From: Citrifermentans bemidjiense Bem
GTDB taxonomy: Bacteria; Desulfobacterota; Desulfuromonadia; Geobacterales; Geobacteraceae
Length of the DNA stretch: 64,000 nucleotides
Assembly (NCBI RefSeq): GCF_000020725.1
Contig: NC_011146.1
Coordinates: forward strand, 2,789,501-2,853,500
Direction: 5' to 3'
The stretch's first letter is position 1, and every line of letters begins with the position of its first letter. Under the pieces are notes generated by a model. It did no database searches. It saw only the letters and a program-made list of their open reading frames with translations, and had not been told where the DNA came from. Both the position numbers and the translations under genes were made by a program. Positions 1 through 64,000 of this stretch are shown piece after piece.

Positions 1-53
1 CCCGATGGGCTGTTATACGATCGCATTAGGATTGGAAGTGTCAGGCAGTAACC

Positions 54-86
54 AAAAGAACCGCCTGAGGTAAGCGGTTCTCTTGT
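54..86 (-). terminator. Rho-independent terminator after the small acidic protein gene
   Basis: An 8-bp perfect stem (57-64 pairs with 74-81, AGAACCGC/GCGGTTCT) encloses a 9-nt loop. Read on the minus strand it is followed by a short T-rich stretch. It lies 30 bases past the stop codon of the minus-strand gene ending at 114, so it most likely ends that transcript. Confidence 0.6.
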
Positions 87-113
87 TTACATGATCAATG
101 AACGAGGCTGTTG

Positions 114-359
114 CTACTCATCCTCTTCGTAGTCGTCATCATGTCCGTCAAGGTCTTCAGCGTCCTCGTCTTCTTCTTCATACTCTTCGGCTACGTAGTG
201 AGTGCGTTCGTCTTCTTCCTTTATAGCCTCGAAGCGTTCGAGGATCGCCGGGTTGGTGCAGTAGCGGCCGTCCTTGCAGGTACAGGTGTCAAGGTCGCAA
301 AGGTCGAAGAGTTGAATTTCGCTGCAGAGCCTCTTTGTTGCGGGTTGTGTTTCCATCAT
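114..359 (-). CDS. Small acidic cysteine-containing protein of unknown function
   Basis: An 81-residue protein in two parts. The N-terminal half (about residues 10-45) carries cysteines in the pattern CSEIQLFDLCDLDTC-x-C-x5-C, which could bind a metal. The C-terminal half (from about residue 48) is almost entirely Glu and Asp with a few Tyr. Two ATGs are adjacent (359 and 356); AGAGGT lies just upstream and is better spaced for the second, giving 80 residues. I recall similar short proteins in Geobacter genomes, but no function is known to me. There is no signal peptide or membrane segment. A terminator follows it, so it is probably monocistronic. Confidence 0.7.
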   Translation of the reverse strand: MMETQPATKRLCSEIQLFDLCDLDTCTCKDGRYCTNPAILERFEAIKEEDERTHYVAEEYEEEDEDAEDLDGHDDDYEEDE

Positions 360-399
360 GTTACCTCTGAGAATTACTAATTAATTACTATCGACCTTT

Positions 400-432
400 C
401 CCGAGACAACTTTAGGGAAAAGTTGCCTCGGG
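400..432 (-). terminator. Stem-loop after fbp, possible terminator
   Basis: Arms CCCGAGACAACTT (400-412) and AAGTTGCCTCGGG (420-432) pair with one mismatch around a 7-nt loop. It sits 24 bases past the fbp stop on the minus strand. There is no long T-run after it, so it may act as a weak terminator or an mRNA-end stabiliser. Confidence 0.45.
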
Positions 433-455
433 ACGGTCCATCTTACAACAAAGCT

Positions 456-1436
456 CTACCCGTTTACAAATGAGCCTGCCATCTTGACCTCTTGCTTGCC
501 GCCGTTGACGAACGAGGTCGCGGTCTTTACGTCTTCCCTGCAGCCGATGTAGATCGGCGCCCTCTGGTCGAGCGATTCGGGAACGATGTCGAGGATCGGG
601 ATGCTGCCGTTGCTGGCGGCGCCGCCGGCATGCTCGATGATGAAAGCCATGGGGTTCAGTTCGAAAAGGACGCGCAGCTTTCCGTTGGGGGAACCGTTCA
701 GCGCCGGGTACATGAAGAGCCCTTTCCCCTTCATCAGGACCTGGTTGATATCGGGAACGAAGCCGCCGGAGTAGCGAAGCTTGCACCCTTTCTCCTCCAG
801 ATGGCGGATGAACTTCTCGTCGCCGGCGTTGTACTTGTTCCGCAGGCCGCCGGGGGCGTAGATGTTCCCTTCCGGAGCCATCTTGACGTTCTCGCGGGTC
901 AGGGTGAACTCCATCAGGTTGTTCATGGTGAACTCGTGCACCCCGTCGCCCACGGTGTAGACCAGGGAAACCCTCGGTCCGTAGAGGATGTACATGGCGG
1001 CGACCTGATTGCGGCCGGGCTGGAGCAGATCGCAGCCGGCGTAGATGGAGACGATGGTACCTACCGCAAGGTTCACGTCCACGAGCGACGAGCCGTCAAG
1101 CGGATCGTAGGCGACGGAATAGAGGCCGTCGGCGCTGGCCTGACACTGGTAGATCTCGTCCATCTCCTCCGAGGCGATGTTGCAGACCACGCCGGAGTGG
1201 ATCAGGCGCTTGCGCATGATGCGGTCGGAGAGTACGTCGAGCGCGAGTTGCTCCTCGCCGTACAAGTTGGAGGTACCGGCGACGCCGAGGTCACCGGTGC
1301 GTACGGCGTTGATGACGTACTTGCTGGCCTCGGCAATTTCGCACATGAGGTGAACGAGGTTATCGCAAATGTTCTGGGCACGCAGATGGCGGCGCAGATC
1401 TATTTGGAATTTGGACGTACCCGGTGCATTAGACAT
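456..1436 (-). CDS. fbp: Fructose-1,6-bisphosphatase class 1
   Basis: This cytoplasmic gluconeogenic enzyme hydrolyses fructose 1,6-bisphosphate to fructose 6-phosphate. The 326-residue length fits class I FBPase. The metal-binding signature is visible as YDPLDGSSLVDVN around residues 110-122, with an acidic SEEMDE patch before it and the substrate-side GGLRNKYNAGDEKF segment near residue 200. The start is supported by GGAGG a few bases upstream of the ATG. The C-terminus contains a short internal duplication (SFVNG twice, 14 residues apart). The gene appears monocistronic, with a TTGACA-type promoter upstream. Elsewhere in the window pfkA encodes the opposing glycolytic step. Confidence 0.95.
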   Translation of the reverse strand: MSNAPGTSKFQIDLRRHLRAQNICDNLVHLMCEIAEASKYVINAVRTGDLGVAGTSNLYGEEQLALDVLSDRIMRKRLIHSGVVCNIASEEMDEIYQCQASADGLYSVAYDPLDGSSLVDVNLAVGTIVSIYAGCDLLQPGRNQVAAMYILYGPRVSLVYTVGDGVHEFTMNNLMEFTLTRENVKMAPEGNIYAPGGLRNKYNAGDEKFIRHLEEKGCKLRYSGGFVPDINQVLMKGKGLFMYPALNGSPNGKLRVLFELNPMAFIIEHAGGAASNGSIPILDIVPESLDQRAPIYIGCREDVKTATSFVNGGKQEVKMAGSFVNG

Positions 1437-1461
1437 GGCTCCCTCCAGATTAAATTAAAAT

Positions 1462-1491
1462 TATTTTACGGCCACGTAGAGTATGTCAAAT
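1462..1491 (-). promoter_or_regulatory. Candidate sigma-70 promoter for fbp
   Basis: On the minus strand a perfect -35 TTGACA (1491-1486) is followed after 15 bases by TAAAAT (1470-1465) in an A/T-rich stretch. The spacer is shorter than the ideal 17, so the exact -10 is uncertain. It lies about 30 bases upstream of the fbp start. Confidence 0.45.
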
Positions 1492-1689
1492 GCCTGTATA
1501 AATCAAGGAAAAAATGGCCGGACCGCGAGGCAGAGCAAGCACTTAAGTCAGCATTAAACAAAGGAATCTGTTGCGATGCCGTCTACATTTTTCTCTGATT
1601 GAGTCAAAGCATGAAACTGTGAGAGAAAGCAGTTCCATTGTGTGTCATTCATCCCTCTCCCTCGAGAGTAGGTGCACCAAAGAGTGTTC

Positions 1690-1885
1690 TCAATGCAGTG
1701 CATCTTGGGAAGCTTGAGCTTCGGCGGGCGTTGCGTTCCCAAGGTGGACCTTGGGAACGAGATCAACAAGTCCCCCTCCCCTCGAGGGAGGGGGTTAGGG
1801 GGTGGGGGTAGGTGCCACATTTTGCGCTGCCGGCAAGTTCACCCCCCCCCTGCCCCCTCCCGTTAAGGGAGGGGGAGAGCCAGAA
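1690..1885. repeat. Composite intergenic repeat: CGTTCCCAAGGT palindrome plus two CCCTCCC palindromes
   Basis: This stretch between putA and fbp holds no convincing gene. It has a perfect 12-bp inverted repeat (1734-1745 and 1748-1759, CGTTCCCAAGGT/ACCTTGGGAACG). Two palindromes of the form CCCCCTCCC-N5-GGGAGGGGG follow, at 1772-1794 and about 1853-1875. The same CCCCCTCCC/GGGAGGGGG arms recur near 33381-33446 and in weaker form near 34618. Short palindromes of this type are commonly dispersed in intergenic DNA. The remaining parts of the 1437-1964 gap hold the fbp promoter and the putA terminator. Confidence 0.6.
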
Positions 1886-1898
1886 AAGGCAATGGCAA

Positions 1899-1938
1899 AG
1901 AAAAAGCGCCTGCCCCTTTCCACAAGGTGCAGGCGCTT
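1899..1938 (-). terminator. Rho-independent terminator of putA
   Basis: A perfect 10-bp stem, AAGCGCCTGC (1904-1913) with GCAGGCGCTT (1929-1938), is followed on the minus strand by TTTTTCTTT. It lies 27 bases past the putA stop codon. Confidence 0.8.
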
Positions 1939-1964
1939 CGTTATCCCCGATTAGACGGAAGCTG

Positions 1965-4900
1965 TTATGCGACCCAGTCGTCGTCCTCCTCGACCGGTGC
2001 GAAGCCGCGGCGCATGGTGTTCTCGGTGACGACCCTGGGGTCCATGAAGTGCAGCAGGTAGTCATGTCCGCCAGCCTTGGTGCCGACGCCGGACATCTTG
2101 GAGCCGCCGAAGGGCTGGCGGCCGACGAGGGCGCCGGTGTTGTTGCGGTTTAAGTACAGGTTGCCGACCCGGAATTCCTTGCGAGCCTGCGCCAGATGTT
2201 CGGGGCTTCTGGAGAAGACGCCGCCGGTCAGTGCGAACTTGGTGGAGTTGGCCCAGGCGATGGCCTGGTCGAAGTCCTTGGCGCGCATGACGGCCAGGAC
2301 CGGTCCGAAGATCTCTTCCTGCGCGATCCTGTGCTCGGGCTTGATGCCGCCGATGATGGTCATCGGGACGTAATAGCCGCCGTCGGCCGGGACCTTGCTC
2401 TCGTAAAGGAGCTGACCCTCCTTCTTGCCGATCTCCGCGTATTCCTTGATGGTCTTCATCGCCTTGTCGTCGGCTACGGCACCCATATAGTGGGCCGGGT
2501 CCTCAGAGGGGCCGACAAGCGTCGCCTGGGCCATGGAGACCAGGCGCTCCACGAACTTGTCATAGACCGCGTCGAGGACAATGACGCGGGAGCATGCGGA
2601 GCACTTCTGCCCTTGGAAGCCGAAGGCGGAGTAGAGCACGTGCGGCACCGCCTCGTCCAGGTCGGCGTCATCGTCGATGATGATGGCGTTCTTGCCTCCC
2701 ATCTCGCAGACGATCTTCTTCACGTTCTCCTGCCCAGGATACACCTTGGCGGCGCGCTCGATTATGCGCAGACCGACTTCCATCGATCCGGTGAAGGCGA
2801 TCAGGCTGATGTCAGGGCTGTCGACCAGGTAATCCCCCATCACCGAGCCGCGGCCGGGGGTGTAGTTGAAGACGCCGTCGGGAAGGCCTACCTCGCGGAA
2901 GAGTTCCACGATGTGGTAGCCGATGACCGAGGTAAGGCCGGAGGGTTTGAAGACCACGCAGTTGCCGGCAACGATCGCCGCCGAAACCATGCCCATGCTG
3001 ATCGCCAGCGGGAAGTTCCACGGAGAGATTACCGCGGCCACCCCTTTGGGCTCGTAGAAGTAGTGGTTCAATTCGCCCGGCGCGTGGCCGATGCGCTTGG
3101 GGGCGCCCAAGGCAATCATCTCGCGGGCGTAGTACTCGAGGAAGTCGATCGCCTCGCAGACGTCGGCGTAGGCCTGGTCCCACTGCTTGCCTATCTCCAG
3201 CACCTGCCATGCGGAGAGTTCGAAGATCCTGCGGCGCGCCGCGGCGGCAGCCTTGACGAGGTACTCGGCGCGGAGCTTGATGTCGGTGTCGCGCCATGCC
3301 GGGAAAGCACCCTTGGCGGCGGCGATTGCATCGCCCACTTCCTTGGTCCCCGCCTGGCAGACGATGCCGACCGTTTCCGAAGGGTTGTTCGGGTTGACCG
3401 AGGCGATGGTGTCGCCGGTCTTCACTTCCTTCCCGTTGACGAAGAGCGGGTAGGTTTTGCCCAACTGCTTCCTCACCTCCGCTATCTGTTTCGGGAACGC
3501 AGCGCGATGGTCGGCCCTGGTGAAGTCCACCATCGCCTCGTTGTTGAATGGCGCCAGGTTGCCGGGGCCTTTCGCTATAGCCTTGTGCTTCGCGGCGCGC
3601 GCTTTACGCTCACGCTCGGCGGTCACCTCCGGGTCCTCCAGGAGTTTCTCGATCTGCGCGTCCTCGGCGAAGCTCTGACGCAGGAAGGACTCGTTTGCCG
3701 TGTTCTCCAGCAGACGCCGGACCAGGTACCCCATGCCGGGGACCATGTCGCCATACGGGCAGTAGAGGCGGATGCGGCCGGCAACCTTCAGTATCCCCTT
3801 GCGGACCGGCTCCGCCATCCCGTAAAGCACCTGGAACTCGTAGCGCTCGTCCGGCACGTTCAGCTCTTTGGCCATCTCCATAACCGCCGAGATGGTCCTG
3901 ATGTTGTGCGAGGCGCAGGCGAAGTGGCAGATGTCGGAGCTTTCCAGGATCATCCTGGCCTGTCGCTCGTAAGCCGCATCCGACTCCGCCTTGATGGTCC
4001 AGACCGGAACCTTCCAGTCGTTCTGCTTGGCCTTCACGGTTTCATAGTCCCAGTACGCCCCCTTCACCAGGCGAATCGAGATCTGCACCTTGTTCTGGCG
4101 CGCCCAGGCGAGGAGTTCGGGAAGGTCCTTGTCGGTGTCCACCAGGTATGCCTGGAGCACGAGGCCGAAATGGGGGTATGCCGGGTACTCGAGCTTCAGC
4201 CTTTTGTAGACTTCGATGATGATGTCCTTGTGGCGGTAAGACTCCATGTCAATGCAGAGGAAGCCGTTCAGCTCCATGACCTTCACCGCGATCTTGCGCA
4301 CGCGCTCCAGAATGGCGACCACCGAGCCCTCGAAGTCCTGCGGGTTGGCGAGGCAGAAAAGCGCCGTCGGTTTGACCGCAACGTTCACCTTTGGAGCGTG
4401 ACCCCAATCGAGGCCGGCCTCCCCTCCCCTGCCCGGCAGCGGTTTCCAGTCCTTATATTCCTTCTTGAGCGAGTCCAGAAGCTCCAGGTAGGTGTTCATG
4501 TAGATATCCGCTTCCTTCTCCGAAAGCGTCGCCTCGCCCAGCACGTCCACGACGAAGGCGAAGCCGTCCTTTCTCAGGCGCTCCATGTTCTTGATCGCTT
4601 CCTTCGTGTTCTCCCCGACTATGAACTGACGGGCCATCTCCTGAATGTTGGTGGTGAGGAACTTGTTGAGGACCGCACCGCCGAAGGAGCCGAGCATGCC
4701 CGCCACCTTGGCGCCGGTGGAGAGAACCGGAGGCATATCCTTCTCCTCGCCGAAGTATTCGCGGATGTGGTCCGTCAGCAGTTTCCCGGTGGTGAGAGAC
4801 GGGAAGACGTCGACGAAGCGGAACATCTGGATCTTAAAGGTCTCGTTCTGCATGCTCCAATCCATGACCTTGCCCATCCAGGCGCCCTTATTAAAGAGAG

Positions 4901-4979
4901 ACGGCTTCTCGCCGGAGATGGTCGAGAAAAACTCCTTGCCCCTTGCCACAACTCGATTGTTCAGTTCGCTGTTATTCAT
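1965..4979 (-). CDS. putA: Bifunctional proline dehydrogenase / L-glutamate gamma-semialdehyde dehydrogenase
   Basis: This enzyme oxidises proline to P5C with FAD and then P5C/glutamate semialdehyde to glutamate with NAD+, in one 1004-residue polypeptide. Residues about 130-440 form the proline dehydrogenase barrel (KGAYWDYE, RFYDP-type arginine-rich RIRLYCPYGD region). Residues about 500-985 form the aldehyde dehydrogenase, with SPWNFPLAI, the FTGSMEVG nucleotide loop, CEMGGKNA and the catalytic cysteine in FGFQGQKCSACSR. There is no N-terminal ribbon-helix-helix, so unlike E. coli PutA it cannot repress its own gene. The length matches the short PutA type known from Geobacter. AAAGGAG lies 8 bases before the ATG. 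Expression is probably driven by the sigma-54 promoter at 5037-5052. Confidence 0.96.
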   Translation of the reverse strand: MNNSELNNRVVARGKEFFSTISGEKPSLFNKGAWMGKVMDWSMQNETFKIQMFRFVDVFPSLTTGKLLTDHIREYFGEEKDMPPVLSTGAKVAGMLGSFGGAVLNKFLTTNIQEMARQFIVGENTKEAIKNMERLRKDGFAFVVDVLGEATLSEKEADIYMNTYLELLDSLKKEYKDWKPLPGRGGEAGLDWGHAPKVNVAVKPTALFCLANPQDFEGSVVAILERVRKIAVKVMELNGFLCIDMESYRHKDIIIEVYKRLKLEYPAYPHFGLVLQAYLVDTDKDLPELLAWARQNKVQISIRLVKGAYWDYETVKAKQNDWKVPVWTIKAESDAAYERQARMILESSDICHFACASHNIRTISAVMEMAKELNVPDERYEFQVLYGMAEPVRKGILKVAGRIRLYCPYGDMVPGMGYLVRRLLENTANESFLRQSFAEDAQIEKLLEDPEVTAERERKARAAKHKAIAKGPGNLAPFNNEAMVDFTRADHRAAFPKQIAEVRKQLGKTYPLFVNGKEVKTGDTIASVNPNNPSETVGIVCQAGTKEVGDAIAAAKGAFPAWRDTDIKLRAEYLVKAAAAARRRIFELSAWQVLEIGKQWDQAYADVCEAIDFLEYYAREMIALGAPKRIGHAPGELNHYFYEPKGVAAVISPWNFPLAISMGMVSAAIVAGNCVVFKPSGLTSVIGYHIVELFREVGLPDGVFNYTPGRGSVMGDYLVDSPDISLIAFTGSMEVGLRIIERAAKVYPGQENVKKIVCEMGGKNAIIIDDDADLDEAVPHVLYSAFGFQGQKCSACSRVIVLDAVYDKFVERLVSMAQATLVGPSEDPAHYMGAVADDKAMKTIKEYAEIGKKEGQLLYESKVPADGGYYVPMTIIGGIKPEHRIAQEEIFGPVLAVMRAKDFDQAIAWANSTKFALTGGVFSRSPEHLAQARKEFRVGNLYLNRNNTGALVGRQPFGGSKMSGVGTKAGGHDYLLHFMDPRVVTENTMRRGFAPVEEDDDWVA

Positions 4980-5036
4980 CCTAAGGCTCCTTTATGACAG
5001 GTATTTCTGAAGGTAATCATAAACTCTCTTATTAAG

Positions 5037-5052
5037 AGCACAAGCCATGCCA
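5037..5052 (-). promoter_or_regulatory. -24/-12 (sigma-54) promoter of putA
   Basis: Read on the minus strand the bases are TGGCATG-GCTT-GTGCT. This matches the RpoN consensus TGGCACG-N4-TTGCW at nearly every position, with the invariant GG and GC dinucleotides correctly spaced. Transcription would begin about 45-50 bases before the putA ATG. The gene immediately upstream encodes a sigma-54 activator. Confidence 0.8.
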
Positions 5053-5281
5053 GCCGTTTACGGCCAATGAGGGATGAAAGTCAAAGAGGACGAGCGCGGG
5101 GTAGTTACAATCCAAGGCGAGCCGACGCCTCTCGGCTAACCCGTTGCTGCAACAGCGTTGTTGCCGCGGCAAAGGTCACGTGATGTGATCTTGTTGAGGA
5201 AGAACCACTGTGAAAAAATTGGAGGCGAGAGGCTGAGAGAAGAGCGCTGGGAGCGGATCAAGGGGGGAAGAGGAAACAACA

Positions 5282-5299
5282 TTATGCAGGCATGCATAA
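5282..5299. promoter_or_regulatory. Palindromic candidate activator-binding site (UAS) upstream of putA
   Basis: A perfect inverted repeat TTATGCA-GGCA-TGCATAA lies about 230 bases upstream of the -24 element, a usual distance for an enhancer bound by a sigma-54 activator. A near-identical site (TTATGCA-TGAA-TGCATTA) lies just upstream of the activator gene at 6925-6942. The binding protein is inferred to be the product of the gene at 5429-6883. Confidence 0.6.
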
Positions 5300-5384
5300 C
5301 CAGCAAATAAAGGTGAACCGCTGAGAAAGCTATGGTGGTTGTCTTACTTTGTCAATTGAAGTTCGTGGTGTTCGCCTTGCTTTG

Positions 5385-5440
5385 TCAATTGTCAATTGTC
5401 AATCGTCAATTGTCAATTGGGGTTCAGGTCAATTGGGGTT
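5385..5440. repeat. Heptamer array (TCAATTG)5 and TCAATTGGGGTT duplication
   Basis: Five tandem 7-bp units run from 5385 to 5419; the third is TCAATCG. The last unit starts a 12-bp direct repeat, TCAATTGGGGTT, at 5413-5424 and again at 5429-5440, where it overlaps the stop codon of the activator gene. A second array with the same unit and the same variant unit lies at 58541-58571. Confidence 0.75.
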
Positions 5441-6883
5441 AATCAGCTTGTATTTCCTAAGTTTCCTTGCAATGGTCGATTGGTTCACCCCAAGAACCTC
5501 AGCCATGCGCATTTGGTTGCGGTGTTTGGCCAGCGCCTTTTCCAGGACGGCCTTCTCGACCTGATCCAGCGTCTCCTGCAGCGGCACATCCTCCTGCCAG
5601 ACCCCGGCCACCGCGGTCGGCTTACCGGCGCCGGCAGAGATCTCAGCAGGGAGATCCTTCACGTCGATCAGGTCCGTTTCCGCCATGACCACGAGCCGCT
5701 CGCAGACGTTCATCAACTGACGCACGTTTCCCGGGTAGTCGTAGGCAAGAAGCGCATCGGAGGCGGCACGGGTGATACGCTTGCGAATGGAGTCGCGAGC
5801 GCCGAAAAGTTCCAGGTAGTGTCTTACCAGCGGCAAAATGCAGTCCCGCCGCTCGCGCAAAGCCGGAACGCTGATGGGGATCACGTTGAGCCGGTAATAA
5901 AGGTCCAGCCTGAAGCTTCCCTGCCGCACCATCTCGTCCAGATTGCGGTGCGTCGCCGCCAGGATGCGGACGTCCAGATGCCTGGCCTTGGTCCCTCCCA
6001 AGCGGATCACCTTCCCGTTTTCGAGGAAGCGCAGCAGCTTCACCTGCGCCGACTGCGGCAACTCCGCGATCTCGTCCAGGAACAGGATGCCGCCGTCGGC
6101 AAGTTCCAAATAGCCGGGTTTGCCAGTCGTCTGCGCACCGGTAAAGGCTCCCTTCTCGTAACCGAAGAGCTCCGACTCTATCAGCGACTCCGGTATGGCA
6201 CCGCAGTTTATCTCGATGAGAGGCTTGTCGGCCCTGGTGGAATTCTTGTGTATCAACTCGGCAATGAGCCCCTTGCCAACGCCCGACTCCCCGAGAATCA
6301 GCACCGTCGAGTTGACCGCGCTCACTTTAAGCGCCTGCTTCAGGGCGTTCACCATCAGCGGACTGCGGGCGACGACGCTCTTGGAGGCCACGTCTGCCTG
6401 CTGAAGTTCCAGCATGTGGTTACGGAACTGATCCCGCAGCGCCTCCTGCTCTTCCAGTTCGCGCTGCAAGTTATCGATCTCCGTGATGTCCCGCTCGCTT
6501 ACCACGACCCGGATCACCTCGCCGTTTGCGTCCAGAACCGGAGTCCCCGTCGAGATGAGCTTGCGCCCTTCCCTGTTCTGCAGTTGGCTGACCACCTTCT
6601 TGGTGGTGATCGCCTCGAGCGCCGCCGAGCGGTCTATGAAACCTTCATCCAGAAGTTTCCGCATGTTCTTGCCGACAACTTCCGACGCCTTTATGTTGTT
6701 GATCCGCTCCGAGGCAGGGTTGATGCGGATGACTCGGGCCTCGGCGTCGCAGATCCAGAGGCCGTCCGAGGACGAATCGATGATCGCATCCAGCTCGCGG
6801 GTCAGATCCTGGAACGCCCGCATCTGGCGCGCCATCTCCTCGAGATCGAGCGTAGAAAGATTTTCCATAACCGGGTCAGTCAT
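5429..6883 (-). CDS. Sigma-54-dependent PAS/AAA+/HTH activator, likely of putA
   Basis: This is a 484-residue enhancer-binding protein. A PAS sensor domain (about residues 15-130, with WICDAEARVIRINPASE) is followed by a short coiled linker, an AAA+ domain and a Fis-type helix-turn-helix at the C-terminus (NQMRMAEVLGVNQSTIARKL). The AAA+ domain has Walker A GESGVGKG, the sigma-54-contacting GAFTGA loop and Walker B FLDEIAEL. The chosen ATG at 6883 has AGGAGA 6 bases upstream; an in-frame upstream start would add 28 unlikely residues. There is no receiver domain, so it probably senses a small molecule directly. Position and promoter type suggest control of putA; the ligand is inferred to be proline or a derivative. 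Confidence 0.88.
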   Translation of the reverse strand: MTDPVMENLSTLDLEEMARQMRAFQDLTRELDAIIDSSSDGLWICDAEARVIRINPASERINNIKASEVVGKNMRKLLDEGFIDRSAALEAITTKKVVSQLQNREGRKLISTGTPVLDANGEVIRVVVSERDITEIDNLQRELEEQEALRDQFRNHMLELQQADVASKSVVARSPLMVNALKQALKVSAVNSTVLILGESGVGKGLIAELIHKNSTRADKPLIEINCGAIPESLIESELFGYEKGAFTGAQTTGKPGYLELADGGILFLDEIAELPQSAQVKLLRFLENGKVIRLGGTKARHLDVRILAATHRNLDEMVRQGSFRLDLYYRLNVIPISVPALRERRDCILPLVRHYLELFGARDSIRKRITRAASDALLAYDYPGNVRQLMNVCERLVVMAETDLIDVKDLPAEISAGAGKPTAVAGVWQEDVPLQETLDQVEKAVLEKALAKHRNQMRMAEVLGVNQSTIARKLRKYKLINPN

Positions 6884-6924
6884 CGTCTCTCCTAAACTGG
6901 GGCTGAGAGTATCGCCGACAGGCA

Positions 6925-6942
6925 TTATGCATGAATGCATTA
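6925..6942. promoter_or_regulatory. Palindromic site upstream of the sigma-54 activator gene
   Basis: TTATGCA-TGAA-TGCATTA, one base short of a perfect palindrome, lies 42 bases upstream of the activator start codon. A further half-site (TATGCA) follows at 6945-6950. It matches the palindrome at 5282-5299, so autoregulation by the activator is likely. Confidence 0.55.
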
Positions 6943-6973
6943 GATATGCAATAACGAATAACAACAAAAAAGG

Positions 6974-7023
6974 AAAAGGGGACAGGCTACTTTATTTTTT
7001 CAAAAAGTAGCCTGTCCCCTTTT
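6974..7023. repeat. REP-like hairpin element, copy 1
   Basis: A perfect 20-bp inverted repeat has arms at 6974-6993 and 7004-7023 with a 10-nt A/T-rich loop. The arm core is GGGGACAGGCTACTTT. Copy 2 lies 128 bases further at 7151-7200, and a related shorter hairpin is at 29720-29752. Such GGGGACAG palindromes resemble REP sequences mobilised by RAYT/IS200-like transposases, but none is encoded in this window. Confidence 0.8.
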
Positions 7024-7150
7024 CAGCCTTTTCCGGCTAAACTGTTGAATTTGCAGGCAAATAGCCTTTTTAAAGACCGCCCTAGTGTCGCGAGGCGGAG
7101 GATAACAAGAAAAACAGGGCTATACGAGTTATAGACGAGTCCTAAAAGCC

Positions 7151-7200
7151 AAAGGGGGACAGGCTACTTTATCTTTCGAAAAAGTAGCCTGTCCCCCTTT
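7151..7200. repeat. REP-like hairpin element, copy 2, abutting the trpE stop
   Basis: The arms at 7151-7170 and 7181-7200 (core GGGGGACAGGCTACTTT) pair perfectly around a 10-nt loop. The element ends 4 bases from the trpE stop codon, so it may also serve as a transcript end for trpE. Together with copy 1 it frames a 127-bp stretch in which I see no gene. Confidence 0.8.
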
Positions 7201-7203
7201 TTT

Positions 7204-8679
7204 CTAATCCAGTCCCTTTTCCGCCATCTCGATGGCCTTGACCACGGCTTTCGCCTTGTTGACGGTCTCGACGTACTCGGCTGCGGGGTCGGAATCGGCG
7301 ACGATGCCGGCGCCGGCCTGCAGATGCACCTTGCCGTCCTTTATGACCAAGGTCCTGATGGCGATAGCCATGTCCATGTTGCCGGAAAAGGAGAAGTAGC
7401 CGACGGCGCCGCCATACACCTCGCGCCGCACTCCTTCCAGCTCGTCGATGATCTCCATCGCCCGCACCTTAGGGGCTCCGGAGAGGGTCCCCGCGGGGAA
7501 GGTCGCACGCACGACATCGAAGGCATCCTGCCCCGGGGAGAGTTCCCCCTGCACGTTGGAGACGATGTGCATCACGTGGGAATAGCGTTCGATTATCATG
7601 AGCTCGGTGACCTTGACGCTACCGATCTTGCAGACGCGCCCCAGGTCATTTCTTCCCAGGTCGACCAGCATGACGTGTTCGGCGCGCTCCTTGGGGTCGT
7701 CGAGGAGGTCCCGCGCCAGTTCCTCGTCGGCCGCGGTGGTCGCGCCGCGGGGACGGGTGCCGGCGATGGGCCTTAGTTCCACCATCTCCCCTTCCTTACG
7801 CACCATCACCTCGGGGGAAGCGCCCACGACCAGGGTCTCGTCCAGGCGGAGGAAGAACATATACGGGGACGGGTTCAGGGTGCGGAGCGCGCGGTAGATG
7901 TCGAACGGTTCGACGGTGAGGTCGCCGGAAAATCGCTGGGAGAGTACCACCTGGATGATGTCGCCGTTTCTGACGTATTCCTTGGCGCGGGTGACCGCAG
8001 CCTCGAACTCCTCCGGTTTCACGTTGGAGCTGAACTCCACCTTCCCGTTAAAAGGCTTCTTCTCATTCGGGGGAAGCGGCGCCTTCAGGCGGGCGATGAG
8101 CCCCTCGATCTTCGCTATGGCGTCGTCGTAGGCGGCCTGAAGCGAGGTACCGCCGTCGACATGGGCGTTGGATACCACCTTGATCTTTTGGCTCAGGCTA
8201 TCGAAGATGAGGATGGTGTCGGTGATGATGAAGTTGGCGTCGTAGGTGTTGATGTCGCTCGGATTGCTGTCAGGAAGCGTCTCAAAGTGCCTGACCGCAT
8301 CGTACCCCAGATAACCGACCGCGCCGCCGAAGAAGCGCGGGATGCCAGGGACCTCCACCGGCTGATAGCGGGCCATGTAGTCGCGGATGTAGTTGAGGGG
8401 ATCCGACACCTCGACGCGCCGCACCTCCCCCCCTTCCACGATCTCCACCCAATTGTCCTTGCCGCGGATCACGACCGCCGGCGAAGAACCGAGGAAGGTG
8501 TAGCGTCCCCATTTCTCGCCCCCCTCGATACTCTCCAGGAGAAAGCCGTAGCGGCCGTCGTCGATCTTCTTGAAGGCGCTGACCGGCGTATCCAGGTCGG
8601 CCAGGATTTCCCTGTAGACCGGGATGAGGTTGCCTTTGGTGGAAAGGGTTTGGAACGAGGCAAAATCGGGATAGTACAT
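7204..8679 (-). CDS. trpE: Anthranilate synthase component I
   Basis: This subunit converts chorismate to anthranilate, the first committed step of tryptophan synthesis, using ammonia supplied by TrpG. The 491-residue protein has the N-terminal regulatory region (about residues 10-200) with the LLES-type tryptophan-binding segment (FLLESIEGGEKWGRY), and a chorismate-binding C-terminal half with PIAGTRPRG, DELARDLLDDPKERAEHVMLVDLGRND and AGAGIVADSDP. The ATG at 8679 is preceded by AAGGAG; an upstream extension to 8763 is proline-rich and unlikely. No trpG, trpD or trpC follows: downstream lie two hairpin repeats and then the putA activator, so trpE is split from the rest of the pathway here. 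Confidence 0.95.
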   Translation of the reverse strand: MYYPDFASFQTLSTKGNLIPVYREILADLDTPVSAFKKIDDGRYGFLLESIEGGEKWGRYTFLGSSPAVVIRGKDNWVEIVEGGEVRRVEVSDPLNYIRDYMARYQPVEVPGIPRFFGGAVGYLGYDAVRHFETLPDSNPSDINTYDANFIITDTILIFDSLSQKIKVVSNAHVDGGTSLQAAYDDAIAKIEGLIARLKAPLPPNEKKPFNGKVEFSSNVKPEEFEAAVTRAKEYVRNGDIIQVVLSQRFSGDLTVEPFDIYRALRTLNPSPYMFFLRLDETLVVGASPEVMVRKEGEMVELRPIAGTRPRGATTAADEELARDLLDDPKERAEHVMLVDLGRNDLGRVCKIGSVKVTELMIIERYSHVMHIVSNVQGELSPGQDAFDVVRATFPAGTLSGAPKVRAMEIIDELEGVRREVYGGAVGYFSFSGNMDMAIAIRTLVIKDGKVHLQAGAGIVADSDPAAEYVETVNKAKAVVKAIEMAEKGLD

Positions 8680-8755
8680 GGGGCTCCTTGGGGGTGGGCA
8701 AGGAGGAAGGAACGGGACGTATCTCCCTGCCGGGAAAGAATTTAAGCCCGACTTT

Positions 8756-8783
8756 ATTAACATATTCGCCAGGGGAGTGTCAA
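8756..8783 (-). promoter_or_regulatory. Candidate sigma-70 promoter for trpE
   Basis: A minus-strand TTGACA (8783-8778) is followed after 16 bases by GTTAAT (8761-8756). Transcription would start about 70 bases before the chosen trpE ATG. I see no leader peptide or attenuator in that short leader. Confidence 0.45.
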
Positions 8784-8810
8784 AACCAAAACCCTCAAAC
8801 CTCTAGCCAC

Positions 8811-9044
8811 TGAGAAAAATCTGAGAGAACCAAACCTTAAAACCGTTAACAAGGAGAACATCTGAGGAAATCTGAGGACCGTCAACATCTGAGAGAACCA
8901 CATGCCCAAATTCAACAGCGGGTTAAAACCGGAACCTTAACCCTTGTGTTCGCAGAAGCTTCAGGTTTTTCACTTTCAAACGTTTTGGTTTGTCAGGTTT
9001 TCTCCTTCAGTCAGGTTTCTCAGATGTCCTCAGATTTTCTCCTT
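8811..9044. repeat. Large imperfect inverted repeat with ATCTGAG motifs between trpE and htpG
   Basis: An arm at 8851-8880 (beginning AAGGAGAACATCTGAGG) is matched in inverted orientation by 9014-9044 (ending TCTCCTT) with only a few mismatches over 30 bases. Extra copies of the ATCTGAG(A/G)G motif lie around 8820 and 8886, and GTCAGGTTT/TCAGGTTT units at 8961, 8992 and 9011. The stretch has no convincing gene. It looks like a dispersed repeat or the remains of a foldback element. It occupies most of the divergent trpE-htpG intergenic region. Confidence 0.6.
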
Positions 9045-9083
9045 GCCAATGGTTTGCTTATGTATTTCGGTTTTTCTTTCCTC

Positions 9084-9118
9084 CCCCCTTGAAATACGGA
9101 ACTGCAGTGATTAGGTTC
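9084..9118 (+). promoter_or_regulatory. Possible heat-shock (sigma-32-like) promoter of htpG
   Basis: CCCCTTGAAAT at 9084-9094 resembles the -35 element of RpoH promoters (CTTGAA). No clear CCCCAT-type -10 follows at the expected distance. The assignment rests mainly on the -35 and on the heat-shock nature of the downstream gene. Confidence 0.3.
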
Positions 9119-9158
9119 TGCGGGTCCAATTACTTTCCCAAAGGAGATCACTACCACC

Positions 9159-11093
9159 ATGACCAAGACCGTCAAAAAGTTCGAGACCGAGGTTCAGCAA
9201 CTCCTGGACCTGGTGATCCACTCCCTCTATTCCAACAAGGAAATCTTCCTCCGGGAGCTGATCTCTAACGCTTCTGACGCCATTGACAAGATAAAGTTCG
9301 AATCCCATTCCAACATGGAACTCCTGGAGGGGAACTCCGACTGGAAGATCAAGCTCCACGCGGACAAGGAAGCGGGAACCCTCACCGTCACCGACAACGG
9401 CATCGGCATGAGCATGGACGAGGTGGCTGAAAATATCGGCACCATCGCTAAATCCGGCACCAAGAGCTTCGTGGCGGCACTGAAGGAGCAGAACCTCGCC
9501 GACAACCCGGAGCTGATCGGGCAGTTTGGCGTCGGCTTCTACGCCTCTTTCATGGTGGCCGACAAGGTCGTCCTTACCACCAGGAAAGCGGGCGGCAAGG
9601 AGTTCGGCTGCCGCTGGGAGTCGACCGGCGACGGCAGCTACACCATCGAGGAGTGCGAAAAGGAGACCCGCGGCACCGAGATCGTCCTGCACCTCAAAGA
9701 CGAAATGAAGGAGTTCCTCGACGAGTGGAAGATCCGCTCCATCGTGAAGAAGTACTCCGACTACGTGCAGTACCCGGTAGTCATGGACATCACCCGCACC
9801 GAGCCGGTGAAGGACGCCGAAGGTAAGGTGATCGAGGGTGGCGGGACCATCGAGAAGACCACGGAGGAGACCCTCAACTCCATGAAGGCGATCTGGACCA
9901 GGTCCAAGAGCGAGATCACCGAGGAGGAGTACGACGAGTTCTACAAGCACATCTCCCACGACTACGACAAGCCGCTTTCCACCATCCATTACTCCGCCGA
10001 AGGGGTGAGCGAGTTCAAGGCAATCGTCTACATCCCTTCGCACAAACCCTACGACCTCTTCCTGCGGGACCACAAGAAAGGGGTGCACCTCTACGTGAAG
10101 CGGGTCTATATCACCGACAACTGCGAGGCGCTGCTCCCCGACTACCTGCGCTTCATCAAGGGTGTGGTCGATTCCTCGGACCTGCCGCTCAACGTCTCCC
10201 GCGAGATCCTGCAGGAGGACGTGCAGATCAAGCGGATCCAGAAGTCCCTGGTCGGCAAGATCCTCTCCACCCTGGCCGAAATGAAGGAGAAGAACTTCGA
10301 GGAGTACCTGAAGTTCTATGCGGAATTCGGCCCGGTGCTCAAGGAAGGGATCCACTTCGACCACGCCAACAAGGAGAAGATCCAGGACCTCCTCCTCTAC
10401 GAGAGCTCCAAGACCGAGAAAGGGAAGTACGTCTCCTTCAAGGAGTACGCGGAGCGCATGCCCGAGGGGCAGAAGGAGATCTACTTCATCACCGGCATGT
10501 CCCGCGAGGCGGTGGAGAATTCACCCTATATGGAGGCGCTGCGTAAGAAGGATTACGAAGTCCTCTACATGATCGACCCGGTCGACGAGTGGGTGGTGCA
10601 GGCAATCACCGAGTACCAGGAGAAGCACCTGAAAGCGATCGACCGCGGCGACCTGGAGATAGACACCGAGGAGGAGAAGAAGGAGAAGGAAGCGAAGAAG
10701 GAGGAGGCGAAGAAGGAATACGGGAGCCTCATGGAGTTTATCCAGGAGACCCTCAAGGAGAAGGTGAAGGAAGTCCGCCTCTCCTCCCGCTTGACCGACA
10801 GCGCCTGCTGCCTGGTGGCCGACGAGATGGGGCTGAACGCCAACATGGAGAAGATCCTCAAGGCGATGAACCAGGAGGTCCCGGAAGCGAAGAGGATCCT
10901 GGAACTAAACCCGGACCACCAGATCCTGCAGGTCATGACGGCGATGTACGAAAAGGACAAGGCCGACCCGAAGCTCAAGGACTACAGCGAGCTCCTTTTC
11001 GATCAGGCCCTCCTCACCGAGGGGTCCCCGATCAAGGACCCGCTCCGCTTCACCAAGCTGGTGAGCGAGTTGATGGTCGTCGGCGGGAAATAA
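9159..11093 (+). CDS. htpG: Molecular chaperone HtpG (Hsp90)
   Basis: This ATP-dependent homodimeric cytosolic chaperone of the heat-shock response has 644 residues. The GHKL ATPase domain shows the Hsp90 signature [18 protein letters not shown] (residues about 24-41), DNGIGM and the [14 protein letters not shown] lid region. The middle domain carries the catalytic-arginine region [13 protein letters not shown] (about 350), and the C-terminal dimerisation domain ends without the eukaryotic MEEVD. A Glu/Lys-rich segment around 505-525 links the middle and C-terminal domains. AAAGGAG lies well placed before the ATG. It is transcribed alone, with a hairpin terminator behind it. Confidence 0.97.
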
Positions 11094-11108
11094 GGGAAGA
11101 TAAAAATA

Positions 11109-11140
11109 AGCCGGGGGGACACAAGGTCCCTCCGGCTTTG
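11109..11140 (+). terminator. Terminator of htpG
   Basis: The stem AGCCGGGGGGAC (11109-11120) pairs with GTCCCTCCGGCT (11126-11137) with one G-T wobble, and a short TTT follows. It begins 15 bases after the htpG stop. Confidence 0.65.
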
Positions 11141-11188
11141 CCATATTCAGGGGCCTAGCCCCTTGGCTATAGAGACGGACAGCCAGGC

Positions 11189-11371
11189 TTACAGGAGAAA
11201 ATAGGCCGAGACCATCAGGAAGAAGGCTGCACTGGCAGGTATCGGCGCCGTCACAAACGCTTTGCGCAGCCGCTGGAACAGCGCAGGAAACACGTCTAGG
11301 AACAGGTAAGACGCGGTCATTGTTGCTAGTAAGTAGATGATGCACTCGTGGCCGTAACTTAGATGATTCAT
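11189..11371 (-). CDS. Small membrane protein, 60 residues, unknown function
   Basis: The ATG at 11371 has a very strong ribosome-binding site (AAGGAGGTG) and encodes 60 residues. Two hydrophobic segments (about residues 9-25 and 40-58) are joined by a basic loop (QRLRKAF), so it is probably a two-helix inner-membrane hairpin protein. An in-frame start 19 codons upstream is less likely because it ignores this site. A small hairpin (CCAGAG/CTCTGG, about 11390-11406) lies just upstream of the ribosome-binding site. I do not recognise a family. It is convergent with htpG. Confidence 0.6.
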   Translation of the reverse strand: MNHLSYGHECIIYLLATMTASYLFLDVFPALFQRLRKAFVTAPIPASAAFFLMVSAYFLL

Positions 11372-11779
11372 ACTGGCCACCTCCTTTTCACTCCAGAGAT
11401 CACTCTGGTCGCTGATTCCCTCCGGCAACTTCGAGGGTCCCGGGCAAGAATGAATTTATAGTCAGCATAGACAGTGCCAGAAATCATATTATCCCCAAGA
11501 TCCTCGCTCCCTCTCAAGGGGCTGAAAATGTGGGCTTTCCCCTACCCAAGCAGGAAGCCTCCCGCAGCTCGCGGCCGATATGTTAAAGATTCCGACACAT
11601 CCCTCCCATTAAAGTGTCGGGAAATTGAACATAATGAAAAATCGGACGCCCTCATCCCCCTGTCTTTCCATTGTTTTTAATTTACAACCCATGAGATTTG
11701 CCATATATTCCTCTGGCTTTCATACGGTCCAGGCAGCGACAAGCCGTACCATCACGCCAGATAGCGAAAGGGTGGTGAA
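11372..11779. other. Intergenic stretch, no gene recognised
   Basis: About 400 bases separate the small membrane protein from the hybrid kinase. They contain an inverted repeat TTCCGACAC/GTGTCGGGAA (about 11589-11622) and A/T-rich DNA from about 11630 to 11720 that may hold the kinase promoter. No open frame here has a plausible start or composition. Confidence 0.4.
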
Positions 11780-13348
11780 ATGAGCGATATCGAGAAGGGG
11801 TTTAAGACGCTGTTCCAGAACATGGAATTGGGTGCCTATCTGCAAAGCGCGGATGGCTCCATGGTCGACGTCAATCCTGCAGCCTTATCCATGCTCGGAT
11901 TGACCCGTGAGGAGTTCCTTGCCGGCTGCGGTCCCTCGCCTTGCTGGCACCTGGCCGGTGAGAGCGGCGAGGAGCTTTTGCCCGACCAGCACCCCGCTGC
12001 GCTCGCCCTCGAGAGCGCACAGGAGGTCCGGGATTTCGTCGCCTCGGTGCATCAGGAGGGAGAACCTTTTCCGCTCTGGATCAACCTGAACGCGATACCG
12101 CTGCGGGATGAAGAAGGGGGCGCCCCCCTCGCCGTCCTGGTCACGCTGAGGGACATCTCGAAGCTCAGGCGCCTGGAGCAGGCTGTCGCCGCGACGGCCG
12201 CCGAGCGGGAACAGGAACAAAAGCAGTTGCAGGTGCACCACGCCAAGAAGCTGGAAAGCCTCGGAGTCCTCGCCGGCGGCATCGCACACGATTTCAACAA
12301 CATACTCACCTCCATCATGGGAAACACCGAGCTTGCGCTGATGCAGCTCACCCCCGGGGCCCCTGCCTGCGAAAACTTGCGCCGGGTGGAACGGGCCTCC
12401 CACCGCGCTGCGGCCCTCCTGAAGCAGATGCTTTTCTACCTGGGTAGAGGCACCTTTTCCTCCGAACCGATAGATCTGAACCGGTTGGTGGAGGAGATGG
12501 CGGATATGCTGCAGGCTGCGATCTCCAAGAAGGCAACGCTGCGCCTGGAGCTCTCCCGGCCGCTGGGCCTTTTCAGCGCCGACCCGGTCCAGGTGCGCCA
12601 AGTGGTGATGAACCTGGTCCTGAACGCTTCGGAAGCGCTCGGAAACGAGGTAGGCAAGATCAAAGTCTCCACCTCGCAAAGGCACTACCGTGAGGAAGAG
12701 CTTGCCGAGTTCCGCTGCAGCGAGGAACTCGCCCCAGGCAGCTACCTGAGCCTGTCGGTGAGTGACACGGGTTACGGCATGGACAAGGAAACGAGGGCGC
12801 GGTTCTTCGACCGCCTGTTCCCCGCTACCGGACGAGGGCTGGGTATGGCGGCCATCCTCGGCGTGGTCAGGGGGCTCAGAGGAGGGATGCGGCTGCAAAG
12901 CGACGTGGGGAAAGGCTCCGCCTTCACGCTGCTGATCCCTGTGGACGCGGATGTGCTGACGGCCGCCAAGCCCGCCGAGCGTGCCTCCGAACCGATGGGG
13001 ATGGGCCCCGTGCTTTTGGTCGACGACGAAGAGGAGGTGTGCCTGTTGGTGGGCGCCATGCTGGAGCGGCTCGGGTACGAGGTGATCCCTGCAAGCGACG
13101 GCCATCAGGCTCTCGGGCTTTACCTGCAGCGCGACGACTGGGCCTTCGTCATGCTGGACCTCACCATGCCGGTCATGGACGGCGAGGAGACCTACGAGCA
13201 GCTGCGCGGAATCGACCCGTCGGTGAGGGTAGTCATCACCAGCGGCTACAGCGAAAACGAGGTGGCGCGCCGCTTCGAAGGAAAAGGGGTGAAGGGAGTG
13301 CTGCAAAAACCTTTCGACATGGACGCGCTGCGCAGGGTTATCAGGTAG
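11780..13348 (+). CDS. Hybrid sensor histidine kinase: PAS-HisKA-HATPase-receiver
   Basis: A 522-residue soluble kinase with no membrane segment. A PAS domain covers about residues 8-125, followed by a short coiled coil, a phosphoacceptor box ESLGVLAGGIAHDFNNIL (His about 175), an ATPase domain with NLVLNASEA (N box) and DTGYGMD (G1), and a C-terminal receiver with acceptor Asp in VMLDLTMP and a KP motif. Compared with its paralogue at 15618-18689, the F box FDPFFTTKFTGRG is shortened to FDRLFPATGRG, losing the TTK residues, so the ATP lid may be altered. GGTGG precedes the ATG. It is followed 35 bases later by the dipeptide epimerase on the same strand. Confidence 0.9.
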   Translation: MSDIEKGFKTLFQNMELGAYLQSADGSMVDVNPAALSMLGLTREEFLAGCGPSPCWHLAGESGEELLPDQHPAALALESAQEVRDFVASVHQEGEPFPLWINLNAIPLRDEEGGAPLAVLVTLRDISKLRRLEQAVAATAAEREQEQKQLQVHHAKKLESLGVLAGGIAHDFNNILTSIMGNTELALMQLTPGAPACENLRRVERASHRAAALLKQMLFYLGRGTFSSEPIDLNRLVEEMADMLQAAISKKATLRLELSRPLGLFSADPVQVRQVVMNLVLNASEALGNEVGKIKVSTSQRHYREEELAEFRCSEELAPGSYLSLSVSDTGYGMDKETRARFFDRLFPATGRGLGMAAILGVVRGLRGGMRLQSDVGKGSAFTLLIPVDADVLTAAKPAERASEPMGMGPVLLVDDEEEVCLLVGAMLERLGYEVIPASDGHQALGLYLQRDDWAFVMLDLTMPVMDGEETYEQLRGIDPSVRVVITSGYSENEVARRFEGKGVKGVLQKPFDMDALRRVIR

Positions 13349-13383
13349 GAGTTTTCCGGAGCCACATCCAAGGAGGCACAGAG

Positions 13384-14490
13384 ATGGATATTTCCTTTCA
13401 GATACAAGATGCCGTCGCCTCGGTGATACGGGCGCCGCTTGCCTCCCCTTTCAGGATCGCCACAGGGCAGCACGACGAACTGGAGAACGTGTTCCTCAAG
13501 CTCACCACGCGGGACGGCGTGTCGGGTTACGGCGAGGCCGCGGTCGCCTCGCACATCACCGGCGAGACCGTGCCGGGAACGCTGGCGAACCTTCAAAACG
13601 CAGCGGCCGCCTTGCGCGGTCAAACCGTCGATGACGCGGAGAGCGCCTGCCGGCAGTTCGCGGCTGCCTTCGCCGGCAACCACGCAGGGCTCGCGGCGCT
13701 GGAGATGGCGCTATTGGACCTCTCCTCGCGCGTGCGCGGCATCCCCTTTTACCGCCTCTTCGCCCCGGTGGCGGCCCTGGAGCCGCGGCTCGCCTTCTCC
13801 ACCGACATAACGGTCGTCATCGGCTCGCTGGACGAGGCCAGGGCCACCGCCCGGGAGTTCGCCTCGCGCGGGTTCAAGGCCTTCAAGATCAAGATCGGCC
13901 GCGACGAGCAGCTCGACCTGGCACGCGTGCTTGCCGTGCACGAGATAGCGCCGGATAGCCAGATCATCCTGGACGCCAACATGGGGTTCAGCGCCGGCTC
14001 CATGCTGGCCTTTCTGGACCGGCTGGCCGCGAAAGGGGTGCGGCCGGTCCTTTTGGAACAGCCGGTGCCCAAAATGGATTGGGACGGTCTCAGCGAGATC
14101 ACCGCGGCGCTTACCGGAAGCGAAACACTCGTCTGCGCCGACGAGAGCGTAGGCTCCCTGGCCGACGCCCGGCGCGCCATCGACAGCAACGCGGTCAGCG
14201 CCATCAACGTGAAGTTCATGAAAAGCGGGATTCTGGAAGGAGCCGAGATCGCGAGGTTAGCCGCCTCCCGCGGGATCCGGCTCATGCTGGGAGCGATGAT
14301 GGAGAGCGCACTGGCGGTTACCGCGTCGGCTCACTTCGCAGCGGGGCTCGCCTGCTTCGATTATCTGGATATGGACACCACCTTCTTCCTGAAGGGTGAG
14401 CTGGCCCATTCCCCCTACCTCGACGAGCACGGGCGCTTCGACCTGCACGACGCCGGCCCCGGCATCGGAGTCGAGCCCCGTTTTTCATGA
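13384..14490 (+). CDS. Dipeptide epimerase (L-Ala-D/L-Glu epimerase-like), enolase superfamily
   Basis: A 368-residue member of the muconate-lactonising subgroup. The catalytic KxK pair is at K168/K170 (FKIKIG), the metal ligands are D198 (LDANMGF), E225 (EQPVPK) and D253 (CADES), and the second acid-base lysine is K277 (NVKFMK). This arrangement fits the L-Ala-D/L-Glu epimerases that help recycle murein peptides, although the precise dipeptide specificity cannot be read from the motifs. AAGGAGG lies before the ATG. It overlaps the next gene by 4 bases (ATGA), so translation is probably coupled. Confidence 0.85.
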   Translation: MDISFQIQDAVASVIRAPLASPFRIATGQHDELENVFLKLTTRDGVSGYGEAAVASHITGETVPGTLANLQNAAAALRGQTVDDAESACRQFAAAFAGNHAGLAALEMALLDLSSRVRGIPFYRLFAPVAALEPRLAFSTDITVVIGSLDEARATAREFASRGFKAFKIKIGRDEQLDLARVLAVHEIAPDSQIILDANMGFSAGSMLAFLDRLAAKGVRPVLLEQPVPKMDWDGLSEITAALTGSETLVCADESVGSLADARRAIDSNAVSAINVKFMKSGILEGAEIARLAASRGIRLMLGAMMESALAVTASAHFAAGLACFDYLDMDTTFFLKGELAHSPYLDEHGRFDLHDAGPGIGVEPRFS

Positions 14491-15617
14491 TCAGCAACCC
14501 GGTTCTCATCGTAGCCGTCTTGATCTCCATCGAGGCCCTGGTCCTGTGGCTGTCGCGTCACGAGCGGACCAGGCGCTATTTCGACCTGCTCCCCTCGGTC
14601 TTCTGGATCTATTTTCTCCCCATGCTGGCGGCGACCTTCGGGCTCATCGCAACCAAGAGCCCGGTCTACGGCTTCATCACCAGCTGGCTCCTCCCCGCAA
14701 GTCTCGTGCTGCTCCTTTTGCCGGTGGACATCAAGGCGATCCTGAGGCTTGGCCCCACGGCCATCGCCATGTTCTTCATCGGCGCGGCCGGGATCATCGC
14801 CGGCGCGGCCCTCTCCTTCTCCCTCTTCGAGCCGGTGATCGGAGCCCGGTTCTGGTCCGGCTTCGGGGCGATATCCGCCTCCTGGACCGGCGGCAGCGCC
14901 AACATGATCGCGGTGAAGGAGGCGCTTTCGGTCCCCGACGAGGTCTTCGCGCCCATGGTGATAGTGGACACGGTGGTCCCCTACCTCTGGATGGGGTTCA
15001 TGATCGCCATCGTCGGCCTGCAGCCTGCCTTCGACCGCTGGAACCGCTCGAACCGAGCCACGCTGGATCACCTGGGGGAAGAGGCGGTGCAGTACCTCGC
15101 CACCGCCGGCGGCCGCACCTGGAGCGGGATAGCGATATCCCTCGCCGTAGCCCTGGCAGGCGGGGTGGGCGCGCACCTTATCGGCGAACAGATGCCCCGG
15201 GTAAAGGACATCTTGACCGGCTACACCTGGACCATCATGATCGTGACCCTCTTGGGGATACTCCTCTCCTTCTCCCCTTTGCGCCGCCTGGAGCGCTCCG
15301 GCGCTTCGCGGACCGGCTACGATCTCCTCTACTTCGTCCTCACCGCCATCGGGGCCAAGGCGTCGGTCGCGGACATCGGCTCGGCGCTGGTGCTTATCGG
15401 CGCGGGCCTCGTCATCGTCGCGGTCCACGCCGTCTTTCTGCTGGTCGGGGCGCGCCTTTTGAAGGCGCCTATGTTCCTGGTAGCCGCAGCAAGCCAGGCC
15501 AACGTCGGCGGCGTCGCCTCCGCGCCGGTGGTGGCCGAGGTGTACCATCCCGGCCTCGCCTCGGTGGGGCTGCTTCTGGCCATCCTGGGTAACATCGTCG
15601 GCACCTGGCTCGGCATC

Positions 15618-15647
<30 letters not shown>
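14487..15647 (+). CDS. DUF819 family integral membrane protein
   Basis: A 386-residue polytopic protein with about 10-11 hydrophobic helices. The conserved core (SASWTGGSANMIAVKEAL near residue 135, then VVPYLWMG, and near the end AASQANVGGVASAPVVAEVY) is that of the DUF819/YjcL family. Both glycine-rich halves resemble a duplicated transporter fold like that of Na+-coupled carriers, but no substrate is known to me. Translational coupling to the dipeptide epimerase suggests uptake or export of a peptide or amino-acid product. Its 3' end overlaps the convergent kinase gene by 30 bases. Confidence 0.85.
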
Positions 15648-18689
<3,042 letters not shown>

Positions 18690-18872
18690 GGAGTACTCCG
18701 ATGGAGCCGCGGCTACAAAGAGCCGCGGCTTCGGCCGGTCGATCGAGAATTGACGGAATTGCGCGTTTACCTACTCATCGGCGCAGGAAGCTGTCTCATT
18801 AGGAGAAATCGCATGCATGACTGAGGGATGTACTAGCCGATAAAAAAGGAAGGAAACAAGAGGAAAGGAGCG

Positions 18873-18908
18873 AAAAAAGAGGGGCCGCGTAAAAGACGCG
18901 GCCCCTCT
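18873..18908 (-). terminator. Strong terminator after the MshEN-receiver gene
   Basis: A perfect 12-bp stem (18878-18889 AGAGGGGCCGCG with 18897-18908) with a 7-nt loop is followed on the minus strand by TTTTTT. It separates the receiver gene from the hybrid kinase gene downstream. Confidence 0.85.
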
Positions 18909-18938
18909 AGGCTGGGCGGGAAAATGGGGGGCGGGAGG

Positions 18939-19817
18939 CTAGGCGGTCTTGCCGTACAAGGCTTCCCTGCTCTGGAAGGCCCTTTTCACCCGGGTCATAA
19001 GCCCGATCTCCTTGACCGGTTTCAGTACGAAGTCGAAGAACCCCCTCTCCAGGGCCTCCTTTTCCTCGTCCGGCGTGGCGGCGGCAGTCATCAGGATCAC
19101 CGGCATGTAGCGGAACTCCGGGATGTTGCGGATGGCGTAAAGGAACTCGTAACCCCCGAGTTTGGGCATCACCTTGTCCGTGATCACCAGCTTCGGCTTC
19201 AAGGCGAAGATCTTGGCGAAGGCATCCATGCCGTCGATGGCCGTCTCAACGGTGCATCCGTGCTTGATCAGGATCTTGGCCACCATCTCGCGGGAGAGCT
19301 GGTCATCCTCGACGAGCAGGATGGTTTTTCCCTCTGGGCCCGTTACCGGCTGGCCCAGGTAGTGCTTGGCGATGGCGCGGTTTATCTCCATGCGGGTCGC
19401 GACGTAAAGGATCAGCTTGACCTTGTGCATGGCAGCGATCTGCTGGAAAAGCTCGTCCGTGGTCGGATCGGCAACTGCGAGCCCGAGGCGCCCGTCGTCC
19501 ATCTTCAACGGGAAAATGGTGTGCTTCACCGCCATCTCCATCGGTATCATACGCAGCATTGCCGGGGAGTAGGCGTACTTGGAAAAATCGGAGATCTTGC
19601 GGCAGCGGTACTGGATAGCCAGCGCCTCGGCCAGTTCTTCGGGCGAAACCAGCCCGATCACCTCCAAGAGCTCACCGAGACGGATCCCTTTGCTCTTGGC
19701 ATGATCGATCAGGCGATCAACCGATACCTTGGTTAAAAGCCCCCGCTCCACGAAGATTTCTCCCAGCGGCTTGCGGATTTGCGGCGTGGTGTTCAAAGAC
19801 TCGATGTCGGCGGACAT
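18939..19817 (-). CDS. MshEN-type N-terminal domain fused to a CheY-like receiver
   Basis: A 292-residue cytoplasmic protein. Residues about 15-165 match the GSPII_E/MshE N-terminal fold (GEIFVERGLLT, RLGELLEVIGLVSPEELAEAL, then AVADPTTDELFQQI), which in MshE and several other proteins binds c-di-GMP. Residues about 168-288 form a receiver with DD, the acceptor Asp in VITDKVMP, TAAATP and LKPVK. No output domain follows, so it may act through protein contacts. AGGAG lies upstream of the ATG. c-di-GMP binding is inferred from family resemblance; the RxGxxL core is present. Confidence 0.82.
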   Translation of the reverse strand: MSADIESLNTTPQIRKPLGEIFVERGLLTKVSVDRLIDHAKSKGIRLGELLEVIGLVSPEELAEALAIQYRCRKISDFSKYAYSPAMLRMIPMEMAVKHTIFPLKMDDGRLGLAVADPTTDELFQQIAAMHKVKLILYVATRMEINRAIAKHYLGQPVTGPEGKTILLVEDDQLSREMVAKILIKHGCTVETAIDGMDAFAKIFALKPKLVITDKVMPKLGGYEFLYAIRNIPEFRYMPVILMTAAATPDEEKEALERGFFDFVLKPVKEIGLMTRVKRAFQSREALYGKTA

Positions 19818-19968
19818 GCTTTCTGCTCCTGCAGCTGCCTCTCAGGCAACCGCGCGGTGATTTTCACGGCCGGCTACGCTCATGGCAGCGCGGCCCGAGT
19901 CATCATAATGAGAGGGATAGCGAGGGAAAGTCAATGCAATTTTTGCAGCTGGTGGGAAAGGGGAAAGG

Positions 19969-20616
19969 TCACGAGGCGATGATCTCGTCGGGGAGTTCGT
20001 TCTGGTCGTCGCTATGGCGGGGGAAATGCTTGGCCAGCTCAATGCCGCAGCTGGCGATCACTTGGCAGAGGCTGTCAGCGGCTTTCCCCTGGCGCAGCCC
20101 CTGGGCGAGTTCGTCCACCAAGTTGTTCCACTCCCCTTGGGGGATCTTTTGGTCGATGCCGCGGTCCCCCAGGATCCAGACCTTGCGCTCCAAAAGGGAG
20201 ATGAAGATGAGGACGCCGGTCCCTTCCTTGGTCCGGTACAGCCCCTGCTGGTAGAAAGCGACCAGCGCCCTTTCGCTGACCGCGTCGGCCACGCGCCCCG
20301 CGGCTGCGAAGGAAAGCTTCAGCCTTGGGAAACGATGAAAGAGCTTCAGTGCCGGGTAAAAGAGCAGGAAAACCAAGGGAATGTAGCTCCAGATAGTCAC
20401 GTGCCTTATGGCTACCGCCGCCACCACCGCGACGAGCCCCGCCAAAAGCAGAGCACCTAGCGCCTCGGCCTCCCGGTAGCGGTCGCTGGCCCACACGATC
20501 ATGGTGGCGATCTCGCCGCTGGTGCGTTTCTCCGCCTGCGCTACCGCCTCGCGGATCCGCTCCTTCTCCTCGGGGGAGAAGAACTCCTCTGCATGTTGCG
20601 CCTGCGATAGGTCCAT
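19969..20616 (-). CDS. TPM-domain membrane protein
   Basis: A 215-residue protein. Residues 10-50 and 110-200 carry a TPM domain (SPEEKERIREAVAQAEKRTSGEIA; VLIFISLLERKVWILGDRGI), interrupted by two hydrophobic helices at about 50-90. TPM domains occur in YgcG-type proteins often paired with LemA; their biochemical role is unsettled. It starts one base inside the stop codon of the preceding TPM gene, so the lemA-TPM-TPM genes form one operon. Confidence 0.8.
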   Translation of the reverse strand: MDLSQAQHAEEFFSPEEKERIREAVAQAEKRTSGEIATMIVWASDRYREAEALGALLLAGLVAVVAAVAIRHVTIWSYIPLVFLLFYPALKLFHRFPRLKLSFAAAGRVADAVSERALVAFYQQGLYRTKEGTGVLIFISLLERKVWILGDRGIDQKIPQGEWNNLVDELAQGLRQGKAADSLCQVIASCGIELAKHFPRHSDDQNELPDEIIAS

Positions 20617-21479
20617 TACCAGTCTCCCGAAGCGCCGCCGCCGCCGAAGCTGCCGCCGCCTCCTGAGAATCCCCCCCCGCCGAAACCGCCGCCGAACCCT
20701 CCGCCTCCGAAACCGCCGAAGAAAGGCCCGCCACCCGAGAACCCTCCCCTACCCCCTGAGCCGAACAAAAAGGAGACGAATAGCCCCAAGAGAAAGCCTA
20801 CAACGGCAAGTCCGCCCAGAAGGAGCAGGGAGGTCACCCCGAAGGAGAGCAAAGCCGCCACCGGGACGCCGACTGCGCCCGCCATCCCGCCAAGGATCCT
20901 GGAGATCCCCCCCAGGAACACCGAGGCGACCAGCACGAAGATGAGCAGCGTGAAAATGGGGTTGGCCCCCCTCTTCCCGTGCCGCAGGTCGTTTGGTTCC
21001 GCTTGGTACTCGCCGCGCACGGTCGCCATGATGGCCTCCGCGCCGCGGGTGACGCCCAGGTCATACTCGCCCCTCTTGAAGGCAGGGGTGATTTCGTTGC
21101 GGATAATGCGGCCGGAAATGAGGTCGGTCAGCGTCCCTTCCAGCCCGCGCCCCGACTCGATCCGCACCTTGCGGTCATTTTTCGCCACCAGGAGCAGGGC
21201 GCCGTTGTCCTTCCCCTTTTGACCGATGCGCCAGTTCTCCACCACCTTGATGGAGTACTCTTCCAGCACCTCTCCTTCCAGGCTCGGGATGGTGAGCACC
21301 ACTATCTGGGTGGAGTCGCTTCTTTCGAAGGCGGCCAGCTCGCTTTCCAGCTGCTGCGCCGCCGCCGGCGAAAGCATGGCGGCGTAATCGTTCACGTAAC
21401 CCTTGAGCGGCGGAACCTCCACCCCCTGGCAAAGGGTCGCGAACAAAAGAACGCAGATGAGGAAAAGGAACTTTTTCAT
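20616..21479 (-). CDS. TPM-domain protein YgcG-like, with glycine-rich tail
   Basis: A 287-residue protein with a signal peptide (about residues 1-20), a periplasmic TPM domain (about 22-165, YVNDYAAMLSPAAAQQLE to RGLEGTLTD), two hydrophobic helices (about 175-235) and a Gly/Phe/Ser-rich tail from about 243 to the end (GGASGDW). Such tails are typical of this family. It lies 21 bases after lemA and overlaps the following TPM gene by one base. No enzymatic motif allows a firm function. Confidence 0.85.
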   Translation of the reverse strand: MKKFLFLICVLLFATLCQGVEVPPLKGYVNDYAAMLSPAAAQQLESELAAFERSDSTQIVVLTIPSLEGEVLEEYSIKVVENWRIGQKGKDNGALLLVAKNDRKVRIESGRGLEGTLTDLISGRIIRNEITPAFKRGEYDLGVTRGAEAIMATVRGEYQAEPNDLRHGKRGANPIFTLLIFVLVASVFLGGISRILGGMAGAVGVPVAALLSFGVTSLLLLGGLAVVGFLLGLFVSFLFGSGGRGGFSGGGPFFGGFGGGGFGGGFGGGGFSGGGGSFGGGGASGDW

Positions 21480-21500
21480 GCCGCCTCGATCGATGAGAGT

Positions 21501-22085
21501 CTAGAACTTGATCTTCGGGGCCGTCTTGGCCCCCTCTTCGGCCTTGAACGGCTCTTTGCGTGCGAGGTGCAACAGGACTGAGTTGGTGAGCGAATTGGGG
21601 AAGCTGCGTATGGTGGTGTTGAAATCCTGCACCGACTGGTTGTAGCGCACCCGCGCCACGTTAATGCGGTTTTCGGTCCCCTCCAGCTGGTTCTGCAGGT
21701 CCATGAAATTCTGGTTGGCCTTGAGGTCGGGGTAGCGCTCCACGACCACCATCAGCCGGGACAGGGCGCCGGAAAGCTGCGACTGCGCCTGCTGGAAATT
21801 TTGCATCGCCTGCTGGCTGTTGACGGCGTCGCGGGTCACCTGAACCGACCCCACCTTGGCCCGGGCCTCCGTGACAGCGGTAAGGGTCTCGGCTTCGTGC
21901 TTCGCATATCCCTTCACCACCTCGACCAGGTTAGGCACCAGGTCGGCGCGCCTTTGGTATGAGGCCTCCACATCCCCCCAGGCTGCGAAAACCGCCTCCT
22001 CCTTGGCCTGCATCGTGTTGTAGCCGCAACCGGAAAGCCCCAGGAGCGTCAGCAGGGCCAGTATCATTAGGATCGGTCTTTTCAT
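21501..22085 (-). CDS. lemA: LemA family lipoprotein
   Basis: A 194-residue protein with an N-terminal lipobox (LGLSGC), so it is probably lipid-anchored in the envelope. The LemA core has [21 protein letters not shown] near residues 33-53 and a coiled-coil region ending in [12 protein letters not shown]. The chosen ATG has AAGGAGG 8 bases upstream; a longer in-frame start 14 codons upstream lacks one. It leads an operon with two TPM-domain genes, the common lemA-ygcG pairing. Function is not established. Confidence 0.88.
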
Positions 22086-22183
22086 GTTTTCATCCTCCTT
22101 GATTATCATGAGCACAATAATAATCATGACCTGGAGGAAAAGCCACCCTCTCCTAGAAAATTATTAAGGATCGCGGCGAGGGT

Positions 22184-23359
22184 TCAGGGGAGGTAGCGCG
22201 TGCCGTCGGCGAGGGTGCGGTAGGCGAGGACGTAGAGAGAGGCGTTCCAGGACTGCCGGGGCATGCCCATAGGCTCGCCCGTCTCCCCCTGGAACCATTC
22301 GTTGAATTCCCAACCGTTCACCCGGTTGGAGCGGGCCAGCTTCTCCAGCTCGGACCACGCCTGCCTGGTCCGCCCCAGGCGCGCCAGGAGCAGCACCCAG
22401 AATCCCCCGACGAAGGGCCAGGCGCCGCCGTTATGGTACTGCCAGGCGAGGTTCTGCCGGTGGCGCTGCATGTAGGGGCGCCAAAGCCTGGAGCCGGGCC
22501 GGATCGGGTCTCCCACCACCCTGACGGGGTGCGGCTGGTTCGCCTTCAGGGCCAAGATCGCTTCGACCGCCTTGTCGCCGGTGGAGGGGGGGCTCACCCC
22601 GAGCAGGTGCGCCATGATGTTTCCGAAGATGTCGATCTCCTCGCCCCAGTCGGAGAAGTTGACGAAGCTGAGATAAAAGGGGGAAGGCTTGCAGCGGTTG
22701 CGGATGTAGTGGACCAGCAGGCGGGCGCGCTTGTGTGTAGGGACCACTCGGCCAAAGGGGGAAAGGAGCGTGTTCAGGTACTCTTTCGTCTCTGCCGCGC
22801 AGGGGAGGCCGTAGAGGGTCTTGGTCCAGTACCAAAGGACGTTGGTGTAGAGGACGTAACCCGCCCGCGGCATGATGTCGGCCCAGTCGCTTGCGTCCAG
22901 CTGCTGCAGCAGGCGCCAGACCTGGTGTTCCTGGCACTGGAGCCAGGAAAGGGCGAGGTCGGTCTGAGGGGCGAGCCGCGCTCCAAGCCCACCTTCGGGA
23001 AGAACGCGGTCCACGAAGCGAATGGCGATGAGCCACCACAAGGTGGCGTCGATGCAGCCGGAGTACCAGAAGTCAGCCTCCCCCAGCTCCGGCTTCACGT
23101 ACTTCGGTATCTGGCCGTTGCCGGCCTGGTACCGGGCCAGGGTCAGAAGCCCCTCTGCCGCTATGCGCCGCAACTCCTCGTCTCCCGACACCGCCATCCC
23201 CAAAGCGCAGATGGAAGCGTCGCGGCCGAAGATGCTGGTATAGTTGCGCCCCTCGGACCTCTGGTTCCTCCCCGAGGCAAGGATGCCGGCCGGCGTGGAA
23301 TTTTCCCGCAAAAGCGCCAGCGCCTCGCGGTAGCACTCCGCCAGCAGTTCATGGTCCAT
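22184..23359 (-). CDS. Six-hairpin glycosidase, GH100 invertase / debranching-enzyme-like
   Basis: About 391 residues of an (alpha/alpha)6-barrel hydrolase. Visible landmarks are NYTSIFGRDASI (about 40-50), DWADIMPRAGYVLYTN (about 155), and YHNGGAWPFVGGFW followed by EWFQGETGEPMG (about 320-370). The pattern resembles GH100 neutral invertases and amylo-alpha-1,6-glucosidase-like proteins; the exact substrate cannot be read. There is no signal peptide, so it is probably cytoplasmic. The ATG at 23359 has an AGGGAAAGG site; a GTG at 23395 overlapping the previous stop is an alternative start. It follows the phosphoesterase gene. Confidence 0.75.
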   Translation of the reverse strand: MDHELLAECYREALALLRENSTPAGILASGRNQRSEGRNYTSIFGRDASICALGMAVSGDEELRRIAAEGLLTLARYQAGNGQIPKYVKPELGEADFWYSGCIDATLWWLIAIRFVDRVLPEGGLGARLAPQTDLALSWLQCQEHQVWRLLQQLDASDWADIMPRAGYVLYTNVLWYWTKTLYGLPCAAETKEYLNTLLSPFGRVVPTHKRARLLVHYIRNRCKPSPFYLSFVNFSDWGEEIDIFGNIMAHLLGVSPPSTGDKAVEAILALKANQPHPVRVVGDPIRPGSRLWRPYMQRHRQNLAWQYHNGGAWPFVGGFWVLLLARLGRTRQAWSELEKLARSNRVNGWEFNEWFQGETGEPMGMPRQSWNASLYVLAYRTLADGTRYLP

Positions 23360-23391
23360 CGCCTTTCCCTCTTCTCCAGCGGCAGTAAAAG

Positions 23392-24219
23392 TCACCCCTT
23401 AAGCGGCACCATCCGGTAACTCGCCCTACCCTTTTTCACCCGCACCAACAGGATGTGGTTGACCGGTACCCCGTGGCGGGTGAACCAGACCAGGGGAGCG
23501 CCGGCGCCGCCGGTGATGAAGGCGGGGATGCCGGCGAACTCGGAGCGGTCGTACAGGTGGGAATGGGCGAAGAAGAGTCCCTGCACCCTGCTTCCCGCCA
23601 GGGTCTTTTCGAGTTGCTCAACTCCTTGGGTGAAAGTGTGCCCGCGCCAGCGCTCGGTCTGAGGGGGGACGTGCATGGAAACGAAAACGGTGGCCGGGCC
23701 GGAGGCGATTTCGCGGCGCAGGCGCTCCTGCTCGGCTGGGCGCAGCGCGCTGTCAGCGTTGTCGAGCGCCACCAGCCTGAGACCGAGCCTGGCGATATCG
23801 AGCGTGAAGTTTAACGGCCCTACCTCTTTCGCAAAGACTTCGCGCTCCTCGTGATTCCCGACCACGACGAACACCGGGAGCTCGGGTACGCTCCGCCGCA
23901 ACAGCGACAGGAAGTTGGCGGTTTCAGCCTCGCTTCCCTTGTTGGAGTAGTCGCCGGCATGCAGGATGAATAGAGGGCTGTAGGAGCGCGCCAATGCCAG
24001 CACCTGCAAAAAAGTGCGTTCACCGTCGCGGCTGTCGCCCATGACCACGAAGCTGTAGTCGTCAGGAAGGACCTGCCGTGCCCTTGCCGCCAGAAGTTCG
24101 CTGGAATGCTCGTAGAGCGTCTGGCCCTGGCAGGTTTGGTAGGCGGGCAGGACCAGCAACAGTGCAAGGAAGAGGCGTTTTAAAAGAGGTACGGATGCTC
24201 TTAAGGAGGAGAAGGTCAT
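23392..24219 (-). CDS. Secreted calcineurin-like metallophosphoesterase
   Basis: A 275-residue protein with an N-terminal signal peptide (hydrophobic 13-26, cleavage near TCQG-QT). The metallophosphoesterase metal motifs are present in order: GDSRDG (about 62), HAGDYSNKG (about 86), GNHEE (about 121), HVPP (about 182) and AHSHLYD (about 216). It probably acts in the periplasm on a phosphoester whose identity is unknown. AAGGAGGAG lies upstream of the ATG. Confidence 0.85.
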   Translation of the reverse strand: MTFSSLRASVPLLKRLFLALLLVLPAYQTCQGQTLYEHSSELLAARARQVLPDDYSFVVMGDSRDGERTFLQVLALARSYSPLFILHAGDYSNKGSEAETANFLSLLRRSVPELPVFVVVGNHEEREVFAKEVGPLNFTLDIARLGLRLVALDNADSALRPAEQERLRREIASGPATVFVSMHVPPQTERWRGHTFTQGVEQLEKTLAGSRVQGLFFAHSHLYDRSEFAGIPAFITGGAGAPLVWFTRHGVPVNHILLVRVKKGRASYRMVPLKG

Positions 24220-24391
24220 TGTTGTCAGGAAGCCTTCGAGGGGTGACTGAAGCAGGGGCGTCGATGTGGAAAATACTACTGACGACGAAGCCCCAGGTTC
24301 AATAGGTGTTTTTTAACGGAGGGTAAAAGTAACACAGATAGGACCAGCAGGCAACGCCTATGTCGGCATAAATTTACCGGGAGAGCGGCCG

Positions 24392-25771
24392 CTAGCTCTT
24401 GGCGAGGCGCCGCTTCTTCCCTGACTCGTTCTTGGCCAGCTTGGCGATGCGGCTGTTCCTGTGGCCGGAGCGCGCCTTGGCTAGGTGCCGGTCCTTCTTC
24501 TTGGTTTCGCACTTGGCGGCTCGCCGGTCGACGCCCCACTTGGAGCGTGCGGATACCTTGCTGCGCCGGACCGGGATTTCGATCGCCTCGGCCGCGGACG
24601 CCACCAGCACGCGGTTCTTGATCTGCGGCAGTTCCGCCACGGGCACGGGCTGCGCCTCGCCGCTTCCTGGCGACCTGAAATCTGCGGAGGCGTAGGTGGA
24701 GACATCCCTGCGCAACTGGTTGAAATTTTTTACGTTGTGGTAATCCGACCTTCTGGTCAGCATGATCACGAAGAGGTCCTGCTCGGGATCGATCCAGATG
24801 GAGGAGCCGCTGTAACCTGTGTGTCCGAAGGAGGCGTCGGAGAAAAAGTTCCCTTTCGGGGCCGAGAAGGGAGAGGAGATGTCCCATCCCAGGCCGCGCT
24901 TTACGCGCCCGTTGTTGCAGAGGTAGGGAGTGATCATCTGGGCGACCACCTGCTCGGACAGGATGCGCTTTCCGTCCAGGGTCCCCTTGCCAAGCAATAG
25001 CCGCGCATAGCGGGAGAGATCGTGCGCCGAGCTGAACACGCCGGCGTGCCCTGCCACCCCCCCGAGGCGCCTCGCGTTCTCATCCTGCACCACTCCGCCG
25101 CGGTTGCCGGAGGTGGGGGCGATCTCGGGAACGAGCCCTGCCGGCGGGAGGAACTGGGTCGCCTTGGCCCCCAAAGGCTCGTAGATCTGCTCCTTGCAAA
25201 AGAGGTCCAGCGTCTCGCCGGAAACCCTGTGCACCAGTTCGCCCAGGAGTATGAAATTGATGTCGGCGTAGTCGAAAGAGGTACCCGGGCTCTTGCGGGC
25301 CAGTTGCGCCGCGGCCTTGCGGATCGCCCCCTGGATGGAGCCGATCTGGAAGTCGGCAAGGCCGGAGGTGTGGGTCAAGAGGTGCAGCACGGTGAGCTGA
25401 GAGCCGGCAAATTCGGGGAACCAGCGGGAAACCGGGTCGGTCAGGCTGATCTTACCCTCGTCGAGGAGCTTGATGACGGCAGGGGTTGTGGCCACCACCT
25501 TGGTGAGGGAGGCGAGGTCGAACACGGTGCGATCCGTGATCGGCTCGGCGCCAGGGTCGGAATTGAGCTGACCGCGGGAGGCCGTAGCCAATATCCCTTC
25601 ATGATTGCCGACCACCACGACTCCGCCGACGATGAGTTTCTCGGACATGGCCCTTTCCAGCAACAGGTCTATGTTGGAGACCAGCCCCGGGGGAATGGGC
25701 TCCACTGCGGCGAGGAGATCCTGGGGAACCAGCAACGGGAACAGCATGAGTATCAGGATGATAGCGCGCAC
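24392..25771 (-). CDS. Beta-lactamase-fold serine hydrolase with basic C-terminal tail
   Basis: A 459-residue class C beta-lactamase/esterase family protein. It has a signal peptide (1-21), the nucleophile motif SLTK (about residue 92), a YADIN motif standing for YxN (about 163) and HTGYSG (about 314) standing for the KTG region. Family members include carboxylesterases and D-amino-peptidases; resistance to beta-lactams is not implied. From about residue 395 a tail of some 60 residues is rich in Lys and Arg, unusual for the family, and could tether it to an anionic surface. The start is GTG with AAGGAAG upstream. Confidence 0.85.
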   Translation of the reverse strand: MRAIILILMLFPLLVPQDLLAAVEPIPPGLVSNIDLLLERAMSEKLIVGGVVVVGNHEGILATASRGQLNSDPGAEPITDRTVFDLASLTKVVATTPAVIKLLDEGKISLTDPVSRWFPEFAGSQLTVLHLLTHTSGLADFQIGSIQGAIRKAAAQLARKSPGTSFDYADINFILLGELVHRVSGETLDLFCKEQIYEPLGAKATQFLPPAGLVPEIAPTSGNRGGVVQDENARRLGGVAGHAGVFSSAHDLSRYARLLLGKGTLDGKRILSEQVVAQMITPYLCNNGRVKRGLGWDISSPFSAPKGNFFSDASFGHTGYSGSSIWIDPEQDLFVIMLTRRSDYHNVKNFNQLRRDVSTYASADFRSPGSGEAQPVPVAELPQIKNRVLVASAAEAIEIPVRRSKVSARSKWGVDRRAAKCETKKKDRHLAKARSGHRNSRIAKLAKNESGKKRRLAKS

Positions 25772-25970
25772 GTGCTTCCTTGTATGTTCTGTGTCTGTGT
25801 CGCCGGCAGCGGCGTAACCCTTCGAGAAGATCTTTCAGTCATGCCCTGCAAGAAGAACACCGAGTGAGGTGATCGACTTGCGGCTACGATACAGGAGCGG
25901 ACGTGAAAATAATGTGACGTGAGTCACTTATCGGCATGGTACAGGGGTACTTGAGGAGGGAGAAGATAAA

Positions 25971-26001
25971 AGAGGCCCCGGGAACATGCCCCGGGGCCTC
26001 T
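25971..26001. terminator. Bidirectional terminator after the dodecahaem cytochrome gene
   Basis: A perfect 12-bp stem (25971-25982 AGAGGCCCCGGG with 25990-26001) has T-rich flanks in both directions, TTTTT on the plus strand and TTTTATC on the minus strand. It lies about 30 bases past the cytochrome stop. Confidence 0.85.
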
Positions 26002-26030
26002 TTTTGCTGCTTTGGCTGTGGCCAGCCCCC

Positions 26031-26873
26031 TTACTTCATGCTGGGGAGGTCATGCACGTCGAGGTGGCAGCCGAGGCATTTCGGGAAGCGATCCAGGATC
26101 GACTTCGGATGCGGCGCCTTGTGGCACTCGGTGCACTGCGGCACGTAGCCGTGCTTGTCCCTGTGGCAAGTCGCGCAGTTGACCTTGGCATGCTTGCTCG
26201 GGGTCTTCTTCCACTTTTCGAAGATCTTGCCGTGGCAGGAGCCGCAGGTCTGTGCCGGCTCGCTGGTCGGGTAATGGATGCTCTTCGGCTGGTGAACCGG
26301 GTGGCACTTGCCGCAGGTCTCGATGGGCTGATCCTTGTAGTGCGGCTTGTGGCAGTTGAAGCAGCTGGGGATGTAGCCGTGCGAGGTGTGGCACCTGTCG
26401 CAGGAAACCTTGCTGTGCTTGCTGGGGAACTTGACCAGCTCTTCCTTCTGCGCCGGGTGGCAGGTGGCGCAGGTGTTGGTGAGCCTCGGGGTCATGGCTA
26501 CCTTGCCGGGGCTGTGCGGGTTGTGGCAGGCGGAGCAGTCCTTGTTGGCAGGCCCGTGAATTTCGGTGTGGCACGAAGCGCACTTGGGCATGATCTCGTC
26601 GTAGTTCCCCTTCTTCGGGTTGTACGCGTGGAAGGTCTTGTGGCACTGCTGGCAGTCGAAGCGGTGCCTCCCACCTGCGTTTTTCAATGCGCCGAAGACC
26701 GAGGTGTGGCACTGGGCGCACTGGTCGGGGGTCAGCGGAGCCGGCGCGGTGGCATAAAGCTCAGCCTTTACCGGGATATCTACGGTCGCAACCTTGGCTG
26801 CGAAGGCGGTGGAAGCGGCGAATATCACTCCCAGGAGCAACAGCGCCAGCGCGCTACATACTTTTTTCTTCAT
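26031..26873 (-). CDS. Periplasmic 12-haem c-type cytochrome
   Basis: A 280-residue protein with a cleavable signal peptide (MKKKVCSAL...AFA-AK) and twelve CXXCH haem-attachment motifs spread evenly after about residue 45 (CAQCH, CQQCH, CASCH, CSACH, CATCH, CDRCH, CFNCH, CGKCH, CGSCH, CATCH, CTECH, CLGCH). The haem density of about one per 20 residues is that of electron-transfer cytochromes of metal-reducing Geobacter. There is no lipobox, so it is probably soluble and periplasmic. The start at 26873 uses GGAGGGGAG; an extension to 26903 is less likely. It is monocistronic, with its own promoter and terminator. Partner proteins cannot be inferred from the neighbours. Confidence 0.92.
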   Translation of the reverse strand: MKKKVCSALALLLLGVIFAASTAFAAKVATVDIPVKAELYATAPAPLTPDQCAQCHTSVFGALKNAGGRHRFDCQQCHKTFHAYNPKKGNYDEIMPKCASCHTEIHGPANKDCSACHNPHSPGKVAMTPRLTNTCATCHPAQKEELVKFPSKHSKVSCDRCHTSHGYIPSCFNCHKPHYKDQPIETCGKCHPVHQPKSIHYPTSEPAQTCGSCHGKIFEKWKKTPSKHAKVNCATCHRDKHGYVPQCTECHKAPHPKSILDRFPKCLGCHLDVHDLPSMK

Positions 26874-26916
26874 CTCCCCTCCAAAAGATAACAATGTATT
26901 CACAATCCGACTGATC

Positions 26917-26946
26917 GTAATACTACCTAAGCGGACTCTGTGTCAA
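26917..26946 (-). promoter_or_regulatory. Candidate sigma-70 promoter of the dodecahaem cytochrome
   Basis: On the minus strand TTGACA (26946-26941) is followed after 18 bases by TATTAC (26922-26917). The position fits a leader of about 35 bases before the ATG. Confidence 0.5.
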
Positions 26947-27009
26947 GAAAGTTGTTTGGGTAAATCTTAATTGATTGAGAAACCGGTGGGGATGACTGAT
27001 AGAAAGGCT

Positions 27010-27909
27010 CTAGAGGCGGTTAAGATCCTCGTGCGGCTCGTCGGAAGGGTTTATGTGTATCATCACGTCGCCTACGTTGTTGAACTGGTCGAAAATCTCC
27101 TCCTTCACCTGGGTGGCTATGGCATGCGAGCGCTTCACCGTCATCTCGGGGTCCATGTCCAGCTTCAGATCGACGATGAGGAACTGCCCCGAGTGCCTGG
27201 CCCTTATTTCGTGCACCTGGTCGACCCCCTCCACCCTCTCGGCCAAAAGCGTTATGGCGCGCAAAAGTTCCTGCTCGGGTTGGCCGTCCATCAGTTCGTG
27301 GGCCGAGGAGCGGAAGGTCTGGTAGCCGATGCTGAAGATGAAGAAGGAGGTGATTCCGGCGGCGATGGGATCCATGACGGAGGCGCCGAAGTAGGCGAAA
27401 CTGACGCCGATCAGGGTGGCGACCGAGGTGACGGCGTCTTTTCTGTGGTCCTTGGCGATGGCCAAGAGCGCCGGGCTCCCCAGGGAGCGACCCACCCGCA
27501 CCGAGTAGCGGTAGAGGAGTTCCTTGATAACGATGGTCACCGCGGCAGCCAGGACTGCGATCAAAGCGGGCTTGGGATAGGTCCCGTGCACCATGGTGGA
27601 GATGGAGCCGTAGAGGATCCAGGCGCCGGTAGCGCCGATGATGACGGAGACGAAGATGGCCGAGAGGCTTTCCGCCTTGCCGTGGCCGTAGGGGTGGTCT
27701 TCGTCGTAGGGCTTGCGCCCGAGCTTGAGCGCGACCAGGGTCATCCCGATCGCTATGAAGTCACAGGCGCTTTCGACGCCGTCGGCGAAGACCGCCTCGG
27801 AGTCGCCGTAATGGCCGGCGGCCAGCTTCATGACCATGAGCACGGCGTTGAGCCAGAAGCCGATCCTGATGGCGCGGTCGGCCTTGTTGAAGCGCTCCCC
27901 TCTCAGCAC
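27010..27909 (-). CDS. Cation diffusion facilitator (CDF) family metal transporter
   Basis: A 299-residue inner-membrane exporter with six predicted helices (about residues 15-200) and a cytoplasmic C-terminal domain (about 205-295). HPYGHGKAES marks the TM2-TM3 loop. The TM2 metal site reads ExxxD (VESACD) and the TM5 site DxxxD (DHRKD) instead of the zinc-type HxxxD. DxxxD in TM5 is a feature of manganese-type CDFs, so Mn(II) or Fe(II) export is possible, but this is inference. The GTG start overlaps the end of recJ by a few bases, so the two are probably cotranscribed. Confidence 0.85.
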   Translation of the reverse strand: MLRGERFNKADRAIRIGFWLNAVLMVMKLAAGHYGDSEAVFADGVESACDFIAIGMTLVALKLGRKPYDEDHPYGHGKAESLSAIFVSVIIGATGAWILYGSISTMVHGTYPKPALIAVLAAAVTIVIKELLYRYSVRVGRSLGSPALLAIAKDHRKDAVTSVATLIGVSFAYFGASVMDPIAAGITSFFIFSIGYQTFRSSAHELMDGQPEQELLRAITLLAERVEGVDQVHEIRARHSGQFLIVDLKLDMDPEMTVKRSHAIATQVKEEIFDQFNNVGDVMIHINPSDEPHEDLNRL

Positions 27910-29613
27910 TCATGCACCTCGCGCAGATCCTTTACGGTCAATTGCAGGCTCTTTTTGCCGTTCCAGACGTTGATCCCGGGGGAGCAGACCAGGTCGACGC
28001 GCTGCGCCCCCCCCTTGTCGGCAAGACCGAAAGCGATCGCATCGAAGGCGCGCCCGCCGTGCACCACCTTGAGCTTCAAATGCCCCCCCTTCAGAACCCG
28101 GCAATCCTCCACGCGCACCCCTTTCATCAGGAAGAGCGGCTCGGGGTTCCCCATGCCGAACGGCTTCATCCGCTCCAGCTCGGAAACGAGCGCCTCGTCC
28201 ACCGCACCCGGGAGGAGTTCCAGGTCGTAGGCCAAGGTGGGGGTAAGGGCCTCATCGTCGAGCGCCTGGGCCGCCTCCTCGAAGCTCAAGCTGAAAGAGT
28301 CCAGTGCCTCCTCGGCTATGGAAAGCCCCGCAGCGTGGCTGTGCCCCCCCGAAGCGGAGCAGGTGCTGGCCGCAGCTGCGGATGGCTTCCAACAGGTGGA
28401 ACCGCGAGATGCTGCGCCCCGATCCCCTTCCGGTCCCACCCTCGAAAGCGAAGAGGATCACCGGGCGGTGGAAGAGTTCGACGATGCGGGAAGCGACGAT
28501 GCCGATCACCCCCGGGTGCCAGAGGTCGGAGCCAAGGACGATGCTCTTTCTCCCCCGGCAGGCCCCCTGCTCCAGCATGGCGCGCGCCTCTTCGAGTGTG
28601 GCTCGCTCCAGCGCCTGGCGCTCGCCGTTGCTGTCGTCGAGGAGAGCCGCGATCTCGCGGGCACGGTCGCGGTCGCCGGTTAAAAGGAGCTCCAGCCCGA
28701 GCGCCGCGTCCTCCAGGCGCCCGGCCGCGTTTATGCGCGGCGCGAGCCGGAAACCGACGGCGCCGCAGCCGACCTCCCCGGTAACGCCGGCCACTTCCTT
28801 GAGCGCCGCGATACCGACCCGGGACCCGGCCGACAGCTGCTTCAGGCCGTAGCTCACCAGGATGCGGTTCGCGCCCAATAGCGGCACCACGTCCGCCACG
28901 GTGCCAAGCGCCACCAGGTCGAGATACTCCTTGAGGTCGGGTTCTCCGGCAGTGAAACAGTTGTCGGCGCGCAGTCTCGCGCGGAGCGCGATCAGAAGGT
29001 GAAAGGCAACCCCGACGCCGGCAAGCGACTTGAACGGGAAACGGCAGCCGGGCTGCAGCGGGTTGATCACGGCGAGGGCCTCGGGGAGCCGCTCGCCAGG
29101 TGCGTGGTGGTCGGTAACGATGAGATCGATGCCGCTTTGGCGGCAAAGGAGCCCCTCGTCGATCGAGGTGATGCCGCAGTCCACGGTGACCAGCACCGTC
29201 GCCCCACCCTTGGCCGCAGCGGCGACACCCTGCGGGGAGAGGCCGTACCCCTCGGTCAAGCGCTTCGGGATGTAGGGAAAGCAGTCGATGCCGACGGCCC
29301 GGAAAAAGCTGATCAAAAGGGCGGAGGCGGTTACCCCGTCCACGTCGTAGTCCCCGTGCACGCAAACACGCTCGCTGCGTGTGCGCGCCAGCGCGAGCCG
29401 CTCAACCGCCTCTGCCATCCCCTTCATCAGCAAGGGGTTTTCCAGACCGGAAAGTACCGGCGACAGGTAGGCCTTCGCCCCTGTCTCCCCGTCGATGCCG
29501 CGGTTGGCCAGAAGCCGCGCCAAAAGAGCCGGGAAACCGCAACGGGTGAGCGCGTCCACGACGCCGGGATCAGCCTCGCGCGGCCTCCAGATTTTGTGGG
29601 TGATTGGTTGCAT
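27903..29613 (-). pseudogene. recJ: Single-stranded-DNA exonuclease RecJ, frameshifted in a G7 tract
   Basis: From the ATG at 29613 the DHH domain is intact (HGDYDVDGVTA, VTVDCGIT, VTDHHAPG), followed by DHHA1 (LAPRINAAGRLEDA, LWHPGVIGIVASRI). At 28344-28350 a run of seven C on the plus strand (G7 in the gene) throws the frame: FGGHSHAAGLSI, expected from the family, appears only if one G is removed. The remaining 140 or so residues, including the OB-like C-terminal part, continue in the other frame to a stop at 27903. Corrected, the protein has about 569 residues, normal for RecJ. As read, translation ends early near 28252. The extra base may be a sequencing error, a real mutation, or a phase-variable tract. 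Confidence 0.85.
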
Positions 29614-29719
29614 CGGAACTCCGTGGTGCCGCGGACCCGCGAGTGAGCAGGCCTTAAGCCAGGGGGAATAATAGCATAAGGACCTGGGGGGCGCGAACTT
29701 AATGTGTAAATATTCGCCG

Positions 29720-29776
29720 AGGGGGACAGGCTCCGCAGGTGCCTGTCCCCCTTCAGCCGAAGGTGCCTGTCCTCTT
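29720..29776. repeat. Short GGGGGACAGGC hairpin with partial third arm
   Basis: Arms GGGGGACAGGC (29721-29731) and GCCTGTCCCCC (29741-29751) pair perfectly around a 9-nt loop, and a second GGTGCCTGTCC follows at 29762-29772. The arms share GGGGACAGGC with the elements at 6974 and 7151. It lies between recJ and the TPR gene. Confidence 0.7.
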
Positions 29777-29821
29777 ATGCGTCGCCTGTGCCTCCAGGCG
29801 CGAGGTGACTGAGACGAGCAA

Positions 29822-29848
29822 AAAAAAACCCGCCGGAGCGGGTTTTCT
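29822..29848 (-). terminator. Terminator at the end of the queA-sec-TPR run
   Basis: The stem AAAACCCGC/GCGGGTTTT (29825-29833 and 29838-29846) with a CGGA loop is followed on the minus strand by a run of T. It starts 17 bases after the TPR gene stop and most likely ends the long operon. Confidence 0.85.
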
Positions 29849-29864
29849 TCTTGGTCCTTATCGC

Positions 29865-30437
29865 CTACTTCTTGAAGCTCCCAGGCATCTGGGTCAGGTT
29901 CGCCATGTCGTTCTTGATCTGCTGGGCGGTGGGGCTCGTGGAGTCGAACTGCAGATACTTGGTCCAGACCGCCTTGGCCTTGTCGTACTGCTTCAGGTCC
30001 ATGTAGTAGACCACGCCCAGGTTGTATAGGCTTTGCAGATGCTTGGGGTCGATGGCTTGAGCCTTCTCGAAGTTGGCGATCGCCTTGTCGTACCAGCCGA
30101 TCTTGCGGTACATGATCCCCTGGTCGGTCATGACGTTCACGTTGTTGGGATCGAGCTCCAGCACCTTCCCGTAGGCGTTGACCGCCTTTTGGGGCTGGTC
30201 GGTGTCGAAGTAGTCGTTGCCGAGCTGGGACCATGCCTGCAGGTTTTTCGGGTCCTGAGCCACGATCTTCTCGGCCTCGACGATGCGCCGCTGGTAATCG
30301 GTCGGGGAACCTGTTCCCTGCGGCACAGCCGCGTTGGAAGGAAGGTTCTTGTTGCCGGCCACGTTGAAGATGATGTAGCCGCCGAGCATGCCGACGATCA
30401 GAGCCACTGCTACGGTGAGTAAATTTTCCTTGCTCAC
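29865..30437 (-). CDS. Membrane-anchored tetratricopeptide repeat protein
   Basis: A 190-residue protein with an N-terminal hydrophobic helix (about residues 7-25) and three to four TPR units from about residue 50 (AWSQLGNDYFDTDQPQKAVNAYGKVLELDPNN, then two similar units). It probably sits in the inner membrane with TPRs facing the periplasm, as a protein-interaction scaffold. The GTG start is preceded by GGAGG. It lies 9 bases after secF, so it is cotranscribed with the Sec accessory genes; a role in export or envelope assembly is an inference. Confidence 0.85.
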   Translation of the reverse strand: MSKENLLTVAVALIVGMLGGYIIFNVAGNKNLPSNAAVPQGTGSPTDYQRRIVEAEKIVAQDPKNLQAWSQLGNDYFDTDQPQKAVNAYGKVLELDPNNVNVMTDQGIMYRKIGWYDKAIANFEKAQAIDPKHLQSLYNLGVVYYMDLKQYDKAKAVWTKYLQFDSTSPTAQQIKNDMANLTQMPGSFKK

Positions 30438-30446
30438 GATGCCTCC

Positions 30447-31352
30447 TTAGGCCGCCTTCGCTTCCGGCGTTTCCGAAGATTTCTCCCAGAGCGCGACGAT
30501 CGGGCTGGCGACGAAAATGGATGAATAGGTTGCCACCAGCACGCCGATTACGAGCGCAAAGGCGAAGTCGTTAATTACCTCGCCGCCGAAGAGGTAGAGG
30601 GAAACAGCAGACAGGAAAGTGGTGACCGAGGTGATGATGGTACGCGAAAGCGTCTCGTTGATGCTCCGGTTGAAGATGACGAACATCGGATCCTTGAGGC
30701 TTTTGTGCATGTTCTCGCGGATACGGTCGAAGACGACGACGGTGTCGGTCAGCGAGTAGCCGGCAATGGTGAGGACCGCTGTGATCAGGAGGATGTTGAC
30801 CTCCTTGTGCAGCACGTAGAAGACCGCGATCATGGCGAGAACGTCGTGCATGGTGGCGACGACGGCGCCCACACCGAACTTGAAGTCGAAGCGCCAGGCG
30901 ATGTAGAGGATGATCCCGAGCATCGAGAGCGCCACGGCGATCAGGGTGTCCTTTTTCAGTTTCTCACCGATGGAGGGGCCGATCTCGGTGGAGCTTTCCA
31001 CGGTGAAGGCATTGCCGGCCAGATTCTGTTTGAGCGCGTCCTCGACGTTTTGCGCCGACTTCTCGGATTTGTGCATCTTGACCAGGATCTGGTTGCCGCC
31101 GGTAATCTCCTGGAGCTCGACTTCGTGGATGCCACCCTTGCTAAGCGCGTCGCGCACGCCCTGCGTGGTCACCGGCTGGTTGAATTTCACCTGCATGGCG
31201 ATGCCGCCGGAGAAGTCGATCCCCATGTTGGCCGTGCCGCGCCCGATGGCGATGACGCCGAGGATGCCGACGATGGCGACGATGCCGGAGATGATGAAGG
31301 AGATCTTCCTCAACCCCATGAAATCTATGTTGGTATTTCTCAGAAGTTCCAT
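30447..31352 (-). CDS. secF: Protein translocase subunit SecF
   Basis: A 301-residue inner-membrane component of the SecDF complex, which uses the proton-motive force to assist late translocation steps. An N-terminal helix, the periplasmic P4-like domain (GIDFSGGIAMQVKF at about 45) and five C-terminal helices are visible. The conserved DTVVVFDRIRENM motif (TM4 region, about residue 205) carries charged residues of the RND family. It starts 11 bases after secD. Confidence 0.96.
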   Translation of the reverse strand: MELLRNTNIDFMGLRKISFIISGIVAIVGILGVIAIGRGTANMGIDFSGGIAMQVKFNQPVTTQGVRDALSKGGIHEVELQEITGGNQILVKMHKSEKSAQNVEDALKQNLAGNAFTVESSTEIGPSIGEKLKKDTLIAVALSMLGIILYIAWRFDFKFGVGAVVATMHDVLAMIAVFYVLHKEVNILLITAVLTIAGYSLTDTVVVFDRIRENMHKSLKDPMFVIFNRSINETLSRTIITSVTTFLSAVSLYLFGGEVINDFAFALVIGVLVATYSSIFVASPIVALWEKSSETPEAKAA

Positions 31353-31363
31353 TGGTCTCCCCC

Positions 31364-32962
31364 TTATATGCTGAGTCTCTTCACGTGGGCACGCTCCAGG
31401 TAGGCGTCAAAGATGACCTTGGTGGAGACGAGCGACGTGAAAAGGTTGATGATGATACCGAGGCTCAGGGAGACCGCGAACCCCTTGACCGGGCCGGTGC
31501 CGAACTGGAAGAGCACTGCCGCGGTGATCAGGGCGGTCACGTGCGAGTCCATGATGGTGAGAAACGCCTTGTCGTAGCCGGAGTCGAGCGCCGCGTGCGG
31601 CGTCTTGCCGAGCCGCAGCTCCTCCCTGATCCTCTCGAAGATGAGGACGTTGGAGTCGACCGACATGCCTACCAGAAGGACGATAGCGGCGATGCCCGGG
31701 AGGGTGAGCGTAGCGCCCAGCGCGGAGAGAGCACCCATCAGGAAGAGGATGTTGAGCACCATCCCGAAGTTGGCGACCATGCCGCAAATCTTGTAGTAGA
31801 TCGCCATGAAGCCGACCACCAGCAAAACGCCGATGAGACCGGCCATGAGCCCCTTGTGGATCGAGTCCTTACCCAGGGAAGGTCCTACCGTTACGTTCTG
31901 CAGGATCTTGACCGGCGCGGGGAGCGAACCTGCGCGCAAAACGATGGCGAGGTCGGCCGCTTCCTTCTCGGTGAAGGAACCGGAGATCTGGGCGCTGCCG
32001 CCGGAGATCCTCTCGCGGATCACGGGGGCGGAGTAGACGTTGTTGTCGAGCACGATGGCGAAACGCTTGCCGACGTTGGCCGCGGTCACCTGGTCGAAGA
32101 GCCGGGCGCCGGTCGAGTTGAAGTCGATGGCGACGTAGGGCTGGTTGTACTGGGAGTCGATGCGGATCTGGGCATCGGTCAGGAGGTCGCCGGTGATGAT
32201 CGCCTTCCTCTTGACCACAATCGGGGTCTCGGAGACCGCGCCGGTCGTCGCGTCCGTCTTCTTCTCGTAGAGGAGCTCGTCGTCCGCCGGAAGGCCGGAA
32301 GCGGTGGCGGTGGCGGCGTTGATGGTCTCGTCCACCAGCTTGAACTCCAGGCGGGCGGTCTTGCCGATCAGGTCGATGGCGCGCTTGGGATCCTTGATGC
32401 CCGGGAGCTGCACCACGATGTTGGTCAGCCCCTCGCGCTGGATCACCGGCTCGGAGACGCCGAACTGGTCGATCCTGTTCCTGATGGTCTCAAGGGCCTG
32501 GGCCACGGCGCGGTCTTTGCGCACCTGTGCCTCTTTCTCGTTGATGCGGACCTGCATCCCGATGAAGCCCCCTTCATCGGTAGCGGGGAGGGTCTGCATG
32601 TCGGGGTACTTCTTCTTGATCAGCGCCTGTGCTGTGTCGGCGCTGCTGCGATCGTACAGGGTGAGCTGCACCTTGTCGTTGCCGACGCGGGCGATGCTCT
32701 TGTAGCGGAGGTTCTGCTGGGTAAGCGAGTCTTCCAGGTCGGTCGCGATCAGGTCAAGCGACCCTTCGACGGCCTTCTCGGTTTCGACCCCCATTACCAG
32801 ATGGGTACCCCCCTGCAGGTCGAGACCCAGGTGGATCTTGTCCTTGGGGAGCAGCCCGCTCCACCAGGAGGGGAGCGTGTCGACAAGCGTCGGCGTCAGG
32901 TAGACGAACGAGGCGATGATAAAGACGAGAATTAAAGAGATGCGCCAGGTATAACCCTTCAT
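31364..32962 (-). CDS. secD: Protein translocase subunit SecD
   Basis: A 532-residue partner of SecF. It has an N-terminal helix, the GLDLQGGTHLVM motif (about 45), a large periplasmic domain with the P1 head (to about residue 330), and a six-helix C-terminal RND half with GMSVDSNVLIFERIREEL. The length is normal. It follows yajC by 36 bases in the usual yajC-secD-secF order. Confidence 0.96.
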   Translation of the reverse strand: MKGYTWRISLILVFIIASFVYLTPTLVDTLPSWWSGLLPKDKIHLGLDLQGGTHLVMGVETEKAVEGSLDLIATDLEDSLTQQNLRYKSIARVGNDKVQLTLYDRSSADTAQALIKKKYPDMQTLPATDEGGFIGMQVRINEKEAQVRKDRAVAQALETIRNRIDQFGVSEPVIQREGLTNIVVQLPGIKDPKRAIDLIGKTARLEFKLVDETINAATATASGLPADDELLYEKKTDATTGAVSETPIVVKRKAIITGDLLTDAQIRIDSQYNQPYVAIDFNSTGARLFDQVTAANVGKRFAIVLDNNVYSAPVIRERISGGSAQISGSFTEKEAADLAIVLRAGSLPAPVKILQNVTVGPSLGKDSIHKGLMAGLIGVLLVVGFMAIYYKICGMVANFGMVLNILFLMGALSALGATLTLPGIAAIVLLVGMSVDSNVLIFERIREELRLGKTPHAALDSGYDKAFLTIMDSHVTALITAAVLFQFGTGPVKGFAVSLSLGIIINLFTSLVSTKVIFDAYLERAHVKRLSI

Positions 32963-32998
32963 GGGAAAAGCTCCTTTCGGAAAAATTGGATCAGTGCA

Positions 32999-33319
32999 CT
33001 AGTCCTGCTTGATAGATGCAATGTAACCCTTGTTGATCCTGACGTTGACGCCGGGGGCAATCTCCAGGGTCACCACCTGGTCGTCGAGGGCCGTCACCTT
33101 GCCGTGCATGCCGCCGGCGGTCACTACCTGGTCCCCTTTTTTCAGGGCGTCCAAAAGCGCTCTGTGTTCCTTGGCCTTCTTCTGCTGGGGTCTGATCAGC
33201 AGAAAGTAGAAAATGGCGAACATGAATACCAGCGGGATCAACCCCTGGAATTGCGCCATCATCCCTCCTGCCTGCGCGCCCGCGTCCTGAGCCGCATTTG
33301 CAACCGCCACACCAAACAT
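32999..33319 (-). CDS. yajC: Preprotein translocase accessory subunit YajC
   Basis: A 106-residue single-span membrane protein of the SecDF-YajC complex. One helix (about residues 22-44, LIPLVFMFAIFYFLLIRP) is followed by a cytoplasmic domain with the family motif QVVTAGGMHGKV. GGAGG lies 6 bases before the ATG. The 147-bp gap before it holds a CCCTCCC/GGGAGGG repeat. Confidence 0.94.
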   Translation of the reverse strand: MFGVAVANAAQDAGAQAGGMMAQFQGLIPLVFMFAIFYFLLIRPQQKKAKEHRALLDALKKGDQVVTAGGMHGKVTALDDQVVTLEIAPGVNVRINKGYIASIKQD

Positions 33320-33375
33320 GTGTTACCTCCTGGATTTGAATTACATCCTTCTTTTCATAGCAAATGGCGATAAAG

Positions 33376-33446
33376 CTCTGGCCCCCTCCCGCCTTCGCGA
33401 GCCGTAGCGCTTCGGCGCGCAGGCCCGTCAAGGGAGGGGGAGGGCC
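33376..33446. repeat. CCCTCCC/GGGAGGG inverted repeat between tgt and yajC
   Basis: GCCCCCTCCC at 33381-33390 is matched by GGGAGGGGG at 33432-33440, with a smaller G/C-rich hairpin between. The arms are those of the palindromes at 1772-1794 and 1853-1875. It may reduce read-through between tgt and yajC. Confidence 0.55.
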
Positions 33447-33465
33447 TTTCTCGTTTCTTGTTGAA

Positions 33466-35707
<2,242 letters not shown>

Positions 35708-35708
35708 G

Positions 35709-36818
35709 CTATCGACCGTACCCGCCCGCAAGCTTCACGCCCGGATAGTAGTAACTGAGTATCTCGCGGTAATCGAACCCCTCGATGGCGCGCCCCTTGG
35801 CGCCCCACTGGCAGAGCCCCACGCCGTGGCCCGAACCCGAACCGACGACCAAAAGCTCGTCACCCGATTGGCGCAGCTCGAAGTTGGTGCTCTTCACGGC
35901 GCCGTAGCCGAGCGCCTTCCTGAAGGCGACGCCTGGGACTGCTACCTTGCTGCGGGAGGAGTCGACCAAGACGTCCTGCACGCGCCCGCTATCGTTTCTG
36001 CCGCGCACCCGGCACTCCCTTATCCCCGCCACCTGGTACCCCGCCGCACGGAGCGCAGACTCAACCTTCTTCAGGGGGAGCTTCAGTTCCCACTTGATGG
36101 GGTTGGACTCGCCGCAGTAAAGGCAGGCGACTCCCTGCAAATACGGGATCGACATCCCCCAGACGTTTTTGGAATTCTCGGTGTGCCCGGCGCAGTTGGA
36201 ATGGTAGAAGGCCTGGATGGTCTTGCCTTCGTAGGTGAGCACCTGGCCGGCGGTCTCCTCGACGCCTCTGGCAGCACGGCTGTCCTCGACATCCGCCCCC
36301 TCGTAGACCTGGTCCATGACGCTCGACTCCAGCTGGTAGGGAGCCCCGCGCCTGGCCTGCATCTGGTAAACGGCGTAGGAACGGGCGATCACCGCCTGCG
36401 CCTTCACGGCCTCCATGGGCCAGGCCGAGGAGATCTCGCAGTTGATGAGGCCAACCAGGTACTCCTCCAGCGGCAGGTCGTTCACCACCAAAAGCCCCTT
36501 CTGCGCGGGGCTCACTTCCACTACAGCGCGGTAACCCTTGCCGTTGACGCTGAGCCTGCCGGGAGCCACGGCGATCAGGCGGTCGACGCTCTTGCCGTTG
36601 ACCGACACGCCGCTAAAAGATCTTTTCACCTCAAGGGGCATTTCCAGGTCGAGAGGTTCGCCGCGGCCGTCCGTCAGAAGGACGCCGGAGCCGTCGATCC
36701 TGACGCTATCGACACCCTTGGAGAGGGCGACCCTGACCGTCTCCGGACGCATCGCCGCCACGCTGCCGCCGGCCGCGAGGCAAATTACCAGTATGATCAA
36801 CGCCCTAAAGAGACTCAT
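35709..36818 (-). CDS. SpoIID/LytB domain protein, probable secreted lytic transglycosylase
   Basis: A 369-residue exported protein with an N-terminal hydrophobic segment (about 3-20). The SpoIID domain shows [20 protein letters not shown], whose Glu corresponds to the catalytic residue in sporulation SpoIID, and the C-terminal [14 protein letters not shown]. In non-sporulating bacteria such proteins cleave denuded glycan strands or modify LytC-type amidases. The ATG at 36818 has only a weak site (ACGGA). It is the first gene of the run through queA, tgt and the sec genes. Confidence 0.85.
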
Positions 36819-37153
36819 ATTTTCCGTATACAACAGCTGTTTACCCCACCGTGAAAAGCCCTAGATATAAACCATGGAATCACCGGCAAAGTCAATAATT
36901 TTATCGTTCTAACGAAACGGCCTGGAGCGCGGATTGGCAAGTGAATTGCTTGCTTTCTCATTAGAGCGCCGCGGCGACCCGCCCCGGCAGCTCCACCGTC
37001 GTGCCAGGGGCGGCTAAAGCTGCGAACTGGCCACTCTTTTCGCCCTCCCAGCGGGACCCGGAGAGGGAAATAACTGTTGCCAGAAACGCAAAAACAGGCT
37101 ATATCGCTGATGAGACTGGTCATTTAGCGTTCAACCAAGAAGTCCGGATATAT
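36819..37153. other. Divergent intergenic region with strong hairpin, no gene recognised
   Basis: The 335 bases separate the divergent SpoIID and HD-GYP genes. A minus-strand TTGACT (36895-36890) with A/T-rich DNA 18-20 bases on may be the SpoIID operon promoter. A strong hairpin has arms 36979-36989 (CCGCCCCGGCA) and 37002-37013 (TGCCAGGGGCGG) and is followed by GCGGCTAAAGCTGC. It would lie in the leader of the HD-GYP mRNA. It does not match the c-di-GMP-I consensus that I know, and I cannot assign it. Confidence 0.4.
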
Positions 37154-39265
37154 ATGTTCAACTCCCTAAAGATGAAGATCCTAACCTTGGTGGCCCTGAT
37201 ACTGGTGCTCATCATCTCGTCTGTCGCCTACCTCAATTTCCAGCAGCAAAAGGAAATGCTGCACGAGATCGCCAACCGGAACACCTCGGTACTGATCGAA
37301 ACCATCAAAAGCAGCGTGGCGAACGCGATGCTCTCCGGCCGCTCCGACGAAGTGGGGAGCATCTTCGAGCGGATCAAGTCCAGGGAGTTCGTCAAATCCA
37401 TCAGGATCGTCGACGCAGAGGGAAAGATCCTCATCTCGGCTGACCGCGCCGAGGTCGGGAGCAAGATCCCCGAGCTGGGCGAGAAGCAATCGCAGTCGCG
37501 CAACATGACCCTTTTCCCTTCCCAAGGGGTCTTCGTCTCCTACGCCCGTATCTTCAACGCCCCCCAGTGCTTCAGATGCCACCCGGCCGGCAAGGAAAGC
37601 CTGGGGCTTCTGGAAATCAAGCTCTCCCTCGACTACATGAACGGCTTCATCTCCCGCGAAAGGGACCTGGCCGTCTTCTCCAGTCTGCTCCTGGTCCTTT
37701 TGACCGTGGCCACCATCTTCATCTTCCTGGTCATCTACGTCGAGAAGCCGATCCGCAGGCTGATCCGCTGCATGCAGCAGGTGGAGGGTGGCGATTTCCG
37801 CCAGGAGATCAACCTCACCTCAAGCCTTGAGATGCAGACTCTCGCCAAGAGCTTCAACCACATGGTAAGGACCCTCGCCTCCTTGATGGAATCCACCGTG
37901 GCGCATGAGCGGGAGCTGGCACGGGCGCAGGAGAAGCTCGCCTTCCACCGCGAGACCCACCAGTTGAACGGCAGGCTCGAGGAGCAGATCCGCGAGATCG
38001 AGAACCTGAACGTGAACCTGGAGGAGCGGATCGAGGAGATCGAGGAGGCGAACTACAAGATCGCGGACCTTGCGGGGGAGTTGGAGGACAAGAACACCAA
38101 CCTGGAGAAGGCGGTGGCGAAACTCTCCACCCTGTACCGGCTCGGGCTCGCCATCAACTCGACCATCGAGGTCGAGGACCTGTACCAGCTGGTGGTGAAG
38201 ACCACTATGGACACCCTGCAGGCCCAGGTGGGATACATCATCCTTTACGACGCGCTCCACGGCGACCTGAAGGTGATCAACCTGGTCGGGCACAGAAACC
38301 CCAACGTCCAGGCGATGCGCGTGCCGATGAAGCCCTCCAGCGTCTCCAGCTGGGTGATCCAGAACTGCAAGCCTTTGCTCATCACCGACATCGCGCAGAT
38401 GCCGGAGTTCGATCCGGTCAGCCCCTTGGGCTTCGAGCGCAAGACCCTGATCTGCGCGCCGCTCATGGTGAAGGACGAGATGATCGGCACCCTCGCCGTG
38501 GTCAACAAGCTGGACAACACGGTCTACAACCACGAGGAACTGGAGCTTTTGTCAACCATCGCAGCGCAAGCCTCCATCGCCATCAAAAACGCGATGCTCT
38601 ACGACGAGCAGCAAAAGACCTACTTGAACACCATCCAAGCGCTGGTTTCCGCCATCGAGGCAAGCGACAGCTACACCCGCGGCCACTCCGAGCGGGTCAC
38701 CCGCTTCTCGCTCGCCCTGGCGCGCAAGCTCGAACTGCCGCAGAACCGGCTCAAGGTGATCGAGCGTGCGGCCATCCTGCACGACATCGGCAAGATCGGG
38801 ATCGACCTCTCCCTTTTGCACAAGGAGGCGCTCTTGACCAGCGAGGATGTGGCCGAGCTGCAGCAGCACCCCACCATCGGGATGAAGATCCTGGAACCTA
38901 TCGAGTTTCTCTACGACGTGAGGCTCTGCATCGGCCAGCACCACGAGCGCTACGACGGCACCGGCTACCCGAACCGACTGCGCGCCGAGGAGCTTCTTTT
39001 GGAGTCGCGCATTCTCGCCATCGCCGACGCCTTCGACGCCATGACCTCCGACCGCCCCTACCGCAAGGCGCTGAAGCTGGAGGTCGCCATCGCGGAACTG
39101 GCTGAAAACAGCGGGTCCCAGTTCGACCCCGCCCTGGTCCCTATCTTCATCAAGCTCCTGAAGACACCCAACTTCCTGCCGCAGCGCGAGGAAACCCCGG
39201 GGTTGAACGTGGTTCCTTTCCCTGGCAAGCCTGCCGGCGGACCCCTGACCTCCGTTGGCCCTTGA
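37154..39265 (+). CDS. Haem-c-type periplasmic sensor with HAMP, GAF and HD-GYP domains
   Basis: A 703-residue inner-membrane protein. TM1 is at about 8-26 and TM2 at about 173-195; between them a periplasmic domain carries a single CXXCH motif (C139-F-R-C142-H143), as in the haem-c PAS-like sensors of Geobacter. HAMP (about 196-250), a long coiled coil (about 255-345) and a GAF domain (about 355-510) lead to HD-GYP with HDIGKIGID and HHERYDGTGYP, the c-di-GMP phosphodiesterase signature. It probably lowers c-di-GMP in response to redox or a gas ligand. The ATG at 37154 gives a proper TM1; an upstream GTG would add 51 residues unlike a signal. Confidence 0.9.
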   Translation: MFNSLKMKILTLVALILVLIISSVAYLNFQQQKEMLHEIANRNTSVLIETIKSSVANAMLSGRSDEVGSIFERIKSREFVKSIRIVDAEGKILISADRAEVGSKIPELGEKQSQSRNMTLFPSQGVFVSYARIFNAPQCFRCHPAGKESLGLLEIKLSLDYMNGFISRERDLAVFSSLLLVLLTVATIFIFLVIYVEKPIRRLIRCMQQVEGGDFRQEINLTSSLEMQTLAKSFNHMVRTLASLMESTVAHERELARAQEKLAFHRETHQLNGRLEEQIREIENLNVNLEERIEEIEEANYKIADLAGELEDKNTNLEKAVAKLSTLYRLGLAINSTIEVEDLYQLVVKTTMDTLQAQVGYIILYDALHGDLKVINLVGHRNPNVQAMRVPMKPSSVSSWVIQNCKPLLITDIAQMPEFDPVSPLGFERKTLICAPLMVKDEMIGTLAVVNKLDNTVYNHEELELLSTIAAQASIAIKNAMLYDEQQKTYLNTIQALVSAIEASDSYTRGHSERVTRFSLALARKLELPQNRLKVIERAAILHDIGKIGIDLSLLHKEALLTSEDVAELQQHPTIGMKILEPIEFLYDVRLCIGQHHERYDGTGYPNRLRAEELLLESRILAIADAFDAMTSDRPYRKALKLEVAIAELAENSGSQFDPALVPIFIKLLKTPNFLPQREETPGLNVVPFPGKPAGGPLTSVGP

Positions 39266-39339
39266 CGGCAAGTTGTAGAAAGTTTACTTTTGCCGATACC
39301 GGTTCCCGCGACGCCTGACGGGAAAGCCCGGCTACGGGA

Positions 39340-40308
39340 GTGCCTTTGTCGCCTTTACTTGAAATAGAAGGGCTCTGCACCGAGTTTGCGCAGAAGTCCG
39401 GGGTCCTCAGGGCCGTGCGGGGGGTCGACCTCTCCATGGAGCCGGGGGAGACCCTCGCCCTGGTCGGGGAATCCGGCTGCGGCAAGAGCATCACGGCGGC
39501 CTCGGTGCTGCGCCTGGTCCCCCCTCCGGGTAGGATCACGGCAGGCTCGATCCGCTTCAAGGGGATCGAGCTTCTGCATCTTTCCGAGGACCGGATGCGG
39601 GAGATCAGGGGAAACCGGATCGCCATGGTGTTCCAGGATCCCATGACCTCGCTGAACCCGGTCTTCACCATCGGCTACCAGGTGGCTGAGGGGCTCCGGG
39701 TACACCGCGGGCTGGACAAGAAGCAGGCCGAGCGCGAGGCGGCGGCGATCCTCTCCGAGGTAGGCATACCCGCCCCGATGGAGCGGATGAAGGACTACCC
39801 GCACCAGCTAAGCGGCGGCATGCGGCAACGGGTCATGATCGCCATGGCGCTCGCCTTGAGGCCGGAACTGGTGATCGCCGACGAACCGACCACCGCGCTC
39901 GACGTCACCATCCAGGCCCAGATCCTCGAGCTTTTGGACCGGCTCATGGCGGAGCACCGGATGGGGATGATCCTCATCACGCACAACCTCGGTATCGTCG
40001 CCGAACGCGCCGACCGGACCGCCATCATGTACGCCGGCGAGATCGTCGAGAGCGCCCCCACCGCGGATCTCTTCGCCAACCCGCTGCACCCCTACACCCG
40101 TGGGCTCTTGGCCTCCCTCCCCGAGTCCGGGAAGCCCGGCGAAAAGCTCGCCACCTTCGCCGGAAACGTCCCGGACTTAAAGGGCGAGTTCACCGGCTGC
40201 CCCTTCAGGGAGCGCTGCCCCATCGGCGAGGAGCGCTGCACGAAACACATGATCGAGATGAAGGAGGCAGGCCCGGGCCACTTGGTCCGCTGCCTGAAAG
40301 CGCCATGA
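39340..40308 (+). CDS. Oligopeptide/dipeptide ABC transporter ATP-binding protein (DppD/OppD type)
   Basis: About 320 residues, with Walker A GESGCGKS (about 45), Q loop [10 protein letters not shown], signature [15 protein letters not shown], Walker [13 protein letters not shown], and the C-terminal oligo_HPY extension with a four-cysteine cluster ([15 protein letters not shown]) that can bind an iron-sulfur cluster in this family. The start is GTG at 39340 or, with better spacing to GGGAG, TTG at 39346. The next ATPase gene overlaps by 4 bases. No permease or binding-protein genes are adjacent. Confidence 0.9.
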
Positions 40309-41285
40309 CCGCGCCCCTGTTGCAGGCCGAAAAACTGGTCAAGCGCTTTCCGGTGCGCGGCGGCTTCCTGGCTGAGAAAAGGGAGTTGACCGCCGTAGCC
40401 GGCGTCGACCTCGAGATCTTCCCGGGCGAGACGCTCGGGGTTGCCGGGGAATCGGGTTGCGGCAAGTCCACCGTGGCTAGGCTTCTGACCGGGCTCATCC
40501 CCCCTAGCGAGGGGTCGATCCGCTACGGCGGCCGCGAACTCTTTGCCATGAACAGGGAGGAGCTCGCCCAGTACCGCCGCGAAGTGCAGATGATCTTCCA
40601 GGACCCCTTCTCCTCGCTGAACCCCAGGATGCGCGTGGCACAGATCATCGGGGAGCCGCTCGACATCCACGGCATCGGCACCCCTTCCGAACGGCGCGAG
40701 CGGGTGGCCCGCCTGATGGAACGGGTGGGGCTTCCCCCGGAGGCGCTCTCGCGCTTCCCGCACCAGTTCTCCGGCGGCCAGCGCCAGCGCATCGGGATAG
40801 CGCGAGCTCTCGCTGTTTCGCCCCGGCTCATCATCGCCGACGAGCCCGTTTCTGCGCTCGACCTCTCGATCCAGGCTCAGATCATCAACCTGCTCCAGGA
40901 AGTGAAAAAGGACCTGGGGCTGTCGTTTCTCTTCATCACCCACGATCTCTCGGTGTTGAGGCACTTAAGCGACCGGATAGTCATCATGTACCTGGGACGG
41001 ATCGTGGAGTCCGGGAGCCGGGACGACGTACTGTCGAAGCAGCTGCACCCCTACACGGAGGCGCTGTTAAGCGCCATACCGAGCATCGACCCGCAGAAAA
41101 AGAGCAGGCACGTCGTAGCGCGCGGGGAACTCCCCTCCCCGCTCTCCCCCCCCTCAGGGTGCCCCTTCCATACCCGCTGCCCCTATGCGGAGGCGATCTG
41201 CAGCGAGGAGCGCCCCGAGCTTTTGGAGAAGGAGCCCGGCCACCGGGCCGCCTGCCACTTCAGCAAAAGGATCTACCGCTCCTAG
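40305..41285 (+). CDS. Oligopeptide/dipeptide ABC transporter ATP-binding protein (DppF/OppF type)
   Basis: A 326-residue partner ATPase with Walker [10 protein letters not shown] (about 50), Q loop FQDPFSSLNPRM, signature FSGGQRQRIGIARAL, Walker B LIIADEPVSALD and the same C-terminal cysteine cluster (GCPFHTRCPYAEAIC). The ATG lies inside the stop of the preceding gene (ATGA), so the two are made together and probably form a heterodimer. Their membrane subunits must be encoded elsewhere. Confidence 0.9.
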   Translation: MTAPLLQAEKLVKRFPVRGGFLAEKRELTAVAGVDLEIFPGETLGVAGESGCGKSTVARLLTGLIPPSEGSIRYGGRELFAMNREELAQYRREVQMIFQDPFSSLNPRMRVAQIIGEPLDIHGIGTPSERRERVARLMERVGLPPEALSRFPHQFSGGQRQRIGIARALAVSPRLIIADEPVSALDLSIQAQIINLLQEVKKDLGLSFLFITHDLSVLRHLSDRIVIMYLGRIVESGSRDDVLSKQLHPYTEALLSAIPSIDPQKKSRHVVARGELPSPLSPPSGCPFHTRCPYAEAICSEERPELLEKEPGHRAACHFSKRIYRS

Positions 41286-41353
41286 AAGCTTTCCTTGACA
41301 AGCCCCATCAGTATATATAGATTAGCCCAAGAAGAATCTACCGGAGGATACAC

Positions 41354-41638
41354 GTGGCATTCGACAAGACGAAGGATTATGGCAAGGAAGCGGAAATGCT
41401 GAAGGTGCTCGGGCACCCGATCCGCCTCAAAATAGTGGCTGGACTCTGCACGCAGGAGTGCAACGTCAAACACATCTGGGAGTGCCTGGGGCTGCCGCAG
41501 GCGACGGTCTCCCAACACCTGGCGCTTTTGAAGAACAAGGGGATCATAGAGGGTACCCGCGACGGCGTCGAGGTCCGTTACGCCGTGGTGAGCCCGTTCG
41601 TGCGCAGGTTGATCGAGATACTGCACCAAGAGCCCTAA
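41354..41638 (+). CDS. ArsR/SmtB family winged-helix regulator
   Basis: A 94-residue DNA-binding protein. HPIRLKIVAGL and the recognition region LPQATVSQHLALLKNKGII are typical of ArsR repressors. Cysteines C32, C36 and C44 sit near the alpha-3 helix, where ArsR-type sensors bind thiophilic metals, but the spacing is not the classical CVC. The GTG start is preceded by GGAGG. It follows the ATPase pair by 68 bases and ends at a shared bidirectional terminator. The target is not evident. Confidence 0.85.
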   Translation: MAFDKTKDYGKEAEMLKVLGHPIRLKIVAGLCTQECNVKHIWECLGLPQATVSQHLALLKNKGIIEGTRDGVEVRYAVVSPFVRRLIEILHQEP

Positions 41639-41661
41639 GCTTCCCGGCGGTTGAAGAAATG

Positions 41662-41696
41662 AAAAAAGGCCGCACCCTTTACAGGTGCGGCCTTTT
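41662..41696. terminator. Bidirectional terminator between the arsR-type gene and pmbA
   Basis: The stem AAAAGGCCGCACC (41664-41676) pairs with GGTGCGGCCTTTT (41684-41696) around a 7-nt loop, with A and T runs on the two sides. It serves both convergent genes. Confidence 0.85.
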
Positions 41697-41704
41697 CATG
41701 CGTC

Positions 41705-43045
41705 TTAGCTGCCGCTGATCTCCAGCTCCGCGATCCTAAGCGACGGCGCCCCCGCACCGCCGAAGAAGCGGAGGTCGCTTCCCACCTGGTCCACTCCCTT
41801 GAACAGCTGCATCAGGTTCCCCGCCAGTGCCATACCCTTCACCGGATAGAGAATCTCCCCGCGCTCCAGATAGAAACCCGAGGCCCCCACGGAAAAGTCC
41901 CCCGAGATGGTGTTGGCCGTGTGCATCCCCATCACCTCGGTGATCAGCACCCCGCGCTCGACACCGGCCAGAAGCGTTTCCAGGCTCGCCTGGCCAGGAT
42001 CTATCATCAGGTTGTTGGCGCCGCCGCGGGGCGCCCCTTTAATGCCTCCGCGCTGGGCGTTGCCGGTAGAGGATTTCCCAGCCTTTTTCCCCCAGTAGCT
42101 GTCGTACAAAAACCCCTGCAGCACCCCGGCGGTCACAAGCGGCGTATCCCGCTGCGGCACACCCTCGCCGTCACAGGGGGCGGTTCCCGTCCCGTCGAGC
42201 AGAAGGCCGTCGTCGTGCAGCGTGACCAGTTCGGAGAATACCTGCTCACCTTCTTTGCCCATGAAGAGCGATTTCCCCTTGTGGACCGCCTCCCCGAGGA
42301 AGGAGGGGGCCAAGAGCTCGACGATGCCTGCGGCGACGTGGTTGTCGAGGACGACCGGACAGCGCATGCCGGGGATGCTGCGCGCCCCCAGTAAGGCCGT
42401 CGCCTTGCTGCCCGCCCCTTTGGCCACCGCCTCGATGTCGATGCCGGAGAAAGAGGGGGAGAAGGCGAAATCCCAGCCGCTTTGCGCGTCGCCCCCCTCC
42501 TCTGCCACGGCCGAGGCGGAGCAGGTCACGTAGCTGCCGCGGTACCCCTTCTCAAGACCCAGCGAATTCCTGATGAAGCTGGAGTAGACCGATTCGCCGT
42601 AGCTGCACTTTCTCACCCTTTTTACCCGCGGGTCCGTGGCCAGCACCAGCCGCTCCAATTCCAACACGCGCGCCACCTTGAGCTCCTCGTCCACGGCGGG
42701 AAGTTCCGGATCGTAAAGCCAGGGTAGTTCAGGGTAGCTGATCGCCGGCGCGGCAAGGGTGTAGCCGGGATCCTGCGTCTGCATGCGGGCCGCCACCAGG
42801 GCGCCGTCGACCATCATGGCGAGCGCTGCAGGATCCATGCTGGTGGAATAGGAGAAACCGAGTCCGTCGCCGACCTTCAACCGGACCGCCACCCCGAAAG
42901 GCTCAGCGGCGCGGAAGGCGTCCACCTGCCCCTGTTTGGCCTCGATGGAAAGGTCCCGCGACTGCGACACGAATATCTCGTACCCATCCAGGTTGCGCCC
43001 CTTGAGGAGCAGTTCGACTGCGTCTGCGTGCTTGGCTAGTTCCAT
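41705..43045 (-). CDS. pmbA: TldD/PmbA family metalloprotease, PmbA-like subunit
   Basis: A 446-residue member of the TldD/PmbA (TldE) family, which forms heterodimers that degrade unfolded peptides and mature some modified peptides. Family landmarks are GVAVRLKVGDGLGFSYST (about 50), RGGANNLMIDPG (about 330) and a glycine-rich C-terminus (GDFSVGASGFYLERGEI). The zinc-binding HExxxH of TldD is absent, which fits the TldE/PmbA subunit. No tldD is beside it. The ATG at 43045 has AGAGG upstream; an extension to 43069 is possible. Confidence 0.88.
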   Translation of the reverse strand: MELAKHADAVELLLKGRNLDGYEIFVSQSRDLSIEAKQGQVDAFRAAEPFGVAVRLKVGDGLGFSYSTSMDPAALAMMVDGALVAARMQTQDPGYTLAAPAISYPELPWLYDPELPAVDEELKVARVLELERLVLATDPRVKRVRKCSYGESVYSSFIRNSLGLEKGYRGSYVTCSASAVAEEGGDAQSGWDFAFSPSFSGIDIEAVAKGAGSKATALLGARSIPGMRCPVVLDNHVAAGIVELLAPSFLGEAVHKGKSLFMGKEGEQVFSELVTLHDDGLLLDGTGTAPCDGEGVPQRDTPLVTAGVLQGFLYDSYWGKKAGKSSTGNAQRGGIKGAPRGGANNLMIDPGQASLETLLAGVERGVLITEVMGMHTANTISGDFSVGASGFYLERGEILYPVKGMALAGNLMQLFKGVDQVGSDLRFFGGAGAPSLRIAELEISGS

Positions 43046-43074
43046 GTTTAACCTCTGAAGGCGGGGCAAAGGCA

Positions 43075-43118
43075 GGGGCTAGGGGCTGGGGGTTGGGGGC
43101 CTTTTAGCCCCTAGCCCC
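43075..43118. repeat. GGGGCTA heptamer repeat forming a hairpin
   Basis: GGGGCTAGGGGCT (43075-43087) pairs perfectly with AGCCCCTAGCCCC (43106-43118). Between them lie diverged copies GGGGGTT and GGGGG. It lies in the short gap between the GNAT and pmbA genes. Confidence 0.65.
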
Positions 43119-43127
43119 GCTTCTGCT

Positions 43128-43577
43128 TTAAAGATCCAGCACCATGGCTATTTCGTCGCAGTCGGGGAACTTCACGCACTTGATGCAGTCTCCCCACACC
43201 TTGTGCGGCAGCTCGGATTTGTCGGCGATCTTGAAGCCGAACTTGGCGAAGAAATCGGGCTTGTAGGTGAGGCAGAAGAGCCTTTTGAGGCCGAGCGTAC
43301 GCGCCTCGTCGATGCAGGCGCCGACCACCTGGCTGCCGATGCCGCGCCTTCCTGCGCTCTCGGCGACGGCGACGGAACGGACCTCGGCCAAGTCTTCCCA
43401 GACTATGTGCAGGGCGGAGGTTCCCAAAAGCATCCCCTCCTCCTCGAAGACGTAAAAATCGCGCAACGCCTCGTACAACTCGGAGAGGGAGCGCGAGAGC
43501 ATTTCGCCGCGGCTGGCGAAGCTGGTGAGGAGCTTCTGGATTTCTTTTACGTCGCTTATCTTTGCCTTTCTGATCAT
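43128..43577 (-). CDS. GNAT N-acetyltransferase resembling short ArgA-type N-acetylglutamate synthases
   Basis: A 149-residue GNAT protein. The acetyl-CoA loop reads ESAGRRGIGSQVV (about 74-86), and LFCLTYKPDFFAKFGFK is typical of stand-alone N-acetylglutamate synthases such as the short ArgA of Mycobacterium, which make the first intermediate of arginine synthesis. A cysteine-containing end (CIKCVKFPDCDE) follows. Its ATG overlaps the recN stop by 4 bases. The arginine role is inferred from resemblance; no other arg gene is nearby. Confidence 0.75.
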   Translation of the reverse strand: MIRKAKISDVKEIQKLLTSFASRGEMLSRSLSELYEALRDFYVFEEEGMLLGTSALHIVWEDLAEVRSVAVAESAGRRGIGSQVVGACIDEARTLGLKRLFCLTYKPDFFAKFGFKIADKSELPHKVWGDCIKCVKFPDCDEIAMVLDL

Positions 43578-45235
43578 CTAACTGCCTCCTGAATCATCTC
43601 CCTGGCGTGCTCCAGGGTCTTCTCGGTGACCCGCGCGCCCGCCAGCATGCGCGCTATTTCCGCCACCCGCGCCTCGGGGTCGAGGTACTCGACGCTGGTG
43701 GCGGTCCGCCCAGCGCTCACCCCCTTCTCCACCTTAAGGTGCATATCGGCGAAGGCTGCTACTTGCGGCAGGTGGGTTATGGCCAGCACCTGCTGTGACT
43801 TGGCCACCCGCTTCAGCTTCTCGCCTATGAGCGCCGAGGTGGCCCCCCCGATCCCGGTATCAACCTCGTCGAAGATAAGGGTCGGAACCTCGGAGTCGGG
43901 ATGAAGCTGCTTCAAGGCGAGCATGAGCCGGGAAAGTTCCCCTCCCGAGGCGATCTTCGCCAGCGACTTCGGGGGCTCGCCGGGGTTGGGGGAGAAGAGG
44001 AACTCGCAGCGCTCGAAGCCGTAGTTCCTCGCCTCGCTGCTGCGCTCGAAGGAGGTCTCGAAGAGGGCATTCTTCATGGCGAGCTCGGAGAGTTCCCGCT
44101 CCATCCCCGTCTTCAGCCCGGCAGCCCCCTTCTCGCGCGCCTTGGAGAGCTTGCCCCCCAAAAGTTCGAGCTCTCGTTCAAGGACGGCGATCCTCTCCTG
44201 CAGCTCGCCTTTTGCCTGCTCACGGTTCCCAAGGGTCTCAAGCTCGGCATCCACGTCGCGCTGGTAGGCGAGGATCTCGTCGATGGAAGCCCCGTATTTT
44301 CGCTGCAAACGGTTGATGGCGTCAAGCCTGTCTTCCAACTGCTCCAGCCTCCCCGGCTCCGCCTCGACCGACGCGGCGTAGTCGCGCAGGGTGAGCGCCG
44401 CGTCTTCCAGCTGCGCGTAGGCCCCCTCCAGCGTCTCGGCAACCGGCGCCAGGGCGTGGTCCAGGGATCCCGCCTCGGCGACGGTCCCGATGATGCGGCG
44501 CAGCCCCCCCAGCAGGGCCGCGTCGTCGCCGTAAAGCGTCTCGAACGCCTGCTGGCTTACCGAGAGGAGCTTCCCGCTGTGCGAGAGCCTCAGCCGCTCC
44601 TCGGCAAGCTCTTCCTCCTCTCCGGGGTGGAGCTTCGCGTCGCCGATCTCGGCGCTTTGAAAGGTCAGGAGGTCCAGCCGCCGCTCGGCCTCGCGCTCCC
44701 CTTCTTCCAGCGCCGCCAGTTCGTTCTTCGCCGCCTGGTAGGCCTCGAAACGGGAGGCGAACTCCTCGCGCAGGGAAAGCGACCCGGCGAAGCCGTCCAG
44801 AAGGCGCAGGTGGTTCTCCGTCTTAAGGAGTGTCTGCGCGTCATGCTGGCCGTAGATGTTGATCAGGTTGCGGCAGAGGTCCGAGAGGACCGAGGTGGTG
44901 GCGAGGCCGCCGCCGATGAAGACGCGGTTCTTCCCCCCCTGCTGCACCACGCGCCGCACCAGGAGCTCGCCGTCGCAATCGATCCCGGCGTCGGAAAGCG
45001 TGGCCAGCAGAGCCTCGCGTCCGGCGAGGTCGAAGACGGCCTCGACCGAGGCCTCCCTGGCGCCGGAGCGTATCAGATCGGAGCTGGCGCGCCCGCCGAG
45101 GATCAGGTTAACCGCGTCGATGATGATCGATTTGCCCGCGCCGGTCTCGCCGGTGAGGATGTTTAGCCCCGGGGCGAACTCGACGTGCAGCTTCTCGATA
45201 ATGGCCAGGTTCGTTATCTGCAGTTCTCTCAGCAA
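43574..45235 (-). CDS. recN: DNA repair protein RecN
   Basis: A 553-residue SMC-like ATPase of double-strand-break repair. It has the N-terminal Walker A TGETGAGKSIIIDA (about 29-42), a central coiled coil (about 155-380), and the C-terminal signature ASGGELSRLMLALK with Walker B LIFDEVDTGIGG. The start is TTG, directly giving the family N-terminus LRELQITNLAIIEKL. It follows nadK by 4 bases, a common nadK-recN pairing. Confidence 0.95.
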   Translation of the reverse strand: MLRELQITNLAIIEKLHVEFAPGLNILTGETGAGKSIIIDAVNLILGGRASSDLIRSGAREASVEAVFDLAGREALLATLSDAGIDCDGELLVRRVVQQGGKNRVFIGGGLATTSVLSDLCRNLINIYGQHDAQTLLKTENHLRLLDGFAGSLSLREEFASRFEAYQAAKNELAALEEGEREAERRLDLLTFQSAEIGDAKLHPGEEEELAEERLRLSHSGKLLSVSQQAFETLYGDDAALLGGLRRIIGTVAEAGSLDHALAPVAETLEGAYAQLEDAALTLRDYAASVEAEPGRLEQLEDRLDAINRLQRKYGASIDEILAYQRDVDAELETLGNREQAKGELQERIAVLERELELLGGKLSKAREKGAAGLKTGMERELSELAMKNALFETSFERSSEARNYGFERCEFLFSPNPGEPPKSLAKIASGGELSRLMLALKQLHPDSEVPTLIFDEVDTGIGGATSALIGEKLKRVAKSQQVLAITHLPQVAAFADMHLKVEKGVSAGRTATSVEYLDPEARVAEIARMLAGARVTEKTLEHAREMIQEAVR

Positions 45236-45239
45236 CGCC

Positions 45240-46106
45240 TCACCTCTCGCCCCATTTGAGCTTGGTCCTCAGGACCTCGAAGTAGTCCTTGCTGCGGGAC
45301 TGGATCAGGCGGGTCACATGCGCCGCCTTGGTGATCTGCACCACGTCGCCTGAGAGGAGCTTCATCCCCACCTGCCCGTCGAGGGTGAGAAAGACCGATT
45401 CGTCCGGTGCGTACTTAAGCTTGATGGCGATGTGCGCGTCCGCGGCCATAACCAGCGGGCGGTTGGTGAGGGTATGCGGGCAAATGGGGGTGAGCGAGAT
45501 GCACTCGAGTTCCGGGTGCAGGATGGGGCCGTTCGCCGAGAGCGAATAGCCGGTGGAGCCGGTCGGTGTGGAGACGATCAGACCGTCGGCCTTGAAGGTG
45601 GTCAGGTAGCGGCCGTTAACCGAGGTCTCCATGTCGATGATCCTCGCCAAGGCCCCCTTGTTGATCACCACATCGTTCAGCACCCGGTGCAGTTCCACGA
45701 CTTCCCCGGAGCGCTCCACGCTCGCCATCAGCATCATCCGCTCGCTCACCTCGAAGTCGCCTGCCAGGCAGCGCTCCACCGAGGGGTAGAGTTCGTTCAG
45801 GGTGATCTCGGTGAGAAAACCGAGGCTCCCGAGGTTCACCGCCAGGATGGGGACGTCCCGCTCGCCGACGAGCCTCGCCGCGGCGATGAGGGTGCCGTCG
45901 CCGCCCAAAACCACCACCAGATCGGCGTCGGCCGCGATTTCCGTACTCTCAGAACTCTCGGCCAGGGTGGTGCGCCTGAGCCTTTTCGAAAGATGCTCCT
46001 CGACGTGCGCGGTCACGCCGCGTGCCGCCAGCCACTCGATCAGCTCCTCCGCTACAGCCAGCGCACGCGGGTCGTGGACTTTGGCAAAAATGGCGATTTT
46101 TTTCAT
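45240..46106 (-). CDS. nadK: NAD kinase
   Basis: This 288-residue cytoplasmic enzyme phosphorylates NAD+ to NADP+. The diagnostic GGDGTLIAAARL (about 71), LGSLGFLTEI (about 92), LNDVVINKG (about 146) and PTGSTGYSLSANGPI (about 183) motifs are all present. It leads the nadK-recN-GNAT-pmbA group. Confidence 0.96.
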   Translation of the reverse strand: MKKIAIFAKVHDPRALAVAEELIEWLAARGVTAHVEEHLSKRLRRTTLAESSESTEIAADADLVVVLGGDGTLIAAARLVGERDVPILAVNLGSLGFLTEITLNELYPSVERCLAGDFEVSERMMLMASVERSGEVVELHRVLNDVVINKGALARIIDMETSVNGRYLTTFKADGLIVSTPTGSTGYSLSANGPILHPELECISLTPICPHTLTNRPLVMAADAHIAIKLKYAPDESVFLTLDGQVGMKLLSGDVVQITKAAHVTRLIQSRSKDYFEVLRTKLKWGER

Positions 46107-46243
46107 CAGGAGGCCTTTACTTGTAATGTAATTTAGGATTTACTAGCACAGATGTAGTATCATGTCCAACGGAAACTGGCACGGAAAGACACAGCTACAA
46201 ACACCATTCCTACAGCAAACTACAGGCAAAAGCAGGGTGACTC

Positions 46244-48742
46244 ATGACTGAAGATCAAATGGGCTTGAACGAAACCCTTGACCAGAAGATGCTCATTATC
46301 AAATCCTTTCTTGAGCATTTGGAATACACCTTGGGTAAGGACAAGTACTCCGCTACGAAGTACGACAGATTCAATGCTTTAGCCTATGCCGTGCGCGACA
46401 AACTGGTTGAGCGATGGCTTGACACCCAGCAGGCATATTACAACTCCGACAACAAGCGAGTCTACTATATCTCGATGGAATTCCTGATGGGGAGAACCCT
46501 GGGAAACAGTCTCATCAACCTGGGGATGTGGGACGATTTCCAGGAAGCGCTCGACTCGCTGGGCGAGAACTACTTTGAGGAGACCCTCGACGAGGAACAG
46601 GACGCGGGGCTCGGCAACGGCGGCCTGGGAAGGCTCGCCGCCTGTTTCCTCGACTCCATGGCCACCATGTCCATACCCGCCTACGGATACGGCATCCGCT
46701 ACGAGTACGGCATTTTCCGCCAGCACATAGCGGACGGCGCCCAGATGGAGATCCCCGACAACTGGCTGCGCTACAGAAACCCCTGGGAATTGGACCGCCA
46801 GGAGCACCTGCACACAGTTAAATTCTACGGGCGCGTCATCACCACCTTCGATAAAAACGGCAGGCTCCTGCGCGAGTGGGTCGACACCGAAGACGTCATG
46901 GCCATGGCCTTCGACACCCCCATCCCCGGCTACCAGACCCACAGCGTCAATACGCTGAGGCTTTGGACCGCCAAATCCAGCCGCGAATTCGACCTGAAGT
47001 TCTTCAACGAGGGGAACTATATCCGCGCCGTGGAAAAGAAGATGCAGTCGGAGACCATCTCCAAGGTCCTCTACCCTGCAGACAACGTCATCGAGGGAAA
47101 GGAGCTCCGCTTCAAGCAGGAATACTTCCTCGCCTCGGCCACGGTGCACGACGTGATCTACCGCTTCAAGAAGAAGCACTCGGACATGAAGAAGCTCCCG
47201 GAAAAGGTGGCCATCCAGTTGAACGACACCCACCCCACCCTCGCCATCCCGGAACTGATGCGGGTCCTGATCGACCTGCACAACATGGAATGGGAGGACG
47301 CCTGGGACATCACCAGGAAAACCTTCGCCTATACCAACCACACCATACTCCCCGAGGCGCTGGAGCAGTGGCCGGTCTGGTTTTTCGAGCAGATACTCCC
47401 CCGGCACCTGCAGATCGTCTACGAGATCAACGAGTATTTCCTGAAGGAGATCCGAGAGCGCTTCCCCGGCGACGCGGAAAGGCTCTCCCGCATGTCCATC
47501 GTGGAAGAGCACTGGGAAAGGAAGATCCGCATGGCGCATCTCGCCATAGTCGGGAGCCACTCGGTGAACGGCGTCGCGGCGCTGCACACCGAGATCCTGA
47601 AAAACGAACTTTTCCGCGACTTCTACGAGATGTACCCGGAGCGGTTCAACAACAAGACCAACGGGATCACGCAAAGGCGTTGGCTCAAGATGAGCAACCC
47701 GCTGCTCTCATCGCTGATCGACGACTACATCGGCTCAGGGTGGACCAGAAACCTATACGAGCTGGAAAAGCTGCGCGCCATTGCCTCCGACCCGGAGTTC
47801 CTGGAGCGCTGGCAGCAGACGAAGCGGCGCAACAAGGAGAGCCTTTGCCGCTACATCCTGCAGCATAACCAGATCGAGGTGGATCCTGAGTCGCTCTTCG
47901 ACGTGCAGGTGAAGCGGATCCACGAGTACAAGCGCCAGCTTTTGAACGTTTTGCACATCATCACCCTGTTCAACCGGATCAAGGACAACCCGAAGGCCGA
48001 CGTGGTGCCGCGCACCTTCATCTTCGCCGGCAAGGCCGCACCGGCCTACGCCACCGCCAAGCTGATCATCCGGCTCATCAACGCGGTCGCCGCCGTGGTG
48101 AACCGCGACCCGGACGTGGCGGGAAGGATCAAGGTGGTCTTCCTTGCCAACTACGGCGTCACCCTGGCCGAGAAGATCTTCCCAGCTTCAGACCTCTCCG
48201 AGCAGATCTCCACCGCGGGCACCGAAGCGTCGGGGACCGGCAACATGAAGTTCGCACTGAACGGCGCGCTCACCATCGGGACCCTGGACGGCGCCAACAT
48301 CGAGATCATGGAGGAGGTGGGGAGGGAGAACATCTTCATCTTCGGCATGACCGCAGCGGAAGTGGCGGAGCTGCGCGCCCGCGGCTACAACCCGCGCGAG
48401 TACTACAACAACAACCGCGAACTGCGCCGTGTCTTGGACATGATCGCCTCGGGGTACTTCTCCCCCTGGGCTCCCGAACTCTTCACCCCGCTCACCGAAT
48501 CGCTTTTGAACCTGGGGGACCACTACATGCTGTTAGCCGACTACGCAGCCTACGTTGCCTGCCAGCAGGAGGTGGGAGAGCTGTTCCGCCGCAAGGACGA
48601 GTGGGCCCGGCAGGCCATCCTCAACTGCGCCGGCATGGGCAAGTTCTCCAGCGACCGGACCATAGACCAGTACGCCCGCGAGATCTGGGGGATCAAGCCG
48701 GTGGACATCCTTCCCGGTGCCGTAGAGCTGCAGAGGCATTGA
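46244..48742 (+). CDS. glgP: Glycogen/alpha-glucan phosphorylase
   Basis: An 832-residue GT35 enzyme that releases glucose 1-phosphate from glycogen or maltodextrin. Landmarks are EDAGLGNGGLGRLAACFLDS (about 120), LNDTHPTLAIPELMR (about 328) and the pyridoxal-phosphate lysine in EASGTGNMKFALNG (about 665). AGGGTGA precedes the ATG. It overlaps rarA by one base, and pfkA follows. It is probably the first gene of an operon. Confidence 0.96.
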   Translation: MTEDQMGLNETLDQKMLIIKSFLEHLEYTLGKDKYSATKYDRFNALAYAVRDKLVERWLDTQQAYYNSDNKRVYYISMEFLMGRTLGNSLINLGMWDDFQEALDSLGENYFEETLDEEQDAGLGNGGLGRLAACFLDSMATMSIPAYGYGIRYEYGIFRQHIADGAQMEIPDNWLRYRNPWELDRQEHLHTVKFYGRVITTFDKNGRLLREWVDTEDVMAMAFDTPIPGYQTHSVNTLRLWTAKSSREFDLKFFNEGNYIRAVEKKMQSETISKVLYPADNVIEGKELRFKQEYFLASATVHDVIYRFKKKHSDMKKLPEKVAIQLNDTHPTLAIPELMRVLIDLHNMEWEDAWDITRKTFAYTNHTILPEALEQWPVWFFEQILPRHLQIVYEINEYFLKEIRERFPGDAERLSRMSIVEEHWERKIRMAHLAIVGSHSVNGVAALHTEILKNELFRDFYEMYPERFNNKTNGITQRRWLKMSNPLLSSLIDDYIGSGWTRNLYELEKLRAIASDPEFLERWQQTKRRNKESLCRYILQHNQIEVDPESLFDVQVKRIHEYKRQLLNVLHIITLFNRIKDNPKADVVPRTFIFAGKAAPAYATAKLIIRLINAVAAVVNRDPDVAGRIKVVFLANYGVTLAEKIFPASDLSEQISTAGTEASGTGNMKFALNGALTIGTLDGANIEIMEEVGRENIFIFGMTAAEVAELRARGYNPREYYNNNRELRRVLDMIASGYFSPWAPELFTPLTESLLNLGDHYMLLADYAAYVACQQEVGELFRRKDEWARQAILNCAGMGKFSSDRTIDQYAREIWGIKPVDILPGAVELQRH

Positions 48743-50046
48743 TGGAGGATCTCTTCAACGGCAACAGGGAAGAGTTCGCGCCTTTGGCCGAGCGGATGCG
48801 GCCGCGCAGCATGGCGGAGTACCTGGGGCAGGGGCATCTCGTCGGCGAAGGGAAGATGCTGCGCCGGCTGATCGAGAGCGACCGCCTCACCTCGCTCATC
48901 TTCTGGGGCCCGCCCGGCAGCGGCAAGACGACGCTGGCCCGCATCATAGCCAACGCCACCCGCTCCCACTTCATCTTCTTCTCCGCCATCATGAGCGGCA
49001 TCAAAGAGATCCGCGAGGTGGTCAAGGAGGCCGAGGATACCCTGAAGTACCAGGGTAAGCGGACCATCCTCTTCGTGGACGAGATCCACCGCTTCAACAA
49101 AAGCCAGCAGGACGCCTTTCTCCCCCACGTCGAGCGCGGCACCTTCACCATCATCGGCGCCACCACGGAAAATCCCTCCTTCGAGGTAATCGCACCGTTA
49201 CTCTCCCGCTGCAAGGTCCTGGTGCTGCAGCCGCTATCCGACGAAGACCTGCTGAAGATCCTGGAAAACGCACTCGCCGACCGAGAGCGGGGGCTGGGGG
49301 AGCTGGAGCTTAGCGCCACCGCCGAGGCGCTCGCCTTCATGGCGGAGCAGGCCGCAGGCGACGCCCGGGTGGCCTTGAACACGCTTGAGACAGCGTCGCG
49401 CCTGGCGCACCAAGGGGAGATTACCCTGGAGAGCGCGCGCGAGGCGGTGCAGAAGAAGCCTCTCCTTTACGACAAGGGGGGGGAGGAGCACTACAACGTC
49501 ATCTCCGCCTTCATCAAGTCGATGCGCGGCTCCGACCCGGACGCGGCGCTCTATTGGCTCGCACGCATGCTGGAGGCGGGAGAGGACCCCATCTTCATAC
49601 TGCGGCGCATGGTGATCTTCGCCTCGGAAGACGTGGGGAACGCCGATCCCCGCGGGCTGCAGCTGGCAGTCTCCGCGCTGCAGGCATTCCAACTGGTGGG
49701 TATGCCGGAGGGAAGGATCATCCTCGGGCAGGCGGTCACCTACCTCGCCACCGCACCCAAGTCCAACGCCAGCTACAACGGCATCAACGAGGCGCTCGCC
49801 GAGGTGAGAAAGAGCGGGGCGCAGCCGGTCCCGATGGAGATCAGGAACGCCCCGACCAAGCTCATGAAGGGCTTGGGCTACGGCAAGGGGTACCTCTACC
49901 CCCACGACCACCAAGGGGTGGTCCGGCAGAACTACCTCCCCGAGGCGCTCGCCGGGCGGCGCTTCTACACCCCCAAAGAGAGCGGCTACGAGAAGAGCAT
50001 CAAGGAGCGGATGGAGTGGATCCGCGGCGAGCGGGAGAAGGGGTGA
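48742..50046 (+). CDS. rarA: Replication-associated recombination protein RarA (MgsA)
   Basis: A 434-residue AAA+ ATPase of the clamp-loader family that acts at stalled replication forks. It has Walker A GPPGSGKTT (about 55), Walker B LFVDEIHRFNKSQQD (about 110), sensor 1 GATTENPSFE, and a C-terminal tetramerisation region ending FYTPKESGYEKSIKERMEW. The ATG overlaps the glgP stop (TGATG), so the genes are translationally coupled despite unrelated functions. Confidence 0.95.
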   Translation: MEDLFNGNREEFAPLAERMRPRSMAEYLGQGHLVGEGKMLRRLIESDRLTSLIFWGPPGSGKTTLARIIANATRSHFIFFSAIMSGIKEIREVVKEAEDTLKYQGKRTILFVDEIHRFNKSQQDAFLPHVERGTFTIIGATTENPSFEVIAPLLSRCKVLVLQPLSDEDLLKILENALADRERGLGELELSATAEALAFMAEQAAGDARVALNTLETASRLAHQGEITLESAREAVQKKPLLYDKGGEEHYNVISAFIKSMRGSDPDAALYWLARMLEAGEDPIFILRRMVIFASEDVGNADPRGLQLAVSALQAFQLVGMPEGRIILGQAVTYLATAPKSNASYNGINEALAEVRKSGAQPVPMEIRNAPTKLMKGLGYGKGYLYPHDHQGVVRQNYLPEALAGRRFYTPKESGYEKSIKERMEWIRGEREKG

Positions 50047-50188
50047 CCCCTCTTCTGGCGGTCTTGAGTTACTCATTAAAGTCCCGCCCGCTGTTGTAAT
50101 CGTTTTCCCCCATGATATATTCAACCAGGCTTTCCTGCGGATCATGAAGATGCTGGGGAGAGCCCATTAATTCCGGGCGGAGTCACGG

Positions 50189-51148
50189 ATGAAAAAGATA
50201 GGGATACTCACCAGCGGCGGGGACTGTTCAGGCATGAACGCGGCCATCAGGGCCGCGACCAGGACCGCCCTGGGGCACGGGGTACAGGTGCTCGGCTTCC
50301 GCAAGGGGTACGCGGGGCTATTGAAGGGGGACTTCCTCGAAATGCAGACCAAAGACGTGGCGGGGATCCTGCACCGCGGGGGTACCTTCCTGCAATCGGC
50401 CAGAAGCGAGGAATTCCGCACCGTCCTGGGGAGGGAGAAGGCGGTGCGCCACCTGGAGGAGTTCGGGGTCGAGGGGCTGATCGTCATCGGGGGGGACGGC
50501 TCCTTGAACGGCGCGCTGGCGCTGCACCGCATGGGGGTGCCGGTAATCGGCATACCGGCCAGCATCGACAACGACATCCCCTTCACCGACATGGCGCTCG
50601 GCGTGGACACTGCACTCAACAACATCATCTATGCGGTCGACTGCATCAAGGACACGGCGAGCTCGCACGACCGGGCCTTCGTCATCGAGGTGATGGGGCG
50701 GAATTCCGGGTATCTCGCCAGCATGGCAGCCATCGCCACCGGCGCCGAGTACGCCATAGTCCCCGAGGTCGAGTGCGACGTAGCCGATCTTTGCAACCAG
50801 CTCAGGCACCGCTGGGAGGAAGGGCGCAGCAACGCCATCATCATCCTGGCCGAAGGGGCCGGGCGCGCCCAGAACATAGCCGACAACATCAAGGACGCCA
50901 TCGGCTTCGAGACCCGGGTCACCGTGCTCGGCCACTACCAGAGGGGGGGCGCCCCTTCGGTCTTCGACCGGCTCTTGGGAAGCAGGTTCGGGCACGCTGC
51001 GGTGGAGAACCTCTTGGCCGGGCAGATGGGAAAGATGGTGGGGCTTTGCTGCAACGCGATCGTGCCGACCCTTTTGGAGACGGTGGTGGTAAGCGAGAAG
51101 AGGCAGCAAGACGAGCTGCACGAGATGTCGCTGATCCTCGGCATCTAG
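50189..51148 (+). CDS. pfkA: ATP-dependent 6-phosphofructokinase
   Basis: This 319-residue glycolytic enzyme phosphorylates fructose 6-phosphate. GGDCSGMNAAIRAA opens the protein, and GGDGSLNGAL (about 101) has the glycine typical of ATP-using rather than pyrophosphate-using enzymes. The catalytic loop reads PASIDND where E. coli has GTIDND. The fructose-6-phosphate contacts MGRNSGYLA and the C-terminal HYQRGG are present. CGGAG lies 6 bases before the ATG. A strong terminator follows. Confidence 0.95.
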   Translation: MKKIGILTSGGDCSGMNAAIRAATRTALGHGVQVLGFRKGYAGLLKGDFLEMQTKDVAGILHRGGTFLQSARSEEFRTVLGREKAVRHLEEFGVEGLIVIGGDGSLNGALALHRMGVPVIGIPASIDNDIPFTDMALGVDTALNNIIYAVDCIKDTASSHDRAFVIEVMGRNSGYLASMAAIATGAEYAIVPEVECDVADLCNQLRHRWEEGRSNAIIILAEGAGRAQNIADNIKDAIGFETRVTVLGHYQRGGAPSVFDRLLGSRFGHAAVENLLAGQMGKMVGLCCNAIVPTLLETVVVSEKRQQDELHEMSLILGI

Positions 51149-51173
51149 CTGCGGTTCGGGAGAGACACAAACG

Positions 51174-51212
51174 AAAGGGGAGCGCCGGCTGCAAGCGGCG
51201 CTCCCCTTTTTT
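51174..51212 (+). terminator. Terminator of pfkA
   Basis: GGGGAGCGCCG pairs perfectly with CGGCGCTCCCC (about 51177-51187 and 51196-51206) and is followed by TTTTTT. It lies about 30 bases past the pfkA stop. Confidence 0.9.
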
Positions 51213-51233
51213 GTTCAGATTCCCCTAGGCTAG

Positions 51234-51614
51234 CTAGGGGCGGCGGTAGGTGATGGCGGTGATCACCGCCCCCTGCGGATCCTGTATCACGCAAAAGCGC
51301 CCCACCCGGGTGATCTCCGTGGGAGGGACCAGCACCTTCCCCCCCAGCTCCTCCGCCTTGGCGGCGGTCGCGTCCACGTCGGTTACCGTCACGTAGGCCC
51401 CCCAGCCGGCAGGCTTGCGCTGACCGGGGCGCAACGGGGTCATCCCACCCACCTCGCGGCTCCCCACCTTGATCAGGGCGTAATCCTCCGCTCCGCTCCA
51501 AGGCTCGGTCTTCCAGCCGAAGAGCCGGCTGTAGAAGGCCCGCGACCCGGCTAGGTCCGGCGTGCTCAGCTCCAACCAGCTGAACGCCCCCTGCTCCTTG
51601 AATTGATCGGCCAT
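51234..51614 (-). CDS. VOC (glyoxalase/bleomycin-resistance-fold) family protein
   Basis: A 126-residue protein with two vicinal-oxygen-chelate halves (WLELSTPDLAGSRAFYSRLFGW; VTVTDVDATAAKAEELGGKV). It resembles the many small VOC proteins of unknown substrate with IQDPQGAVITAI at the end. AAGGGGGTGA precedes the ATG. It stands alone between pfkA and the TPR gene. Confidence 0.85.
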   Translation of the reverse strand: MADQFKEQGAFSWLELSTPDLAGSRAFYSRLFGWKTEPWSGAEDYALIKVGSREVGGMTPLRPGQRKPAGWGAYVTVTDVDATAAKAEELGGKVLVPPTEITRVGRFCVIQDPQGAVITAITYRRP

Positions 51615-51672
51615 TTGATCACCCCCTTAAAAAGGTCTGTCAAGCCGCATCAAAGTATATGGGAGGAGCCTC

Positions 51673-52125
51673 TCAGCGCAACCCGACCCGCCCCAAGAGG
51701 ATGCCGATCCACTTGTTGAGCGGGTTGTCGCGCGACAAAAACCTAAGCGGCGGGGGCTTCCTGGTGCCGAGCACGTTCAAAAGCGCCACGATCTCGGGGC
51801 TTCCCCCTGACTCCATCCCCTTTCTCAAGGCCGCGATCGCCTCGGGCTTCTGCCCGGCGATCTGGAGCACTCTGGCGAGGTTCAGGTGGTGGGCCGGGTT
51901 TTGCGGCTCGATCTCCAGCGAGGCGAGGCAGAGGTCGCGCCCCTTCCTCACCTGCCCCCGTTCTTTGGCGATGCAGTACCCCAGGTACGAGTGCAGCGCT
52001 GGGTTGTCCTGCACCTTGAAGGCCCGCTCCAAAAGGGGAAGGGCTGCCTGGGGGTCCCCCGACGACAGCGCCTCCAGCGCACGCTGGCAAAGTCTCCCCT
52101 GATCATCCTGCGGCATAAGCTCCAT
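51673..52125 (-). CDS. TPR-like protein
   Basis: About 150 residues with three tetratricopeptide-like helix pairs (LCQRALEALSSGDPQAALPLLERAF; ALHSYLGYCIAKERGQ; AHHLNLARVLQIAGQKPEAIAALRKG) and a basic C-terminus. No signal peptide. The ATG at 52125 has GGAGG well placed. It lies 18 bases after the HAD gene. Function is unknown; it is probably an adaptor. Confidence 0.75.
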   Translation of the reverse strand: MELMPQDDQGRLCQRALEALSSGDPQAALPLLERAFKVQDNPALHSYLGYCIAKERGQVRKGRDLCLASLEIEPQNPAHHLNLARVLQIAGQKPEAIAALRKGMESGGSPEIVALLNVLGTRKPPPLRFLSRDNPLNKWIGILLGRVGLR

Positions 52126-52143
52126 CGGTCCCACCTCCGGCAA

Positions 52144-52794
52144 CTACAGCAGTAACAGCAGTTCCTGGTGCTTCTCTATCCTGGCCAGCGCGCGCATCCC
52201 GCCGCGGTAGGCGATAAACGGGACGCCGGCAGCGTCGGCTGCCTGGCGGTCCACCTCGGAATCCCCGACAAAGAGCGCCTCTTCAGGGGCGATCCCGAAC
52301 TGAGCCAGCACCTTCCAAAGCGGCTCCGGGTGTGGTTTCGGGTTTTGCACCTGCGCGGCGGTCATGACACAGCTGAAATAGGGAGCAAGCCCGAAGCTTT
52401 CCAGCAGCATGTCCATGGAGCTTGCCCTGTTGGTGCAGACGGCAAGCTCCACCCTCCCCTTCAGCGCCTCCAGTGTCTCGCGCAGCCCCTCCTCCATCAC
52501 CATCAGGGGGAAAAGCTTCCTGTAGTCGATACTGGCCGAGAAAGCCCGCACCTCGCCCATCCGCTCTTCTCCGGCGAAGATGTGGGACAGCACGTCCTTG
52601 TTGCAGTAGGTGTGCAGAATCCGCATCAGCTCGGCGTCGCCGCGGTCCAGGGGGGCCTTGCCGAAGTGCTCTACCACCTGCCCGTAGAAGGCGTAGTTCG
52701 CCTCGAAGGAGTCGAACAGCACCCCGTCGCAGTCGTAAATGACCGCCTTGGTTTCTTTTCTCAAGATATTCTCCGCGGGCATGGCCCGTTTCAC
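52144..52794 (-). CDS. HAD-family hydrolase, phosphoglycolate-phosphatase-like
   Basis: A 216-residue haloacid-dehalogenase fold protein. Motif I is YDCDGVLFDS (about 18-27), motif II CTNRAS (about 123), motif III K in NPKPHPEP, and motif IV VGDSEVDRQAADAA (about 176). The cap is the C1 helical type of phosphoglycolate phosphatases, but the substrate is not determined. A GTG at 52794 overlaps the stop of the HNH gene; ATG at 52782 is an alternative start. Confidence 0.85.
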   Translation of the reverse strand: MKRAMPAENILRKETKAVIYDCDGVLFDSFEANYAFYGQVVEHFGKAPLDRGDAELMRILHTYCNKDVLSHIFAGEERMGEVRAFSASIDYRKLFPLMVMEEGLRETLEALKGRVELAVCTNRASSMDMLLESFGLAPYFSCVMTAAQVQNPKPHPEPLWKVLAQFGIAPEEALFVGDSEVDRQAADAAGVPFIAYRGGMRALARIEKHQELLLLL

Positions 52795-53096
52795 TGCTGC
52801 TTATTCCCGGCAAGCGTCTCCAGGTATTCCTCCCACTCGATGGGGAGCAGGTGCTTCTTCTTGTTGTTGCATTCCTTGCAAGCGGGGACCACGTTGCCGC
52901 GGGTCGACTTCCCGCCGCGAATCACCGGCACCACGTGATCCATGGAAAGCTCGGCCGGAGGGAACTTCCCCCCGCACCAGTGGCAGGCGCCGCGGCCCAC
53001 CCGGTTTTTCCACCACTGGCTGCGGCGCAGTTCGCGCGCCTTCTCACGTTCCCTGCGGATCTCCTCCTCGGAGACCTCGATGATGAAGTAGTCCAA
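52791..53096 (-). CDS. HNH endonuclease domain protein
   Basis: A 101-residue protein with a compact HNH fold: CHWCGG (Cys pair), SMDHVVPVIRGGKSTRGNVVPACKECNNKK, where the His, Asn and second Cys pair form the beta-beta-alpha metal site. The N-terminal 30 residues are charged and helical. Small HNH proteins like this occur widely beside housekeeping genes and are not necessarily parasitic. The start is TTG with AAAGGA upstream. Confidence 0.85.
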   Translation of the reverse strand: MDYFIIEVSEEEIRREREKARELRRSQWWKNRVGRGACHWCGGKFPPAELSMDHVVPVIRGGKSTRGNVVPACKECNNKKKHLLPIEWEEYLETLAGNKQQ

Positions 53097-53125
53097 TCAG
53101 CTTCCTTTGTTCGGTGATTCCCGCG

Positions 53126-53572
53126 CTACCTGGCGCTGCCTGCGCGGTAGCTGTCGATGGCGGCGCGCGCCAGTTCGTCGCAGCGTTCGTTTTCCACGTG
53201 GCCGTTGTGGCCGCGCACCCACACCCAGCGGATCTGGTGCACCCGGGAGAGCTCCAGGAGCCGCTCCCAGAGGTCGCGGTTCAGGACCGGCTCCTTTTTC
53301 GAGTTCACCCACCCACGCTTGACCCAGCCGGAAAGCCATTCGGTCATCCCCTTGGCCAGGTACTGGGAATCGGTCGTCACCACCACCTGGCAGGGGCGCT
53401 TCAGCGCGTCGAGCGCGGCGATGGCGGCGCTCATCTCCATCCGGTTGTTGGTGGTGTCCCCCTCGGCGCCGGAGATCTCCTTCACCGTCTCGCCGCAGCG
53501 CAGAATGCTGCCGTACCCGCCAACCCCGGGGTTGCCGCTGCAGGCCCCGTCGCAAAAGATCTCAACCTGCAT
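53126..53572 (-). CDS. rnhA: Ribonuclease HI
   Basis: This 148-residue enzyme cuts RNA in RNA-DNA hybrids. The four acidic residues of the active site are in [23 protein letters not shown] and ERCDELAR. The basic handle region [14 protein letters not shown] and RGHNGHVEN are present. GGAGG precedes the ATG. It overlaps the end of plsC by 11 bases. Confidence 0.96.
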
Positions 53573-54215
53573 CGACGTTGCCTCCTTCCTGGCGCAAAAG
53601 CGTGGCGATCGCCTCCATCACCCGGTCCACGATCAGCTGGTGTGTCTCCTTGCAGTCCTCAAGTTGGTAGAGGTCGGAGAAGTCGAGCGGATGCCCGAAG
53701 CTGACTCCCCCTTTGGCGCCGAGCGCGGGAAACTTCCAGCGGTTCACGCCGGTCAGCGCCGTCGGGATCACCTGGGGCCTCGTGTCGTAGATGATCTTCC
53801 CCACGCCGCGGTTACCCTTGCCGAGGACGCCGTCCTTGTGCCTGGTACCCTCGGGAAAGAGCATGACCTTCTGGTCGGCCAAAAGCACGTTGATCTGTTT
53901 GCCGGCGCGTATGTCCCGGCCGCGGCGCACCGGAAAGGCGCCCCAGGAGCGATAGACGAGCCCCATGATGCGGTTTTGGAACAGCTCCTCCTTGGCGGGG
54001 GCCCAGAGCATCTGCAGCGGGTTGCGCCGGATGACGGCCCAGGGAAGGAAGATCGTATCGTAAGCGGAGATATGGTTCGAGGCGACCAGCACCCCTCCCG
54101 AGCCGGGAATACGCTCGGCGCCGCAAACTGTGAAGCGGTTGAGCGCGGAGGCGTAGCAGCCGATCACCCAGATGGAAAAGGTGACCCAGAGGCGACGCAA
54201 AAGTGAAACCTTCAA
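53562..54215 (-). CDS. plsC: 1-acyl-sn-glycerol-3-phosphate acyltransferase
   Basis: A 217-residue membrane-associated acyltransferase that makes phosphatidic acid from lysophosphatidic acid. The HX4D box is NHISAYD (about 47-53) and the phosphate-binding box is [11 protein letters not shown] (about 119). An N-terminal hydrophobic segment (about 8-25) anchors it. The start appears to be TTG with only a modest ribosome-binding site. It is placed upstream of rnhA in the same transcript. Confidence 0.9.
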
Positions 54216-54306
54216 GGAAGAAACCCCTTCATGCAGTGGATTTTATTGCGGAACGATGATTTATAGCATGAATGGCCGACCGGGGGCAACCGTTTCCAGC
54301 CGTGAG

Positions 54307-55695
54307 TCACCCGTTGACGGTAAAGTAGAAAGTCGCGCCGGCCCCGGGTGTGCCGTCTCCCCAGATCTGGCCGTTGTGCCGGCGAATGATGCGGCGTACC
54401 GTGGCGAGCCCAAGGCCGGTACCGGGAAACTCCAGGGCGGAGTGTAGGCGCCTGAACGGTTTGAAGAGCTCCTCGGCACGGGCGTTGTCGAACCCTGCGC
54501 CGTTGTCTCTCAGAAATATCACGAGCTCCCCTTGCTCGCTACCGAAAGAACCGAGTTCTATCAGGGGCATAGCCACGTGGGAGGTGTACTTCCAGGCGTT
54601 GGACAAGAGGTTCTCCATGGCGATGCGCAAGAGCTCCCGGTCCCCCTGGACCACGAGCCGCTCGGGCAGGCGCAGGGTCACCTTGCGCCCGGGATGGTCC
54701 AGCTGCAGTTGCGCCGCCAGTTCCTGCACCAGTTCGGCCAGGTCCACCGGAGCGGGCGCCATCTCCATCTCCGTCACATGGCAAAGGATCATCAGCGCCT
54801 CGATCATCGACTCCATATGGACGCAGCCGTCATTCACGAGCGACACAAAGAAACGGCCGTTTTCGTCCAGCAAATCGCAATACCCCTGCAGTTCCTGGGC
54901 GGAACTGTAGATCCGGGTAAGCGGCGCGCGCAGATCGTGGGCAACCGCCAGGCAGAAGGCCTCCAACTCACGGTTCACCTGCTTCAGTTCGGTGGCCTGC
55001 CGGGTGAGGGCCAGGTTCAACTGGGCCGCCTCGCGCTCTACCAGCCGCTGCGCCGTGACGTCCCGCACCACCTCTATGCCGAGGGCGGGCCTGCCGTCGG
55101 CCCCGTTCAGCACCGAGCCCGTTATCTCTACGTAGCGGTTGCCGTTGCCAGGCTCCGGACTCACCTTGGCGCGGTGCACCTTGCCGTCCGCGAAGGCCGC
55201 CGCCAGGTGGCAGCCGGGGCAGATTTCCTTTTCCTGGCGGTACGCCTGGTAGCAAGGCTCTCCGACATGCTGCCCCATCATCTCGACGTGGGCGCGGTTT
55301 TGGTAGACGATGGTCATATCCGGCGCCTGGATGGAGATGGCGTCTCCCATCGCCTCGACGATGCCGCGCAGTTTTACCTTGTCGTCCTCGGACTTGTCGA
55401 GCGCTGTCTTAAGCGCCGCTTGCAGTTGAGCCTGCAACTGGTGGGAGTGCCTGCTGTAAAGGAGCAGGCAGCAGACCAGAAAGACCACCAGGGAAAACTC
55501 CGCCGCCTGGTGCCGGTCCGGATGCAATAGGTATTTGTAAAAGGAGTTGCCGCCGAAAAGGAAATAGTCGATGGCCGCCTGGAGCAGCCAGAAGAGGAAG
55601 GTAAGCCCACCCCCCAGCAGCGCCTGGAGCAGGAAGGATTTGGCTCCGGGCTCGGAGAGCCTGGCCCAGCTAAAAACGCGCGACTTCAGCTCCAA
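54307..55695 (-). CDS. Membrane sensor histidine kinase with a Cys-cluster PAS domain
   Basis: A 462-residue kinase. Two helices (about 22-45 and 65-81) are followed by a coil and a PAS domain (about 108-225). The PAS contains C148, and C159-P-G-C162-H163, a cluster that sits on the cytoplasmic side. A HisKA domain with HDLRAPLTRIYS (about 258) and an ATPase domain with NAWKYTS (N box), DNGAGF (G1) and GTGLGLATV (G2) complete it; there is no receiver. The TTG start has GGAGG 5 bases before it. It overlaps the end of amrS by 10 bases, so both are cotranscribed. Confidence 0.88.
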   Translation of the reverse strand: MELKSRVFSWARLSEPGAKSFLLQALLGGGLTFLFWLLQAAIDYFLFGGNSFYKYLLHPDRHQAAEFSLVVFLVCCLLLYSRHSHQLQAQLQAALKTALDKSEDDKVKLRGIVEAMGDAISIQAPDMTIVYQNRAHVEMMGQHVGEPCYQAYRQEKEICPGCHLAAAFADGKVHRAKVSPEPGNGNRYVEITGSVLNGADGRPALGIEVVRDVTAQRLVEREAAQLNLALTRQATELKQVNRELEAFCLAVAHDLRAPLTRIYSSAQELQGYCDLLDENGRFFVSLVNDGCVHMESMIEALMILCHVTEMEMAPAPVDLAELVQELAAQLQLDHPGRKVTLRLPERLVVQGDRELLRIAMENLLSNAWKYTSHVAMPLIELGSFGSEQGELVIFLRDNGAGFDNARAEELFKPFRRLHSALEFPGTGLGLATVRRIIRRHNGQIWGDGTPGAGATFYFTVNG

Positions 55696-56699
55696 ACTCC
55701 CTCCACCCCGGCGCCGCAGGCGGGACAGCGCCCCTGCGCCAGGAGGTTTTTCTCCACCACATACCCGTACCTGGCGATGACGAGCGCGCCGCAGCCAGGG
55801 CAGTAGCTGTTCTCCCCCCCCTCCCCGGGGACGTTACCCTCGTAGACGTAGCGCAGTCCGGCCTCAAGCCCGAAGTCGCGTGCTTTTCTCAAGGTGGCGA
55901 CGGGGGTGCGGGGCTCGTCCATCAGGCGATAGGTGGGATAGAACTGGCTCACGTGCCAGGGGGTATCCACACCGACCTCCTCAGCTATGAAGCGCGCGAT
56001 GTCGCGCAGCTCCCGATCGGAGTCGTTGCGGTTGGGTATCACCAGGGTGGTGATCTCGAGCCAGATGCCGAGCCTTTTGTACTCCCTGATGCAGTCGAGC
56101 ACCTCGTCCAGCGAGGCGCCCACCACCTCGCGGTAAAAGCTCTCGCTGAAGGCCTTCAGGTCTATGTTGGCCGCGTCGAGATACGGCGCTATCGTCTGCA
56201 GCGCCTCGCTGGTGATGTAGCCGTTGGTGACGAAGATGTTTTTGAGCCCTGCCGCGCGGGCGAGTTTCGCCGTCTCGAAGGCGTATTCGAAGAAGATGGT
56301 AGGCTCGGTGTAGGTGTAGGCGATGGAACGGCAGCCGCAAGCCTGCGCGCGCTCCACGATCTGTCCCGGGGAAAGGGAAAAGCCCGAGCGCTCCACGCTT
56401 AGCTCGTCAGGCTGGGAGATGCTGTAGTTCTGGCAGTGCAGGCACCGGAAATTGCACCCGACAGTGGCGACGGAATAGGAGCGGCTCCCCGGAAGCAGGT
56501 GAAAAAGGGGCTTTTTCTCGATGGGGTCCACGTGCTCCGCGACGGCGCGGCCATAGACCAGCGAATAGAGCACCCCTTGGCGGTTCTGGCGTACCCTGCA
56601 ATGTCCGAACTTGCCGCTGCCGATCAGACAGCGGAAGCGGCACAAGCCGCAGCGAACCCGCTCCCCGTCGAGCTTTTCATAGAACATCGCTTCCTTCAT
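55686..56699 (-). CDS. amrS: AmmeMemoRadiSam system radical SAM enzyme (AmrS)
   Basis: A 337-residue radical SAM protein. An N-terminal Cys-rich segment (CGLCRFRCLIGSGKFGHC, about 17-34) precedes the cluster-binding motif C-NFR-C-LH-C (about 92-99). The C-terminus holds another CPGCG...CPACG zinc-ribbon-like pair. The combination is that of AmrS, whose companions AmrA and Memo are not seen here; the reaction is unknown. The ATG at 56699 has GGAGG upstream; the reading frame is open further to 56933 without support. It is followed directly by a sensor kinase gene. Confidence 0.88.
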   Translation of the reverse strand: MKEAMFYEKLDGERVRCGLCRFRCLIGSGKFGHCRVRQNRQGVLYSLVYGRAVAEHVDPIEKKPLFHLLPGSRSYSVATVGCNFRCLHCQNYSISQPDELSVERSGFSLSPGQIVERAQACGCRSIAYTYTEPTIFFEYAFETAKLARAAGLKNIFVTNGYITSEALQTIAPYLDAANIDLKAFSESFYREVVGASLDEVLDCIREYKRLGIWLEITTLVIPNRNDSDRELRDIARFIAEEVGVDTPWHVSQFYPTYRLMDEPRTPVATLRKARDFGLEAGLRYVYEGNVPGEGGENSYCPGCGALVIARYGYVVEKNLLAQGRCPACGAGVEGVWS

Positions 56700-57100
56700 G
56701 GTCACCCCTCCTTGAGCCTCAGCCTCGGGAGAAAAAATTAGCGGCGGCAAACATAGCATCCAAAAGGGAAAAACTCCAGCTGAAAATTGGAAAATTTCAA
56801 AGAATCCCGCAGTTTGCTCGGAAATTCCCGACAACACCTCCAAACCGTCGTTACAACATCGGGGAGGCAAAAAAAGTTCTCGGAGACGCTCCACCTTTAC
56901 GTAAGGATCAACGCAATCGGCAAAATTAAGCATACCCGTGTTTGATAATGGAAAAAACCTGGAATATCCGATGCTTGCAAAGTTAGGACAGGAAGTTTTC
57001 GGATCCGAAGCCTAGGGTGTTTTAAAATGAAGGCTCGCCAGGAAGAGGGGGAAGGAAAGCTAAACTACTGTTTTAGGTGATTTTTTCGAAAATTTTACGC
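56700..57100. other. A/T-rich intergenic region, no gene recognised
   Basis: About 400 bases separate amrS from the promoter of the small zinc-ribbon gene. The DNA is richer in A and T than its surroundings. On the minus strand a TGCTATGTT near 56750 could be an extended -10 for amrS. I find no gene, repeat or RNA structure that I can support. Confidence 0.35.
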
Positions 57101-57128
57101 TTGACCAACACACCCCTTTATATATAGT
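57101..57128 (+). promoter_or_regulatory. Sigma-70-type promoter of the zinc-ribbon gene
   Basis: TTGACC (57101-57106), a 16-bp spacer and TATAGT (57123-57128) match the sigma-70 consensus at five of six positions in each hexamer. Transcription would start about 30 bases before the ATG at 57167. Confidence 0.65.
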
Positions 57129-57166
57129 GTCAAAGTCAAAATTACCCCCATAGGAGAAAAACAAAC

Positions 57167-57325
57167 ATGCAATGCCCCCACTGCAGCAGCAAAAAAGGAA
57201 TCGAGATCGACATGCATTCCGACGGCTATGCCAAGGACCTCCTGGAATGCACTTCCTGCGGCACGGTCTGGCTGGAAAAACAGAGCAAGATCATCATGGT
57301 GAACAGAGAGCAGCAAGCAGCCTGA
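57167..57325 (+). CDS. Small zinc-ribbon protein, 52 residues
   Basis: The ATG at 57167 follows TAGGAG with good spacing and a clear promoter. The peptide begins MQCPHCSSKKGIEIDMH and continues to ECTSCGTVWLEKQ, so two CXXC knuckles about 30 residues apart form a zinc ribbon of the type found in transcription or RNA-associated small proteins. The hydrophobic and acidic residues between them fit a three-stranded sheet. It is a stand-alone gene on the strand opposite to both neighbours and ends at a G/C hairpin. No further function can be assigned. Confidence 0.75.
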   Translation: MQCPHCSSKKGIEIDMHSDGYAKDLLECTSCGTVWLEKQSKIIMVNREQQAA

Positions 57326-57333
57326 TCGGGAAT

Positions 57334-57353
57334 GGGGGCGCCGACGCGCCCCC
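57334..57353 (+). terminator. G/C hairpin after the zinc-ribbon gene
   Basis: GGGGGCGC (57334-57341) pairs perfectly with GCGCCCCC (57346-57353) around CGAC, 8 bases past the stop codon. The T-run is poor (CTCCGTTT). Confidence 0.5.
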
Positions 57354-57385
57354 CTCCGTTTCCTCGCGCAGCACGTCCCCTACCA

Positions 57386-58522
57386 CTACCAGGCAGTAAC
57401 CTCCGGCACCACCCCGTCAACTCCCGCGGCAACCCCTTCCAGAAAGCTGTCGTAAACAGGCGCCAGCTTTTCCCAGTCGTAGCGTTCCACGAAACCGTCC
57501 AGCGCCGCACCGTCTTCCCGGTCAAGTATCAGCGTTCTCAGCCTGTCCACGAATGCTTCCTCTTCGCGGTAGAGCACCTTTTCCCGCGCCTCGACAGGCA
57601 CATGCTCCGGGTAGGCGAGCCGGTCCGGGAAAAGGGGGCGGCAGCCGCAGTAAAGCGCCTGCACCGCGCTGGCACCGAAGAACTCCTGCCGCGAGGTGAC
57701 CGGCAGGATGTCGGCCCTCCAAAGCCAGGCGGCGTAATCGGAGAAACGTTCCAGGAATCCCCACTGCGCCACGCGGCAGCCTAGCCGTTCGCGCGCCTGC
57801 CGGAACACCCCGGGGGCGCGTCCGAAGGACTCCCCCACCACCGCCACCTCGAACTCGACCCCCTCGTCCGCCAGTTGGTAAAGCGCCTCGAAAAACGGTT
57901 CCGGCGCCTTGTCGAACTCCCAGCGATGGTTCCAAAGTAACAACGGCGCCCGGGCACCCTCGCCCGCCTGCGGGCGGTGCCGGTCCAGCTTGTGCAGGTC
58001 GAGCCCCAACGGGAGCACCCGGCTCTTTTCCCCGATGCGCGCAGCAGAATCTGCGTCTACCGCGTCGGGGAACCCCTTCAGAAACGCGGGGAGCGCCCCC
58101 AGGAAAGAGTCTCGATGGTAGCGGGAGTTGAAGAGGACCGCATCGGCCGCCAGAGCGCTCGCGTAGTTGATGAAGGCGTAGTGCAGATCCCTTTGCAGGG
58201 CCGGGTCCTGGTCGGAGGGGGACCAGGGATAGGTGAGCTGGTTCTCGTGGAAGTAGAGCGCGGTGCGAATGCCGTGGCTCTGGTTGCGGGTGAGCGCCAG
58301 GAAGGTGGTGAGGTCGAGCATGTCGGTGGCAAGGATCAGGTCCGGCCGCGGCAGCTCCAAAAAGCGGGAGGCAAGGGTCACTGCGCCGCCGTGCATGCGC
58401 CACTTCCAGTTGCGGCCGGGGAGCGTCAGGAGCTCGACCTCGTGGCTGCTGTGCGCCGCGTATTCCCTCGCCCAGGCGGCATGGGAACCGGTGAAGTAGG
58501 GCTCGACCAGGGTGATGCGCAT
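57386..58522 (-). CDS. Glycosyltransferase resembling tRNA-queuosine mannosyltransferase (GTDC1/QTMAN, former DUF3524)
   Basis: A 378-residue GT4-type enzyme. Its N-terminal domain (about 1-170) has LPGRNWKWRMHGG, ALYFHENQLTYPW and VLFNSRYHRDSF; the C-terminal nucleotide-sugar domain has NHRWEFDKAPEPFF, GESFGRAPGVF and EFFGASAVQALYCGCRPLFP. From memory these segments align with the human GTDC1 segments LPAKKWHWRA, ILYFHENQLIYP, PHRWEHDKDPESFF and EFFGVAMLEAVYCGCYPL. GTDC1 mannosylates queuosine in tRNA-Asp, and queA and tgt are in this window. AGAGGAG precedes the ATG. A tRNA substrate is inferred, not shown. Confidence 0.82.
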   Translation of the reverse strand: MRITLVEPYFTGSHAAWAREYAAHSSHEVELLTLPGRNWKWRMHGGAVTLASRFLELPRPDLILATDMLDLTTFLALTRNQSHGIRTALYFHENQLTYPWSPSDQDPALQRDLHYAFINYASALAADAVLFNSRYHRDSFLGALPAFLKGFPDAVDADSAARIGEKSRVLPLGLDLHKLDRHRPQAGEGARAPLLLWNHRWEFDKAPEPFFEALYQLADEGVEFEVAVVGESFGRAPGVFRQARERLGCRVAQWGFLERFSDYAAWLWRADILPVTSRQEFFGASAVQALYCGCRPLFPDRLAYPEHVPVEAREKVLYREEEAFVDRLRTLILDREDGAALDGFVERYDWEKLAPVYDSFLEGVAAGVDGVVPEVTAW

Positions 58523-58540
58523 GCTGCAGCTCCTCTAAAC

Positions 58541-58571
58541 CAATTGACAATTGACGATTGACAATTGACGA
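58541..58571. repeat. Heptamer array (CAATTGA)n
   Basis: Four tandem 7-bp units (58541-58568), the third being CGATTGA, plus a partial unit. Read in reverse complement it is TCAATTG with one TCAATCG, the same unit and variant as the array at 5385-5419. It lies between rodA and the glycosyltransferase gene. Confidence 0.75.
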
Positions 58572-58596
58572 CGAAATCCCCGAGCCTCCAGGGGGC

Positions 58597-59697
58597 TTAG
58601 AACATGAAGCGCCGCATGCTGATGTTCAAAAGTATCCCGACGCCGACCATGGAGGTGACCATGGAGGTGCCGCCGTAGGAGAAAAAGGGGAGCGGGACAC
58701 CGACCACGGGGAGCAGGCCGATCACCATCCCCATGTTGATGACGATATGCCAAAAGAGCATCGCGGAGACGCCGACGGCCAGAAGGGAACCGAAACGGTC
58801 GTTGCAGCGTTTGGCGATGGAGAGCCCCCAAAGGATGAGGAAGAGGTAGAGGGTCAACATCAACAGGCAGCCGGCAAACCCCCACTCCTCGGCGAAGACG
58901 GAGAAGGCGAAGTCGGTATGCTGCTCGGGGAGAAAGCGGAGCTGGGACTGGGTCCCCTGCATGAACCCTTTGCCGAAGGTGGCCCCGGAGCCTACGGCGA
59001 TCTTGCTCTGGATGATGTGGTAGCCGCTCCCCAAAGGGTCGAGGTCGGGGTTCAGGAAGTTGTAGATCCTATTCTTCTGGTAGTCGTGCAGCCCGAAGGT
59101 CCAGGCGCCGTAGACGATGGGAAGTGCGGCGGCGAAGAGGGAGGCGAGCGCGGACCAGCGCACCCCTACGAAAAGGAGCATGGTCCCGCCGATCAGGCTC
59201 ACCAGCACCGCGGTCCCGAGGTCGGGCTGCTTCATGATGAGCAAGGCCGGCGCCCCGAGGATGAGCAGCGGGTAGACCAGGTCCTTGAGGGTGAGCCCCT
59301 TGAAGATCGGGTAGCGGCTGAAGAACCTGGCGAAGGTCATGATGATGACGATCTTCATAGGCTCGGAGGGCTGCATGTTGAAGAAGCCGAGGTGGATCCA
59401 GCGGGTCGCCCCCATGCTGGTCTTGCCAGCCACGAGCACCAGCACCAGAAGGACCAGGACGCCGCCGTAGAGCCAGTAGGCGAAGTCCTCCAGCATATGG
59501 TAGTCGAGGCTGCAGACCGTGAGGCAGAGGATGAGACCCGCGAAGATCCAGTAGAGCTGCTTCAGGTAGTAGGGGGTGCCTATGTCCCGGTACGAGGACG
59601 AGGCGCTGTATATGTTGACGACCCCGAAGGCCGTGATGAGCAGCACCACCCCCAAGAGGGTCCAGTCGAAGTTGGTGAATAGCCGTCGATCGAACAT
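58597..59697 (-). CDS. rodA: Rod-shape-determining SEDS glycosyltransferase RodA
   Basis: A 366-residue peptidoglycan polymerase of the elongation machinery with about ten transmembrane helices. Conserved segments are GATRWIHLGFFNMQPSEPMKI (about 110), KQPDLGTA (about 158) and the C-terminal GVPLPFFSYGGTSM. AAAGGA precedes the ATG. It follows mrdA by 38 bases and is the last gene of the mre group. Confidence 0.95.
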   Translation of the reverse strand: MFDRRLFTNFDWTLLGVVLLITAFGVVNIYSASSSYRDIGTPYYLKQLYWIFAGLILCLTVCSLDYHMLEDFAYWLYGGVLVLLVLVLVAGKTSMGATRWIHLGFFNMQPSEPMKIVIIMTFARFFSRYPIFKGLTLKDLVYPLLILGAPALLIMKQPDLGTAVLVSLIGGTMLLFVGVRWSALASLFAAALPIVYGAWTFGLHDYQKNRIYNFLNPDLDPLGSGYHIIQSKIAVGSGATFGKGFMQGTQSQLRFLPEQHTDFAFSVFAEEWGFAGCLLMLTLYLFLILWGLSIAKRCNDRFGSLLAVGVSAMLFWHIVINMGMVIGLLPVVGVPLPFFSYGGTSMVTSMVGVGILLNISMRRFMF

Positions 59698-59735
59698 CTG
59701 CGTTCCTTTACCCTGGTCCGATGGTGAAATCGGAG

Positions 59736-61673
59736 CTATCTGTCGGTGTTGCCGGACCTGTTCTCGGTTGCCGGAGTAGCCGGGGGAGCCTGGGGCGCGG
59801 CTTGCCTGTCGGGTTCGGCCACAGCTTCCCCCTCTTGCTGCGGCTGGACTTTCGGGACCGGCTTCTTGATGACGCCTTTCCCCTCGAAGTAGGCGCGCAG
59901 GACCTTGGCGGTCACCGGCGCCGCCGCGCTGCCGCCGTGCTCGCCGTGTTCCACCACGACGGCGACGGCGATCTCGGGCTTTTCATAGGGGGCGAACGCC
60001 ACGAAGAGCGCGTGGTCCCGGTACTTGTAGGCCATCCCCGCCTTGCTGTCGCGAACCACCTGGGAGGAACCGGTTTTCCCTGCGACCTTCACCTCCCAGA
60101 GCCTCGCCATGCCGCCGGTGCCGCGCGGCTCGTTGACCACGGCGAAGAGCCCTTCCTTCACCAGGCGATAGGTCTCGGGCTTCAACCCGGTCGTCCCCGC
60201 TAATTGGGGCGTGAACTCCTTGAGCACCTTGCCGTCCGCGTCGACCACCCGCTTCACCAACTGGGGGCGGTAGATTTTTCCTTCGTTGGCCACCGTGGCG
60301 ATCATGGAGGCGAGCTGGACCGGGGTGGTGAGCACGTACCCCTGCCCGATCCCGACCGGAAGGGTCTCGCCGGCAAACCATTTCTTGCCGAAGCGCTTCA
60401 GCTTCCACTGTTCGGTGGGGATGATCCCCCCCTTCTCGTTCTCAAGGCCGATCCCCATCGGCGCTCCCAGGCCGAAGCGCTTGGCGTAGGCCGCGATGCG
60501 GTTCACCCCCAGACGCTCGGCAAGCTTGTAGTAGAAAACGTCGCAGGATTCCCGCAGCGAGCGCCTAAGGTTCACCGTGCCGTGCCCCTTGTGCTCCCAG
60601 CACCTGAAGGTGGCGTTGCCGAACTTGTAGGAGCCGTTGCACTCGACCGTGGTGTTCTCGTTGATCAGCCCCTCTTCCAGTCCGGCGATGGCGGTGATGA
60701 TCTTGAAGGTGGAACCTGGGGGGTACATCCCCTTGAGCGCCTTGTTTTCCAAGGGGTGCCGCTCGTCTTCGAGATACTGCTTCCAGGTGTCGGGGGGCAT
60801 CCGCCCGGTGAAGAGCGCCGGGTCGTAGTCCGGGTTGGAGCTGAAGGCGAGGATCTCGCCGGTATTCACGTCCATGGCCACGACGGCCCCGGCCATGTCC
60901 CCCATGGCCTGCTCGGCGGCCTTCTGCAGGTTCAGGTCCACGGTGAGCATCACGGTGTTGCCGACGCTGGAGCCGGTCTCGGCCACGGTGCGCAGGAAGC
61001 GGCCGCGGGCGTCGACCTCGATCTGGCGCCCGCCGTCGGTACCGTGCAGGTAAGACTCCCAGGCCCTCTCGATGCCGCTTTTGCCTATGTAGTCCCCGGC
61101 GTTGTATTCCTGGTACTTTTCCGAGTTGAGCTCTTCCTCGTTGACCTCGCCCAGGTACCCCAGAAGGTGCGAGGCGAGCGTGCCGTTGGCGTAGGCGCGG
61201 ATCGGCTTCATCTCGATGTTCACCCCGGACAGGGAGAGCCGGTTCTCCTCAAGGAACTCCATCTGGTCCCGGGTGATGCCGGAGGCGACCACCAGCGGGT
61301 AGTACTTGGCCCTCCCCTGCCCCTTGTTCCACTTGGTCTCGATCTCGTTGCGGTCCAGGTTCAGGTAGCGCGCCAGGTTGTCTATCAACTGCTCCTTGTC
61401 CTTGACGTCCTGAGGTATGACGGCAACCGAGAAGGAGGGGGTGTTGGTGACCAGCACCTTGCCGTTTCTGTCGAGTATGGCGCCGCGCGGTGCGGCGACC
61501 GGGACGAAACGCAGGCGGTTGTTCTCGGACTGGTTCATCAGGTCGTCGGCATTGACCACCTGCAGGTACCAGAGCCTGGACAATAGCAGGAAAAAAATGG
61601 CGAAGGCGCCTAAGGAGAGGCCGATGATGCGGCGGCCGCCCCCGTCGTCGTCGGGAAGTATGTTGTGCTTCAT
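59736..61673 (-). CDS. mrdA: Penicillin-binding protein 2 (elongation transpeptidase)
   Basis: A 645-residue class B PBP that cross-links peptidoglycan with RodA. A membrane anchor (about 15-35) is followed by the dimerisation domain and the transpeptidase domain with STFK (in YPPGSTFKIITA, about 320), SCD (RESCDVFYY, about 374) and KTG (AGKTGSSQV, about 540). The C-terminus is a Pro/Ala/Glu-rich tail of about 50 residues. Its ATG overlaps the mreD stop (ATGA). Confidence 0.95.
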   Translation of the reverse strand: MKHNILPDDDGGGRRIIGLSLGAFAIFFLLLSRLWYLQVVNADDLMNQSENNRLRFVPVAAPRGAILDRNGKVLVTNTPSFSVAVIPQDVKDKEQLIDNLARYLNLDRNEIETKWNKGQGRAKYYPLVVASGITRDQMEFLEENRLSLSGVNIEMKPIRAYANGTLASHLLGYLGEVNEEELNSEKYQEYNAGDYIGKSGIERAWESYLHGTDGGRQIEVDARGRFLRTVAETGSSVGNTVMLTVDLNLQKAAEQAMGDMAGAVVAMDVNTGEILAFSSNPDYDPALFTGRMPPDTWKQYLEDERHPLENKALKGMYPPGSTFKIITAIAGLEEGLINENTTVECNGSYKFGNATFRCWEHKGHGTVNLRRSLRESCDVFYYKLAERLGVNRIAAYAKRFGLGAPMGIGLENEKGGIIPTEQWKLKRFGKKWFAGETLPVGIGQGYVLTTPVQLASMIATVANEGKIYRPQLVKRVVDADGKVLKEFTPQLAGTTGLKPETYRLVKEGLFAVVNEPRGTGGMARLWEVKVAGKTGSSQVVRDSKAGMAYKYRDHALFVAFAPYEKPEIAVAVVVEHGEHGGSAAAPVTAKVLRAYFEGKGVIKKPVPKVQPQQEGEAVAEPDRQAAPQAPPATPATENRSGNTDR

Positions 61674-62152
61674 CTAGCCTCCTCCACCGGAAGCCTCACG
61701 CCGAAAAAAAGCGAAGCTATCAGCGCGTTTACCAGCGCCTGGGGTATCAGGGCCGGCAGCAGCGAGGCGTAAACCCCTTGTGACACGGAAAAAACGGCAA
61801 GCATGAGCAGGTTCAAGGCGGCGCTGAACACGGTGGCCAGAAGGACCACCAGCACGAACAACAACCGGTTGTCGGTATAGAGCCGGTCGGCCAGCTCGGA
61901 CAACAGCAGGTAAATGCAGAGATAGGAGAAGGCGTGCAGCCCGAGGTACATGCCGGAAAAGCTGTCCTGGAGCAGTCCCAGAGCGAAAGCGGCCAGCCCG
62001 GCCAAGCGGTGCGGCGCCTTAAGTCCCAGGTAGACCACGAGGATGATGAGCAGGTTGGGCTGGAAGGGATCCAGCAGGTACCTGGGGAGAAGCGTCATCT
62101 GGAGCAGGCAGGCGGCGAGAACGATTCCCGTTATTTTCAGATAAGCAATCAA
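61670..62152 (-). CDS. mreD: Rod-shape-determining protein MreD
   Basis: A 160-residue inner-membrane protein with five to six helices, typical of MreD (LLPRYLLDPFQPNLLIILVVYLGL; GLLQDSFSGMYLGLHAFSYL). It is part of the MreBCD-RodA-PBP2 elongasome. The start appears to be TTG with a weak site, 25 bases after mreC. Confidence 0.9.
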   Translation of the reverse strand: MIAYLKITGIVLAACLLQMTLLPRYLLDPFQPNLLIILVVYLGLKAPHRLAGLAAFALGLLQDSFSGMYLGLHAFSYLCIYLLLSELADRLYTDNRLLFVLVVLLATVFSAALNLLMLAVFSVSQGVYASLLPALIPQALVNALIASLFFGVRLPVEEAR

Positions 62153-62177
62153 AGCTGTGACTCGCTTGTGATGGACA

Positions 62178-63002
62178 CTATTGTTGTTGCTGCCGGACCA
62201 GCACCAGCATCTCCTCTAGCTTGCCGATGTTGACCGTGGGACGGACCTCAATGGTCTGGAAGACGCCGTACTCCCCTTTTTTCACCATGGTCACCTCCCC
62301 GATGGGAAGCCCCTTGGGAAAGACGCCGCCGATGCCGGAGCTGATCACGCTGTCGCCGACCTTCACGTCCTCGTCCTTGACCGTGAACTCCAGCGAGCAG
62401 CGCCCGCCACCGGCGCCGCGCACCACCCCGCGGGCCCGGGAGCGCTGCACGATGGCGGCGATGGCGCTGGCATGGTCGGTTAAAAGCAGCACCCGGGAGC
62501 TTTGCGGAGCCACCTTGATCACCCTCCCTACCACGCCGCCGACCGCAACCACCGGCATACCCTCAACCAGTCCGTCGTTGCTGCCGCGGTCGACCACCAG
62601 CGTCTTGAACCAGGCGGAGCTGTCCTCCCCGATCACCGAGACGGCGATGGAGGGGATGGCGACGCTCCCTTTCAGTTCGAGCAGGGCCTTGAGCCTCTGG
62701 TTTTCCACGACCGCCTCGTGGTTGGCGACGATCCGCTCGTTCAGGCGCTTTACGCTTCTTCTGAGTTCGATGTTCTCGCGCCTGACCTCGATGAGATCGA
62801 CGTAGTTGTTCCAGACATCCCCAACGGAGCCGCTGAGGAAGGCGGCTGAGCCCGCAATCGGAGCGGTGAGCGTCATCACGGCGCGCTCCACGGGGTTCGC
62901 ATGCTCCTTGTTCCTGAGGTTAAGCGCATAGGTGAGGAAGGCCACCAGAAGGACACCGGCGGTCAGCAGTAAGCGCTTATAGCGGATTAGAAAGTTTTTC
63001 AT
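62178..63002 (-). CDS. mreC: Rod-shape-determining protein MreC
   Basis: A 274-residue bitopic protein with one N-terminal helix (about 8-27), a coiled coil (about 60-105) and two beta-barrel-like domains in the periplasm (VIGEDSSAWFKTLVVDRGSNDGL, ISSGIGGVFPKGLPIGEV). The ATG at 63002 has GAGG upstream. The gene upstream is rfbC, not mreB, so mreB must be elsewhere or further out. Confidence 0.93.
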   Translation of the reverse strand: MKNFLIRYKRLLLTAGVLLVAFLTYALNLRNKEHANPVERAVMTLTAPIAGSAAFLSGSVGDVWNNYVDLIEVRRENIELRRSVKRLNERIVANHEAVVENQRLKALLELKGSVAIPSIAVSVIGEDSSAWFKTLVVDRGSNDGLVEGMPVVAVGGVVGRVIKVAPQSSRVLLLTDHASAIAAIVQRSRARGVVRGAGGGRCSLEFTVKDEDVKVGDSVISSGIGGVFPKGLPIGEVTMVKKGEYGVFQTIEVRPTVNIGKLEEMLVLVRQQQQ

Positions 63003-63075
63003 CGGCCTCAAAATGGTTTAGGGGGCACTGCGGCCCCCTATCTGTGCGATCAAAAAACAACGGGCAGCGACACCG

Positions 63076-63564
63076 CTAGTCGATCTGGTAAGGCGAGCCG
63101 GCCGCTTCTTCGTGCCGGATCTCGTCCACCGGCTCGCGCTTTCCCTCTCCGGCATAGAGCCGGTTCGGCGCGTTGAAGACGATGCCGTTCTCCGTCCCTA
63201 CGTTGCGGTAGGCATGAACCACTCCGGGCGGAACTATCATGGCCAGCGGAGCGTCGAGGCCGGCGTAGACCACCTGCCTGACTCCGCGGCTCGGGGAGTC
63301 GGGGCGCGTGTCCCAAAGGTAGACCTTGAAGTTTGAAGGACCCATGAAGCAGAAGTAGTCGGTCTGGTCGACGTGCTCGTGGGGCCCGCGGGTCACCCCC
63401 GGCTGGGTCATCGAGACATAGGTCATGGCGGGAAGCACCGACTGCTCCAGCTCGTCGCTGCGGAAAAGCTCGCAAAGCCACCCCCGCTCGTCCAGGAACT
63501 TCCCCAGCGGCTTAAGCACCACGTCGTGGATACGCCCCTTGGTGAAACTGGTTATCCCGCTCAT
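63076..63564 (-). CDS. rfbC: dTDP-4-dehydrorhamnose 3,5-epimerase family protein
   Basis: About 162 residues of a cupin-fold epimerase of dTDP-rhamnose synthesis. The RmlC-type core has RGPHEHVDQTDYFCFMG, where the His residue may be catalytic, and IVPPGVVHAYRNVG. The sequence is shorter and somewhat diverged from canonical RmlC (about 180 residues), so a related sugar epimerase cannot be excluded. The ATG at 63564 overlaps the rfbA stop (ATGA), and GGAGG precedes it. Confidence 0.8.
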   Translation of the reverse strand: MSGITSFTKGRIHDVVLKPLGKFLDERGWLCELFRSDELEQSVLPAMTYVSMTQPGVTRGPHEHVDQTDYFCFMGPSNFKVYLWDTRPDSPSRGVRQVVYAGLDAPLAMIVPPGVVHAYRNVGTENGIVFNAPNRLYAGEGKREPVDEIRHEEAAGSPYQID

Positions 63565-64000
63565 GCTCCCATCCCTCCCCCGCAAAGCGTAGTCTCGTTG
63601 TAAACCCGCACCAGATAGTCCCGATACGAGGAGTTGGGGGTGGCATCGATGACCTTGGCCATCGCCGCGCAGTCAAGGTACCCCATCCGGAGCGCTATCT
63701 CCTCCAGGCAAGCGATCTTCAGTCCCTGCCGCGCCTCCAGGGTTCCTATGAAGTGGGACGCCTCGAGAAGGCTTTGGTGGGTTCCGGTGTCGAGCCAGGC
63801 GATGCCGCGCCCGAGCCTTTGCACCGAAAGTTCGCCGCGCCTTAAGTACTCCAGGTTCACATCCGTGATTTCCAGCTCGCCCCGCGGCGAGGGCTCCAAC
63901 TCCTTGGCGATCTGCACAACCTTGCCGTCGTAGAGGTACAGCCCTGGGACCGCGTAGTTCGACTTGGGATGGGCCGGCTTCTCTTCGATGCTGAGCGCCC
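63561..64000 (-). CDS. rfbA: Glucose-1-phosphate thymidylyltransferase, C-terminal part (cut by window edge)
   Basis: The C-terminal 145 or so residues of RmlA, which makes dTDP-glucose. Reading on from the right edge gives LSIEEKPAHPKSNYAVPGLYLYD, then SPRGELEITDVNLEYLRRG, GIAWLDTGTHQSLLEAS and the C-terminal helices with CLEEIALRMGYLD. The N-terminal nucleotide-binding half lies outside the window. It is coupled to rfbC by a 4-base overlap. Confidence 0.93.
   Translation of the reverse strand, partial: ALSIEEKPAHPKSNYAVPGLYLYDGKVVQIAKELEPSPRGELEITDVNLEYLRRGELSVQRLGRGIAWLDTGTHQSLLEASHFIGTLEARQGLKIACLEEIALRMGYLDCAAMAKVIDATPNSSYRDYLVRVYNETTLCGGGMGA

Follow-up and report, generated by a model that had tools for sequence, protein, structure and literature searches.

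A bacterial member of the QTMAN/GTDC1 family in Citrifermentans bemidjiense and its possible role in the glycosylation of queuosine

Gene organization and domain structure

The window, i.e. the 64,000-nucleotide stretch of Citrifermentans bemidjiense Bem DNA analysed here (C1:2789501-2853500), contains an intact ORF on the minus strand which encodes a QTMAN-family glycosyltransferase. It is the single copy of this family in the genome, which comprises 4,615,150 bases in one contig. The features of the locus and the queuosine (Q) genes found in the window are listed in Table 1.

Table 1. Features of the QTMAN-family locus and queuosine genes in the window
Feature	Position	Strand	Evidence or remark
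QTMAN-family glycosyltransferase gene, PF12038 + GT4-like C-terminal domain, 378 aa, start ATG	57386..58522	-	ORF and profile search
PF12038 QTMAN_N domain, residues 2-174	58001..58519	-	210.4 bits, profile 1-168/168
C-terminal glycosyltransferase group 1 domain PF13692, residues 204-333	57524..57913	-	28.1 bits, cut-off 27
EX7E-type motif, residues 280-288, E-FFGASAV-Q	57659..57685	-	second Glu replaced by Gln
Zinc-ribbon ORF, 52 aa, convergent with the QTMAN gene	57167-57325	+	several zinc-ribbon families, all below cut-offs
rodA, next upstream gene, 74-base gap	58597..59697	-	near the relatives' gene in 3/80 loci: Citrifermentans bremense, two Geomonas
mrdA (PBP2), upstream of rodA	59736..61673	-	near the relatives' gene in 4/80 loci, all Citrifermentans or Geomonas
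tgt, tRNA guanine(34) transglycosylase (TGT), preQ1-type pocket GGLSVG	33466..34584	-	TIGR00430, 538.6 bits
queA	34682..35731	-	NF001140/TIGR00113, 470.5/410.8 bits

In a preliminary description of this DNA, the ORF had been recognized as a homologue of GTDC1/QTMAN by several segments, and it indeed carries WKWR, YFHENQLTYP, HRWEFDKAPEPFF and EFFG...YCGC as stated there. The search with PF12038 proposed in the same description matched 168 of 168 positions of the profile (PF12038.13, QTMAN_N) and scored 210.4 bits (curated cut-off 25; E 2e-62). Membership in the family of the animal enzyme is borne out by this match, the comparison being one with the family profile. The N-terminal domain contains SH, WKWRMHG, YFHENQLTYP and FNS, all of them conserved columns of the family alignment. 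For the C-terminal half, PF00534 scored 23.6 bits, under its cut-off of 26.4, EPS_EpsE matched weakly with 23 bits against a cut-off of 400, and no NCBIfam model reached a score above its cut-off for the ORF. The gene is a bacterial representative of the QTMAN family and is well conserved. The Pfam model, named "tRNA-queuosine alpha-mannosyltransferase N-terminal", presumably owes its name to work on the animal enzyme, the discovery of which was reportedly published in Cell in 2023. The model of that name already takes in bacterial proteins, and the window gene is therefore another member and not a new family.

The predicted structure of the protein shows a GT-B fold, and the PDB entries matched by the model are GT4-type enzymes. 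The donors of these structural neighbours, which match at similar Z, include UDP-glucose, UDP-GlcNAc and GDP-mannose. When solved structures were searched by sequence with E values up to 1, only a weak match of the C-terminal part to 5i45_A (E 0.017) was obtained. The N-terminal half of a GT-B enzyme is usually the acceptor side, and EX7E is a motif of retaining GT4 enzymes which marks GT4 in general and not QTMAN alone. Residues 280 and 288 are those that we take to be the two Glu sites of this motif. In the 123 sequences of the family, D occurs 72 times and E 50 times at position 280, the window protein having E; at position 288, E occurs in 104 and Q in 17, i.e. in the window protein and 16 relatives. 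The Q288 sequences include every Citrifermentans, Geomonas and Geothermobacter sequence. E288 is present in L033 and L047, both closely related, and in the Thermohalobacter relative (L069). For the QTMAN gene, dN/dS values of 0.12-0.26 were obtained, indicating purifying selection.

Queuosine genes of the genome

The genome should be able to make Q, judged by the presence of tgt and queA in the window and of queH elsewhere (C1:3855699-3856205, 218.8 bits), in agreement with the capacity assumed in the preliminary description. The identities given there for tgt and queA stood as well; only the start of queA had been placed at an inner ATG (35707), the longest ORF starting with TTG at 35731. No queG was found over its cut-off in the genome (22.7 bits, cut-off 200). 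A gene for GluQRS is located at C1:3557347-3558180 (349.6 bits, cut-off 276.7). A second full-length TGT paralogue with the pocket GGVSVG was observed at C1:3831086-3832159 (L217:7069-8175; PF01702, 542 bits), and TGT is also double in the relatives G148-G153.

Gene neighbourhood

The downstream side of the QTMAN gene is occupied by the zinc-ribbon ORF and a radical SAM gene. The gene had previously been described as lying beside the Q pathway, which did not hold, queA being about 22 kb and tgt 22-23 kb away. Moreover, TGT and QueA of the window, used as queries, gave no match to any ORF called in 80 related and 24 Chloroflexota loci (104 in all). The flanks searched extended up to 8 kb per side; where a family gene had been called, both flanks reached 7 kb or more in 28 of 73 related and 16 of 21 Chloroflexota loci. 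The ORF caller missed the family gene in 7/80 and 3/24 loci, and some neighbours may thus have been missed too.

Recurrent neighbours were identified with one representative per cluster. In the 80 related loci these were alpha/beta hydrolases (16/80), SpoIIE phosphatases, PrsW and an oligopeptide permease, with SmpB and a TyrRS-like gene recurring together in Marinimicrobia loci. Chloroflexota loci recurrently contained LysM, DA1-like, LytR_cpsA_psr (7/24), Abhydrolase_2, UvrD, enoyl-CoA hydratase and others. LytR_cpsA_psr is a family linked to wall polysaccharides and the one recurrent neighbour that can be so linked. No Q genes occurred among the recurrent neighbour clusters scanned. A second GT4-like ORF was present in one of 73 loci (22.5 bits) and, besides the split gene of L178, in none of 21 Chloroflexota loci; for further families of glycosyltransferases and sugar-nucleotide enzymes, the search covered the representatives of the recurrent neighbour clusters.

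Two further observations concern the surroundings of the gene. The alpha/beta hydrolase (L062:9223-10170 and 15 other loci) lies directly downstream of the QTMAN gene on the same strand in 14/73 loci, and the loci with this neighbour belong mostly to Saprospiraceae and their kin. The dispersed repeat TTGACAATTGACGATTGACAATTGAC is exact at window positions 5384-5416 and 58544-58569, with 0 copies expected in shuffled sequences. Its second copy is situated just upstream of the QTMAN gene, where C. bremense (L026) has one half-unit.

Distribution and phylogeny of the family

An alignment scan with one genome per species confirmed at least 574 relatives. Among the matches listed, the closest named relative was from Citrifermentans bremense (98% identity), followed by Geomonas (71-74%). 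By title and taxonomy label, the best 80 of the at least 574 relatives belong to Thermodesulfobacteriota, Bacteroidota, Balneolota, KSB1, Marinimicrobia/Fidelibacterota, Chloroflexota, Krumholzibacteriota, Omnitrophota, Myxococcota and the Bacillota isolate Thermohalobacter, and most of these 80 are metagenome assemblies. At least one label ("Chloroflexi", L036) looks wrong, as this sequence groups within Desulfuromonadales. In a sample of 148 genomes from the phylum of the window, 138 of which had a completeness of 90% or more and a contamination not above 5%, the family was carried by 19. The five other genomes drawn from the family, order or class of the window contained no QTMAN-family gene. 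PF12038 gave no match in 14 control genomes, among them Escherichia coli K-12, an organism with Q. No match was found in 50,697 phage records, and viral contigs gave one partial match (23%).

A phylogenetic tree was constructed for 98 of the 123 family sequences. The bacterial sequences split into several deep clades; the window gene grouped with relatives from Geobacterales and Desulfuromonadales, while 15 of the 18 sequences from the phylum sample formed a separate clade (99/99). The gene thus has a patchy distribution and may move between lineages. The longest branch belongs to a distant PF12038 protein (G381:C1:876504-876962, L179; 41 bits) with T at both 280 and 288, and this divergent protein possibly has another function. 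In G393, the QTMAN gene is present as two overlapping pieces.

Association of the family with TGT and queuosine

The preliminary description had suggested examining whether the family occurs together with tgt and queA across the phylum of the window. This phylum says nothing on the matter for queA, which was over its cut-off in 143/148 genomes, including all 19 carriers; co-occurrence is uninformative because the gene is nearly universal there. TGT was likewise found in 19/19 carriers. The 80 loci supplied 50 additional carriers, of which 45 had queA over its cut-off and 48 gave any match, G192 and G195 giving none. For TGT, 68 carriers (19 + 49) gave a match in 63, over the cut-off in 62, and the five with none (G154, G156, G175, G192 and G195) are all, by their titles, metagenome-assembled genomes whose completeness is not given. 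QueH was found in 29/30 genomes, including 5/5 chosen non-carriers, and does not discriminate.

Chloroflexota proved informative, since Q genes vary in this phylum. A sample of 221 genomes (completeness of 90% was requested, actual values not being given) contained 25 carriers, 135 genomes matching queA and 176 matching TGT. All 25 carriers had TGT, and the family was found in none of the 45 TGT-less genomes (Fisher p 0.003). Wide occurrence of the family without tgt, which according to the preliminary description would speak against a role in Q modification, was thus not seen in the one phylum looked at, yet five of 68 other carriers gave no TGT, as described above. The genome counts overstate independence because carriers cluster in lineages: when eight carrier lineages, collapsed by eye, were each counted once, TGT in all of them would arise by chance with a probability of about 0.16, which is not significant.

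The association with queA was negative in Chloroflexota. The family was found in 17 of the 42 genomes with TGT and no queA, compared with 8 of the 134 with both (p 4e-7), and queA was rarer in carriers (8/25) than in the others (127/196; p 0.002). This can be reconciled with a Q enzyme only by salvage. In the tree, 14 of 16 sequences from queA-less Chloroflexota formed one clade. No link to Qng1 (PF10343) was seen in this phylum, where Qng1 was present in 57/221 genomes and 2/25 carriers.

The TGT pockets of these genomes were compared with that of the window TGT. From 15 of the 17 queA-less carriers one TGT per genome was read (a second, unread TGT match exists in 9/17), and all 15 have GGSLG in place of the GGLSVG of the window TGT, i.e. 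without the preQ1-type valine. TGTs from six of the eight carriers with queA have GGLSVG (five) or GGLAVG (one). Among non-carriers without queA, six TGTs showed GGSLG (G207), GGLSVG (G280 and G201) and GGLAG (G383, G369 and G417), and eight TGTs of non-carriers with queA showed GGLSVG in four, GGLSLG in three and GGSLG in one (G253). In PMC11570991, queuine-salvaging TGTs are described as typically having GG[LS][AS]G, and a model is reported there in which the valine comes as close as 1 A or less to the diol of queuine. GGSLG lacks the valine as this pattern does, but its letters differ from those published. With the missing valine shared and the exact pattern not, the queA-less Chloroflexota carriers likely salvage queuine. 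In two genomes, G316 (L172, L194) and G276 (L157, L181), a valine-less TGT, Qng1 and QTMAN were observed together without queA, which corresponds to the animal gene set; in G316, Qng1 adjoins TGT (C19:39491-41529). Overall, the family appears to track Q-tRNA irrespective of the source of Q.

Predicted function and alternative explanations

The best-supported function of the window protein is that of a glycosyltransferase acting on Q34 of tRNA, to which we give a probability of roughly 0.65; the acceptor is deduced from the family name together with the distribution. The protein would be a retaining GT4-type enzyme with GT-B fold belonging to the QTMAN/GTDC1 family. It would attach a hexose, probably alpha-mannose from GDP-mannose, to a cyclopentenediol hydroxyl of queuosine 34 in a GUN tRNA, probably tRNA-Asp, after Q has been made by TGT, QueA and QueH. 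The anticodon loop with Q34 would be bound by the family-defining N-terminal domain, and the sugar nucleotide by the C-terminal one. GDP-mannose and tRNA-Asp are a default guess, taken over by analogy from the animal enzyme only. Several observations count against Q34 glycosylation, namely Gln288, the lack of linkage to tgt and queA, the clustering of carriers in lineages, the five carriers in which no TGT was found, the negative association with queA in Chloroflexota, the mismatch of GGSLG with the published pattern and its occurrence in the non-carriers G207 and G253.

Within this explanation, the specificity of the animal enzyme could have been transferred too far, and Q34 would then receive another sugar, be modified at the other hydroxyl or be glycosylated in a GUN tRNA other than tRNA-Asp. 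The deep bacterial clades, the variation of the donor-side motif (D or E at 280, E or Q at 288) and the range of donors used by structural neighbours at similar Z all agree with such a variant; nothing, however, favours another particular sugar, and we regard it as rather unlikely. A greater departure would be an ordinary GT4 enzyme for a cell-surface polysaccharide or small metabolite, with no role in Q and misnamed by its family. Its generic GT4 fold, the cell-wall genes rodA and PBP2 upstream, LytR_cpsA_psr in Chloroflexota loci and the faint similarity to EPS_EpsE would fit this. Yet no more than 3-4 of the 80 related loci have rodA and PBP2 in the vicinity of the gene, a second GT4-like ORF is almost always lacking (in a search for GT4 only), and the other recurrent neighbours scanned are hydrolases, SpoIIE, PrsW, SmpB, TyrRS-like, LysM, UvrD and the like. 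The distribution with TGT, valine-less TGT genomes included, also argues against a polysaccharide or metabolite enzyme, which we consider improbable.

The replacement of the second Glu of EX7E by Gln raises the question of whether a Q-related enzyme has lost or altered its activity in the clade of the window, where Q288 is shared with 16 other sequences against E in 104 of 123. In GT4 enzymes this Glu contacts the ribose of the nucleotide, and Gln can still bond there. The low dN/dS and the retention of all 19 other conserved residues checked in 17 of 17 Q288 sequences speak against this, and a loss or change of activity appears very improbable.

Taken together with the Chloroflexota data, Q34 glycosylation leads to a broader reading, for and against which we see the chances as evenly balanced. 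The decoration of queuosine with sugar would then be no animal invention, and a QTMAN enzyme in scattered bacteria of at least eight phylum-level groups would make hexosyl-Q. Geobacterales and Bacteroidota would synthesise their Q, whereas Chloroflexota that lack QueA and have a valine-less TGT would salvage it as queuine, two of these also possessing Qng1 and hence the animal gene set. In Citrifermentans the enzyme would compete with GluQRS for the hydroxyls of Q34.

Comparison with known systems

Mannosyl- and galactosyl-queuosine are described in PMC12518689 and PMC8654956 as animal tRNA nucleosides whose purpose is unknown. Among the open-licence papers listed on the subject, no title or abstract opening reports QTMAN activity or hexosyl-Q in a bacterium, and the term DUF3524 did not occur in those searched for it. 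Bacteria may add sugar to queuosine too, as animals do. Given a genetically simple bacterium that has the enzyme and relatives that lack it, the role of a glycosylated wobble base would become testable by genetic means, and from the Chloroflexota pattern one would expect glycosylated Q in bacteria that salvage queuine. What is added here is the test of distribution and the pattern of queuine salvage among QTMAN carriers.

The predicted structure can be set beside those of characterized GT4-type enzymes such as MshA, BshA, PimA/PimB' and sucrose-phosphate synthase, to which the window protein shows 13-18% identity in structural alignments. Their acceptors are small molecules or lipids.

GluQRS (YadB), a paralogue of aminoacyl-tRNA synthetases, puts glutamate on Q34 of tRNA-Asp. 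It therefore acts on the same nucleoside as proposed for the window protein and is present in the same genome, but belongs to an unrelated enzyme class. Mutual exclusion of the two was considered for the phylum of the window and rejected: GluQRS was over its cut-off in 4/19 carriers and 14/129 non-carriers (Fisher p 0.25). The presence of one family neither rules out nor depends on that of the other. Where GluQRS and a QTMAN relative occur in the same genome, the sharing of a single nucleoside between two enzymes would become open to study.

With QTMAN/GTDC1 of animals, the window protein shares the complete N-terminal PF12038 domain and a glycosyltransferase domain after it, and its host likewise has the genes that put Q into tRNA. 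Unlike animals, this host is a bacterium with its own Q synthesis genes, and the second Glu of the EX7E motif is a Gln in its enzyme.
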